From positions 1-36,478 of the forward strand of contig DATCRI010000074.1 of the NCBI GenBank assembly GCA_036569045.1: 36,478 bases of DNA, written 5' to 3'. Shown piece after piece: positions 1 through 36,478 of the stretch. Within the stretch, counting starts at the first letter, position 1, and each line of letters begins with the position of its first letter. The stretch comes from Chthoniobacterales bacterium. Its GTDB lineage: Bacteria > Verrucomicrobiota > Verrucomicrobiia > Chthoniobacterales > JAATET01. A model generated the notes under the pieces. That model ran no database searches and was not told the DNA's origin. It saw only the letters and a program-made list of their open reading frames with translations. Made by a program: the position numbers and the translations under genes.

Positions 1-577
1 GGCGGCCGATCGGCTCGTTCACCTCGCCGGTGCGGCGGCGGGGCGTGCCTTCGACGATGGCGAGGTAGGTCTTCTCGACGGTGCGGTCGGCGAATTGCGC
101 GGCGAGGGACTGGTGGGCGAGGTCGTTCTTCGCAATGACGAGGCAGCCGCTGGTTTCCTTGTCGAGGCGATGGACGATCCCGGGGCGCTCGACGCCACCG
201 ATGCCGGAGAGATCCTTGCAATGGTGGAGCAGGGCCTGCACGAGCGTGCCGGTGGCGTTCCCCGCGCCGGGGTGAACGACGAGCCCGGCGGGCTTGTCGA
301 GCACGAGCAGATCGGAGTCCTCGTGAAGAATGGCGAGGGGAATGTCTTCGCCGACGAGTTCCTCGACGGGCGTCGCGTCGGGAATGCGCACGGTGAGGGT
401 GTCGCCGGCGCGCAGGATCTCGGCGGCGCGGGTGGGGGCGCCGTTGCGAAGGATCTCGCCGGACTCGAGCAGGGTCTTCGTTCGCGAGCGGGAGAGGCCC
501 TCGATCGCGGTGGCGACGAAGCGGTCGAGGCGCACGCCGGCGGTCTCGGGCACAATTTCAAATTGGTGGGTCTGCAT
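1..577 (-). CDS. RluA/RluD-family 23S rRNA pseudouridine synthase (3' end missing)
   Basis: The enzyme isomerises uridine to pseudouridine in RNA; RluD members act on 23S rRNA helix 69. The reading frame starts at the ATG whose complement is at 575-577 (MQTHQFEIVPE) and stays open to the left edge, giving 192 visible residues. The N-terminal part is an S4-like RNA-binding domain (LDRFVATAI, SRSRTKTLLESGEILRNG). It is followed by the catalytic domain with LVLDKPAGLVVHPG and HRLDKETSG, where the Asp is the family nucleophile. The C-terminal third lies outside the window. It is transcribed divergently from the kinase gene at 638, with 60 bases between the two starts. The family is certain; RluD rather than another RluA-type enzyme is likely because of the S4 domain, but the target site is inferred. 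Confidence 0.92.
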   Translation of the reverse strand, partial: MQTHQFEIVPETAGVRLDRFVATAIEGLSRSRTKTLLESGEILRNGAPTRAAEILRAGDTLTVRIPDATPVEELVGEDIPLAILHEDSDLLVLDKPAGLVVHPGAGNATGTLVQALLHHCKDLSGIGGVERPGIVHRLDKETSGCLVIAKNDLAHQSLAAQFADRTVEKTYLAIVEGTPRRRTGEVNEPIGR

Positions 578-637
578 GGTGTCGGGCGCGGGTTTCGGCG
601 ATTGCCGGAGACAGGTGGCCGCGGTAGAGTTCCGGGC

Positions 638-2410
638 ATGTCTGACGCGATCGAGCCGATTGTGGAGCCGTGCCCCTCCTGCGGCCAGTCAATTGACGTG
701 ACCGGCCTCGCGCCTTTTTCGGAAGTGGCCTGCCCTTCGTGCGGAAAGACAATGCGAGCCCGCATCCAGTTCAACCACTTCACGCTGCTCGAGCTGCTCG
801 GCGAGGGCGGAATGGGCTCCGTTTACAAGGCGCTCGACCGCAATCTCGATCGCAAGGTCGCGCTGAAGATTCTCAAGGCAGATGCCGCCTCGACCGAGGC
901 GGACTGGGAAAAACTCGCGACCGAGGCGCGAATGACGGCGGCAGTGAATCATCCGAACGTCGTGAAGGTCTACTCCTTCGGCGAAGATCACGGGCAGTTC
1001 TACCTCGCGATGGAGCTGGTCGAAAAGGGGTCGCTCGATGGCCTCATGCTCCTGCAGACGCGGCTTTCCGAGATGCACGTGCTCGACCTCGCGATCCAGG
1101 CGACCGAGGGCCTGCGCGCGGCCTACGAGGTGGGCCTCATCCATCGCGACATCAAGCCGGGGAACATCCTTTTCGCGAACGCGAAACTCGCGAAGGTCGT
1201 GGACTTCGGTCTCGCGCGGGTGATGGACGAGGGGGCGCAGGAGGCCGGCGAGATCTGGGGCACGCCCTTTTACGTGGCGCCGGAGAAACTCGACGGGCGG
1301 CCGGAGGATTTCCGCAGCGACATCTACAGCCTCGGCGGGACGTTGTTTCACGCGTTGTCGGGCCGTCCGCCGTTCGATGCGAAGACGGCCTCGATGGTCG
1401 TGCTCAAACACATCAAGAGCCAGGCGGTGAGCCTGCAGGCCTTCGCGCCAGGCATCTCCGACGAGACCGCCTACGTGATCAACCGGATGCTCAACAAGGA
1501 TCCGGACCAGCGTTACGCCTCGCACGAGGAACTCCTCCAGCATCTTCACTACGCCCGCCAGCAATTGCAGGAGCGCACCTCGAAGCTGAATGGTGCGAAC
1601 GAGGCCCGCAGCCCGTATCCACCGCGCCAGGGCACGCGCCCGCTGCTCATCGGCATGTGGACCGCGGCCGCCTCGCTCGCTCTCGCCGCCTGCGTCGGCG
1701 TCCTGATTTCCCTGCGAAGTCCGCATCCCGGGGCCGCATCGGGCGTCACGTCCGGCCCCGAAGCCGCCCTCGTCGCCCAGGGCCGCACGGCGCTCAATGC
1801 CCGGAAGTTCGACGAAGCCGTCGAGCGTTTCACCGCGGCGGTGACCGCCGCCGGCACGAAGCAGCCGGAGCGCAACTGGGCGCTGGCACAGTTGGCTCTC
1901 GCCACCACGCTCGGAGGGAAGGGAGCGCCTGCGCGGGACACCTTCGCGGCCCTCGCCAGGGACGGAATTTTCAATCCCGAGCTCACCGCGCAGCCGCTTG
2001 GCCGGCTTTTCATCGACCTCGGTCGGTCCCTCGAGGGCGACGAGGTCGTTCCCGCTGCCGACGCCGAAAAGTGGTCGACCACCGACGCGGACGCATTTGC
2101 GTTGCTGGCGTTCGGCATGAAGGATTGGACCGCCGGACGGGTGGCCGATGGCGGGGCGTTCCTGGAACGGTTTGCCCGCGCGACGCCGCCGGCGCCGAAT
2201 CGCTGGATCGCGGATTTTCGACCGCTGACGGAGCCGTATCTCGCGGAATATCGCAACTTCCTCGAGCTGCAGGCTCTTGTGAAGAACGCGACGAAGGCCT
2301 CGGCCGCGAGCCTGCTCGTGAAAATCGAAAAGGCGAAGGAACAGGTAAAAACCGGTCCGCCGATGATTGCGCAACTCGACGCGCTTGCGCAGGGGCTGCC
2401 GCTCGACTGA
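638..2410 (+). CDS. Zinc-ribbon transmembrane Ser/Thr protein kinase (PknB-like)
   Basis: This is a 590-residue Hanks-type Ser/Thr kinase. It begins with a zinc ribbon of two CPSCG knuckles (Cys12/15 and 32/35). The kinase domain spans about 48-310: glycine loop GEGGMG (55-60), VALK lysine 77, HRDIKPGN (169-176), DFG (189-191) and an APE-like VAPEK near 213. All catalytic residues are present. One membrane helix lies at about 337-358. The C-terminal part (about 370-590) has an Ala-rich, TPR-like beginning and would be extracytoplasmic. ATG 638 is chosen because the zinc ribbon starts right after it; the frame is open further upstream but there overlaps rluD and has no kinase-family features. 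The ClpX-like gene follows 43 bases after the stop, suggesting co-transcription. The substrate is unknown. Confidence 0.93.
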
Positions 2411-2453
2411 GGGCGCGGGTGGACAGCGGCATTTCCAGGGCTACATTCCGGCC

Positions 2454-4049
2454 ATGAGCAGCGACCCGCTGAAACTGACGCCCGAGCAGATTCATCAAAA
2501 ACTCACGGAATTTCTGCGCTCCGGCTTTGGCGCGAAGACCGCCGACGCCCCGGCGGGCGAGGACGAAGACGAGGACGACGATCTCGACGATGAAGAGGAC
2601 GAGGACCTGTTCGAGTTCAATTTCAAGCCGCGCGACATCAAGCGCCATCTCGATCGGTTCGTCATCAAGCAGGACGAGGCGAAGAAAGTCCTGAGCATCG
2701 CCGTCTGCGACCACTACAACCACGCGCGCCATGCCCGGCGCGTGCTCGACGAAGATCCCGAGGCGCTCATCGAATACGCGAAGCAGAACGTCCTGCTGGT
2801 CGGTCCGACCGGTGTCGGCAAGACCTATCTCGTGAAACACATTGCCGAGCTGATCGGGGTGCCGTTCGTGAAAGCCGACGCGACGAAATTCAGCGAGACC
2901 GGCTACGTCGGCGGCGATGTGGAAGACCTCGTGCGCGAGCTCGTTCACAAGGCCGACGGCAATATTGCCCTCGCGGAGCACGGCATCATCTACATCGACG
3001 AGATCGACAAGATCGCCAGCTCCGCGAATGGCTCCGGTCGCGACGTGAGCGGGCGAGGGGTGCAGACCACCCTCCTCAAGCTCATGGAGGAAACCGAGGT
3101 GCCGGTGCGAAATCCGATGGACCTCCAGGCGCAGGTGAAGGCCGCTTTCGAAATGCAGCGCAACGGCGGCGAGGCCTCGCGCGACTCGATCAACACGCGA
3201 CACATCCTTTTCATCGTGAGCGGCGCCTTCGACAAGCTCGACGAGCAGGTGCGCCTGCGTCTCCGGCAGGCGCGAATGGGCTTCGGCGCCGAGCCGGCCA
3301 CGCTCAAGGAAAACGCGACGCTCCTCCGCGACGCCACCACGCGGGATTTTGTCAGCTACGGCATGGAGCCGGAGTTCATCGGCCGCCTGCCGGTGCGCGT
3401 CGTCTGCGACCCGCTCGGCGCGGAGGATTTGTTCGAGATCCTCAAGCGCTCCGAGGGCAGCATCATTCGTCAATACGAGCGCGCATTTCGCGCCTACGGG
3501 ATCGAGGTGCTCTTCGAGGACGATGCCCTGCACCGCATCGCCGAGGTCGCGGAGCAGGAAAAGACCGGCGCCCGCGGCCTGCTCACGGTCTGCGAACGCC
3601 TCCTGCGCGACTACAAATACGAATTGCCCGACTCGGGCGTCACGTCCTTCACGGTGAGCGAGGGCCTCGTTGCGGATCCCGCCGCAGCCCTGCGCGCCCT
3701 GCTCGACAGTGGTCACGCCGAGAAGGAGAAGGCGCTCGGGGCCATCGTCGACGAGTTCGCCCAGCGGTTCCGCGATCAGCACGAGCTCGACATCAGTTTC
3801 GAGCCCGAGGCCGCCACGGCCCTCGTCGCCCGCGCCCTTGCCGAGAATGGCGGAGTCCGCGAGCTCTGCGAGGCGCTGTTCAAGGATTACCAGTTCGGCC
3901 TCAAACTCATCCGGAAGAATAGCGGTCGGCGCGAGTTCCGCATTCCCCGTCGCGCCGTGGAAGATCCCGACGGCGTGCTGAGCGAATGGGTGGTGGAATC
4001 CTATCGCAATGCACGGGAGAATGAGACAGATTCTCCCTCTTCCCCATGA
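2454..4049 (+). CDS. ClpX-like AAA+ unfoldase with extra C-terminal lid domain
   Basis: This is a 531-residue AAA+ protein of the ClpX group, which unfolds proteins and, when partnered with ClpP, feeds them for degradation. Visible motifs are Walker A GPTGVGKT (117-124), pore loop GYVG (150-153), Walker B IIYIDEID (178-185), arginine-finger region EFIGRLP (307-313) and sensor-2 GAR (372-374). ClpX normally starts with a four-Cys zinc domain; here it is replaced by a strongly acidic stretch (about 36-52). The loop that carries IGF and docks on ClpP reads MGFG (275-278), so it is nearly kept. The RKH pore loop is replaced by a longer insert (about 217-248). Residues 349-415 form the usual small domain, and 444-515 look like a second copy of it. 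The family is very likely; the role as a protease partner is inferred. The stop overlaps the next start (ATGA). Confidence 0.88.
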
Positions 4050-5317
4050 GATATTTCAAGGCCACCCTGCTTATCGGCACGATCGCGGTGCTCGCGGTGC
4101 TCGTGCTCGACGCCACCGGCTGGATTCACCCGCTCGAACTCCTCGCCTCCCAGCTCCTCACGCGATTCTCCCCCACCGGCACGCTGGTGCCCACCTCGCA
4201 CGCGTTCGTGCTCATCGTGTCGGCCATCATCGGCTTTGCCTGCGCCTGGACCACGGTGGACATCTCCCGGCCAGCGGGAAAGACGGCCGTGGCATTCAGC
4301 GGCATCTTTTTGCTGCTGAGCAGCGCCGTCGTCGTCGCGCTCTACGGCGTCTTTTTCTCGCCGTTCCAGGCCGTGATCGCCGCTTTCTTCAGTTACGTGA
4401 TCGGCATGTTCTACGGCCGCAGCGACTCGGGCGCCCGCAAGCGCGTCCTGCAGCGGCTTTTCGGCAACCGCATCTCGAAGCCGCAATTCGCCCGGCTGGT
4501 GGATTCCAACCATCCGCTCAGCTTCCCGGGCACCGAGCAGAGTGCGACCGTCGTCGTCTGCGAGGTCCACAATCACGTCGAGCTCCTCGAAAGCCTCAGC
4601 CCCGAGGACTACGTGGCCATGACGAATCTTTACCTGAAGACCGCGTCGAACTACCTCGTCGACGCCGGCGGTTATCTCGACGAATGCGGCGGCGAAAGCC
4701 TGCGCGTGGTCTTCGGGGCGCCGATCACTCGCGCCGATCACGCCGTCGCCGCGTGCCGGGCCGCGCTCGAGCTGGCCGCCCGCGTCGACACGCTCAACAA
4801 GGAATGCGACGCCCGCTGGCATCAGCGCCTCGACTTCCGCGTGGGCATCAACTCCGGCGCGATGATCGCCGCGGCCTATGGCGGGGAGCGCCTCGGCTCG
4901 TTCAGCGTGGCCGGGCCGGCCGTGGAATTTGCCCGTCGCCTCTGCGCCGCCGGGGCGAACTACGGCTGCCGCATTCTCGTCGGCCCGGAAACTTACGCCG
5001 AGGCCCACGACTTCGTCGAAGGCCGCCCGATCGAACTGCTCCGCCGTGCCGATGGCCGTCGCATCGAGCTCTACGAGGTCCTCGCCCCGGTGAATGCGCT
5101 TTCGCCCGAGCGCGCCCGCAGCCGCGAGCACTTCTGGAAGGGCGTCATCTACTACCGCGATCGTCGCTGGGACCTCGCGATGGAGGAATTCTCCAAGGCC
5201 CGCATCACCGGCATTCCCGATCCCGGCCTCGACGCCTACGTGATGCGCACCGAGCGCGCGCGCCGCGGCGATACTTCCGCGCCGCTTACGCCCGCCGTCC
5301 TCGCGGAAATCAGCTGA
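4046..5317 (+). CDS. Membrane protein with divergent adenylate/guanylate cyclase domain
   Basis: This 423-residue protein has about four N-terminal membrane helices (roughly 5-23, 52-71, 82-100, 106-124) and a cytoplasmic class III nucleotide cyclase domain (about 165-345). The fold is recognisable from VVFGAP (221-226), the following [15 protein letters not shown] helix, [10 protein letters not shown] and a VEFARRL segment. The two positions that normally hold metal-binding Asp are Glu: VCEV (Glu173) and CGGES (Glu217). The usual Asn of the VNLAARL segment is Glu. It may therefore be weakly active or inactive as a cyclase. Its ATG overlaps the stop of the ClpX-like gene (4046-4049), so translation is probably coupled. 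A TPR-like C-terminal tail (about 350-400) follows the domain. The fold assignment is secure; cyclase activity is not. Confidence 0.82.
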
Positions 5318-5331
5318 GCCGCGTCCTGTCC

Positions 5332-5949
5332 TTGAAGCCGGTCGATTATCCCGAGCCGTTCCAGCAGCTCGCGCGGCAACTCCGCCGGCTGCCCTCGATC
5401 GGCCCGCGCAGCGCAGAGCGCATCGCCCTCTGGCTGACAGCCTCGCCGGATGCCCACAGCGAGGCGTTGATCGATGCCCTCTCCGTCGCCGCCCGTGAGG
5501 TGCGTCCCTGCGAACGCTGCGGCTTTTTCGCAACGGATCCCGAATGCGTGATCTGCATGGATCCCGAACGCGGCGGCCGCGAAATCTGCGTCGTGGAAAC
5601 CGCGACCGACGTGCTGCCGGTGGAGCGGACGGGATTTTTTACGGGCCGTTACCACGCGCTCGGCGGCCGCCTTGCGCCCCTGGAAAATGTCGGCCCCGAG
5701 GACCTGCGGATCGACGCCCTCGTGGCCCGGATCGCCGACGAGCAACCGACGGAAATCATCCTCGCACTCGCCTCCGACGTGGAAGGCGAAGCCACCGCCA
5801 ATTACCTCGCCGAGGTGCTCGCGAGCGCGGCTCCCGGCATCCGGGTGAGCCGGCTGGCGCAGGGGCTGCCGGCGGGTGGGGGACTCGAGCACGCCGACCA
5901 GCTCACCCTCCAGCGCGCGCTCGTCGGTCGCATCGGAATGCGGCGCTGA
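5332..5949 (+). CDS. recR: Recombination mediator protein RecR
   Basis: RecR works with RecO and RecF to load RecA at single-strand gaps during recombinational repair. The 205-residue product has the N-terminal helix-hairpin-helix region (LRRLPSIGPRSAERIA), a zinc finger with Cys60, 63, 72 and 75, and the Toprim domain starting at EICVVETATDVLPVE and ending in the conserved RLAQGLPAGGGLEHAD. No ATG lies at a suitable place. TTG 5332 gives a protein of normal RecR length and starts 14 bases after the preceding stop; CTG 5326 is an alternative. It sits between the cyclase-like gene and lipA in a co-directional run. Confidence 0.96.
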   Translation: MKPVDYPEPFQQLARQLRRLPSIGPRSAERIALWLTASPDAHSEALIDALSVAAREVRPCERCGFFATDPECVICMDPERGGREICVVETATDVLPVERTGFFTGRYHALGGRLAPLENVGPEDLRIDALVARIADEQPTEIILALASDVEGEATANYLAEVLASAAPGIRVSRLAQGLPAGGGLEHADQLTLQRALVGRIGMRR

Positions 5950-5989
5950 TTGCGTTTCGACCCATTTTACGCCACCTTCTCCGCCAGCG

Positions 5990-6883
5990 ATGTCCTGCTC
6001 GAAGATCGATCCCACTCTGCACCAAGCCAAGAAGCCCGAATGGATCAAGGTGCGCCTGCCCTCGAATCCCGTTTTCTTCTCCACGAAGGGCCTTATTTCC
6101 GACCTGAAGCTTCACACGGTCTGCGAGAGCGCCCAGTGCCCGAATCGCTGGGAATGCTGGAGCCAGGGCACGGCCACTTTCATGATCGCCGGCGAACGCT
6201 GCACGCGCGCCTGCGGTTTCTGCGCCGTGGACACGGCGAAGCCCTTCGCCCTCGAGGCCGATGAGCCCCAGCGCGTCGCCGAGGCCATCCGCCGCCTCAG
6301 GCTCAAGCACGTCGTCATCACCGCCGTTGCCCGCGACGACCTCGCCGACGGCGGCGCGGACCACTTCGCGCAGACGATCGAGGCCGTGCGTGGCGTCGAT
6401 CCGGAAATCATCATCGAGGTGCTCACACCCGACTTCAATGGCAAGGAAGGCCCGCTCCAGACGGTGCTCGACGCAAAGCCGCACGTCTTCAATCACAACC
6501 TCGAGACCGTCGAGCGCCTCACTCCGCTCGTCCGTTCCCGCGCGAAATACCGGCTCTCGCTCGACTTCCTCAAGCGCGCGAAGGAGCTCGATCCGAACGT
6601 CGTCACCAAGAGCGGCCTGATGCTCGGTCTTGGCGAAACCGAGACCGAGATCTTCGAGGCCATGGACGACCTTCGCGAGGCGAACGTCCAGGTGCTCACG
6701 ATGGGCCAATACCTGCGTCCGACTCCGAATCATCTGCCCGTCGTCGAATACATCCGCCCCGAGACGTTCGATCTCTACCGCGAGATCGCGACGAACAAGG
6801 GCTTCGAATACGTGGCCAGCGGCCCGCTCGTTCGCAGCTCCTACCACGCGGCGGATTACAATCCGGTCAAGCGCCCGGCCTGA
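5990..6883 (+). CDS. lipA: Lipoyl synthase
   Basis: LipA is a radical SAM enzyme that inserts two sulfur atoms into the octanoyl group on lipoyl domains of pyruvate and 2-oxoglutarate dehydrogenases and the glycine cleavage H protein. The 297-residue product has both iron-sulfur sites: the auxiliary cluster cysteines Cys45, 50 and 56 (CX4CX5C) and the radical SAM triad CTRACGFC (Cys71, 75, 78). The C-terminal RSSYHA supplies the conserved serine. Length is normal. ATG 5990 is supported by the family-typical KKPEWIKVRLP soon after it. It follows recR by 40 bases and no lipB is in the window. Confidence 0.97.
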   Translation: MSCSKIDPTLHQAKKPEWIKVRLPSNPVFFSTKGLISDLKLHTVCESAQCPNRWECWSQGTATFMIAGERCTRACGFCAVDTAKPFALEADEPQRVAEAIRRLRLKHVVITAVARDDLADGGADHFAQTIEAVRGVDPEIIIEVLTPDFNGKEGPLQTVLDAKPHVFNHNLETVERLTPLVRSRAKYRLSLDFLKRAKELDPNVVTKSGLMLGLGETETEIFEAMDDLREANVQVLTMGQYLRPTPNHLPVVEYIRPETFDLYREIATNKGFEYVASGPLVRSSYHAADYNPVKRPA

Positions 6884-6896
6884 TTTCGCTTCCGCC

Positions 6897-6910
6897 TGTA
6901 ACAACGGGCG
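6897..6910 (+). promoter_or_regulatory. Possible sigma-factor -35 motif GTAACAACGGGC upstream of the sigma gene
   Basis: The core GTAACAAC(G/C)GGC occurs here and again at 7666-7677, upstream of the kinase gene. The GTAAC lies 40 bases before the sigma-factor ATG and is followed by an A/T-richer CTTATG around 6918-6923. AAC-containing -35 elements are typical of ECF sigma factors, so autoregulation is possible. The -10 assignment is weak. Confidence 0.4.
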
Positions 6911-6937
6911 ACAAATGCTTATGGGGAAGGGGACGCC

Positions 6938-7669
6938 ATGCCGCCTTCCTCCGCCAATGCCCGGCCGCTCTTCGTCACGACGCGCTGGTCGATCGTCCTT
7001 GCGGCACGCGCGGGGAACTCCGACGGCGCGGCGCTCGAGACCCTGTGCCGGACGTATTGGTATCCGCTCTACGCCTTCGTGCGCAGTCGCGGACATGCGC
7101 CAGCCGATGCGCAGGACCTCACCCAGGAATTCTTTGCCAGGCTGCTGACGCGCAATTACCTCGATGCCGTCTCGCCGGATCGCGGCCGCTTCCGCACATT
7201 CCTCCGGATGGCGCTGCAGCGCTTCCTCGCAAACGAATGGGATCGCGCGCGGACCCGGAAACGGGGCGGCGAATGCGTGCACGTGCCCTTCGACACCGTG
7301 ATCGCCGAACGCCGCCTGAGCGATGAGCGCGACCACACCCTGCCGCCGGATCGCACGTTTGACCGGCGCTGGGCGCAGGCGCTGCTGGACGATGCCGCGA
7401 TGCGCCTGGAGACCGAATACCGCGCCGCCGGCAAGGCCGCGGAATTTTCCGCACTGAAGCCGCATCTCACGGCCGGGCGAGGCGAAATTCCCTACGCCGA
7501 GATTGCGAAGGCCCTCCAGACTACGGAGGGTGCGGCGCGGGTCGCGATTCATCGGCTGCGCCGGCGATTTCGGGAGCGCTTCCGCGAAGCGGTGGCCGAC
7601 ACGGTCGTGACGCCGGAGGAATTCGAGATGGAAATGCGCGAAGTGCTCGACGTGCTGGGAAACCGGTAA
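6938..7669 (+). CDS. ECF-like RNA polymerase sigma factor (Planctomycetes/Verrucomicrobia type)
   Basis: This 243-residue protein resembles the long sigma-70-family factors common in Verrucomicrobiota and Planctomycetes. Region 2 is seen in LCRTYWYPLYAFVRSRGH followed by ADAQDLTQEFFARLL (about 30-70), including the core-binding and -10 recognition helices. Region 4 is the helix-turn-helix IPYAEIAKALQTTEGAARVA followed by an Arg-rich recognition helix (about 187-220). The linker between them (about 100-185) is longer than in classical ECF factors. An AAGGGG sequence lies a few bases before the ATG. The kinase gene starts 30 bases downstream, so the pair is probably co-regulated. No anti-sigma factor is adjacent; the membrane kinase is the likely regulator by analogy with kinase-linked ECF groups. 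Confidence 0.9.
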   Translation: MPPSSANARPLFVTTRWSIVLAARAGNSDGAALETLCRTYWYPLYAFVRSRGHAPADAQDLTQEFFARLLTRNYLDAVSPDRGRFRTFLRMALQRFLANEWDRARTRKRGGECVHVPFDTVIAERRLSDERDHTLPPDRTFDRRWAQALLDDAAMRLETEYRAAGKAAEFSALKPHLTAGRGEIPYAEIAKALQTTEGAARVAIHRLRRRFRERFREAVADTVVTPEEFEMEMREVLDVLGNR

Positions 7670-7680
7670 CAACCGGCCGG
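7665..7680 (+). promoter_or_regulatory. Second copy of the GTAACAAC motif, upstream of the kinase gene
   Basis: GTAACAACCGGC matches the motif at 6898-6909 at 11 of 12 bases. It overlaps the stop codon of the sigma gene and lies 34 bases before the kinase ATG. A GATTAC at 7688-7693 might be the -10, but its spacing differs from that of the upstream copy. Confidence 0.38.
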
Positions 7681-7699
7681 AGAAACTGATTACGCAGGC

Positions 7700-9880
7700 A
7701 TGAGCGAATCCTCTTTTTGTCCTCAATGCGGCGCGGCGCTGTCGACCGGCGGAATCTGCGCGACCTGCGCCGCGAACTTTCTGCAAGGCGAGCCCACGGT
7801 CGCTCCGGGCGAGCCGTTCGTGCCACCGAGCGTCGAGGAACTCGCCGCCAGATTTCCTCGTCTCGAGATCCTGGAGCTCATTGGTCGCGGTGGCATGGGG
7901 GCGGTTTACCGGGCACGGCAGCGGGAGCTCGACCGCATCGTCGCCCTGAAAATCCTGCCGCCCGGCATCGGCGACGATCCGGCCTTCGCCGAGCGCTTCG
8001 CCCGCGAGGCCCGGGCGCTCGCCAGGCTCAACCATCCGAACATCGTCACGCTCTTCGAATACGGACGCGCCGAGGACGGATCGTATTTCTTCCTGATGGA
8101 GTTCGTCGATGGCTTGAACCTTCGGCAACTGTTGGCCGCGGAGCGCGTCTCGCCACGGGAGGCTCTCGCCATCGTGCCGCAGATCTGCGACGCGCTGCAG
8201 TTCGCGCACGACCACGGCATCGTCCATCGCGACATCAAGCCGGAAAACATCCTGCTCGATCGCGGGGGGCGCGTGAAGGTCGCGGACTTCGGGCTCGCGA
8301 AGCTGATCGGCTCCGTCGCCGAAGATCCGGGCGAGAGGATGACGACGAGCGGGGAACTGACCGGCGCCGGCAGGGTTCTCGGCACGCCGAGCTACATGGC
8401 CCCGGAGCAGACCGCGCAGCCAGACGCCGTGGACCATCGCGCGGATATCTACGCGCTCGGGGTCGTATTCTACCAGATGCTCACCGGCGAGCTGCCCGAG
8501 CGACAGATCGAGCCGCCGTCGCGCAAGGTCCGCATCGACGTGCGCCTCGACGAGGTGGTGTTACGAGCCCTCGAAAAAAATCCCGACCGCCGCTACTCGC
8601 AGGCGAGCGTGCTGAAGACGCAAGTGGAAGAAATTCGGGGGACGGCAGAGCTCGAGGACCATCCCCACACCGGGGGAGAGCCTCCCAAGCGCGGGATGCC
8701 GCTCGTGCTCGGCGCGTCCGTTCTACTCCTGCTGGGTCTTGTGGCCATGTTCCTCATGCGCAGTGGGCAGCCTTCCGAGAAAGCCCAGGAGCCACCGGTC
8801 GAAAACGTAATGAACCCCATCGCGGAGCCGGTCACGAGCCCCATTGAGGACCGCGCCACCTTGCAAAGACGCCTGTTAGATCTCGCGATTTCCACCGCGG
8901 AGCTGCGAGGACAATACCGGGAGGGACATCCGAAAGTGGTCGCCGCGGACACGAATCTCACGGCCTTTGAGAGGACGCACCCTGGCCTTCACGGTGAGGA
9001 CTTCAACGCCCTGATCGAGACAACCCGCACAAATCTTCTCATCGAGGACAATCGACTCAGCTCGCGGTATCGGGCTTCCCATCCCCTGCGAGCCGCGGTT
9101 CGCAGGAAGCTCGACGCGCTCGCAGGACTGCTCGCCCTGGAGCAGAGTGACGTTTCCCCGGAAAGATCCGCTGCGGCAGACTGGTTGAAACTCATGGACG
9201 CCGCCGATTACGCGAAAGCGTGGCAGGAGGCGGCCCCGAGTTTTCGCGCCAGCATTTCGAAAAAGGATTGGATCGAGAAAGCGACCCAGGTTCGCTCTCC
9301 CCTTGGCCGGATCTCCGATCGGAAAATGACCTCGTTCGAGCGAACGACGAACATGCCGGGAATGCCCGACGGCGCCTATTTCATCGCGAAGTTTCAGACC
9401 ACATTCGCCGAATTGCCCGGAGCTACGGAGACCGTGAAATTCGCGCTCGATCCGCCCGAGGGATGGAAGACCATCGCCTACTTCATTCTTCCGCCTGAAG
9501 GAGGCGATTTCCCGGCATCTCCGCCGAAAACCGCGGATGAACGCGCGGCCGTCGCCGCGGCGGAGGCCTGGCTTGCCGGCATCGACGCCGGAGAATATGC
9601 GGAGAGCTGGCCAGTCGCGTCCGCGGCGTTCCGGGCCACGATTACGCAGGCCAGCTGGACCGCCGCTCTCGTGGCCGCCCGCGCTCCGCTCGGCGCGCTG
9701 AAGAGCCGCACCGTGAAAACTGCCCGATCGCTCGAACGTCTGCCGGGGACGGCTGCCGGCCAGTTTGTCGTGATGCAATTCGCGACGAGCTTCGCAAACA
9801 AGCGGAACAGCGTCGAAACGGTCACGTTTGCGAAGGCTGAAAATGGCGTCTGGGAAGCCTCGGGCTATTTTATCAAATGA
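7700..9880 (+). CDS. Transmembrane Ser/Thr kinase with two extracytoplasmic DUF4019 domains
   Basis: This is a 726-residue kinase. A short zinc ribbon comes first (CPQC 7-10, CATC 20-23). The kinase domain covers about 55-313: GRGGMG (62-67), VALK Lys84, HRDIKPEN (176-183), DFG (196-198), APEQ (234-237). All catalytic residues are present. A membrane helix lies at about 333-353. The region outside the membrane has a helical segment (about 385-480) and then two copies of a DUF4019-like domain (about 492-600 and 612-726). Both copies have an AW/DWL..D..Y...W start, an SPLG or APLG centre and a YFI end. The gene follows the sigma factor and its stop overlaps the next start (ATGA at 9877). A role as sensor controlling the sigma factor is inferred; the ligand is unknown. 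Confidence 0.92.
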   Translation: MSESSFCPQCGAALSTGGICATCAANFLQGEPTVAPGEPFVPPSVEELAARFPRLEILELIGRGGMGAVYRARQRELDRIVALKILPPGIGDDPAFAERFAREARALARLNHPNIVTLFEYGRAEDGSYFFLMEFVDGLNLRQLLAAERVSPREALAIVPQICDALQFAHDHGIVHRDIKPENILLDRGGRVKVADFGLAKLIGSVAEDPGERMTTSGELTGAGRVLGTPSYMAPEQTAQPDAVDHRADIYALGVVFYQMLTGELPERQIEPPSRKVRIDVRLDEVVLRALEKNPDRRYSQASVLKTQVEEIRGTAELEDHPHTGGEPPKRGMPLVLGASVLLLLGLVAMFLMRSGQPSEKAQEPPVENVMNPIAEPVTSPIEDRATLQRRLLDLAISTAELRGQYREGHPKVVAADTNLTAFERTHPGLHGEDFNALIETTRTNLLIEDNRLSSRYRASHPLRAAVRRKLDALAGLLALEQSDVSPERSAAADWLKLMDAADYAKAWQEAAPSFRASISKKDWIEKATQVRSPLGRISDRKMTSFERTTNMPGMPDGAYFIAKFQTTFAELPGATETVKFALDPPEGWKTIAYFILPPEGGDFPASPPKTADERAAVAAAEAWLAGIDAGEYAESWPVASAAFRATITQASWTAALVAARAPLGALKSRTVKTARSLERLPGTAAGQFVVMQFATSFANKRNSVETVTFAKAENGVWEASGYFIK

Positions 9881-10389
9881 GCGCGTCATCCGGCTTTCAT
9901 CGGGCGCCCTGGAGCCGCCCCCTGGTTGTCAGCTCTGTCCTCGCAACGGTCGTCTGCGTCGGGATCGGGGCAGGGCTTCCAATGTGGGTCGAAAATCCCG
10001 GCGTCTGGTGGGCGACCCCGCTGCTGCTCGCGCTCCCGCCGCTCTGCGCACTGTTCCTCGTGCGCGGTTATCGGATCACGCCGGATGCCATTCTCGTCCT
10101 GCGGCCAGGCTGGACGACGCGCCTGCCGCGAGCAGGGCTGCTCTTCGCGGAAGCTGCGCCGGACGCGATGCGGGGAAGCATCCGCCTCTGCGGTAACGGT
10201 GGATTCTTCGCCTTCACGGGACTTTTCTGGAACCGGACGCTCGGTCGTCATCGCGCGTTTGTCACCGATCCTGCGCGGACCGTGGTCCTGCGTTATGCGC
10301 CGCGCACGGTGGTCATATCACCGGCGGACCCCGCCGTTTTCGTCAGCGAATTGCGGCAATCTTCTCGCAAGGAAGAAGTCGGATTTTAG
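9877..10389 (+). CDS. Small membrane protein with PH-like domain
   Basis: The 170-residue product has two membrane helices (about 17-36 and 44-62) followed by a soluble part starting YRITPDAILVLRPGW, which resembles the bacterial PH-like domains found after paired helices in small membrane proteins. The tail ends with ISPADPAVFVSELRQ, also typical of that family. It overlaps the kinase stop by four bases, so it is probably translationally coupled and part of the sigma/kinase unit. The function is unknown; the PH assignment rests on pattern recognition only. A GC hairpin (10389-10410) without a T-run follows the stop. Confidence 0.68.
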   Translation: MSASSGFHRAPWSRPLVVSSVLATVVCVGIGAGLPMWVENPGVWWATPLLLALPPLCALFLVRGYRITPDAILVLRPGWTTRLPRAGLLFAEAAPDAMRGSIRLCGNGGFFAFTGLFWNRTLGRHRAFVTDPARTVVLRYAPRTVVISPADPAVFVSELRQSSRKEEVGF

Positions 10390-10514
10390 GCGGCGAGGAA
10401 GGTTGCCGCCGGGGTCCCGGAGTGTTACGTTCCCGCCCCGGTGGAACAAAAGCTGCTCCAAGGGGACGCGGACGTTTTACTTGCTCTTAACCATACGAAA
10501 CTCAGCCAAACAGG

Positions 10515-15203
<4,689 letters not shown>

Positions 15204-15228
15204 GCGCTGCCGGTCACTCGAAGAATCT

Positions 15229-15263
15229 GCGCGTCCCCGATGAGGGGACGCGCTTTTCTTTTT
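15229..15263 (+). terminator. Intrinsic terminator of gltB
   Basis: A perfect 10-bp stem (GCGCGTCCCC at 15229-15238 with GGGGACGCGC at 15244-15253) encloses a five-base loop and is followed by TTTTCTTTTT. It lies 26 bases after the gltB stop. No T-run exists on the other strand, so it should work only for gltB. Confidence 0.93.
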
Positions 15264-15338
15264 CGCGGCGGGCTCAAAGTTCCCGGGGGCGAACGGTTGA
15301 GAAACCCAAGCCGACCCGATTGGTTTGATTTTCGTGCG

Positions 15339-16016
15339 CTACTTGCCGGCGCGCTGCCGCGTCCGCTCCGCGAGAATCACCACCGCTACGAGGAGCAGGC
15401 CAGGCAGCGCAATGGCCACGCCGCCGGGCAGGCGGTGGTTTAAGCCGCCCAGCACCGCCCCCCCGAAATACGCGGCCCAGGTGAGGAGGGGAAGCCAGGG
15501 CGTCTCCCGGGCGGGCGGCAGATCGGACATTGGCCCCCGAATTTTCCGGACGAGCCGGCTAATTCCCGTCGTGAGCGTGCCGGTGACAAAGACCGTGGAG
15601 ACGCCCGAGACACCGACCTGCTGCACGGCGGCGCTTTGCAGGCCCATGGCCGCCGATGTTGCCGCGACGAGACCGGGAAGAAACTGGCCGCCACTCAGGG
15701 CGATCACTCCGGCGCTCGCGAGCACCAATGCGGCGGCGAGAGCCAGCGCCATGCTGATCCGGGATGACCACCCCGGCCTGGGCGCGGCCACCAGCCAGGA
15801 GCCCACCGCCGCTCCCGCGCAAAATCCGCCGAAGGCGATGCCGGCGAGGGCTGCGCCACCGCCATGAGAGATCGCGATTGCGAGCACGACCGAGTTCCCG
15901 GTCATGTTGGCCGGGAAAACCCCGGCATCGATGAAGGCGATCGCATCCACGCAACCGGCCGCGAGACTGAGGAGGAGCAGACGAATGGCCAGCGGAAAGT
16001 CACGCGCGTCGTTCAC
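15339..16016 (-). CDS. YoaK/DUF1275 family membrane protein
   Basis: The 225-residue product is very hydrophobic with about six membrane helices. It shows the DUF1275 signature near the N-terminus: AAGCVDAIAFIDAGVFPANMTGN, in which the Asp after CV and the NMTGN are typical, and a second half with MGLQSAAVQQVGV and TVFVTGTLTTG. The family is widespread, and its function is unknown. The start is GTG (complement at 14-16 of 16014-16016), giving VNDARDFPLAIR; I found no better ATG. The BLUF-like gene lies upstream on the same strand with 66 bases between them, so they may be co-transcribed. Confidence 0.85.
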   Translation of the reverse strand: MNDARDFPLAIRLLLLSLAAGCVDAIAFIDAGVFPANMTGNSVVLAIAISHGGGAALAGIAFGGFCAGAAVGSWLVAAPRPGWSSRISMALALAAALVLASAGVIALSGGQFLPGLVAATSAAMGLQSAAVQQVGVSGVSTVFVTGTLTTGISRLVRKIRGPMSDLPPARETPWLPLLTWAAYFGGAVLGGLNHRLPGGVAIALPGLLLVAVVILAERTRQRAGK

Positions 16017-16082
16017 GATGCGAACGGCTTAACGCGTTGTCGGGGGAAGATCGAGCGATTTGGCCCGACAACGGCCGAAGGG

Positions 16083-16562
16083 TTACACCGACGACCAGAG
16101 CGTGTTCGTCAGGCCGGAGGATCGGTAAAAGCTGCGCAGGAAAGTCCGCAGCTGAACCGAGAGATCGGGAAAGGCCACGTCGGGCGCGCGGCACTCCTCC
16201 AGCAGGTCGTTGAATCCCGGCAAGGTCTCCGGATGCGTTGTCTCGGCCGTTTTTCGGTATCCCATGCTCCAGTCCGGAAACGATCGCCGCGTCGTGGGGC
16301 CTCTCAGCAGGCAGATGACATTCCGATGGCGCGAATCCTTCAGAAGGCGTTCGCGGTAAAGCCATTCGATCGTCTCCCGCGCTCCCTCGATGACCTCGAG
16401 GAAATTCCCTTCGTGGTAAAGCAACAGGCCGGTGATGCCTCGTCGCTCGTTGTTTCTCCGACAGGTCACGAGCAAATTCGCGAGCTCCTGATTCGAGAGA
16501 AGGCGGGTCGCCGAACTCACGAATGTCAGTTGGAAAAGGTCGCGCTCGGGAGGGAAATCCAT
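16083..16562 (-). CDS. BLUF-domain protein lacking the photocycle Tyr and Gln
   Basis: BLUF domains bind FAD and sense blue light. The 159-residue product matches the fold from about residue 9 to 105: FQLTFVSSAT, SNQELANLL, CRRNNERRGITGLLLY, FLEVIEG, DSRHRNVICLL and RSFPDWSMGY. The flavin-binding Asn (37/38) and the RH and WSMG elements are kept. The Tyr essential for light activation is Phe14 and the Gln is Glu56; their 42-residue separation equals that in known BLUF proteins, so the alignment is firm. I checked both codons on the reverse strand (TTC and GAG). A normal red-shift photocycle is therefore unlikely; flavin binding could persist. A short C-terminal helix tail follows. No output domain is attached. 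Confidence 0.88.
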   Translation of the reverse strand: MDFPPERDLFQLTFVSSATRLLSNQELANLLVTCRRNNERRGITGLLLYHEGNFLEVIEGARETIEWLYRERLLKDSRHRNVICLLRGPTTRRSFPDWSMGYRKTAETTHPETLPGFNDLLEECRAPDVAFPDLSVQLRTFLRSFYRSSGLTNTLWSSV

Positions 16563-16704
16563 CTGAAGAAGAGGATTGGTAGCAAACTATCCGAATATTT
16601 CTGACGCGAAAGCGAATTATCCCATGAAGGAGAGGGAGTGAAACCCGAGGCACCACGACAAAAGACTCGTGCGGGCGTCGGCTTTGACGGAAAACGAAGG
16701 ATCG

Positions 16705-17013
16705 ATGCACTTTCTCGTTTCTGGTCTGATCCTGCTCTTCTGCCTGCCGGCATTCTTTGTCGAAGCCCGATTTCTCAAGGCCATCGTCGCCCTCGCGATC
16801 CTTGCGTTTGTCGGCGGGGCGCTGGCCCTGACGTGGGCAACCTGCTGGATTCCGGCCGATTTCCTCACGGCGCATCCCGAACTCGCGGATACCCCGCTGC
16901 ATCCAACGGTCGCGACAGCTCTGGGTGGCATCCTCGTTCTTTTCGGTCTGGGCCTGGCCCTCGCTCTGGGCACGCGAGTGCTTTATCGACACCTCCGCAT
17001 CATCAAGGACTAG
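16705..17013 (+). CDS. Small hydrophobic membrane protein, unknown function
   Basis: The 102-residue product has two or three membrane helices: about 2-17, 21-43 and 78-95. Between the last two is a short polar loop ([19 protein letters not shown]). The ATG at 16705 has a GAAGG four bases upstream; an in-frame ATG at 16669 would add 12 polar residues and lacks such a site. It is divergent from the BLUF-like gene (142 bases between starts) and 139 bases ahead of the hydrolase gene. I do not recognise a family. Hydrophobic segments and the ribosome site favour a real gene. Confidence 0.62.
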
Positions 17014-17152
17014 GTCGCGCCCTGAAGCGGAGCCCGTTCCATTTGGGGATCACATCCTCCTTGCAGGTCCTGAAAGCGTGGCGGATAAGGGATCGAAACG
17101 CACTCCGTCGCGAGCCTGTCTGGTCGCGAGGCAACCCTCGACTTCAGAATCC

Positions 17153-17977
17153 ATGAGCACCATTACGACGCAGGACGGCACGGAAATCTATTACAAGGAC
17201 TGGGGCTCGGGAGAGCCGGTGGTGTTCAGCCACGGCTGGCCGCTCAATGGCGACGCCTGGGAGAACCAGATGATGTTTCTCGCCTCTCACGGATACCGCT
17301 GCATCGCGCATGATCGCCGCGGCCACGGGCGCTCGAGCCAGCCCTGGGACGGCAACGAGATGGACACCTACGCCGATGATCTGCTGGCCCTTTTCGAGGC
17401 GCTCGACCTCACGGGAGTGACGATGATCGGCCATTCCACCGGCGGCGGCGAGGTGGCGCGGTTCATCGGTCGACACGGCACCTCGCGGGTGGCGAAGGCG
17501 GTGCTCGTGGGCGCGGTGCCCCCGTTGATGGTGAAGACCGAGGCAAATCCCGGCGGCCTGCCGATCGAGGTCTTCGACGGCTTCCGCGCCGCCTTTCTGG
17601 CGGATCGCGCCCAGTTTTTCATGGATGTGGCGAGCGGCCCCTTCTACGGCTTCAACCGGGCCGGCGCAAAGGTCTCGCAGGGCCTCATCCACACCTGGTG
17701 GATGCAGGGAATGATGTGCGGCGCGAAGAACGCGTATGACTGCATCAAGGCGTTTTCGGAAACGGACTTCACGGAGGACCTCAAGAAGTTCGACGTGCCG
17801 ACGCTCATCATTCACGGCGACGACGATCAGATCGTGCCGATCGGCGCCTCGGCGCTGGCGGCGGTGAAACTCGTGCCGAACGCGACGCTCAAGATCTACC
17901 CCGGCGGCACGCACGCTCTCGGGGACACGAGCAAGGACCAGCTCAACGCCGATTTGCTGGCCTTTCTAAAAAGCTGA
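17153..17977 (+). CDS. Alpha/beta hydrolase, non-heme chloroperoxidase/arylesterase type
   Basis: The 274-residue product is a complete alpha/beta hydrolase of the cofactor-free haloperoxidase/esterase group. It shows the oxyanion [11 protein letters not shown] (27-37), the DRRGHGRSS signature (54-62), nucleophile Ser95 in GHSTGG, an acid in HGDDDQIVP (Asp about 224) and His254 in GGTHAL. Such enzymes hydrolyse esters or lactones and can form peracids in vitro. The native substrate cannot be told from sequence. ATG 17153 gives the family-typical start [20 protein letters not shown]. It converges with the DUF4870 gene with 27 bases between the stops and no clear terminator. Confidence 0.9.
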
Positions 17978-18004
17978 TCGCCGATTCCGGCAGGGACCCG
18001 TCGT

Positions 18005-18373
18005 TTACGAGACGAGGCGCAGGGTGAGGGGATAGCGGTAGAACCGGCCCTCGGAGGCACGCACGGCGGCAAGGATCGAACAAACGATCGACCCGATTGC
18101 CAGGATGGGAAGCAGCAGGATTCCGATGAAAATCATGACGAGCAGCATCGAGACGAAGGCGTAGAGATAGACGCTGATATGAAAGTTGAGCGCCTCGCGG
18201 GCGTGGTCCGCCACCAGCGGTGAGTCGTGGCGTTTCACGAGATAAACGACGAGCGGCAGGATGAAACCGATTCCCAGCAGGAGGGAAAGGTGGCAGAGCA
18301 CGATCCACAGCTTGTCGTCCTTACCGGCAGGAGGAGCGGAGACGGGAGGAATCGGCGGCGGAGTCTCATCCAT
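18005..18373 (-). CDS. DUF4870 (Tic20-like) membrane protein
   Basis: The 122-residue product has a Pro-rich cytoplasmic N-terminus (METPPPIPP-like, residues 1-17) and then the DUF4870 pattern: a first helix WIVLCHLSLLLGIGFILPLVVYL, a linker VKRHDSPLVADHAREALNF and two further helices, ending RFYRYPLTLRLVS. The conserved HAREALNF element is diagnostic. Function in bacteria is unknown. It lies 36 bases downstream of the TAP-like hydrolase on the same strand and is probably co-transcribed with it. Confidence 0.85.
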   Translation of the reverse strand: MDETPPPIPPVSAPPAGKDDKLWIVLCHLSLLLGIGFILPLVVYLVKRHDSPLVADHAREALNFHISVYLYAFVSMLLVMIFIGILLLPILAIGSIVCSILAAVRASEGRFYRYPLTLRLVS

Positions 18374-18409
18374 AGATGACGCAGATTGAAAGCGAAGTCT
18401 GGCTGCGAA

Positions 18410-19852
18410 TCAACGCAGGAATCGCAACGGCCGCTCACTCTCGCGATCACGGGCCGTCTTTTCGGGTACCCTGGTCGCGTAGAAATTCGCACGCCTGAGA
18501 CTCGCGAGGCTGTATCTGGGACGGGCTGATGGATTGTTCACGAACTGCACAAGCGCGTTCATCGGCGGGCCGGGAGTGAAGCCGGTGATGTGACCACTCC
18601 GCGGGAAATTCAGCACGAAGCTGTTCGGAAGACGGGCGGCGACCACCTTCGCGCCATCCGGAGGAGTCTGCGCCTCCATGTCGCCGCTGAGGAGAAGGGT
18701 CGGAATCGTGCTACTGAGCGGATTGCGCGTTGCCTGCGGAAAGTAGGGGACCTGCCACGCCCGCACGCCAAAGATCACCGAGAGACTGGATGGCGCGTTC
18801 GCCTCGCGGAAAACGATGGGGCGCAGTTTGGAATCCGTGCGACGGGTGAGATCGAGCCAGTTCGGCTGGTTCCAGTCGGTCCCGAGCGTGGAGAGATACA
18901 TGCCGAGAGCGAAGTCACGCCGGTCTTCGCTGAAACTGAAATATCGGCGGACGAAATCGCTGCCGCGGCGGGCAGCAATCTCCGTCACGAGCAGGGGAAT
19001 GACGCGGATTCGCTCGGAAGACTGCAGCAGTGCGCTGATGGTGCCCTGAAAGTCGTCGAGCGTGATCTTGAAACCGTCATCCATCCGCAACGGACGCTTC
19101 CGAAGCTGCGTGAGAAGCTGGAAATAGGTGCGCGAGAAATTGGGAAACGCGCGGCGGGCGGGTCCGGTCTTTTGCACATCCCGGAAGAGGGCATTCAGGC
19201 CATGGAGAGTGTTTTGATTGAATCTGGGGAGGAACGTATCCGTCGCCGGCAGCACGCCATCGAGCACGACCGCGGCGATGCCGGTCGGATGGGAGCGCAT
19301 CACCTCCTGCGCGAGGAAAGAGCCGTAGGAATTCCCAAAGAGAATGATCGAGCTGTAGCCCAGCGCCGTGCGGAGATCGGCGATATCCGAGGCGTTCTCG
19401 GTCGTGTTGTAGGCCGTGAGGTCGATCCCCTGGTTCAGGAAGCCCTCGCGGGCCGAGGCATACGTGCCGCTGAAGACGCCGAGAAACGGCGAGGACCAGC
19501 CCGTGCCACGCTGGTCGATCAGCACGATGTCGTGAGTCTTCTGCAAAGCGGGGAAGACCTCGAAAAATGCCGCTGTCGTGGTCGCGGATCCGCCCGGGCC
19601 ACCGGTCAGGAAGAAGATGGGAAGCGCGCCAGTCGCCTGCTTCGCGCGAAGAATGACGACCGCGAGCTGGATCTGCGGGCCGGCAGGGTTCGCACGTTTC
19701 TCCGGGACGGTCAGATAGCCGAACTGGAACGGCGCCGATCCATAGACCTTGCGAATGCCCGAGGGGGGAGTGGCGTAGGTGAACGTCGCGGCCTGACCGG
19801 CAAAAAAGGGAAAAACAACGGCGCACAGGAGCGCGAAACGGCGGGGAAACAT
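18410..19852 (-). CDS. Secreted alpha/beta hydrolase, TAP-like/prolyl aminopeptidase type
   Basis: The 480-residue product starts with a signal peptide (MFPRRFALLCAVVFPFFAGQA) and is a peptidase-family S33-like hydrolase. It has GGPGG (84-88, oxyanion), DQRGTGWS (113-120), nucleophile Ser175 in GNSYGS, Asp391 in SGDMEAQTP and His421 in SGHITG; the C-terminal part resembles the TAP-like domain of tripeptidyl aminopeptidases. The likely role is release of N-terminal residues from peptides outside the cytoplasm. The frame is open about 83 codons upstream, but those residues look non-coding and overlap the promoter of the divergent rhomboid-like gene; the signal peptide fixes the start at 19852. 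No clear Shine-Dalgarno precedes it. Confidence 0.86.
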   Translation of the reverse strand: MFPRRFALLCAVVFPFFAGQAATFTYATPPSGIRKVYGSAPFQFGYLTVPEKRANPAGPQIQLAVVILRAKQATGALPIFFLTGGPGGSATTTAAFFEVFPALQKTHDIVLIDQRGTGWSSPFLGVFSGTYASAREGFLNQGIDLTAYNTTENASDIADLRTALGYSSIILFGNSYGSFLAQEVMRSHPTGIAAVVLDGVLPATDTFLPRFNQNTLHGLNALFRDVQKTGPARRAFPNFSRTYFQLLTQLRKRPLRMDDGFKITLDDFQGTISALLQSSERIRVIPLLVTEIAARRGSDFVRRYFSFSEDRRDFALGMYLSTLGTDWNQPNWLDLTRRTDSKLRPIVFREANAPSSLSVIFGVRAWQVPYFPQATRNPLSSTIPTLLLSGDMEAQTPPDGAKVVAARLPNSFVLNFPRSGHITGFTPGPPMNALVQFVNNPSARPRYSLASLRRANFYATRVPEKTARDRESERPLRFLR

Positions 19853-20008
19853 GGATTTGAACAAAAAGAAGGTGACACCGAATGCAAGTCCAATGCCAGT
19901 CTGGAAAATATCTGACGGCCTCGATCGCTCAGTGAAGGAACCGGACGAGAATGCCCCGAGTTGGCACTTGTCCGCCCGCGCCAGCGTGGCTACTTTCAGG
20001 GCGCACGT

Positions 20009-20875
20009 ATGATCGCTGGCCGGAATTCCGAGGACTACTCCCCGATCACCTGGGTCGGAAGGGTGCCGATTTACGCCACGACCCTCCTCGTGATCCTGCA
20101 CGTGCTCGGGATGATCGGCACCGCCGTCGCGATGTCGATGGCCGGCACACCGATTCCGGCAGCCTCACCGATCCTCGAGCCGCTATTGTTCTCGAACTTC
20201 GACATCCTGCGGAATTTCAAGATCTGGCAGTTCTTCACCTACGCTTTCGTCAACCAGCCCAACATCTGGTTCGCCGTCGAGATGTGGATGCTTTACTCGT
20301 TCGGCCGCGAGGTCGAAAAGTTCCTCGGTCGTCGCGCGTTCCTCTGGCTCTACCTCTCGTTGTTGCTCGTCGGTCCCGCCGCGCTGACCCTGCTCGGGCT
20401 TGCCGGGGTGCCCGCCGGACTTGCCGGCAGCGTCACGCTCCATTTTGCGATCTTCGTCGCCTTCGTGGTCATCTACCCGAGTGCGCAGGTCCTCTTCTCG
20501 CTGCAGGCCAAATGGGTCGCCGCGGTTTTGCTCGGCATCTATTCGCTGCAATTCCTCGCCGCGCACATGTGGGAATCGCTCGGCGTGCTCTGGCTGGAAT
20601 GCGCGTGCGCCGTGCTGATGCTGCGCTATTCCGGCGCGACGCAGGCCTCCTTCGATTCGTGGCTGCCCGTTGGCGGTGACGATTTCCGTCCGGCTCGCCG
20701 CGATCCTCCGGCCAAACAACGCGAGGAATTGACCGAGGCCGAGCTGCATTCCTCGATCGACCCGCTGCTCGAGAAGATCTCGAAACACGGCATCGGCAGC
20801 CTCACGAAGCGGGAACGTCAGCGCCTCGAGCAGGCGCGCACCGCGCTGCTGGAACGGGAAAAGCATTCGCATTGA
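20009..20875 (+). CDS. Rhomboid-like membrane protein, apparently non-proteolytic
   Basis: The 288-residue product has about six membrane helices and a rhomboid layout: WQFFTYAFVN (73-82), the second helix ending MLYSFGREVEKFLG, and a helix with AAHMWESLG (184-192). The GxSG that holds the catalytic serine reads GLAG (137-140), with Ala139 at the Ser position. The HxxxN pair of the second helix seems to be Trp87 and Glu91. Only His186 is kept. Rhomboid activity is therefore unlikely; pseudorhomboids bind or traffic membrane proteins. The soluble C-terminus (about 245-285) resembles the DUF6576-type tail of rhomboids from related phyla (DPLLEKISKHGIGSLTKRER). ATG 20009 has AGG eight bases upstream. 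First gene of a five-gene overlapping unit. Confidence 0.8.
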   Translation: MIAGRNSEDYSPITWVGRVPIYATTLLVILHVLGMIGTAVAMSMAGTPIPAASPILEPLLFSNFDILRNFKIWQFFTYAFVNQPNIWFAVEMWMLYSFGREVEKFLGRRAFLWLYLSLLLVGPAALTLLGLAGVPAGLAGSVTLHFAIFVAFVVIYPSAQVLFSLQAKWVAAVLLGIYSLQFLAAHMWESLGVLWLECACAVLMLRYSGATQASFDSWLPVGGDDFRPARRDPPAKQREELTEAELHSSIDPLLEKISKHGIGSLTKRERQRLEQARTALLEREKHSH

Positions 20876-21639
20876 TGGACGGTCCGGTGACTCCTGGCCC
20901 GGCAACGCCACCTCCGCCGCTCGAGGCATCCCGCGCCGCTGGCGGCAACCCCGAAAGCCGGGCCATGCCCGTGCCGAGCCTGAAGGACCCGTGCTACGTC
21001 AACGCGATGGTGCATTTTTACCGGGGAGAGCTCGGCCGCATCATGGTCTGGCGGCAGCGGCTCGACGTGACGACGACATGGGCGATCACGAGTTCGACGA
21101 CCATCATCACCGTGGCGTTTTCCTTTCGCGAGATCCCGCACATCATCTTCTTTTTCAACCTCGCGATCGTCTGGATCATGCTCTGGATCGAGGCGCGGCG
21201 TTATCGTTTCTACGACGCCTTTCGGGGGCGCGTGCGCATGCTCGAGGCGCATTTTCTCGTGCCGATCGTTTCCCAGAGCGACCGCCTGCTCGATGGCGAA
21301 TGGCGCCGGCTCGTGTGCGAAGATCTCATCCTGCCGTCCTTCAAGATCTCGGCCTTCGAGGCGGTGGGACGGCGGCTCCGACGAAATTACGTTTTCATCT
21401 TCGCGATCATCATGCTGGCATGGGCGCTCAAGATTTTCATGCACGCCAATCCGCCGATCACCTCGCTTCATTCGTTCTACACCGCGTTCGAGGCGGGTCA
21501 TCTGCCGGCGTGGTTCAACGCCGGCATCTTCGTCGGCACGATCGTCGCGGTGACGAGCATCATCATTTACTTCGCGCACCGCACGTCCGGCGAAGTCTCG
21601 GAATTCGGCAGCGACAACGTCTCGCTCTGGCGGATATGA
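20875..21639 (+). CDS. DUF2270 integral membrane protein
   Basis: The 254-residue product has four membrane helices, two near 65-105 and two near 170-185 and 215-240, around a charged segment. Typical DUF2270 elements are AMVHFYRGELGRIMVWRQRLD, TTWAI, WIEARRYRFYDAFRGRVRMLE and SFKISAFEAVGRRLRRNY. The family has no known function. A Pro-rich N-terminus of about 30 residues precedes the conserved part. Its ATG overlaps the preceding stop (TGATG at 20873-20877), and its own stop overlaps the mazG start. Confidence 0.8.
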   Translation: MDGPVTPGPATPPPPLEASRAAGGNPESRAMPVPSLKDPCYVNAMVHFYRGELGRIMVWRQRLDVTTTWAITSSTTIITVAFSFREIPHIIFFFNLAIVWIMLWIEARRYRFYDAFRGRVRMLEAHFLVPIVSQSDRLLDGEWRRLVCEDLILPSFKISAFEAVGRRLRRNYVFIFAIIMLAWALKIFMHANPPITSLHSFYTAFEAGHLPAWFNAGIFVGTIVAVTSIIIYFAHRTSGEVSEFGSDNVSLWRI

Positions 21640-22430
21640 GAGCGGCTCCCGTTGCCACGCTCGACCCGGTGCTTCGTCTCAAGGAAATCGTCGCCCGCCT
21701 CCGCGCGCCGGATGGCTGCCCCTGGGACCGCGAGCAGACGCATGCCAGCCTGCGCGGCGCACTGCTCGAGGAAACCTACGAACTCGTTGACGCGATCGAC
21801 CTCGCCGACGACTCGAATCTGCGCGAGGAACTTGGCGACCTGCTCCTGCACGTCGTCATGCATGCGCAGATGGCCAGCGAGCGCGGCGCCTTCGAGTTCG
21901 ACGCGGTCGCGACGGAAATCTGCGAAAAACTGATCCGCCGCCATCCGCACGTCTTCGGCGAGGATTCTGCCGCCGACTCCGACGAGGTCCTTCGCAAATG
22001 GGAGCAGATCAAGCGCGCGGAGAAAGCCGAGCGCACCTCGATTCTCGACGGCCTGCCCCGGGCCCTGCCAGCGCTCCTGCGCGCGCAGAACGCCCAGAAA
22101 AAGGCCGCGCGCGTCGGCTTCGACTGGACCGAGGCCGGCGAGGTGATTGCGAAGATCGAGGAGGAGCTCGCGGAGCTCAAGGCGGCCATGGCCACGGCGA
22201 ACTCGGCCGCGATCACCGAGGAAACCGGCGATCTGCTTTTCTCGGTCGTGAATCTCGCACGCAAGCTCGGGCAGGATTCCGAAATGACGCTCTCGGCCGC
22301 CACCGACAAGTTCGTCGAGCGATTCAAATCTGTCGAACGCCAGGCCGCCGCGGCGGGCCGCCGCGTCGAGGATTGCTCGGCCGAGGAACTGAACCGCTAT
22401 TGGGACGCGGAGAAAGCGGGAACGGCGTGA
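21636..22430 (+). CDS. mazG: Nucleoside triphosphate pyrophosphohydrolase MazG
   Basis: MazG hydrolyses NTPs to NMPs plus pyrophosphate, cleaning abnormal nucleotides or lowering alarmone precursors. The 264-residue product has both MazG domains. The N-terminal one has CPWDREQTHASLRGALLEETYELVDAI with the EExxE motif and EELGDLLLHVVMHAQM. The C-terminal one has IEEELAELKAA and EETGDLLFSVVNLAR. The family-typical RHPHVFG joins them. Length matches E. coli MazG. The ATG overlaps the stop of the DUF2270 gene; no mazE/mazF or relA neighbours are present. Confidence 0.96.
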   Translation: MRAAPVATLDPVLRLKEIVARLRAPDGCPWDREQTHASLRGALLEETYELVDAIDLADDSNLREELGDLLLHVVMHAQMASERGAFEFDAVATEICEKLIRRHPHVFGEDSAADSDEVLRKWEQIKRAEKAERTSILDGLPRALPALLRAQNAQKKAARVGFDWTEAGEVIAKIEEELAELKAAMATANSAAITEETGDLLFSVVNLARKLGQDSEMTLSAATDKFVERFKSVERQAAAAGRRVEDCSAEELNRYWDAEKAGTA

Positions 22431-23428
22431 GCAGCGGATTCGTCGTTCTCAATCCCGGCGGTCGCGACGCTGAGCAGGACTTCTCGAACGGAGCGGGGAC
22501 GCCCGCGGACAGCGGTCACCCGCCGGTGAACTACCACGGCTACGCCGCCTGCATGCGCGGGAAAATTTTGCGCGACGTGCGGACGGTTCCGGCCGGCACT
22601 GGCGCCGCGCTCGTGCTCCTGCGCAAGCGCAACCTGCGAGCGGTGCTCAAGGCGCTCGCGGTGTTGAAGGATCGCGGCGTGCGCACGTGGATTTCCTTCA
22701 AGGAGTCCGGCGCGCATCAGGTCGCCGACTTCCTCGACGACTACGACCGCTCGCTGCTTTTCCGGCGCATCTGCGCCGCCGCGGACGGCTACCTTTCCAG
22801 CACGCCGGACCTCGAACCGCTCTACCGCGACGCCGGCTGTCGCGATGGCTTTTTCGCGCCGACCCCGTATCCCGTGGAGGAACCGGCGTGGGATCGCGGC
22901 ATTCCGCTCGAGGAACGCAAGGGCATCTTCGTGGGCACCCGGGAGTTCGACGTGCCCTCGAGGAACCACTGGCAGGCGGTCGCCATGGCCGCCGCGCTGG
23001 GGCGGGAGCTCGAAATGCCGGTCGCGGTGATGAGCAACTTCGGCCGCCACGGTCTGCGCCTGCTCAAGGCGATTCGCGGAGACAATCCGTTCCTCCATTT
23101 CATCGTTGGCCCTTTCGCCTACCGGGATTACCTGCGGCTGATGGCTGCGCACCGCGTCGTCCTGCAGCTCGACGCGAGCGCCGTGCCGGGACAGGTGGCT
23201 GGCGACGCCCTGCTCGGCCGGCTGCCCTGCCTGGGCGGCAATGGCGCAATCGATCGCGTGGCCTTCGGGCATCTCACCGGCGATGTGCGCGAGGTCGCGA
23301 CGCGACTGCTCACCGACGATGCCGCCTGGCAGGCCGCGACGGATCATTCCCAAAACATTGCCCGCGAGCGGTTGAGTTTCTCGGCGGTCCGCGATCTGCT
23401 CACCTCCCGAATGAACGCGCAGCCATGA
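22427..23428 (+). CDS. Glycosyltransferase-like protein (GT-B type, tentative)
   Basis: The 333-residue product begins with GTG in a GTGA overlap with the mazG stop. The frame shows an N-terminal half (about 1-150) with alternating beta/alpha segments, then KGIFVGTREFDVPSRNHW, a long helix, IVGPFAYRDYLRLMAAHRVVLQLDASAVPGQVAGDALLGRLP and a terminal helical part. The last stretch resembles the donor-site half of GT-B glycosyltransferases, where a Gly/Asp-rich loop follows a helix predicting loss of function in weakly placed sugars. I cannot name the sugar or acceptor. Conserved hypothetical protein is an equally safe label. Confidence 0.6.
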   Translation: MSSGFVVLNPGGRDAEQDFSNGAGTPADSGHPPVNYHGYAACMRGKILRDVRTVPAGTGAALVLLRKRNLRAVLKALAVLKDRGVRTWISFKESGAHQVADFLDDYDRSLLFRRICAAADGYLSSTPDLEPLYRDAGCRDGFFAPTPYPVEEPAWDRGIPLEERKGIFVGTREFDVPSRNHWQAVAMAAALGRELEMPVAVMSNFGRHGLRLLKAIRGDNPFLHFIVGPFAYRDYLRLMAAHRVVLQLDASAVPGQVAGDALLGRLPCLGGNGAIDRVAFGHLTGDVREVATRLLTDDAAWQAATDHSQNIARERLSFSAVRDLLTSRMNAQP

Positions 23429-24372
23429 GCCACGAGCATCACGACCACGCCGGCCATTCGCATGGCCCGGGTGGCCATCATCACGCGCCTGCGGATTTCG
23501 GCCGGGCCTTTCTCATCGGGATCGCCCTGAACACGGGCTTCGTGATTTTCGAGGCAGCCATGGGTTTTCTCTCCGGCTCGCTGGCGCTTGTCTCCGATGC
23601 GGGCCACAACCTCGGCGACGTGCTCGGCCTCGTGCTCGCCTGGGTCGCCGCGATTCTCGCCAAGCGTGCCGCGAAAGGCCGCTACACCTACGGATTGAAG
23701 CGGGGAACGATCCTCGCCGCGCTCGCCAACGCCATCCTTCTCCTCGTCGCTGTTGGCGCGCTCGGCCTGGAAGCCATCGAGCGTCTCCGCGAGCCCCAGC
23801 ATGTCGAAGGCGGCGTGATGGCCTGGGTCTCTGCCCTCGGCATCCTCGTCAATGGCGGCACCGCGCTTCTGTTCATGGCCGGCAGCAAGGGCGACCTCAA
23901 CGTGCGCGGCGCGTTTCTGCACATGGCGGCCGATGCGGGAGTTTCGCTCGGAGTCACCATCGCCGGCCTCGTCATCCTCGCGACCGGCTGGGCCTGGATC
24001 GATCCGGTGGTGAGTCTGGCCGTCCTCGTTGCCATTCTCGTCGGCACGTGGGGGCTCTTCACGGAATCTCTCGGCCTGGCGCTCGACGCCGCGCCGCTGG
24101 GCACGGACCTCGAGAAAATTCATGCCGAGATTGCGGGAATTTCCGGCGTGCAGGAAGTGCATCACCTCCATGTCTGGGCGCTGAGCACGACGGAGACGGC
24201 GCTCACCGCGCATGTCGTGAAGAGCGATCCCGGTCTCGACGACGCACTCCTGGCGACGATCCGCGAGGAGCTCGAGGAGCACTTCGCGATCACGCATGTG
24301 ACGATTCAGTTCGAGCAGGGGGGCGCGGGGGGCTGCGGCGCCTGCCTTCCCGGGAAGAGCTCGCCAGCCTAG
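23425..24372 (+). CDS. Cation diffusion facilitator (CzcD/ZitB-type zinc efflux)
   Basis: The 315-residue product exports divalent metals in exchange for protons. It has a His-rich N-terminus (MSHEHHDHAGHSH and GGHHH) that may bind metal, six helices and the transport-site motifs: Asp58, His61 and Asp65 in SDAGHNLGD (second helix) and His166 and Asp170 in HMAADAG (fifth helix). A soluble ferredoxin-like C-terminal domain (about 225-300) ends with the unusual Cys-rich GGCGACLPG. The HD/HD pattern fits Zn(II). ATG overlaps the preceding stop (ATGA at 23425). It is the last gene of the unit and converges with ispH with three bases between stops. Confidence 0.93.
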   Translation: MSHEHHDHAGHSHGPGGHHHAPADFGRAFLIGIALNTGFVIFEAAMGFLSGSLALVSDAGHNLGDVLGLVLAWVAAILAKRAAKGRYTYGLKRGTILAALANAILLLVAVGALGLEAIERLREPQHVEGGVMAWVSALGILVNGGTALLFMAGSKGDLNVRGAFLHMAADAGVSLGVTIAGLVILATGWAWIDPVVSLAVLVAILVGTWGLFTESLGLALDAAPLGTDLEKIHAEIAGISGVQEVHHLHVWALSTTETALTAHVVKSDPGLDDALLATIREELEEHFAITHVTIQFEQGGAGGCGACLPGKSSPA

Positions 24373-24375
24373 CCC

Positions 24376-25590
24376 CTAAATCGGCGCCGTTTCGCCGCGA
24401 AGCTCGAGGATGCGCCGAATGACGTCCTCGATGAGGTTGTTCGGGCAGGATGCGCCGGCGGTGATACCTGCCCTCAACGGACCGGTGGTTTTCAACCAGC
24501 CGGCGGTGACGATCTCGCGCTTTTCGTGCAGGTCGAAGCGCAGGATCTCTTCGGCCGAGCGAATGCAATCCGCGTTCCGAATGAAATAGGTCGGCACCTC
24601 TTTTTCGCCGATCTCGGCGAGGTGCGTCGTGTTCGAGCTGTTGTAGCCGCCGACGACGAGAAGCAGGTCGAGCGGAGCGTGAAGGAGTTCGAAAAGGGCG
24701 TCCTGACGCTCCTGGGTGGCGCCGCAGATCGTGTCGAAGAAGCGGAAATTACCCGCGTCGCCCCTGTCGCGATCGGTGATGGCCTGGCGCACCCGATTCT
24801 GCACTTCCTCGGTTTCGCTGCGCAGCATGGTCGTCTGGTTTGCGACGCCGATCTTGTGCAGGTGGACGTCGGGATCGAAGCCTGGCGACATGGCATCGGC
24901 AAAACGCCGCACGAATTCGGCCTTCTTTTCCGCGTCGCCCCCATTCCGGATGTAATCGCAGACGAAGTCCGTCTCCGCGAGATCGAGCACGACGAGGTAA
25001 TGCCCGGCGCCTTCGCCGAGAGCGCGCGAGGCGGTGGCGCGAGTTTCCTCGTGCGCGGACTTTCCGTGAATGATCGACGTGACCTGCTCGCGCGCATTCT
25101 GACGCACGCGCTTCCATACGCTCATGACGTCGCCGCACGTCGTGTCGACGATCTGGCAGCCGTGCGCCTTGACCGCCTCGACGATGGGCGCCTCGGCGCC
25201 GAACGCCGGCACGATGACGACGTCCTCGGAACTGAGCGCGTCGATGTCCGCATCGCTCGGATGCGCGGCGAGGTGGCGAATGCCCATCGCGGCGATCTGG
25301 GCGTTCACGTCGGGGTTGTGAATGATCTCGCCGAGCAGGAAAATTCGCTGCTCGGGAAAGACCTTGCGCGCGGCGTAGGCGAGGTCGATGGCGCGCTCGA
25401 CGCCATAGCAAAAGCCAAACTGCTTCGCGAGGCGGAAGGTCGTTTCCCCGACCGTAAGGAGGCCGCCGTGCGCGCGGATCTCGTCGACGAGATTGCTGCG
25501 GTAATGGCTTTCCACCTGAGCCTGCACGCGCTCCATCACCTCGGGCGTACGAAGATTGATGCGTTTGGCGGCGGGCGTGGCGGCGGACAT
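24376..25590 (-). CDS. ispH: 4-hydroxy-3-methylbut-2-enyl diphosphate reductase, plant/cyanobacterial type
   Basis: IspH performs the last MEP-pathway step, reducing HMBPP to IPP and DMAPP with a 4Fe-4S cluster. The 404-residue product is about 90 residues longer than E. coli IspH and matches the plant/cyanobacterial form. Cluster cysteines are Cys61 (GFCYGVERA), Cys152 (DTTCGDVMS) and Cys289 (DTICGATQERQ). The proton-relay Glu lies in HGKSAHEET. The N-terminal extension of about 50 residues before the first Cys is typical of that clade. ATG 25590 lacks a Shine-Dalgarno. It is divergent from the unknown gene at 25720, with 129 bases between them. Confidence 0.95.
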   Translation of the reverse strand: MSAATPAAKRINLRTPEVMERVQAQVESHYRSNLVDEIRAHGGLLTVGETTFRLAKQFGFCYGVERAIDLAYAARKVFPEQRIFLLGEIIHNPDVNAQIAAMGIRHLAAHPSDADIDALSSEDVVIVPAFGAEAPIVEAVKAHGCQIVDTTCGDVMSVWKRVRQNAREQVTSIIHGKSAHEETRATASRALGEGAGHYLVVLDLAETDFVCDYIRNGGDAEKKAEFVRRFADAMSPGFDPDVHLHKIGVANQTTMLRSETEEVQNRVRQAITDRDRGDAGNFRFFDTICGATQERQDALFELLHAPLDLLLVVGGYNSSNTTHLAEIGEKEVPTYFIRNADCIRSAEEILRFDLHEKREIVTAGWLKTTGPLRAGITAGASCPNNLIEDVIRRILELRGETAPI

Positions 25591-25719
25591 AAGAAAAAAA
25601 TGAGGTCGGCGGGGAGGGATGAAAAGAACGGTTTTGGAGGAATTGTCAAACGACAGGGGAATTGGCGCGGAAAAATCGAGGTTGCCTCGGCGAAGAAGGG
25701 CTCTATTTTTCCGGCCTCC

Positions 25720-26244
25720 ATGTTTCGCGAGGACGACTTTCAATACGCGCTCGAAAACACGCGCGTGATCCGTCCGCCCGTGCAGGCGATCCAGACCTTC
25801 GGCACCACCAGTTTTCGCTTCATGCTCGTGACGGAATTGATGGACCAGGTCGACCGCGTGCGCGTGCGGGATGGCCGCATTCACGCGGAGCGTCCGTCGA
25901 TCGTGACGCCGCAGAATTACTCGAAGCTCCTGCTCGACGGTTTTGGTGAGGAAGCGCGCGGCTTCGCGGACTTCCTCGAGAGCCACGGCCGCGACCTCAA
26001 ATTTCTGCGCTACGGCTTTCAGTTTCGGAAGACCGACATCAGCGAGGAAATCGTCCATGCGCCGAAGGCCGACGTGATCGGCCGCATCGGCGAGATGCTG
26101 GATGCCCGCGACGAACCGATGAGCACGATCATCGAGGGCGTCGACGACGCCTGGGAGGTCTGCCTGATGAAGTTCACGGTCGAGCTCATCCAGCGTTCCG
26201 CCGGCGAAAACGTCCTGGAATGGAAGCGCCGTGGGTTGATTTGA
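25720..26244 (+). CDS. Conserved-looking cytoplasmic protein of unknown function
   Basis: The 174-residue product is soluble with no signal or membrane helix. Clear segments are an N-terminal QYALENTRVIRPPVQAIQTFGTT beta-rich part, TPQNYSKLLLDGFGE, a helical EARGFADFLESHGRDLKFLRYGFQFRK, and a C-terminal VDDAWEVCLMKFTVELIQRS helix. I do not recognise a named domain. The ordered mix of strands and helices, and GC-biased third positions, support a real gene. It begins at ATG 25720, with GAAGAAGGG about 20 bases upstream. It is divergent from ispH and precedes the LysM gene by 79 bases. No function can be stated. Confidence 0.72.
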   Translation: MFREDDFQYALENTRVIRPPVQAIQTFGTTSFRFMLVTELMDQVDRVRVRDGRIHAERPSIVTPQNYSKLLLDGFGEEARGFADFLESHGRDLKFLRYGFQFRKTDISEEIVHAPKADVIGRIGEMLDARDEPMSTIIEGVDDAWEVCLMKFTVELIQRSAGENVLEWKRRGLI

Positions 26245-26323
26245 CGCGCCTTGCCCCATCGCGAGGGGAAAACCGCAAACTTCAAACTTTCAAACCGCGC
26301 CAGCCAAGGGCAGTCTTTCCGCA

Positions 26324-27181
26324 ATGAAGTTGATCAAGTTCCTCATCGTGCTCGTCTTTGCGGCCGCGATCTTCGGAACGGCGGGATTTTTCGCCTACCA
26401 GCTCTATTACAAGCCCGAAAAGGCCGACCGCGAAGAGGCCAGGGCTGTTGCCGAGGCTCCACCGCCCACGCCGCCACCGGATTACAGCCTGCCCGCGCTG
26501 AAAAAGGCGCTCGCGCTGTTGAAGGCCGGCAAGACCGTGGAAGCCCGCGAGGCCCTTCGCAACTTCATCGCCCAATATCCGGAGTCCACCGGGATCGGTG
26601 ACGCGAAGGACGCCCTTGGCGAGATCAGCATGTCGTTCATCTACACGAGCGCTCCCGGGCCCGAAAAAGTCGATTACGTCGTCGTCGCCGGTGATTCGCT
26701 GGTGCGGGTGGCGTCGAAGACGAAATCCAACGCCGAGCTCATTCTCCGCTCGAACAATCTTTCCAGCATCGATCTCTCGATCGGTCAGCAGCTTCGCATT
26801 CCCGAGCTCGATACCGCCCTTGTGCTCGATCGCAAGGCGAAGACCCTCTCGCTCCTGAACGGCGGCCAGCTCCTCAAGGAATACCCGCTGCTTTCGATGG
26901 AGCTGCCTGCCGCCGCCCGCGGCAAGGACCCCGTCAGCACCGCGGTCAAGGACAAGGTCGCCGTCAACGGCTCCGAGCGGGTCGCCTTCGGCAGCCGCGG
27001 CTACGTCGGCAGTGACCGCTGGATCATGCTGGATATGGCCAACGCCGTCATTCGAGGCCGCCCCGAGACGGCCTCGAACGGCCAGCCCGCGCCCATGCCC
27101 CCCGGAATGGTCGTCTCCCAGGAGGATATCGAGGAAATTTTCCCATTGGTGACGAGGAAGACTCCCGTCACGATTCAATAA
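26324..27181 (+). CDS. LysM protein with inactive-looking L,D-transpeptidase-like domain
   Basis: The 285-residue product has an N-terminal membrane anchor or signal (about 4-26), a Pro-rich linker (45-53), a TPR-like helical pair (57-100) and one LysM domain (about 118-160: DYVVVAGDSLVRVASKTKSN to GQQLRIPEL) that should bind peptidoglycan. The remainder resembles the YkuD L,D-transpeptidase fold: it starts VLDRKAKTLSLLNGG and ends EDIEEIFPLVTRKTPVTI, both typical of that fold. The HGT and SHGCIRM catalytic elements are missing; the position of the Cys reads PPGMVV (Met262). It is probably a wall-binding protein without cross-linking activity. accA follows 43 bases downstream. Confidence 0.8.
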   Translation: MKLIKFLIVLVFAAAIFGTAGFFAYQLYYKPEKADREEARAVAEAPPPTPPPDYSLPALKKALALLKAGKTVEAREALRNFIAQYPESTGIGDAKDALGEISMSFIYTSAPGPEKVDYVVVAGDSLVRVASKTKSNAELILRSNNLSSIDLSIGQQLRIPELDTALVLDRKAKTLSLLNGGQLLKEYPLLSMELPAAARGKDPVSTAVKDKVAVNGSERVAFGSRGYVGSDRWIMLDMANAVIRGRPETASNGQPAPMPPGMVVSQEDIEEIFPLVTRKTPVTIQ

Positions 27182-27224
27182 GCCGCGACGCGCATCCGCC
27201 GTTCGCCACAAATTATCACGAAGT

Positions 27225-28187
27225 ATGAGGGTCACCCCGCTGGATTTTGAAAAGCCTGTCGTCGAGCTCGAACACAAGCTCGAAGACATCAAGAAACACC
27301 TGCAAGGCCAGGATATCGACATGGCCCCGCAGGTTCGCGAGATCGCGGAACGCATCGAAGCCACGCGCCGCGAGATTTACGAAAACCTCAACGCATGGCA
27401 GCGTGTGCAGATCGCCCGCCACATTCAGCGCCCTTTCTTCCTCGATTACATCGACCTCGCATTTACGGATTTCGTCGAACTCCACGGCGACCGCGTCTTC
27501 GGTGACGACGCCTCCATGCCGGCTGGCCTGGCCACCATCGGGGGCATCAGGTGCGTGGTCATCGGTCAGCAAAAAGGCCGCGACGTGAAGGAAAACCTTC
27601 TCCGCAACTTTGGCAGCCCGCATCCCGAGGGCTACCGCAAGGCGCTGCGCCTCATGCGCCTCGCCGAGAAATTCAACCTGCCCATCGTCACCCTCATCGA
27701 CACCCCCGGGGCCTATCCCGGCGTCGGTGCCGAGGAGCGCCACATCGCCGAGGCGATCGCCGTGAACCTGCGGGAAATGATGCTTCTCCGCGTGCCGATC
27801 GTCAGCGTCGTGATCGGCGAGGGCGGGTCCGGCGGAGCGCTGGGCATCGGGGTCTCCGATCGTGTGCTCATGCAGGAGAACGCCTATTACTCGGTGATCA
27901 GCCCCGAGGGTTGCGCCGCGATTCTCTGGAAGCACCGCAAACACGCCCCCGAGGCAGCCGAGGCCCTCAAGCTCAATGCCGGCGTCCTGATGGAGCTCGG
28001 CGTGATCGACGGCGTGATCGCCGAGCCGCTCGGCGGCGCCCACCACGATCCGCAGGGCTCTGCCGATCTACTCAAGGCCTCGATCGTTGCCGCCCTCGAG
28101 GAAACCAGCAAACTTTCCACCGACAAATTGCTCGATCAGCGTTACGAGAAGTTCCGCCGGATGGGCGTCTTCGCCGAAGAGGCCTAA
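27225..28187 (+). CDS. accA: Acetyl-CoA carboxylase carboxyltransferase subunit alpha
   Basis: AccA with AccD moves the carboxyl group from biotin on AccB to acetyl-CoA, making malonyl-CoA for fatty acid synthesis. The 320-residue product has normal length and family elements: LDFEKPVVELEHKLEDIKK at the N-terminus, HGDRVFGDD, RNFGSPHPEGYRKALRLM, DTPGAYPGVGAEERHIAEAIA, and the oxyanion segment GEGGSGGALGIG followed by YYSVISPEGCAAILWK. ATG 27225 fits the usual N-terminus. accD is not in the window. Confidence 0.97.
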   Translation: MRVTPLDFEKPVVELEHKLEDIKKHLQGQDIDMAPQVREIAERIEATRREIYENLNAWQRVQIARHIQRPFFLDYIDLAFTDFVELHGDRVFGDDASMPAGLATIGGIRCVVIGQQKGRDVKENLLRNFGSPHPEGYRKALRLMRLAEKFNLPIVTLIDTPGAYPGVGAEERHIAEAIAVNLREMMLLRVPIVSVVIGEGGSGGALGIGVSDRVLMQENAYYSVISPEGCAAILWKHRKHAPEAAEALKLNAGVLMELGVIDGVIAEPLGGAHHDPQGSADLLKASIVAALEETSKLSTDKLLDQRYEKFRRMGVFAEEA

Positions 28188-28241
28188 GCTGCGGACAGGC
28201 CGAAACGGCGGCTGCGGCAGTGAACTCTCTGATTGAATTCC

Positions 28242-29570
28242 ATGGAGTCGAAACTGCTGCTGTTTCAATGGCTGCCGGCAACGGTTCTGATCACCGTCGG
28301 AGCAACCGCCCTGCTCATGGCGATCCTGGCGGCCGGTTGGGCTCTTCGCCGCAAACCGGTATCCCGGGTCTGTCGTCTGGTTCTTTTCGGAGCATTGGCT
28401 GGCGTCGCCGCGTGCGTTGCCGGGCTTCTCTTCATCGGTTTTACCGTCAATGTGCGCGAAACGCCCGTTCCCGAATGGAGCGATGGCAGTTCGTCGTTAG
28501 CGACGTTTTTGCGGGAACCGTGCGCTGATTTCGTTCGCACTGGCAAAGCCGTGGGATTGGTCGCCGCCATTGTCGACGGGGACGAAACCTGCCTGATGGG
28601 AATTGGTCGGACTTCGCTCATTGCCGGCCGTCCGGTCAATGGCGATACCCTGTTTGAAATTGGATCGATCACCAAGACGTTCACCGGCTTGCTTCTGGCG
28701 ATCGAAATTCAACGAGGCCGCCTCGGTCTCGAATGTCCGATCGGCACTCTTCTTCCTTCGACAATTTTGCCTCCCGAGGCGGTGAGCAACATCACCTTGC
28801 GGCAACTCGTCACCCATTCGTCCGGCCTGCCGCGCCTTCCTGGCAACGCCGCCGCGATGTGGCGCGGAGCTCTCGCCATGCTGCTCTACGGCGGGGATCC
28901 CTATGCCGGGCTGACCGAGGAGGATTACCTCCGTGCCCTGCAGGGCGCGGCGCTTGAATTCGAGCCCGGCTCGCGTTCGAGCTATTCGAATTTTGGCGCG
29001 GCTCTGCTGGGCTGGATGATTGCGAGGCAGGTCGGGCGGGATTACGAAGAAATGGCGCTGGCGGAAATTTGCGGCCCGTTACGCATGAAGAACACCGCGA
29101 TCAATCTCACCGCTCAACAGGAGGAAAATCTGGCCGCGGGCTATCGCGCCGTGGAGAAATTGGGGGCGATAGTCGTGGGCCTGCGCTCGAATTTCTGGAC
29201 CAGCCCTGGAAACTTTGAAGGCGCGGGCGGCCTGCGCTCGAGCGGCTCCGACATGCTCGCATATCTTCGCGCCCAAATGCGGCCGAAGAACTCCCCGTTG
29301 GCGGCCAGCCTGCGCCAGTCCCACGAACCCCTGTTCCCGATGGGGCGCGATCGGGCCATCGCCATGGGGTGGATCGTCTCGACTTTCAAGGGAGCGGGAG
29401 GCCCGATTTTCTGGCACAACGGAGGGACCGGCGGGTTCCGCAGCTTCATCGGATTCGACGAATCCGGCCAACACGGGATCTTGGTCCTTTCGAATTCCGC
29501 GGAATCCGTCGACGCCATCGCTCTGAAAATTCTTCGAAACCTGATCGCAAAGTCGCCCCGAATTCCCTGA
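28242..29570 (+). CDS. Membrane-anchored serine beta-lactamase-fold hydrolase (class C/PBP-like)
   Basis: The 442-residue product has two membrane helices (about 11-32 and 47-67) and then an AmpC/esterase-type domain. Catalytic motifs are SITK (Ser142, Lys145), YSN (Tyr248, Asn250) and HNGG (His392). The family includes D-amino acid peptidases, esterases and beta-lactamases; the exact activity cannot be read. I start at ATG 28242; TTG 28233 is an in-frame alternative. Its base composition looks less GC-rich than its neighbours, which may reflect a different history. The stop is 54 bases after accA. It converges with the small secreted protein at 29605. Confidence 0.88.
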   Translation: MESKLLLFQWLPATVLITVGATALLMAILAAGWALRRKPVSRVCRLVLFGALAGVAACVAGLLFIGFTVNVRETPVPEWSDGSSSLATFLREPCADFVRTGKAVGLVAAIVDGDETCLMGIGRTSLIAGRPVNGDTLFEIGSITKTFTGLLLAIEIQRGRLGLECPIGTLLPSTILPPEAVSNITLRQLVTHSSGLPRLPGNAAAMWRGALAMLLYGGDPYAGLTEEDYLRALQGAALEFEPGSRSSYSNFGAALLGWMIARQVGRDYEEMALAEICGPLRMKNTAINLTAQQEENLAAGYRAVEKLGAIVVGLRSNFWTSPGNFEGAGGLRSSGSDMLAYLRAQMRPKNSPLAASLRQSHEPLFPMGRDRAIAMGWIVSTFKGAGGPIFWHNGGTGGFRSFIGFDESGQHGILVLSNSAESVDAIALKILRNLIAKSPRIP

Positions 29571-29608
29571 GTCCAGCTTTCGGTCGTGGGAATCCGCGAA
29601 GGACTCAG
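29567..29608. repeat. Inverted repeat between two convergent genes
   Basis: CTGAGTCC (29567-29574) and GGACTCAG (29601-29608) are perfect 8-bp inverted repeats around a 26-base loop. Each arm includes one of the two stop codons. There is no T-run, so a terminator role on both strands is possible but weak. Confidence 0.35.
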
Positions 29609-30006
29609 AAACGGTCGAAGGTCATTGCACCGGCGGCGGGCGCATATTCCGTCGCCTCGGCGTTTGGCTTGAGGTAGGCCACGGTCTCGGCATCTTCCTT
29701 GAGAATCGGGACTTCGCCTGGACCGACCCAGCCAGGCTCGCGCGCGGTGACCCGGTATTTGATGGTGATGAGATCGTCTGGCTTCACCTTCTGATGCGAA
29801 CGGCCGACCTTCAGCACCTGCGCGAGCATCGTAACTTCACGGACGGCGGAATCTTCCGTGGGCTCGACGTCGACGCGAAGCACTTTCACGCGAAAGACTT
29901 CCGGAGCCGTGCTCTGCATCTTCTCGTAGGCGGATGGTGGAAGTTCGGCAAACGAGGCGTGCGGAACGGCCGCGGCGAGAAGAAGGCAGGCAAAAAGGCG
30001 TTTCAT
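29605..30006 (-). CDS. Small secreted protein of unknown function
   Basis: The 133-residue product has a clear signal peptide (MKRLFACLLLAAAVPHASFA) with a cleavage site just before ELPP. The mature part is beta-rich, with VFRVKVLRVDVEP, VREVTMLAQVLKVGRS, DDLITIKYRV and GPGEVPILKEDAETVAYLK, which looks like a small beta-barrel. I do not recognise a family. It is the last gene of the minus-strand cluster, 41 bases after panB, so it is likely co-transcribed. Confidence 0.72.
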   Translation of the reverse strand: MKRLFACLLLAAAVPHASFAELPPSAYEKMQSTAPEVFRVKVLRVDVEPTEDSAVREVTMLAQVLKVGRSHQKVKPDDLITIKYRVTAREPGWVGPGEVPILKEDAETVAYLKPNAEATEYAPAAGAMTFDRF

Positions 30007-30047
30007 GGACCGGACTTTCTATGTCGGAAAGGGCAGGTTCGCAACGC

Positions 30048-30818
30048 TCACGGTGCGGAATCTCCGCGCACGTCCTTCGCATACGAACGCACCGCGTCCT
30101 GAATCACGCCCGCAACGTCGGCCTTCGCTTCGACAAACTTCGGGCGGAACCACGGATAAAGCCCAATGACGTCGTGGAGCACGCGAATCTGGCCGTCGCA
30201 ACCTTCGCCGCTTCCAATGCCAATCGTCGGAATGGCCAGCATTTCGGAAATTTCGCGGGCGAGGGGAGGAGTCACCAGCTCGAGCACCACGGCGAACGCG
30301 CCGGCCTGCTCCACGGCGCGCGCATCCTCCACCAGCCCCTCCGCCTGCTGGGGAGTGCGCCCCTTGATCTTGTAGCCGCCCTCCTCGCGAATCTGCTGCG
30401 GCAGCATCCCGATATGCGCCAGAACCGGAATGCCGGCCTCGACCAATGCCGCAATCGTGCCGGCATGGGCTGCGCCGCCCTCGAGCTTCACCGCATGCGC
30501 GCCTGCCTCGATCAGGAGGCGAGCATTGGCAAGGGCGAGTTCCGGATTCTCGTAGGCATCCTTGGGAAGGTCAGCCACCAGGGTGGCCCGGGAGACGCCG
30601 CGAGCAACCGCCCGGGTGTGGTGAAGCATGTCCGAAATGGAAACCTCGGTCGTGTCCGGAAACCCAAGGACGACCATCCCCAGCGAGTCGCCCACCAGAA
30701 TCAAATCTACGCCGCTCTCATCGAGAAGCCGCCCGGTCGGATAGTCGTAAGCCGTCAGAGCCACCACGGAATGACGGTCGCTTTTCAAGTGACGATAGGC
30801 CTCGGAAAGGGATTTCAT
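30048..30818 (-). CDS. panB: 3-methyl-2-oxobutanoate hydroxymethyltransferase
   Basis: PanB adds a hydroxymethyl group from methylenetetrahydrofolate to 2-oxoisovalerate, giving ketopantoate in the pantothenate/CoA pathway. The 256-residue product has the TIM-barrel motifs: AYDYPTGRLLDESGVDLILVGDSLGM (metal Asp44), VKLEGG, AHIGMLPQ, GYKIKGRT, and LELV with the catalytic Glu. Length is normal. A short A/T-rich gap (30819-30851) precedes it and lies after folK. Folate supply (folK) and folate use (panB) are thus adjacent. panC and panD are not in the window. Confidence 0.96.
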   Translation of the reverse strand: MKSLSEAYRHLKSDRHSVVALTAYDYPTGRLLDESGVDLILVGDSLGMVVLGFPDTTEVSISDMLHHTRAVARGVSRATLVADLPKDAYENPELALANARLLIEAGAHAVKLEGGAAHAGTIAALVEAGIPVLAHIGMLPQQIREEGGYKIKGRTPQQAEGLVEDARAVEQAGAFAVVLELVTPPLAREISEMLAIPTIGIGSGEGCDGQIRVLHDVIGLYPWFRPKFVEAKADVAGVIQDAVRSYAKDVRGDSAP

Positions 30819-30851
30819 AATTAAGTTATTTCCGTAAAAATTGCATCTATC

Positions 30852-31358
30852 TCACTTTAAAAGAGATTCTTCGCGAATCAGAATTTCATCCTCCGCGAAA
30901 GTTCTGAGCCTGTCCCGTTGTTGAGCAACGGATGGGCCTTCCTTAGCGAAATGGCGGTTGGGAACGATATCGCCGAGAGGCATTAGCACGAACAGTCGGT
31001 CCATCAGTCGCGGGTGAGGAAGCTCCAGATCCGGCTCGTGAAGTTCCAAATCATCGGCGTAGAGGATGTCCAGATCCACGGTTCGCGGCGTATTTCGTCC
31101 GTGGTTCGCCGGACGATCGTGAAATTGCTCGATGGCCTGAAGGCGCTGCAGCAGATCCCGCGGTTCGCCGGAAAATCCGATCTCGATCGCGGCATTCAGG
31201 AACATGGGAGAATCCGCCGGACAGTCGACGGGAGGCGTTTCATAAATTCGGGACACCAGCACCGGAGGTTCTGCAAACGTCCGGATCGCGGCGACGGCGG
31301 CTTGCAGATGGGCGACGCGATCCCCGAGATTGGACCCGAGTGCGATGCCTGCGCGCAT
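30852..31358 (-). CDS. folK: 6-hydroxymethyl-7,8-dihydropterin pyrophosphokinase
   Basis: FolK transfers pyrophosphate from ATP to 6-hydroxymethyl-dihydropterin in folate synthesis. The 168-residue product has GIALGSNLGDR at the start, FLNAAIEI, and the metal-binding RTVDLDILYAD with its two Asp, then PHPRLMDRLFVLMPL. Length is normal. It lies six bases downstream of dapB on the same strand. Its tail region (about 135-168) is less GC-rich than its neighbours. Confidence 0.95.
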   Translation of the reverse strand: MRAGIALGSNLGDRVAHLQAAVAAIRTFAEPPVLVSRIYETPPVDCPADSPMFLNAAIEIGFSGEPRDLLQRLQAIEQFHDRPANHGRNTPRTVDLDILYADDLELHEPDLELPHPRLMDRLFVLMPLGDIVPNRHFAKEGPSVAQQRDRLRTFAEDEILIREESLLK

Positions 31359-31364
31359 GGTCGT

Positions 31365-32102
31365 CTAGCGGAGACCGAGGACGTCCTGCATGTCGTAGAG
31401 GCCGGGTCCACGCGTGAACGCCCATTTCGCCGCGCGCAGGGCGCCGTTGGCAAAAGTGTCACGGGACGAAGCCTTGTGGGTCAGTTCGACGCGCTCACCG
31501 ACGTTGGCGTAAATCACCGTGTGGTCGCCGACCACGTCGCCGCCACGGATGGCGTGCATGCCAATCTCGACGGGCGTGCGCTCGCCGACCATGCCTTCGC
31601 GGCCATGACGGACGTCCTTCGCGTAATCGAGCTCGCGAACCTCGGCCAGAATCTCCGCCAGACGGCGGGCGGTGCCGCTCGGGGAGTCCTTCTTGAGGCG
31701 GTGATGCATTTCGACGACCTCGAGATCGAATTCGGGGCCGAGAATCTCGGTCGCCTTCCGGGTGAGCCAGAACAGGGTGTTCACGCCAATGCTGAAATTC
31801 GGGGCGAATACGATCGGAATATGGGCCGCTCCGGCGGTGATGGCGGCGCGCTGGGCGTCGTCGTGGCCGGTCGTGCCGATCACGAGCGGCTTGCCGGCGG
31901 CCACGCAGGCCTCGGTCACGCCGACCGTGACCGGCGCGTGGGTGAAATCGATGACGGCGTCGCAGAGCGCTAGCGCGGGGGCGAATGCGTCCGACTCGTC
32001 GACCCGGGCCGTGACTTCGAGCTCGGGATCGCGGGCGGCGCAGGAGATGAGGGCCTGTCCCATGCGACCACGGGCCCCATTGATGAGAAGACGCAACGGC
32101 AT
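31365..32102 (-). CDS. dapB: 4-hydroxy-tetrahydrodipicolinate reductase
   Basis: DapB reduces the DapA product to tetrahydrodipicolinate in lysine and diaminopimelate synthesis. The 245-residue product has the NAD(P)-binding GARGRMG (8-14 region), IDFTHAPVTV, VIGTTGH, FAPNFSIGVN, and the substrate-binding HHRLKKDSPSGTA with catalytic His and Lys. Length is somewhat shorter than the 270 of E. coli DapB but normal for many bacteria. It starts seven bases after dapA. Confidence 0.96.
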   Translation of the reverse strand: MPLRLLINGARGRMGQALISCAARDPELEVTARVDESDAFAPALALCDAVIDFTHAPVTVGVTEACVAAGKPLVIGTTGHDDAQRAAITAGAAHIPIVFAPNFSIGVNTLFWLTRKATEILGPEFDLEVVEMHHRLKKDSPSGTARRLAEILAEVRELDYAKDVRHGREGMVGERTPVEIGMHAIRGGDVVGDHTVIYANVGERVELTHKASSRDTFANGALRAAKWAFTRGPGLYDMQDVLGLR

Positions 32103-32109
32103 GGCGAGA

Positions 32110-32991
32110 TCAGGCGGGGATGAGGCCGTATTCGCGCAACGACGCGAGCAGGCGCTCCTGGCTGGCGGCGGTCATTTCGCAAAGTGGCAGGCGGACGTCA
32201 GGGGTCATGCGGCCCTGCTGGGCGAGGGCGAATTTGATCGGGGCCGGATTCGGCTCGATGAAAATGTCGTGGAAAAAGCGGTAGTATTTCCGGTGGAGCT
32301 TCTGTGCGCCGGCGGGCTTGCCGGCGAGCCAGGAATTCACCATGTGGACGACCTCGCGAGGAATGATATTCGACGCGACGCTGATGACGCCGACCGCGCC
32401 GGCGGCCATGAATTGCAGGGTCGCGTAGTCATCGCCGGAAAGAATCTCGAACGACTCCGGCAGGCGCAGGCGGAGCTGGTTCACCCGGTCCATGCTGCCG
32501 CCGGACTCCTTGATCGCGACAATATTCGGGCAGTCCTTCGCGAGGCGCACGCAGGTCTCCACGCCGATCTCGATGCCGCTGCGGCTCGGGATGCTGTAGA
32601 GAACGACCGGGATCTTTACCGACTCGGCGATCGCGCGGAAATGGCGGTAAAGGCCCTCGGGCGACGGCTTGTTGTAGTAGGGCGCCACGGAAAGAACGGC
32701 ATCCGCGCCGAGCTTTTCGGCCTCGGTCGAGAGTGCGATGGCTTCGCGGGTGGAATTCGAGCCCGCGCCGGCGATCACCTTGCAGCGGCCGGCGGCGGTT
32801 TCCACGGCGACGCGGATCACCTCGTTGTGCTCTTCGTGCGAGACGGTGGGCGATTCCCCGGTCGTGCCGACGGGCACGATGCCGGAAATGCCCTCGGCAA
32901 TCTGGAACTCGATGAGCTTGCGGAAGGCGTCGACATCGAATTGATCGTCGCGAAACGGGGTGACGAGGGCGGTATGGGTGCCTTCAAACAT
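32110..32991 (-). CDS. dapA: 4-hydroxy-tetrahydrodipicolinate synthase
   Basis: DapA condenses pyruvate with aspartate semialdehyde. The 293-residue product has the family elements GTTGESPT (42-49), Tyr132 in VLYSIPSRSG, and the Schiff-base Lys161 in AIKES. SVAPYYNKP and ILSGDDY are also present. Length is normal. It sits between dapB and dapF, with 16 bases to the latter. Confidence 0.97.
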   Translation of the reverse strand: MFEGTHTALVTPFRDDQFDVDAFRKLIEFQIAEGISGIVPVGTTGESPTVSHEEHNEVIRVAVETAAGRCKVIAGAGSNSTREAIALSTEAEKLGADAVLSVAPYYNKPSPEGLYRHFRAIAESVKIPVVLYSIPSRSGIEIGVETCVRLAKDCPNIVAIKESGGSMDRVNQLRLRLPESFEILSGDDYATLQFMAAGAVGVISVASNIIPREVVHMVNSWLAGKPAGAQKLHRKYYRFFHDIFIEPNPAPIKFALAQQGRMTPDVRLPLCEMTAASQERLLASLREYGLIPA

Positions 32992-33007
32992 GGGAGGGAA
33001 AAAGTAA

Positions 33008-33823
33008 TCAGAGCGTCACCGTTCCGTCGAAGACGAAATCGGCCGGACCGGTGAGGGTGACGGCCTGGAATTCGCCGTCCGACGCGCCAGCCTCGAAACC
33101 GACCCGCAGGGTGTCGCCGCCGCGCACGCGAACGCGGATCGGCGAGGCGACGCCGCTCGCGAGAGAATGGATGAGCGCGCAGGCGACCACGCCCGTGCCA
33201 CAGGCGAGCGTCTCGTCCTCGACGCCGCGTTCGTAGGTGCGAATGGCGATGGCGTCGGGCCCCTCGATCTGGACGAAATTCACGTTCGTGCCGCGGGGCG
33301 CGAAGTGGGCGTGATGCCGGATTGCGGAGCCGAGGCGCTTCACGGCGGTCGTCTCGAGATCCTCGACGAAAATGACGGCATGCGGCACGCCGGTGTTGAG
33401 AAAATGGACGATCACCGGCTCGCCATCGATGTCGAGCGTGGTGACCGGCGCGAACGAATGCGGCGTGCTCATGTTGATCCGCACTTCGTCGCCCTCGCAC
33501 ACCGCGCCGATCACGCCGGCAGGCGTCTCGAAGGAAATCGACGCCCCATCGAACGCGGAAACGCGCCGGGCATAGCGGGCGAAACACCGGGCGCCATTGC
33601 CGCACATTTCGGCCTCGCCGCCATCGGCATTGTAGTAACGCATGCGGAAGTCCGCGCCGTTTTCCGCCGGCTCGACGAGCAACAGGCCGTCGGCGCCCAC
33701 GCCACGGTGGCGGTCGCAAAGGTGGGCGATCTGCGCGCGATCGAGGGAAAGGGCGGAATCGCGGTTGTCGAGCATCACGAAATCGTTGCCCGCGCCGTTC
33801 ATCTTAGTGAAGGAAAGTGTCAT
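33008..33823 (-). CDS. dapF: Diaminopimelate epimerase
   Basis: DapF interconverts LL- and meso-diaminopimelate, supplying peptidoglycan cross-links and lysine. The 271-residue product starts MTLSFTKMNGAGNDF and has both catalytic cysteines, Cys74 in EMCGNGARC and Cys208 in LACGTGV. NADGGEAEMCGNG and GTNVNFVQ are typical. It is first of the compact dapF-dapA-dapB-folK run; 75 bases separate it from the propeller gene and contain a 5-bp palindrome (CCAGA/TCTGG, 33837-33851). Confidence 0.97.
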   Translation of the reverse strand: MTLSFTKMNGAGNDFVMLDNRDSALSLDRAQIAHLCDRHRGVGADGLLLVEPAENGADFRMRYYNADGGEAEMCGNGARCFARYARRVSAFDGASISFETPAGVIGAVCEGDEVRINMSTPHSFAPVTTLDIDGEPVIVHFLNTGVPHAVIFVEDLETTAVKRLGSAIRHHAHFAPRGTNVNFVQIEGPDAIAIRTYERGVEDETLACGTGVVACALIHSLASGVASPIRVRVRGGDTLRVGFEAGASDGEFQAVTLTGPADFVFDGTVTL

Positions 33824-33898
33824 GGATCGGAACCAACCAGATTAACTCTGGAACGCCGGGAGGCAAGCGTGCCCTGCTTCGCCGGCAACCGGCCTGCG

Positions 33899-34885
33899 TC
33901 ACGGCGAGGGAGGCGCGGGCACGCCAGTGCTCACCATGATCAGAGCCTTCGATCCATTCGCGCCGGCCGCGACATATCGTCCCGCGCCGCCGACGACCGC
34001 GCGCAGATGGTCGGCGTTCCGAGAAACCCAGAGCTGCCTCGTCCAGGTCGGACCGCTCGGCGTGCTGAAAACGCCCTTGTCCGAGAACGCGAGAAAGAGA
34101 TTCCCGGCCCACGCAACGCCGAGCAGGTCGGTGGAACCGAAGGGATGCGCCCGCCACGTTTTGCCGCCATTCGCCGAGGTGAGGCAAAGCCCGTTCTCGC
34201 CGACACAAACCACCCGCCGGCCGGGCCGCTGCGCCGCGATGCCCCGCGCCGGCCCCCGCGCGGTCGTCTGAAACTCGGTTTCCCACTCGGCGCCGTCCTT
34301 CGAGCTTTGGATCGTAGCCCCGGCAAGCGAACTGCACAGGAGGTAATTTCGGCGGGCGGTAAGGCCAGTCACCGAGCTGGCCAGCCCTCTGGAACGATCG
34401 CCATCGAGCGGGTATTGCCAGCGATTCCCGTGAGCGGACGCCGCAAAGGCACGCGAATTCGACCCGAGGGCCACGAAGCGATCGTCAATGGCGGCGACTT
34501 CGGTCAGATTGTAGCTGCCTTGGAAGCGTTTGCGGTTCGCGACGCGGTCGGCGTAGCTCCAGGAGAATCCGTTGCCGGAATAAAGGACCGTCACGCCGAT
34601 CCGACTCGTTCCGCTCACGAGGGCGACGAAGCGATGTTGCCCGAAGGTTACGGCGTTGATTTGTCTCGTGGCAGGCCGGGCCACAGTCCAATTCTCTGCG
34701 TCGAACGAGGTGAGCAGATAGCCGGTCGACGTCCCGGCGACGAATCGCCCGTCGCCGTAAGCGAGGGCGGAAATCTTGCCGACTCCGGAGAGCACCTGAC
34801 GGCTCCACACCCACTCGGCCTTCGCTCCGAGAGGCAGGACGAGCAAGATGAGGGAAAGAAGGGCAACAATCGGGCGGCGACACAT
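33899..34885 (-). CDS. Secreted beta-propeller protein with Asp-box-like repeats
   Basis: The 328-residue product starts with a signal peptide (about 1-23, ending LPLGAKA). Six repeats of a pattern like S-x-D/N-G-x-x-W occur at about 60-66, 103-109, 150-156, 195-201, 237-244 and 275-281 (for example SKDGAEW, SANGGKTW). Between them lie strands such as DRFVALGS and GRYVAAGA. This fits a six-bladed propeller of the BNR/sialidase-like type. The active-site residues of sialidases are not evident, so a binding role is more likely. The frame is open upstream; the signal peptide sets the start at 34885. It lies between dapF and trpA but looks functionally unrelated to them. Confidence 0.8.
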   Translation of the reverse strand: MCRRPIVALLSLILLVLPLGAKAEWVWSRQVLSGVGKISALAYGDGRFVAGTSTGYLLTSFDAENWTVARPATRQINAVTFGQHRFVALVSGTSRIGVTVLYSGNGFSWSYADRVANRKRFQGSYNLTEVAAIDDRFVALGSNSRAFAASAHGNRWQYPLDGDRSRGLASSVTGLTARRNYLLCSSLAGATIQSSKDGAEWETEFQTTARGPARGIAAQRPGRRVVCVGENGLCLTSANGGKTWRAHPFGSTDLLGVAWAGNLFLAFSDKGVFSTPSGPTWTRQLWVSRNADHLRAVVGGAGRYVAAGANGSKALIMVSTGVPAPPSP

Positions 34886-34932
34886 GGGCAGGAGGCAGAA
34901 TTCCACCTTCACCCCATGCAGACGAATTGCAA

Positions 34933-35748
34933 CTAAGACGAAGGACGACCCACGCCGTGGGCAGCCGCGGCAAGGGGGCGGACGAAATCCTCGATCCGCG
35001 CGACGAGGTCGGGATCGTTGCCGAATTCGCCGATGCGCCGGACGATGGCACTCCCCACGACCGCGGCGTCGCCGCTGCGCGCGACTTCGGCGGCCTGTTC
35101 CGGCGTCGAAATTCCAAAGCCTACGGCGACCGGCAATGAGGTGTGGCGGCGGATTTCCGCGACCTGCGCGCCGATGGTGTCCGACAGCGCCGCCTGCTCG
35201 CCCGTCACGCCTTCGCGCGAGACATAGTAGATGAAGCCCTCCGCCGCGCCGGCGAGCAGGGCAATGCGGTCCACGGGGGTCGTCGGCGCGATCAGGCGGA
35301 TCGCCCGCAGACCCGAAGGACGCTGAAACTCCGCGTCCGTGCCGACCTCGTCCGGCGGCAGGTCGAGCAGCAGCACGCCATCGGCTCCGGCCGCGGCGGC
35401 ATCCACGTGAAAACGCTCGAAGCCGTAGGTGTAGACGGGATTCAGATACGTGAAGAGGACGAGAGGAATCTCCGATTTCTCGCGAATCCGGCGGACGCAT
35501 TCGAGCACGCCCGATGTGGTGGCGCCGGCGGCGAGGGCCCGGCCGGCGGCGGCCTGGATCGTCGCGCCGTCGGCGAGGGGATCGGAGAACGGCACGCCGA
35601 GTTCGACGATGTCCACCCCGGCGCGCTCGAGCCCGAGCACGAGATCGACCGTCGCATCGAGGGAGGGATCGCCTCCGGTCAGAAAGGCGATGAACCCGCT
35701 GCGGTTCGCGGCTTTCAGACGTTCAAAGCAGGTATCGATGCGGTTCAT
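34933..35748 (-). CDS. trpA: Tryptophan synthase alpha subunit
   Basis: TrpA cleaves indole-glycerol phosphate and passes indole to TrpB. The 271-residue product has the catalytic Glu49 and Asp60 (VELGVPFSDPLAD), the same numbering as in the Salmonella enzyme. FLTGGDPS, YLNPVYTYG, LLLDLPPDE and the phosphate-binding GFGIST are also present. No trpB is adjacent in the window, so the trp genes are not in one operon here, at least on this side. Confidence 0.97.
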   Translation of the reverse strand: MNRIDTCFERLKAANRSGFIAFLTGGDPSLDATVDLVLGLERAGVDIVELGVPFSDPLADGATIQAAAGRALAAGATTSGVLECVRRIREKSEIPLVLFTYLNPVYTYGFERFHVDAAAAGADGVLLLDLPPDEVGTDAEFQRPSGLRAIRLIAPTTPVDRIALLAGAAEGFIYYVSREGVTGEQAALSDTIGAQVAEIRRHTSLPVAVGFGISTPEQAAEVARSGDAAVVGSAIVRRIGEFGNDPDLVARIEDFVRPLAAAAHGVGRPSS

Positions 35749-35807
35749 GGGAGGGCGAGAATACCGCGCCGATCAAGGCCGGCAAACGGGAACTGCGCGC
35801 GGTGGCC

Positions 35808-36131
35808 CTATTTCTCTCGGAGGAAGAACGGGCCGAACATCATCGAGACGAAGATGAGCGGCAGCAGCGCGGTTGCGATTTTCAACGCGAGGCAGAGGCC
35901 GACCAGCCGCCGATCGCCCATGAGGCCATGATCCTGCTGAAACAGGAACATCACGACCGAAAAGAAGCGATCCATCCCGTTCTTGCGGCGGGTCGCCGTG
36001 CCGAAAACGGCCGGATGGTGCGCCGGATGCTGGTTCTGCACCCTCCGCTCAACCGCGCGATAAATGAGGATCCACGCAAAAATGTCGACGCACAGGGCGA
36101 CAAACAGCCCGGCAAGAACGGCGTCACTCAT
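35808..36131 (-). CDS. Small membrane protein, unknown function
   Basis: The 107-residue product has two membrane helices (about 4-25 and 80-102) with a polar, His-rich loop between (QNQHPAHHP). I do not recognise a family. Its ATG overlaps the stop of the upstream sensor-like gene (ATGA, 36128-36131), so the two are probably translated together. A 7-bp inverted repeat with a large loop (35763-35803) follows the stop but has no T-run. Confidence 0.66.
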   Translation of the reverse strand: MSDAVLAGLFVALCVDIFAWILIYRAVERRVQNQHPAHHPAVFGTATRRKNGMDRFFSVVMFLFQQDHGLMGDRRLVGLCLALKIATALLPLIFVSMMFGPFFLREK

Positions 36132-36478
36132 GCGTCGGTCGCCGTCCGCGAATCGCTCCGCTGATCTCGATAGACGACGGCCGCAACGTGGTCGGAGGTG
36201 AATGTCGTCACCTCCTCCAGCTTCGTGAGTTCACCGGCGGCTTCCTCGGAAATCCGGCGGGCGATCTTGATCATTTCCGGGTCGAAATCCCGGGATTGCT
36301 CGGCCTCCATGGTGACGATCTGCATCTGGTTGAGATAATTGCGGAGAATGTGGTTTGCGCCCTCGACGGTCTTGCGAAACAGGGCGGCGCGCTTGCGTTG
36401 CTCCGCTTCGAGGCGACGAAAGGCCTGTCGCATGAGGACGAAAATGAGGATGGCGGAAAGAAGGACGAAGAACCAGCC
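36128..36478 (-). CDS. Membrane-anchored sensor-like protein with a DHp-type helix pair (5' end missing)
   Basis: The frame runs open to the right edge, so only the C-terminal 116 residues are seen. They begin in a hydrophobic helix (WFFVLLSAILIFVL), followed by a helix RLEAEQRKRAALFRKT and EGANHILRNYLNQMQIV. This segment recalls the H-box of histidine kinases (H-x-x-R-N-x-L). A second helix, MIKIARRISEEAAGELTKLEEV, would complete a helix hairpin. The protein ends about 30 residues later, so no ATPase domain follows. An internal ATG (36433) is not taken as the start because the membrane helix lies before it. Histidine kinase relative is an inference. Confidence 0.55.
   Translation of the reverse strand, partial: GWFFVLLSAILIFVLMRQAFRRLEAEQRKRAALFRKTVEGANHILRNYLNQMQIVTMEAEQSRDFDPEMIKIARRISEEAAGELTKLEEVTTFTSDHVAAVVYRDQRSDSRTATDA

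Follow-up and report, generated by a model that had tools for sequence, protein, structure and literature searches.

Two promoter-like sites at a sigma factor and kinase locus of a Chthoniobacterales bacterium, very probably read by the sigma factor encoded between them

In the 36,478-nucleotide stretch of Chthoniobacterales DNA analyzed here (the window; contig DATCRI010000074.1), a gene for an ECF-type sigma factor is followed, after a gap of 30 bp, by a gene for a membrane Ser/Thr kinase, and a copy of the same 12-base motif stands before each of the two genes. This arrangement raises the question of which protein reads the motif and which genes are controlled through it. An earlier note on this DNA took the motif for a -35 element with the AAC that is usual for ECF factors, and proposed that the sigma factor may control its own gene and, separately, the kinase gene, and possibly other genes as well.

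The locus and its two bipartite elements

The features of the locus are collected in Table 1. The sigma factor matches the sigma70-ECF profile TIGR02937 with 52.9 bits (cut-off 42.9) and Pfam Sigma70_r2 with 25 bits (cut-off 24), and it lies below the cut-off for Sigma70_r4_2 (20.7 vs 25.7) and, just, for Sigma70_ECF (20.6 vs 21.1). With only the sigma2 and sigma4 domains and a match to the ECF profile, it falls among the ECF (group 4) factors. No match was returned by phmmer from PDB sequences, and a profile search led weakly to ECF sigmas, which are its nearest PDB folds, none with E < 0.001. Its predicted structure (mean pLDDT 80.6) has helices at residues 85-106 and 197-220. The score against Sig-70_gvs1 (TIGR02989), the Rhodopirellula/Verrucomicrobium family, is 25.6 bits, far below the curated cut-off of 124.55.

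The kinase consists of an N-terminal Cys-rich segment, a kinase domain (Pkinase, 1.4e-48), one hydrophobic segment and two DUF4019 stretches (1.7e-59), the Cys motif and the hydrophobic segment having been identified by eye from the sequence. The bPH_5 gene is probably co-transcribed with the kinase gene. Gene order in the closest relative (L012) is identical to that in the window. We also observed that, following its kinase domain, the L012 kinase (4769-7117, 782 aa) has a hydrophobic stretch rich in Gly, which the window kinase lacks. In G009, a genome of the same genus, the site is empty: glutamate synthase comes directly after lipoyl synthase (C119 near 58780-59688, L219; vs window 6884-10510), with the sigma gene, the kinase gene, the bPH gene and both motifs missing as one unit, and a search of G009 for the sigma factor at 1e-15 gave no match.

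Table 1. Features of the sigma factor and kinase locus, in window coordinates
Feature	Position	Strand	Remarks
Lipoyl synthase	5876-6883	+	
-35 element TGTAAC, sigma-gene promoter (putative)	6897-6902	+	
-10 element CTTATG, sigma-gene promoter (putative)	6918-6923	+	conserved block, 15 nt after TGTAAC
ECF-type sigma factor, 243 aa	6938-7669	+	profile matches
Codons 95-103, taken as sigma region 2.3/2.4	7220-7246	+	with R95, N99, D102
Codons 197-208, DNA-recognition helix of sigma region 4.2	7526-7561	+	R201 7538-7540, V202 7541-7543
-35 element GGTAAC, kinase promoter (putative)	7665-7670	+	contains sigma stop codon TAA 7667-7669
-10 element CTGATT, kinase promoter (putative)	7686-7691	+	kinase ATG 8 nt further on
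Membrane Ser/Thr kinase, 726 aa	7700-9880	+	Pkinase, DUF4019
bPH_5 protein with hydrophobic segments	9877-10389	+	bPH_5 6.8e-09; overlaps kinase stop
Glutamate synthase	10515-15203	+	

The two motif copies are real. GTAACAACGGGC at 6898-6909 and GTAACAACCGGC at 7666-7677, both on the + strand, agree in 11 of 12 letters, and their first bases lie 40 nt before the ATG at 6938 and 34 nt before the ATG at 7700, exactly as the earlier note had it. In the 3.43 Mb genome (G000) these are the only exact copies of the 12-mer; allowing one mismatch adds six more places, for a total of 8 vs 27 with the motif read backward as a control. Within the window the count at up to two mismatches is ordinary, with 6 matches vs 2.94 expected and 9 of 100 shuffles reaching 6. 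The motif stands out by occurring as an exact pair, by where the two copies lie and by being conserved.

The 12-mer is moreover half of a larger element. A T or a G precedes GTAAC, and a second conserved block lies 15 nt downstream of KGTAAC, both sites reading KGTAAC-N15-CTKATK, a bipartite element of the -35/-10 type with fixed spacing. The upstream regions of relatives show the second block at a constant distance from the motif as well. We searched 11 genomes for the pattern GTAACRA-N13-CTKATK. G000 (control 0) and G020 (control 1) each have exactly two matches, all of them at the locus. G009 and G029, which belong to the same genus, have none, and one further match was found, in G002; control matches numbered five overall.

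Conservation of the sites among relatives

For the comparison across relatives we took the best 80 of 279 relatives, 29 new loci (L092-L120) from a search across the order that gave matches in 104 of 197 genomes, and the window, which after removal of 4 duplicates gave 106 loci. A two-block matrix was fitted to 97 kinase upstream regions and was not trained on sigma regions. It describes TGTAAC(A/C)(A/T)-N11-TTCTTAAG-like blocks, the spacer between the 8-mers being 11 in 82 of 86 training sites. The matrix reaches at least 12 bits in 80 of the 97 kinase upstream regions (shuffles 0.6%), with 15 of them below 8 bits, and in 38 of the 106 sigma upstream regions (shuffles 0.5%). As a control, the upstream regions of 347 other ORFs from these loci were scored, and 10 reach 12 bits. 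The enrichment before sigma/kinase pairs of relatives that the earlier note had proposed to look for is thus seen before both genes. A further 60 loci yielded a site in 22 only, and in many of the others the kinase gene adjoins or overlaps the sigma gene, or no kinase was found.

Six control ORFs score above 18 bits: four additional sigma or kinase genes of the same type and two other genes next to the locus. A second kinase gene with its own site of the same type stands upstream of the pair in three loci (L025 809-2827, L049 619-3546 and L059 985-2946), and a second sigma gene with a site is found in L028 (2897-3640). The remaining high-scoring sites, in L027 (about 4680-4750) and L091 (about 5165-5234), precede neighbours of the sigma gene that encode products of 708 and 492 aa with no Pfam match, which suggests further local targets in some relatives.

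In the window itself the sigma-gene site is the best site, at 23.9 bits, or 23.7 bits when the window, L012 and L024 are left out of training. The kinase site scores 12.5 bits with the same three left out, and it has CTGATT as its -10 where the close relative has CTTATT. Once these near relatives are omitted it is outscored by an unrelated place on the - strand at 34626-34652 (CGTAACCTTCGGGCAACATCGCTTCGT, 13.5 bits), which carries the letters CGTAACC of the Lys type described below. The 8 nt between the kinase -10 and ATG are the modal distance (16 of 82 loci), start codons of the kinases having been chosen automatically and some being probably wrong (distances of 58-62 nt). In 16 of the 82 scored loci, one of them the window, the -35 and the sigma stop codon overlap in the same register, the stop being TAA in 15 and TGA in L119.

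The two sites are not kept alike. Self-promoters of at least 12 bits were found for 38 of the 53 sigma factors with Arg at residue 201 vs 0 of the 53 with Lys at this residue, and kinase promoters are present with both types (Arg201 44/49, Lys201 36/48). This suggests that in the kinase-linked family the kinase gene is retained as a target more widely than the sigma gene. As a separate observation, a possible other promoter, CTTGC...TTA, stands before the sigma gene in some Lys-type loci (e.g. L048, L057, L058, L061); the rough pattern occurs in 9 of 106 loci, among them 5 of the 48 with a kinase site only and 0 of the 34 with both sites (shuffles 0.24%).

Covariation of promoter letters with the sigma factor

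The sigma and kinase sites within a locus are more alike than sites taken from different loci. We compared the sites within loci over 18 hand-grouped clades comprising 34 loci. The -10 blocks of a locus agree in 5.42 of 8 letters vs 4.21 expected, a value reached in none of 10000 permutations, and the -35 blocks in 7.22 vs 6.92 expected (p 0.0008). Examples are TGCCACA at both sites of L038 and TGAA in both -10 blocks of L015-L020 and L022.

Mutual information between promoter letters and all columns of the sigma alignment was calculated on 82 and then on 102 loci. With 102 loci, three -35 letters have their strongest partner in the region 4.2 recognition helix (R201 for position 7, z 9.0; V202 for position 3, z 5.3; G198 for position 4, z 4.4), and two -10 letters have theirs in region 2.3/2.4 (N99 for position 4, z 7.0; R95 for position 6, z 5.9). 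N99 and R95 are each top for one -10 letter in both runs; D102 is top for two -10 letters with 82 loci and weaker with 102. V202 accompanies GTA in 64 of 64. The top column lies outside the DNA-binding helices for -35 positions 1 and 8 and for -10 positions 1, 2, 3, 5, 7 and 8 (102 loci), including an unexplained z of 9.0 between V78 and -10 position 7; -35 position 2 is a tie between R49 and R206, and no usable score was obtained for -35 positions 5 and 6.

The clearest rule concerns the base after GTAAC, which is a purine with Arg201 and a pyrimidine with Lys201 in 102 of the 104 loci with a site, over about 11 switches; at the two exceptions, L039 and L159, the sites are doubtful. By Fitch counting, residue 201 changes 11 times, the base 10 times and the two jointly 12 times, and in 9000 simulations of neutral two-state traits on the same tree the agreement never exceeded 87 of 104. 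In the 22 sites from the 60 further loci, which were found with this base left unscored, K goes with C in 11 and T in 2, and R with A in 5, G in 3 and C in 1.

Because the promoter letters covary with the DNA-contacting residues across relatives, the cognate sigma factor very probably reads the motif. A motif common to two neighbouring genes cannot by itself name its reader, and it might serve as an operator for a different DNA-binding protein, or as a promoter for a different sigma factor of the cell, that happens to control both genes. We consider this highly improbable given the roughly 11 switches in which the letters follow the neighbouring sigma factor, and given the joint absence of motif and sigma gene from G009. 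The covariation with the cognate sigma factor is the decisive evidence for the reader of the motif.

One could also imagine that only the copy before the sigma gene is a promoter, the kinase copy being a chance resemblance at a stop codon and the kinase being expressed by read-through. The short gap between the genes, the weaker kinase site of the window (12.5 vs 23.7 bits) and some distant relatives in which the genes abut or overlap and no site was found would all fit, but the kinase site is conserved in more relatives than the sigma-gene site (80/97 vs 38/106) and shows both the fixed spacing and the within-locus covariation, which makes this explanation highly improbable. Read-through may nevertheless occur in addition to a kinase promoter. 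Coincidence, which a short motif in a GC-rich genome and a window count within chance at two mismatches might suggest, is next to negligible in view of the conservation and covariation across relatives.

Taken together, the matrix matches and the covariation with sigma residues argue for an ECF-type -35 element with AAC, and the two copies are, with high probability, the -35 elements of separate promoters that are read by the sigma factor encoded between them and that drive its own gene and the kinase and bPH_5 genes. The part of the earlier proposal that places the sigma gene and the kinase gene under separate copies very probably holds, resting on conservation, within-locus likeness and covariation; the part that extends control to other genes is not supported, as described below.

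From the computed features, namely the motif, its spacing, its conservation and covariation and the lack of an excess elsewhere, we infer a scheme of transcription, start points, leaderless translation and kinase action. The active sigma factor would start its own gene from 6897-6923, a case of positive autoregulation, and the kinase-bPH operon from 7665-7691, a promoter that would be embedded in the 3' end of the sigma gene with the TAA of its -35 as the stop codon. The resulting loop would run from sigma to sigma and from sigma to kinase. Since the kinase ATG follows the -10 at the distance that is modal in relatives, the kinase mRNA would probably be leaderless or almost so. The kinase in turn may act on the sigma factor by phosphorylation, as the gene pairing and the ECF43 systems discussed below suggest.

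Sites elsewhere and comparison with known systems

Patterns at three levels of strictness show no excess in G000, and the suggestion that the sigma factor possibly controls other genes is not supported. Relaxing the strict pattern to GTAAC-N15-CTKAT adds three places in G000, all inside open frames without a gene start just downstream, and none in G020. The looser KGTAAC-N15-YKKAW matches 5 times in G000 and 7 times in G020, with two matches in each at the locus, vs 13 and 17 in the controls. All six off-locus sites found in G000 over these patterns lie in open frames. A GGTAACC-N14-CGTAA site at G000:C54:13871-13896 (L141) is followed 13 nt later by a 495-aa frame that opens with ATG and begins like a signal peptide; the site carries C, the letter expected for Lys and not for Arg, and is one weak off-locus candidate.

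Phylum-wide, in 387 genomes almost all of other orders, the strict TGTAAC-N13-TTCTTAAK gave 4 matches vs 7 in the backward control. In 30 genomes that carry the sigma factor, TGTAACMW-N13-BKTAAK gave 8 matches vs 8 in the control, with 5 at sigma/kinase loci. The off-locus matches, in sets of 17 and 8, all lie within open frames of at least 100 codons; 5 sites of the first set and 2 of the second have an ATG-started frame of at least 80 aa that begins no more than 60 nt away. The most gene-like of these frames are that of L141 in G000 (495 aa) and that of L135 in G552 (500 aa, prepilin-like start). Degenerate sites may exist elsewhere in the genome.

A stricter reading would be a closed direct regulon, in which starts occur genome-wide only at the sigma gene and the kinase-bPH operon, the kinase is the output, about 11 Arg/Lys switches are matched by purine/pyrimidine switches, and self-promotion is confined to the Arg form. 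The weak candidate at G000:C54:13871-13896 lowers its odds, and we put it forward tentatively, as possible and somewhat doubtful.

Autoregulation by ECF sigma factors is textbook knowledge, and GTAAC-type -35 elements and kinase-linked ECF factors are likewise already known; what is apparently new is the promoter of the kinase-linked family and its Arg/Lys code. We found no assigned promoter for the kinase-linked sigma factors of Verrucomicrobiota and neighbours in the searchable literature; parts of the present assignment, including the Arg/Lys position, may be covered by the 2021 ECF classification and by Todor et al. 2020 on the rewiring of ECF specificity. With the present analysis the kinase-linked family gains a promoter assignment and predicted targets, and the approximately 11 natural Arg/Lys switches of -35 specificity provide material on how ECF factors read DNA and on the origin of orthogonal pairs.

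We take residue 170 of B. subtilis SigW to be lysine, in keeping with the SigW sequence. In the study of SigW with its -35 DNA this residue is printed once as R and once as K (PMC6713349). As K170 it stands at the homologous place, and the SigW -35, GAAACCT, combines Lys with C as do the Lys-type relatives (TGTAACCT). SigW differs from the window sigma factor in that the second -35 base is A, not T, and in that its partner is the anti-sigma factor RsiW and not a kinase (PMC6713349). In sigmaE of E. coli, R171 goes together with T at -30, contrary to the Arg-purine rule (PMC6713349), which is therefore a rule of the kinase-linked family and not of all ECF factors.

The sigmaD of C. glutamicum has the -35 consensus GTAAC (GTAACA at the rsdA promoter) and a recognition helix of A-V-R-V-A, compared with A-A-R-V-A in the window sigma factor (PMC11588781). 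In simulations of sigmaD, V171 meets T-34 and R170 meets the template G-31, with residue 170 also touching base -30 for at least part of the time (PMC11588781); in our own alignment V171 and R170 correspond to V202 and R201. It differs in being actinobacterial and in having a GAT -10 with a spacer of N17-18 or N18-20, and the accessible text describes no adjacent kinase promoter (PMC11588781). RpoE7 of S. meliloti, whose own promoter is listed with TGTAACAA, resembles the window in its -35 and in autoregulation combined with control of a neighbour, its own gene and SMb20530 both having TGTAACA(A/T) (PMC6180224). Unlike the window it has a CGAAT-like -10 at a longer distance and the anti-sigma factor EcfR7, not a kinase, as partner (PMC6180224). 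Acinetobacter SigAb is alike in its autoregulation and very small direct regulon, and differs in its anti-sigma partner and in having relA and an sRNA among its targets (PMC12153292).

The pairing with a kinase has parallels in ECF43, in which the ECF gene lies beside a Ser/Thr kinase gene (EcfP/PknT of Vibrio parahaemolyticus; EcfK/PknS of Xanthomonas citri, with PknS transmembrane) (PMC8999054, PMC13147305), as it does in the window. ECF43 factors lack the acidic DAED and are thought to gain charge through Thr phosphorylation (PMC8999054, PMC13147305). The window sigma factor instead keeps DAQD (57-60, within DAQDLTQ at 57-63), with D60 invariant and D57 conserved in at least 90% of 32 aligned sequences, so that the ECF43 mechanism with its phospho-accepting Thr is not directly transferable. 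ECF59, ECF61, ECF62 and ECF217, tabulated with planctomycete examples, also lie beside Ser/Thr kinases, and the kinase-linked groups other than ECF43 keep a DAED-like motif (PMC8999054). T15, T62 and T222 of the sigma factor are invariant in the 32 aligned sequences, an invariance that alone assigns no phosphorylation site.

We also noted that the sigma factor continues beyond region 4 in a conserved C-terminal extension (window 7601-7666), in which T222 and E232 are invariant and the model places a helix at 226-241. A role of this extension in kinase docking or autoinhibition is possible.

What the first reader, a model, noticed from the sequence alone, without database searches (positions are those of the whole stretch)
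16083..16562. BLUF-fold protein without the photochemical Tyr and Gln
The flavin-binding framework (Asn37/38, ITGLLLY, DSRH, WSMG) is kept, but the essential Tyr is Phe14 and the Gln is Glu56, at the correct 42-residue separation. In known BLUF proteins, changing either residue removes the light response. The protein may be a flavin-binding, light-independent sensor, or may use a different photochemistry. It has no output domain, so it probably acts by protein contact; the DUF1275 gene just downstream is a candidate partner.
Basis: partly seen in the sequence, partly recalled or inferred. Interest (0 to 1): 0.62.

Follow-up and report, generated by a model that had tools for sequence, protein, structure and literature searches.

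The report
Light-sensor protein lacking its light switch
This bacterial gene encodes a small flavin-binding blue-light-sensor (BLUF) protein in which exactly the two amino acids that run the light switch have been replaced while the flavin pocket is otherwise kept; each replacement resembles a laboratory mutation reported to jam related sensors in the 'lit' position, so it probably signals without light, although only one genome shows it and nothing has been tested at the bench.

Summary
Window 16083-16562 (-) encodes a 159-aa protein with one BLUF domain (PF04940, 96 bits against a cut-off of 25). Phe14 (TTC) stands where Tyr belongs and Glu56 (GAG) where Gln belongs, 42 residues apart as in AppA (21/63) and PixD (8/50). 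The flavin-pocket Asn38, Asp76, Trp98 and Met100 are kept.

In a census of 300 non-redundant BLUF domains, 283 have Tyr+Gln. Five lack both, and each of those has also lost Asn, Trp or Met. The window protein alone lacks both with the pocket intact. It departs from consensus at 2 of the 15 columns conserved at 90% or more: the photochemical pair.

Phe/Glu does not define a clade: the only other case (L350) lies in a separate, decayed clade. The DUF1275 partner idea is not supported: no other fetched locus has BLUF beside DUF1275, and three sibling genomes keep DUF1275 without it.

Best explanation: a flavin-bound contact protein frozen near the lit signalling state, since PixD Y8F and AppA Q63E are each reported as locked in it. 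Main rivals are Trp98/Glu56 flavin photoreduction and early decay. New variant of a known kind; function untested.

The parts
16083..16562 (-). BLUF-domain protein gene, 159 aa, ATG start, TAA stop
   Evidence: ORF and PF04940 match, 96 bits; GC by codon position typical of coding
16260..16538 (-). BLUF domain (residues 9-101)
   Evidence: PF04940 1-92/92; AlphaFold2 pLDDT above 90 in every block of residues 11-90; Foldseek to AppA/PixD BLUF domains at rmsd 1.1-1.3 A over 94-97 columns
16521..16523 (-). codon 14, TTC = Phe, at the position of the photochemical Tyr (AppA Y21, PixD Y8, OaPAC Y6)
16395..16397 (-). codon 56, GAG = Glu, at the position of the photochemical Gln (AppA Q63, PixD Q50, OaPAC Q48)
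16449..16451 (-). codon 38, Asn, the invariant flavin-binding Asn (OaPAC N30)
   Evidence: N in 287 of 300 census domains; role in PMC11533990
16269..16271 (-). codon 98, Trp (OaPAC W90, AppA W104): possible electron donor
   Evidence: W in 275 of 300; W90 as donor in OaPAC Y6F, PMC9486806
16263..16265 (-). codon 100, Met (PixD M93, OaPAC M92): relay from Gln to the C-terminal helices
   Evidence: M in 272 of 300; role in PMC5899715
16116..16205 (-). C-terminal tail with predicted helices (residues 120-149), as in short PixD/BlsA-like BLUF proteins
   Evidence: AlphaFold2, low to moderate confidence (pLDDT blocks 58-77)
15339..16016 (-). DUF1275 gene 66 bp downstream on the same strand; adjacency not conserved
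   Evidence: PF06912, 110 bits; siblings carry it without BLUF beside it

Best explanation
A short BLUF-fold protein that still has the residues for binding flavin (most likely FAD) but has lost the Tyr-Gln hydrogen-bond switch, so it should not show the normal 10-15 nm red-shifting photocycle. I think it most likely works as a light-independent contact protein held near the 'lit' signalling conformation: Glu56, if protonated, resembles the imidic form of Gln proposed for the lit state and bonds differently to flavin O4/N5 and to Met100/Trp98, and Phe14 removes the partner that holds Gln in the dark orientation. The signal would pass through Met100 to the last strand and C-terminal helices, and from there by contact to an unknown partner. 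Shown: both substitutions, the intact pocket residues, the fold (by prediction), the absence of an output domain, and that the exact combination is very rare. Inferred: flavin binding, the locked state, output by protein contact, the partner.
For: Substitutions and conserved pocket. Fold: (best solved matches include TePixD Y8F, OaPAC, bPAC, Slr1694). [quoted passage not shown]); [quoted passage not shown] also discussed in PMC6695109); the bPAC Y7F structure is described as pseudo-lit (PMC10837130); replacing the Gln abolishes photoactivation (PMC5899715). Not visibly decaying: outside positions 14/56 it misses 3 of 22 conserved columns, all I/L/V exchanges, against a mean of 2.7 for Tyr/Gln domains; its end branch (0.79) is near the median (0.73).
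Against: One sequence only: no orthologue, so no test of selection after the two changes. Both lock reports concern single mutants; I found no measurement of the Phe/Glu double. The two primary papers (Dragnea 2010; Masuda 2008) were not read, only papers that cite them. Not all such mutants lock: in BlsA, Q51A looked lit-like in the dark but Y7A and Y7A/Q51A did not (PMC6695109), and OaPAC Y6F is described as photoinactive. BlsA Y7/Q51 mutants were insoluble, so flavin binding could fail here too.
Confidence: 0.45

Rival explanations
1. Different photochemistry: with the fast Tyr route gone, excited FAD takes an electron from Trp98 and a proton from Glu56 and accumulates as neutral semiquinone (or goes on to FADH-), so that the protein is a photoreduction or redox sensor, much like cysteine-less LOV proteins.
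For: Trp98 is kept; the equivalent W90 becomes the electron donor in OaPAC Y6F, which reduces its flavin, and bPAC Y7F forms neutral semiquinone under blue light (PMC9486806). Replacing the flavin-contacting Gln of a LOV domain by an acid (iLOV Q489D) was enough to make photoreduction efficient (PMC5645311). Cysteine-less LOV proteins signal through the semiquinone (PMC4682037, abstract) and a natural Gln-less LOV receptor still responds to light (PMC9098866).
Against: No direct evidence. The Trp route in AppA is reported not to contribute to light sensing (PMC9486806). Whether Glu56 would be protonated is unknown.
Confidence: 0.25
2. Early decay: the two changes are the first hits in a gene no longer under selection, and the protein does nothing now.
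For: Each change is one base. The gene is absent in two of three sibling genomes, one of them only 84% complete; the third has a Tyr/Gln BLUF elsewhere, 42% identical. Other clades lacking Tyr/Gln have also lost pocket residues, so loss of photochemistry often goes with decay.
Against: Intact ORF, normal codon bias, average branch length, no other loss at columns conserved at 90% or more; hitting exactly the two photochemical columns of 15 has odds of 1 in 105 under random loss.
Confidence: 0.22
3. Flavin-free scaffold: the domain no longer binds flavin and serves only as a protein-binding module.
For: Degenerate BLUF-like clades in the same census lack Asn, Met or Trp and can hardly bind flavin in the usual way; BlsA Y7/Q51 mutants failed to give soluble protein (PMC6695109).
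Against: Asn38, Arg72, Asp76, Trp98 and Met100 are all kept here; Tyr->Phe mutants of bPAC and OaPAC hold flavin.
Confidence: 0.05
4. Sequencing, assembly or alignment error creates the Phe and Glu.
For: Single draft assembly; no independent copy was reachable.
Against: Alignment is gap-free at both sites in every method; two independent base errors at exactly the two photochemical codons are improbable.
Confidence: 0.03

Closest known systems
PixD/Slr1694 and TePixD (short BLUF photoreceptors)
   Same: Single BLUF domain plus C-terminal helices, no output domain; Asn, Trp and Met of the pocket; about 30% identity; fold match
   Different: PixD has Tyr8/Gln50 and a red-shifting photocycle with PixE as partner; here Phe/Glu and no PixE-like neighbour was identified
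PixD Y8F / TePixD Y8F / bPAC Y7F / OaPAC Y6F laboratory mutants
   Same: Phe at the Tyr position; a Phe-bearing bPAC chain is the best sequence match among solved chains and TePixD Y8F (8i98) is among the best structural matches
   Different: Engineered single mutants that keep Gln; here natural, with Glu as well
AppA Q63E laboratory mutant
   Same: Glu at the Gln position; described as locked pseudo-lit
   Different: Engineered; only the Gln was changed
Cysteine-less or Gln-less LOV proteins and iLOV Q489D
   Same: Flavin sensors lacking a residue once thought essential; an acid in place of the flavin-contacting Gln promotes photoreduction
   Different: PAS-type fold, FMN, not homologous; analogy of chemistry only
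Degenerate BLUF-like clade in the order of G786 (L349, L350, L353, L354, L356, L363, L366, L367)
   Same: Lack Tyr and/or Gln or the strand that bears the Tyr; L350 even has Phe/Glu
   Different: Most have also lost the flavin Asn and Met; separate clade at support 100/99

Membership tests
BLUF domain family (PF04940), by sequence and fold | Pfam profile match over the curated cut-off | tested here: met
   96-97 bits, cut-off 25, full length 1-92
BLUF domain family (PF04940), by sequence and fold | Ferredoxin-like BLUF fold | tested here: met
   AlphaFold2 model confident over residues 11-90; Foldseek rmsd 1.1-1.3 A to AppA and PixD over 94-97 columns
BLUF domain family (PF04940), by sequence and fold | Conserved flavin-pocket Asn, Asp (DxRH), Trp, Met | tested here: met
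   N38, D76, W98, M100
BLUF photoreceptor (functional class) | Photochemical Tyr | tested here: not met
   Phe14
BLUF photoreceptor (functional class) | Photochemical Gln | tested here: not met
   Glu56
BLUF photoreceptor (functional class) | FAD bound | not testable with these tools
   Needs purified protein; pocket residues are compatible
BLUF photoreceptor (functional class) | 10-15 nm red shift on blue light | not testable with these tools
   Needs UV-visible spectra; not expected without Tyr and Gln
Phe/Glu subfamily of BLUF | Several members forming one clade | tested here: not met
   One other Phe/Glu domain in 336 (L350), in another clade
BLUF-DUF1275 system | Conserved neighbourhood | tested here: not met
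   BLUF beside DUF1275 only in the window's own genome among 231 fetched loci longer than 2.5 kb (most of them BLUF loci); three siblings have DUF1275 without BLUF beside it

The most novel reading that the evidence does not exclude
A natural BLUF protein that has swapped the hydrogen-bond switch for flavin redox chemistry: Trp98 as electron donor and Glu56 as proton donor make a long-lived neutral semiquinone, so the domain senses light by photoreduction, or cell redox state in the dark, in the manner of cysteine-less LOV proteins.
Probability: 0.2. Interest if true: 0.7.

Novelty: new variant of a known kind. Interest (0 to 1): 0.42.

Why it matters
BLUF photochemistry is understood almost wholly through engineered mutants. 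Here nature seems to have made the two best-studied mutations at once and kept the rest of the domain. If it binds flavin and signals, it is a natural light-independent or redox BLUF, parallel to the cysteine-less and Gln-less LOV proteins, and a ready test of whether the BLUF output needs the Tyr-Gln switch at all. The readings can be told apart with one purified protein and a spectrophotometer.

Tried and rejected
1) Phe/Glu as a clade: rejected by census and tree. 2) DUF1275 partnership by conserved adjacency: rejected. 3) Orthologue in sibling genomes: G001 and G003 have no BLUF; G002's BLUF is Tyr/Gln, 42% identical, in another place, and groups with a protein of another family. 4) Homologues in viral contigs: none; plasmid hits are all under 60% identity and their residues were not read. 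5) RNA elements in the window: none over the gathering score. 7) Dragnea 2010 on AppA Q63E: not held, so it is cited only through other papers. 8) Promoter scan around the gene: no sigma-70-like site. 9) Literature searches for natural BLUFs lacking Tyr/Gln found no clear report, but the library holds only open papers.

Full report
CHECK OF THE OBSERVATION. The reading frame 16562->16083 on the minus strand is intact and encodes 159 residues. It matches the Pfam BLUF profile from first to last position with 96 bits (cut-off 25), and it is the only BLUF gene found in its own genome. Residue 14 is Phe (TTC) in the Tyr column and residue 56 is Glu (GAG) in the Gln column; the spacing of 42 equals that of AppA (21/63), PixD (8/50) and OaPAC (6/48). 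tblastn, an HMM census, a 27-protein MAFFT alignment and phmmer against solved chains all agree, without gaps near either site. There is one extra residue at about 70-72 relative to most relatives, before the DxRH motif.

HOW UNUSUAL IT IS. I gathered BLUF domains from genomes of the window's genus, order, class and phylum, from 28 unrelated genomes found by similarity, and from three other orders. After removal of redundancy at 80% identity, 300 near-complete domains remained, the window's own not counted. Tyr is present in 288 and Gln in 289; 283 have both. Five lack both (L208, L350, L206, L207, L356) and each of these has also lost Asn, Trp or Met. Of 14 that lack Tyr or Gln, one (L203, Tyr/Gly) keeps Asn, Trp and Met; of the 283 with both, 259 do. 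The window protein, with neither, keeps all three. At the 15 columns conserved at 90% or more it departs at two, the photochemical pair (1 in 105 for a random pair). At the other 22 columns conserved at 60% or more it has three departures, all I/L/V exchanges, like an average Tyr/Gln domain (mean 2.7). Because I deliberately fetched low-scoring domains in two orders, the census if anything overstates how common non-canonical domains are. Glu at the Gln column occurs once more, in L350.

PHYLOGENY. A tree of 104 rows, with the two trait columns left out, puts the window protein among Tyr/Gln proteins without strong support for any sister; its end branch (0.79) is near the median (0.73). L350 falls in a well supported clade (100/99) of eight degenerate domains, all from the order of G786. 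So Phe/Glu arose at least twice and does not define a subfamily. The tree has few columns and many open forks; only the separation from the degenerate clade is firm.

STRUCTURE. AlphaFold2 on an alignment of 27 proteins gives high confidence over the domain (blocks of 91-96 over residues 11-90) and low to moderate confidence for the tail, where helices at 120-149 are predicted. Foldseek finds BLUF structures at the top, at 1.1-1.3 A over 94-97 columns for AppA and PixD chains; TePixD Y8F is among the best. By sequence the best solved chain is a bPAC entry with Phe at the Tyr position.

SURROUNDINGS. The DUF1275 gene (15339-16016, minus; PF06912) starts 66 bp downstream on the same strand, so co-transcription is possible, but the three sibling genomes carry DUF1275 (52-59% identical) with no BLUF beside it, and none of the other fetched BLUF loci has DUF1275 near it. 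Glutamate synthase (10515-15203, plus) lies beyond it, convergent, with a strong terminator-like hairpin at 15229-15253. The small upstream gene 16669-17013 (plus) has no Pfam match. Adjacency alone is no evidence of partnership.

MECHANISM. In BLUF photoreceptors light drives electron and proton transfer from Tyr to flavin through Gln, which then rotates or tautomerises; mutation of Tyr abolishes the red shift and mutation of Gln abolishes photoactivation (PMC5899715). With Phe and Glu, that switch should not run (inference from these families). What then? [quoted passage not shown] discussed in PMC6695109). bPAC Y7F was crystallised in what a later paper calls a pseudo-lit state (PMC10837130). 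A protonated Glu has a hydrogen-bond pattern like that of the imidic form of Gln (my inference). Another line points to redox: OaPAC Y6F reduces its flavin with W90 as donor and bPAC Y7F forms neutral semiquinone (PMC9486806); an acid in place of the flavin-contacting Gln made iLOV photoreducible (PMC5645311); and LOV proteins without their 'essential' residues still signal (PMC9098866, PMC4682037). I give the locked, light-independent contact protein about 0.45, photoreduction or redox sensing about 0.25, and early decay about 0.2.

WHAT IT WORKS LIKE AND WHAT IT IS. By profile, fold and pocket it is a member of the BLUF domain family. By the defining Tyr-Gln pair it fails the test for a BLUF photoreceptor of the known kind; flavin binding and spectra could not be tested here. 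It may work like the locked PixD Y8F and AppA Q63E mutants, or like cysteine-less LOV proteins; both are analogies, not memberships.

LIMITS. One draft genome; no orthologue; no bench data; the primary lock papers were read only through citing papers; the literature library is open-access only; metagenome contigs were not available, and the census (300 domains) is small beside the number of BLUF domains known.

VERDICT. Observation confirmed. Interpretation partly supported: loss of the canonical switch, with light-independent signalling or altered photochemistry as the alternatives, is right; the clade and DUF1275-partner ideas fail. A new natural variant of a known kind, of moderate interest, cheap to test.

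Noticed in passing
L349, L350, L353, L354, L356, L363, L366, L367 (order of G786): A well supported clade (100/99) of BLUF-like domains that lack Tyr and/or Gln (or the Tyr strand) and mostly the flavin Asn and Met; some lie in tandem with other BLUF-like genes. Looks like a repurposed, probably flavin-free BLUF branch.
   Followed up: partly
L206, L207, L209 (G785); L373-L375 (G1380, G1200, G1304): Two further groups of degenerate BLUF-like domains with Tyr, Gln or other pocket residues lost; G785 also carries normal BLUFs.
   Followed up: no
L203, about 300-600 (G793:C244:8596-8868): BLUF with Tyr kept but Gly at the Gln column and pocket Asn/Trp/Met intact, in a frame of 407 codons: the other 'clean' non-canonical case in the census.
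   Followed up: no
window 15229-15253: Strong terminator-like hairpin with T-run just after glutamate synthase (GCGCGTCCCCGATGAGGGGACGCGC TTTTCTTTTT).
   Followed up: no
window 10560-13871 (-): 1103-codon open frame antisense to glutamate synthase; almost surely a G+C-rich shadow frame.
   Followed up: no
L013 4650-4961; L051; L056: BLUF relatives with in-frame stops in the matched stretch (the L013 second copy also has Cys at the Tyr position): likely pseudogenes or draft errors.
   Followed up: no
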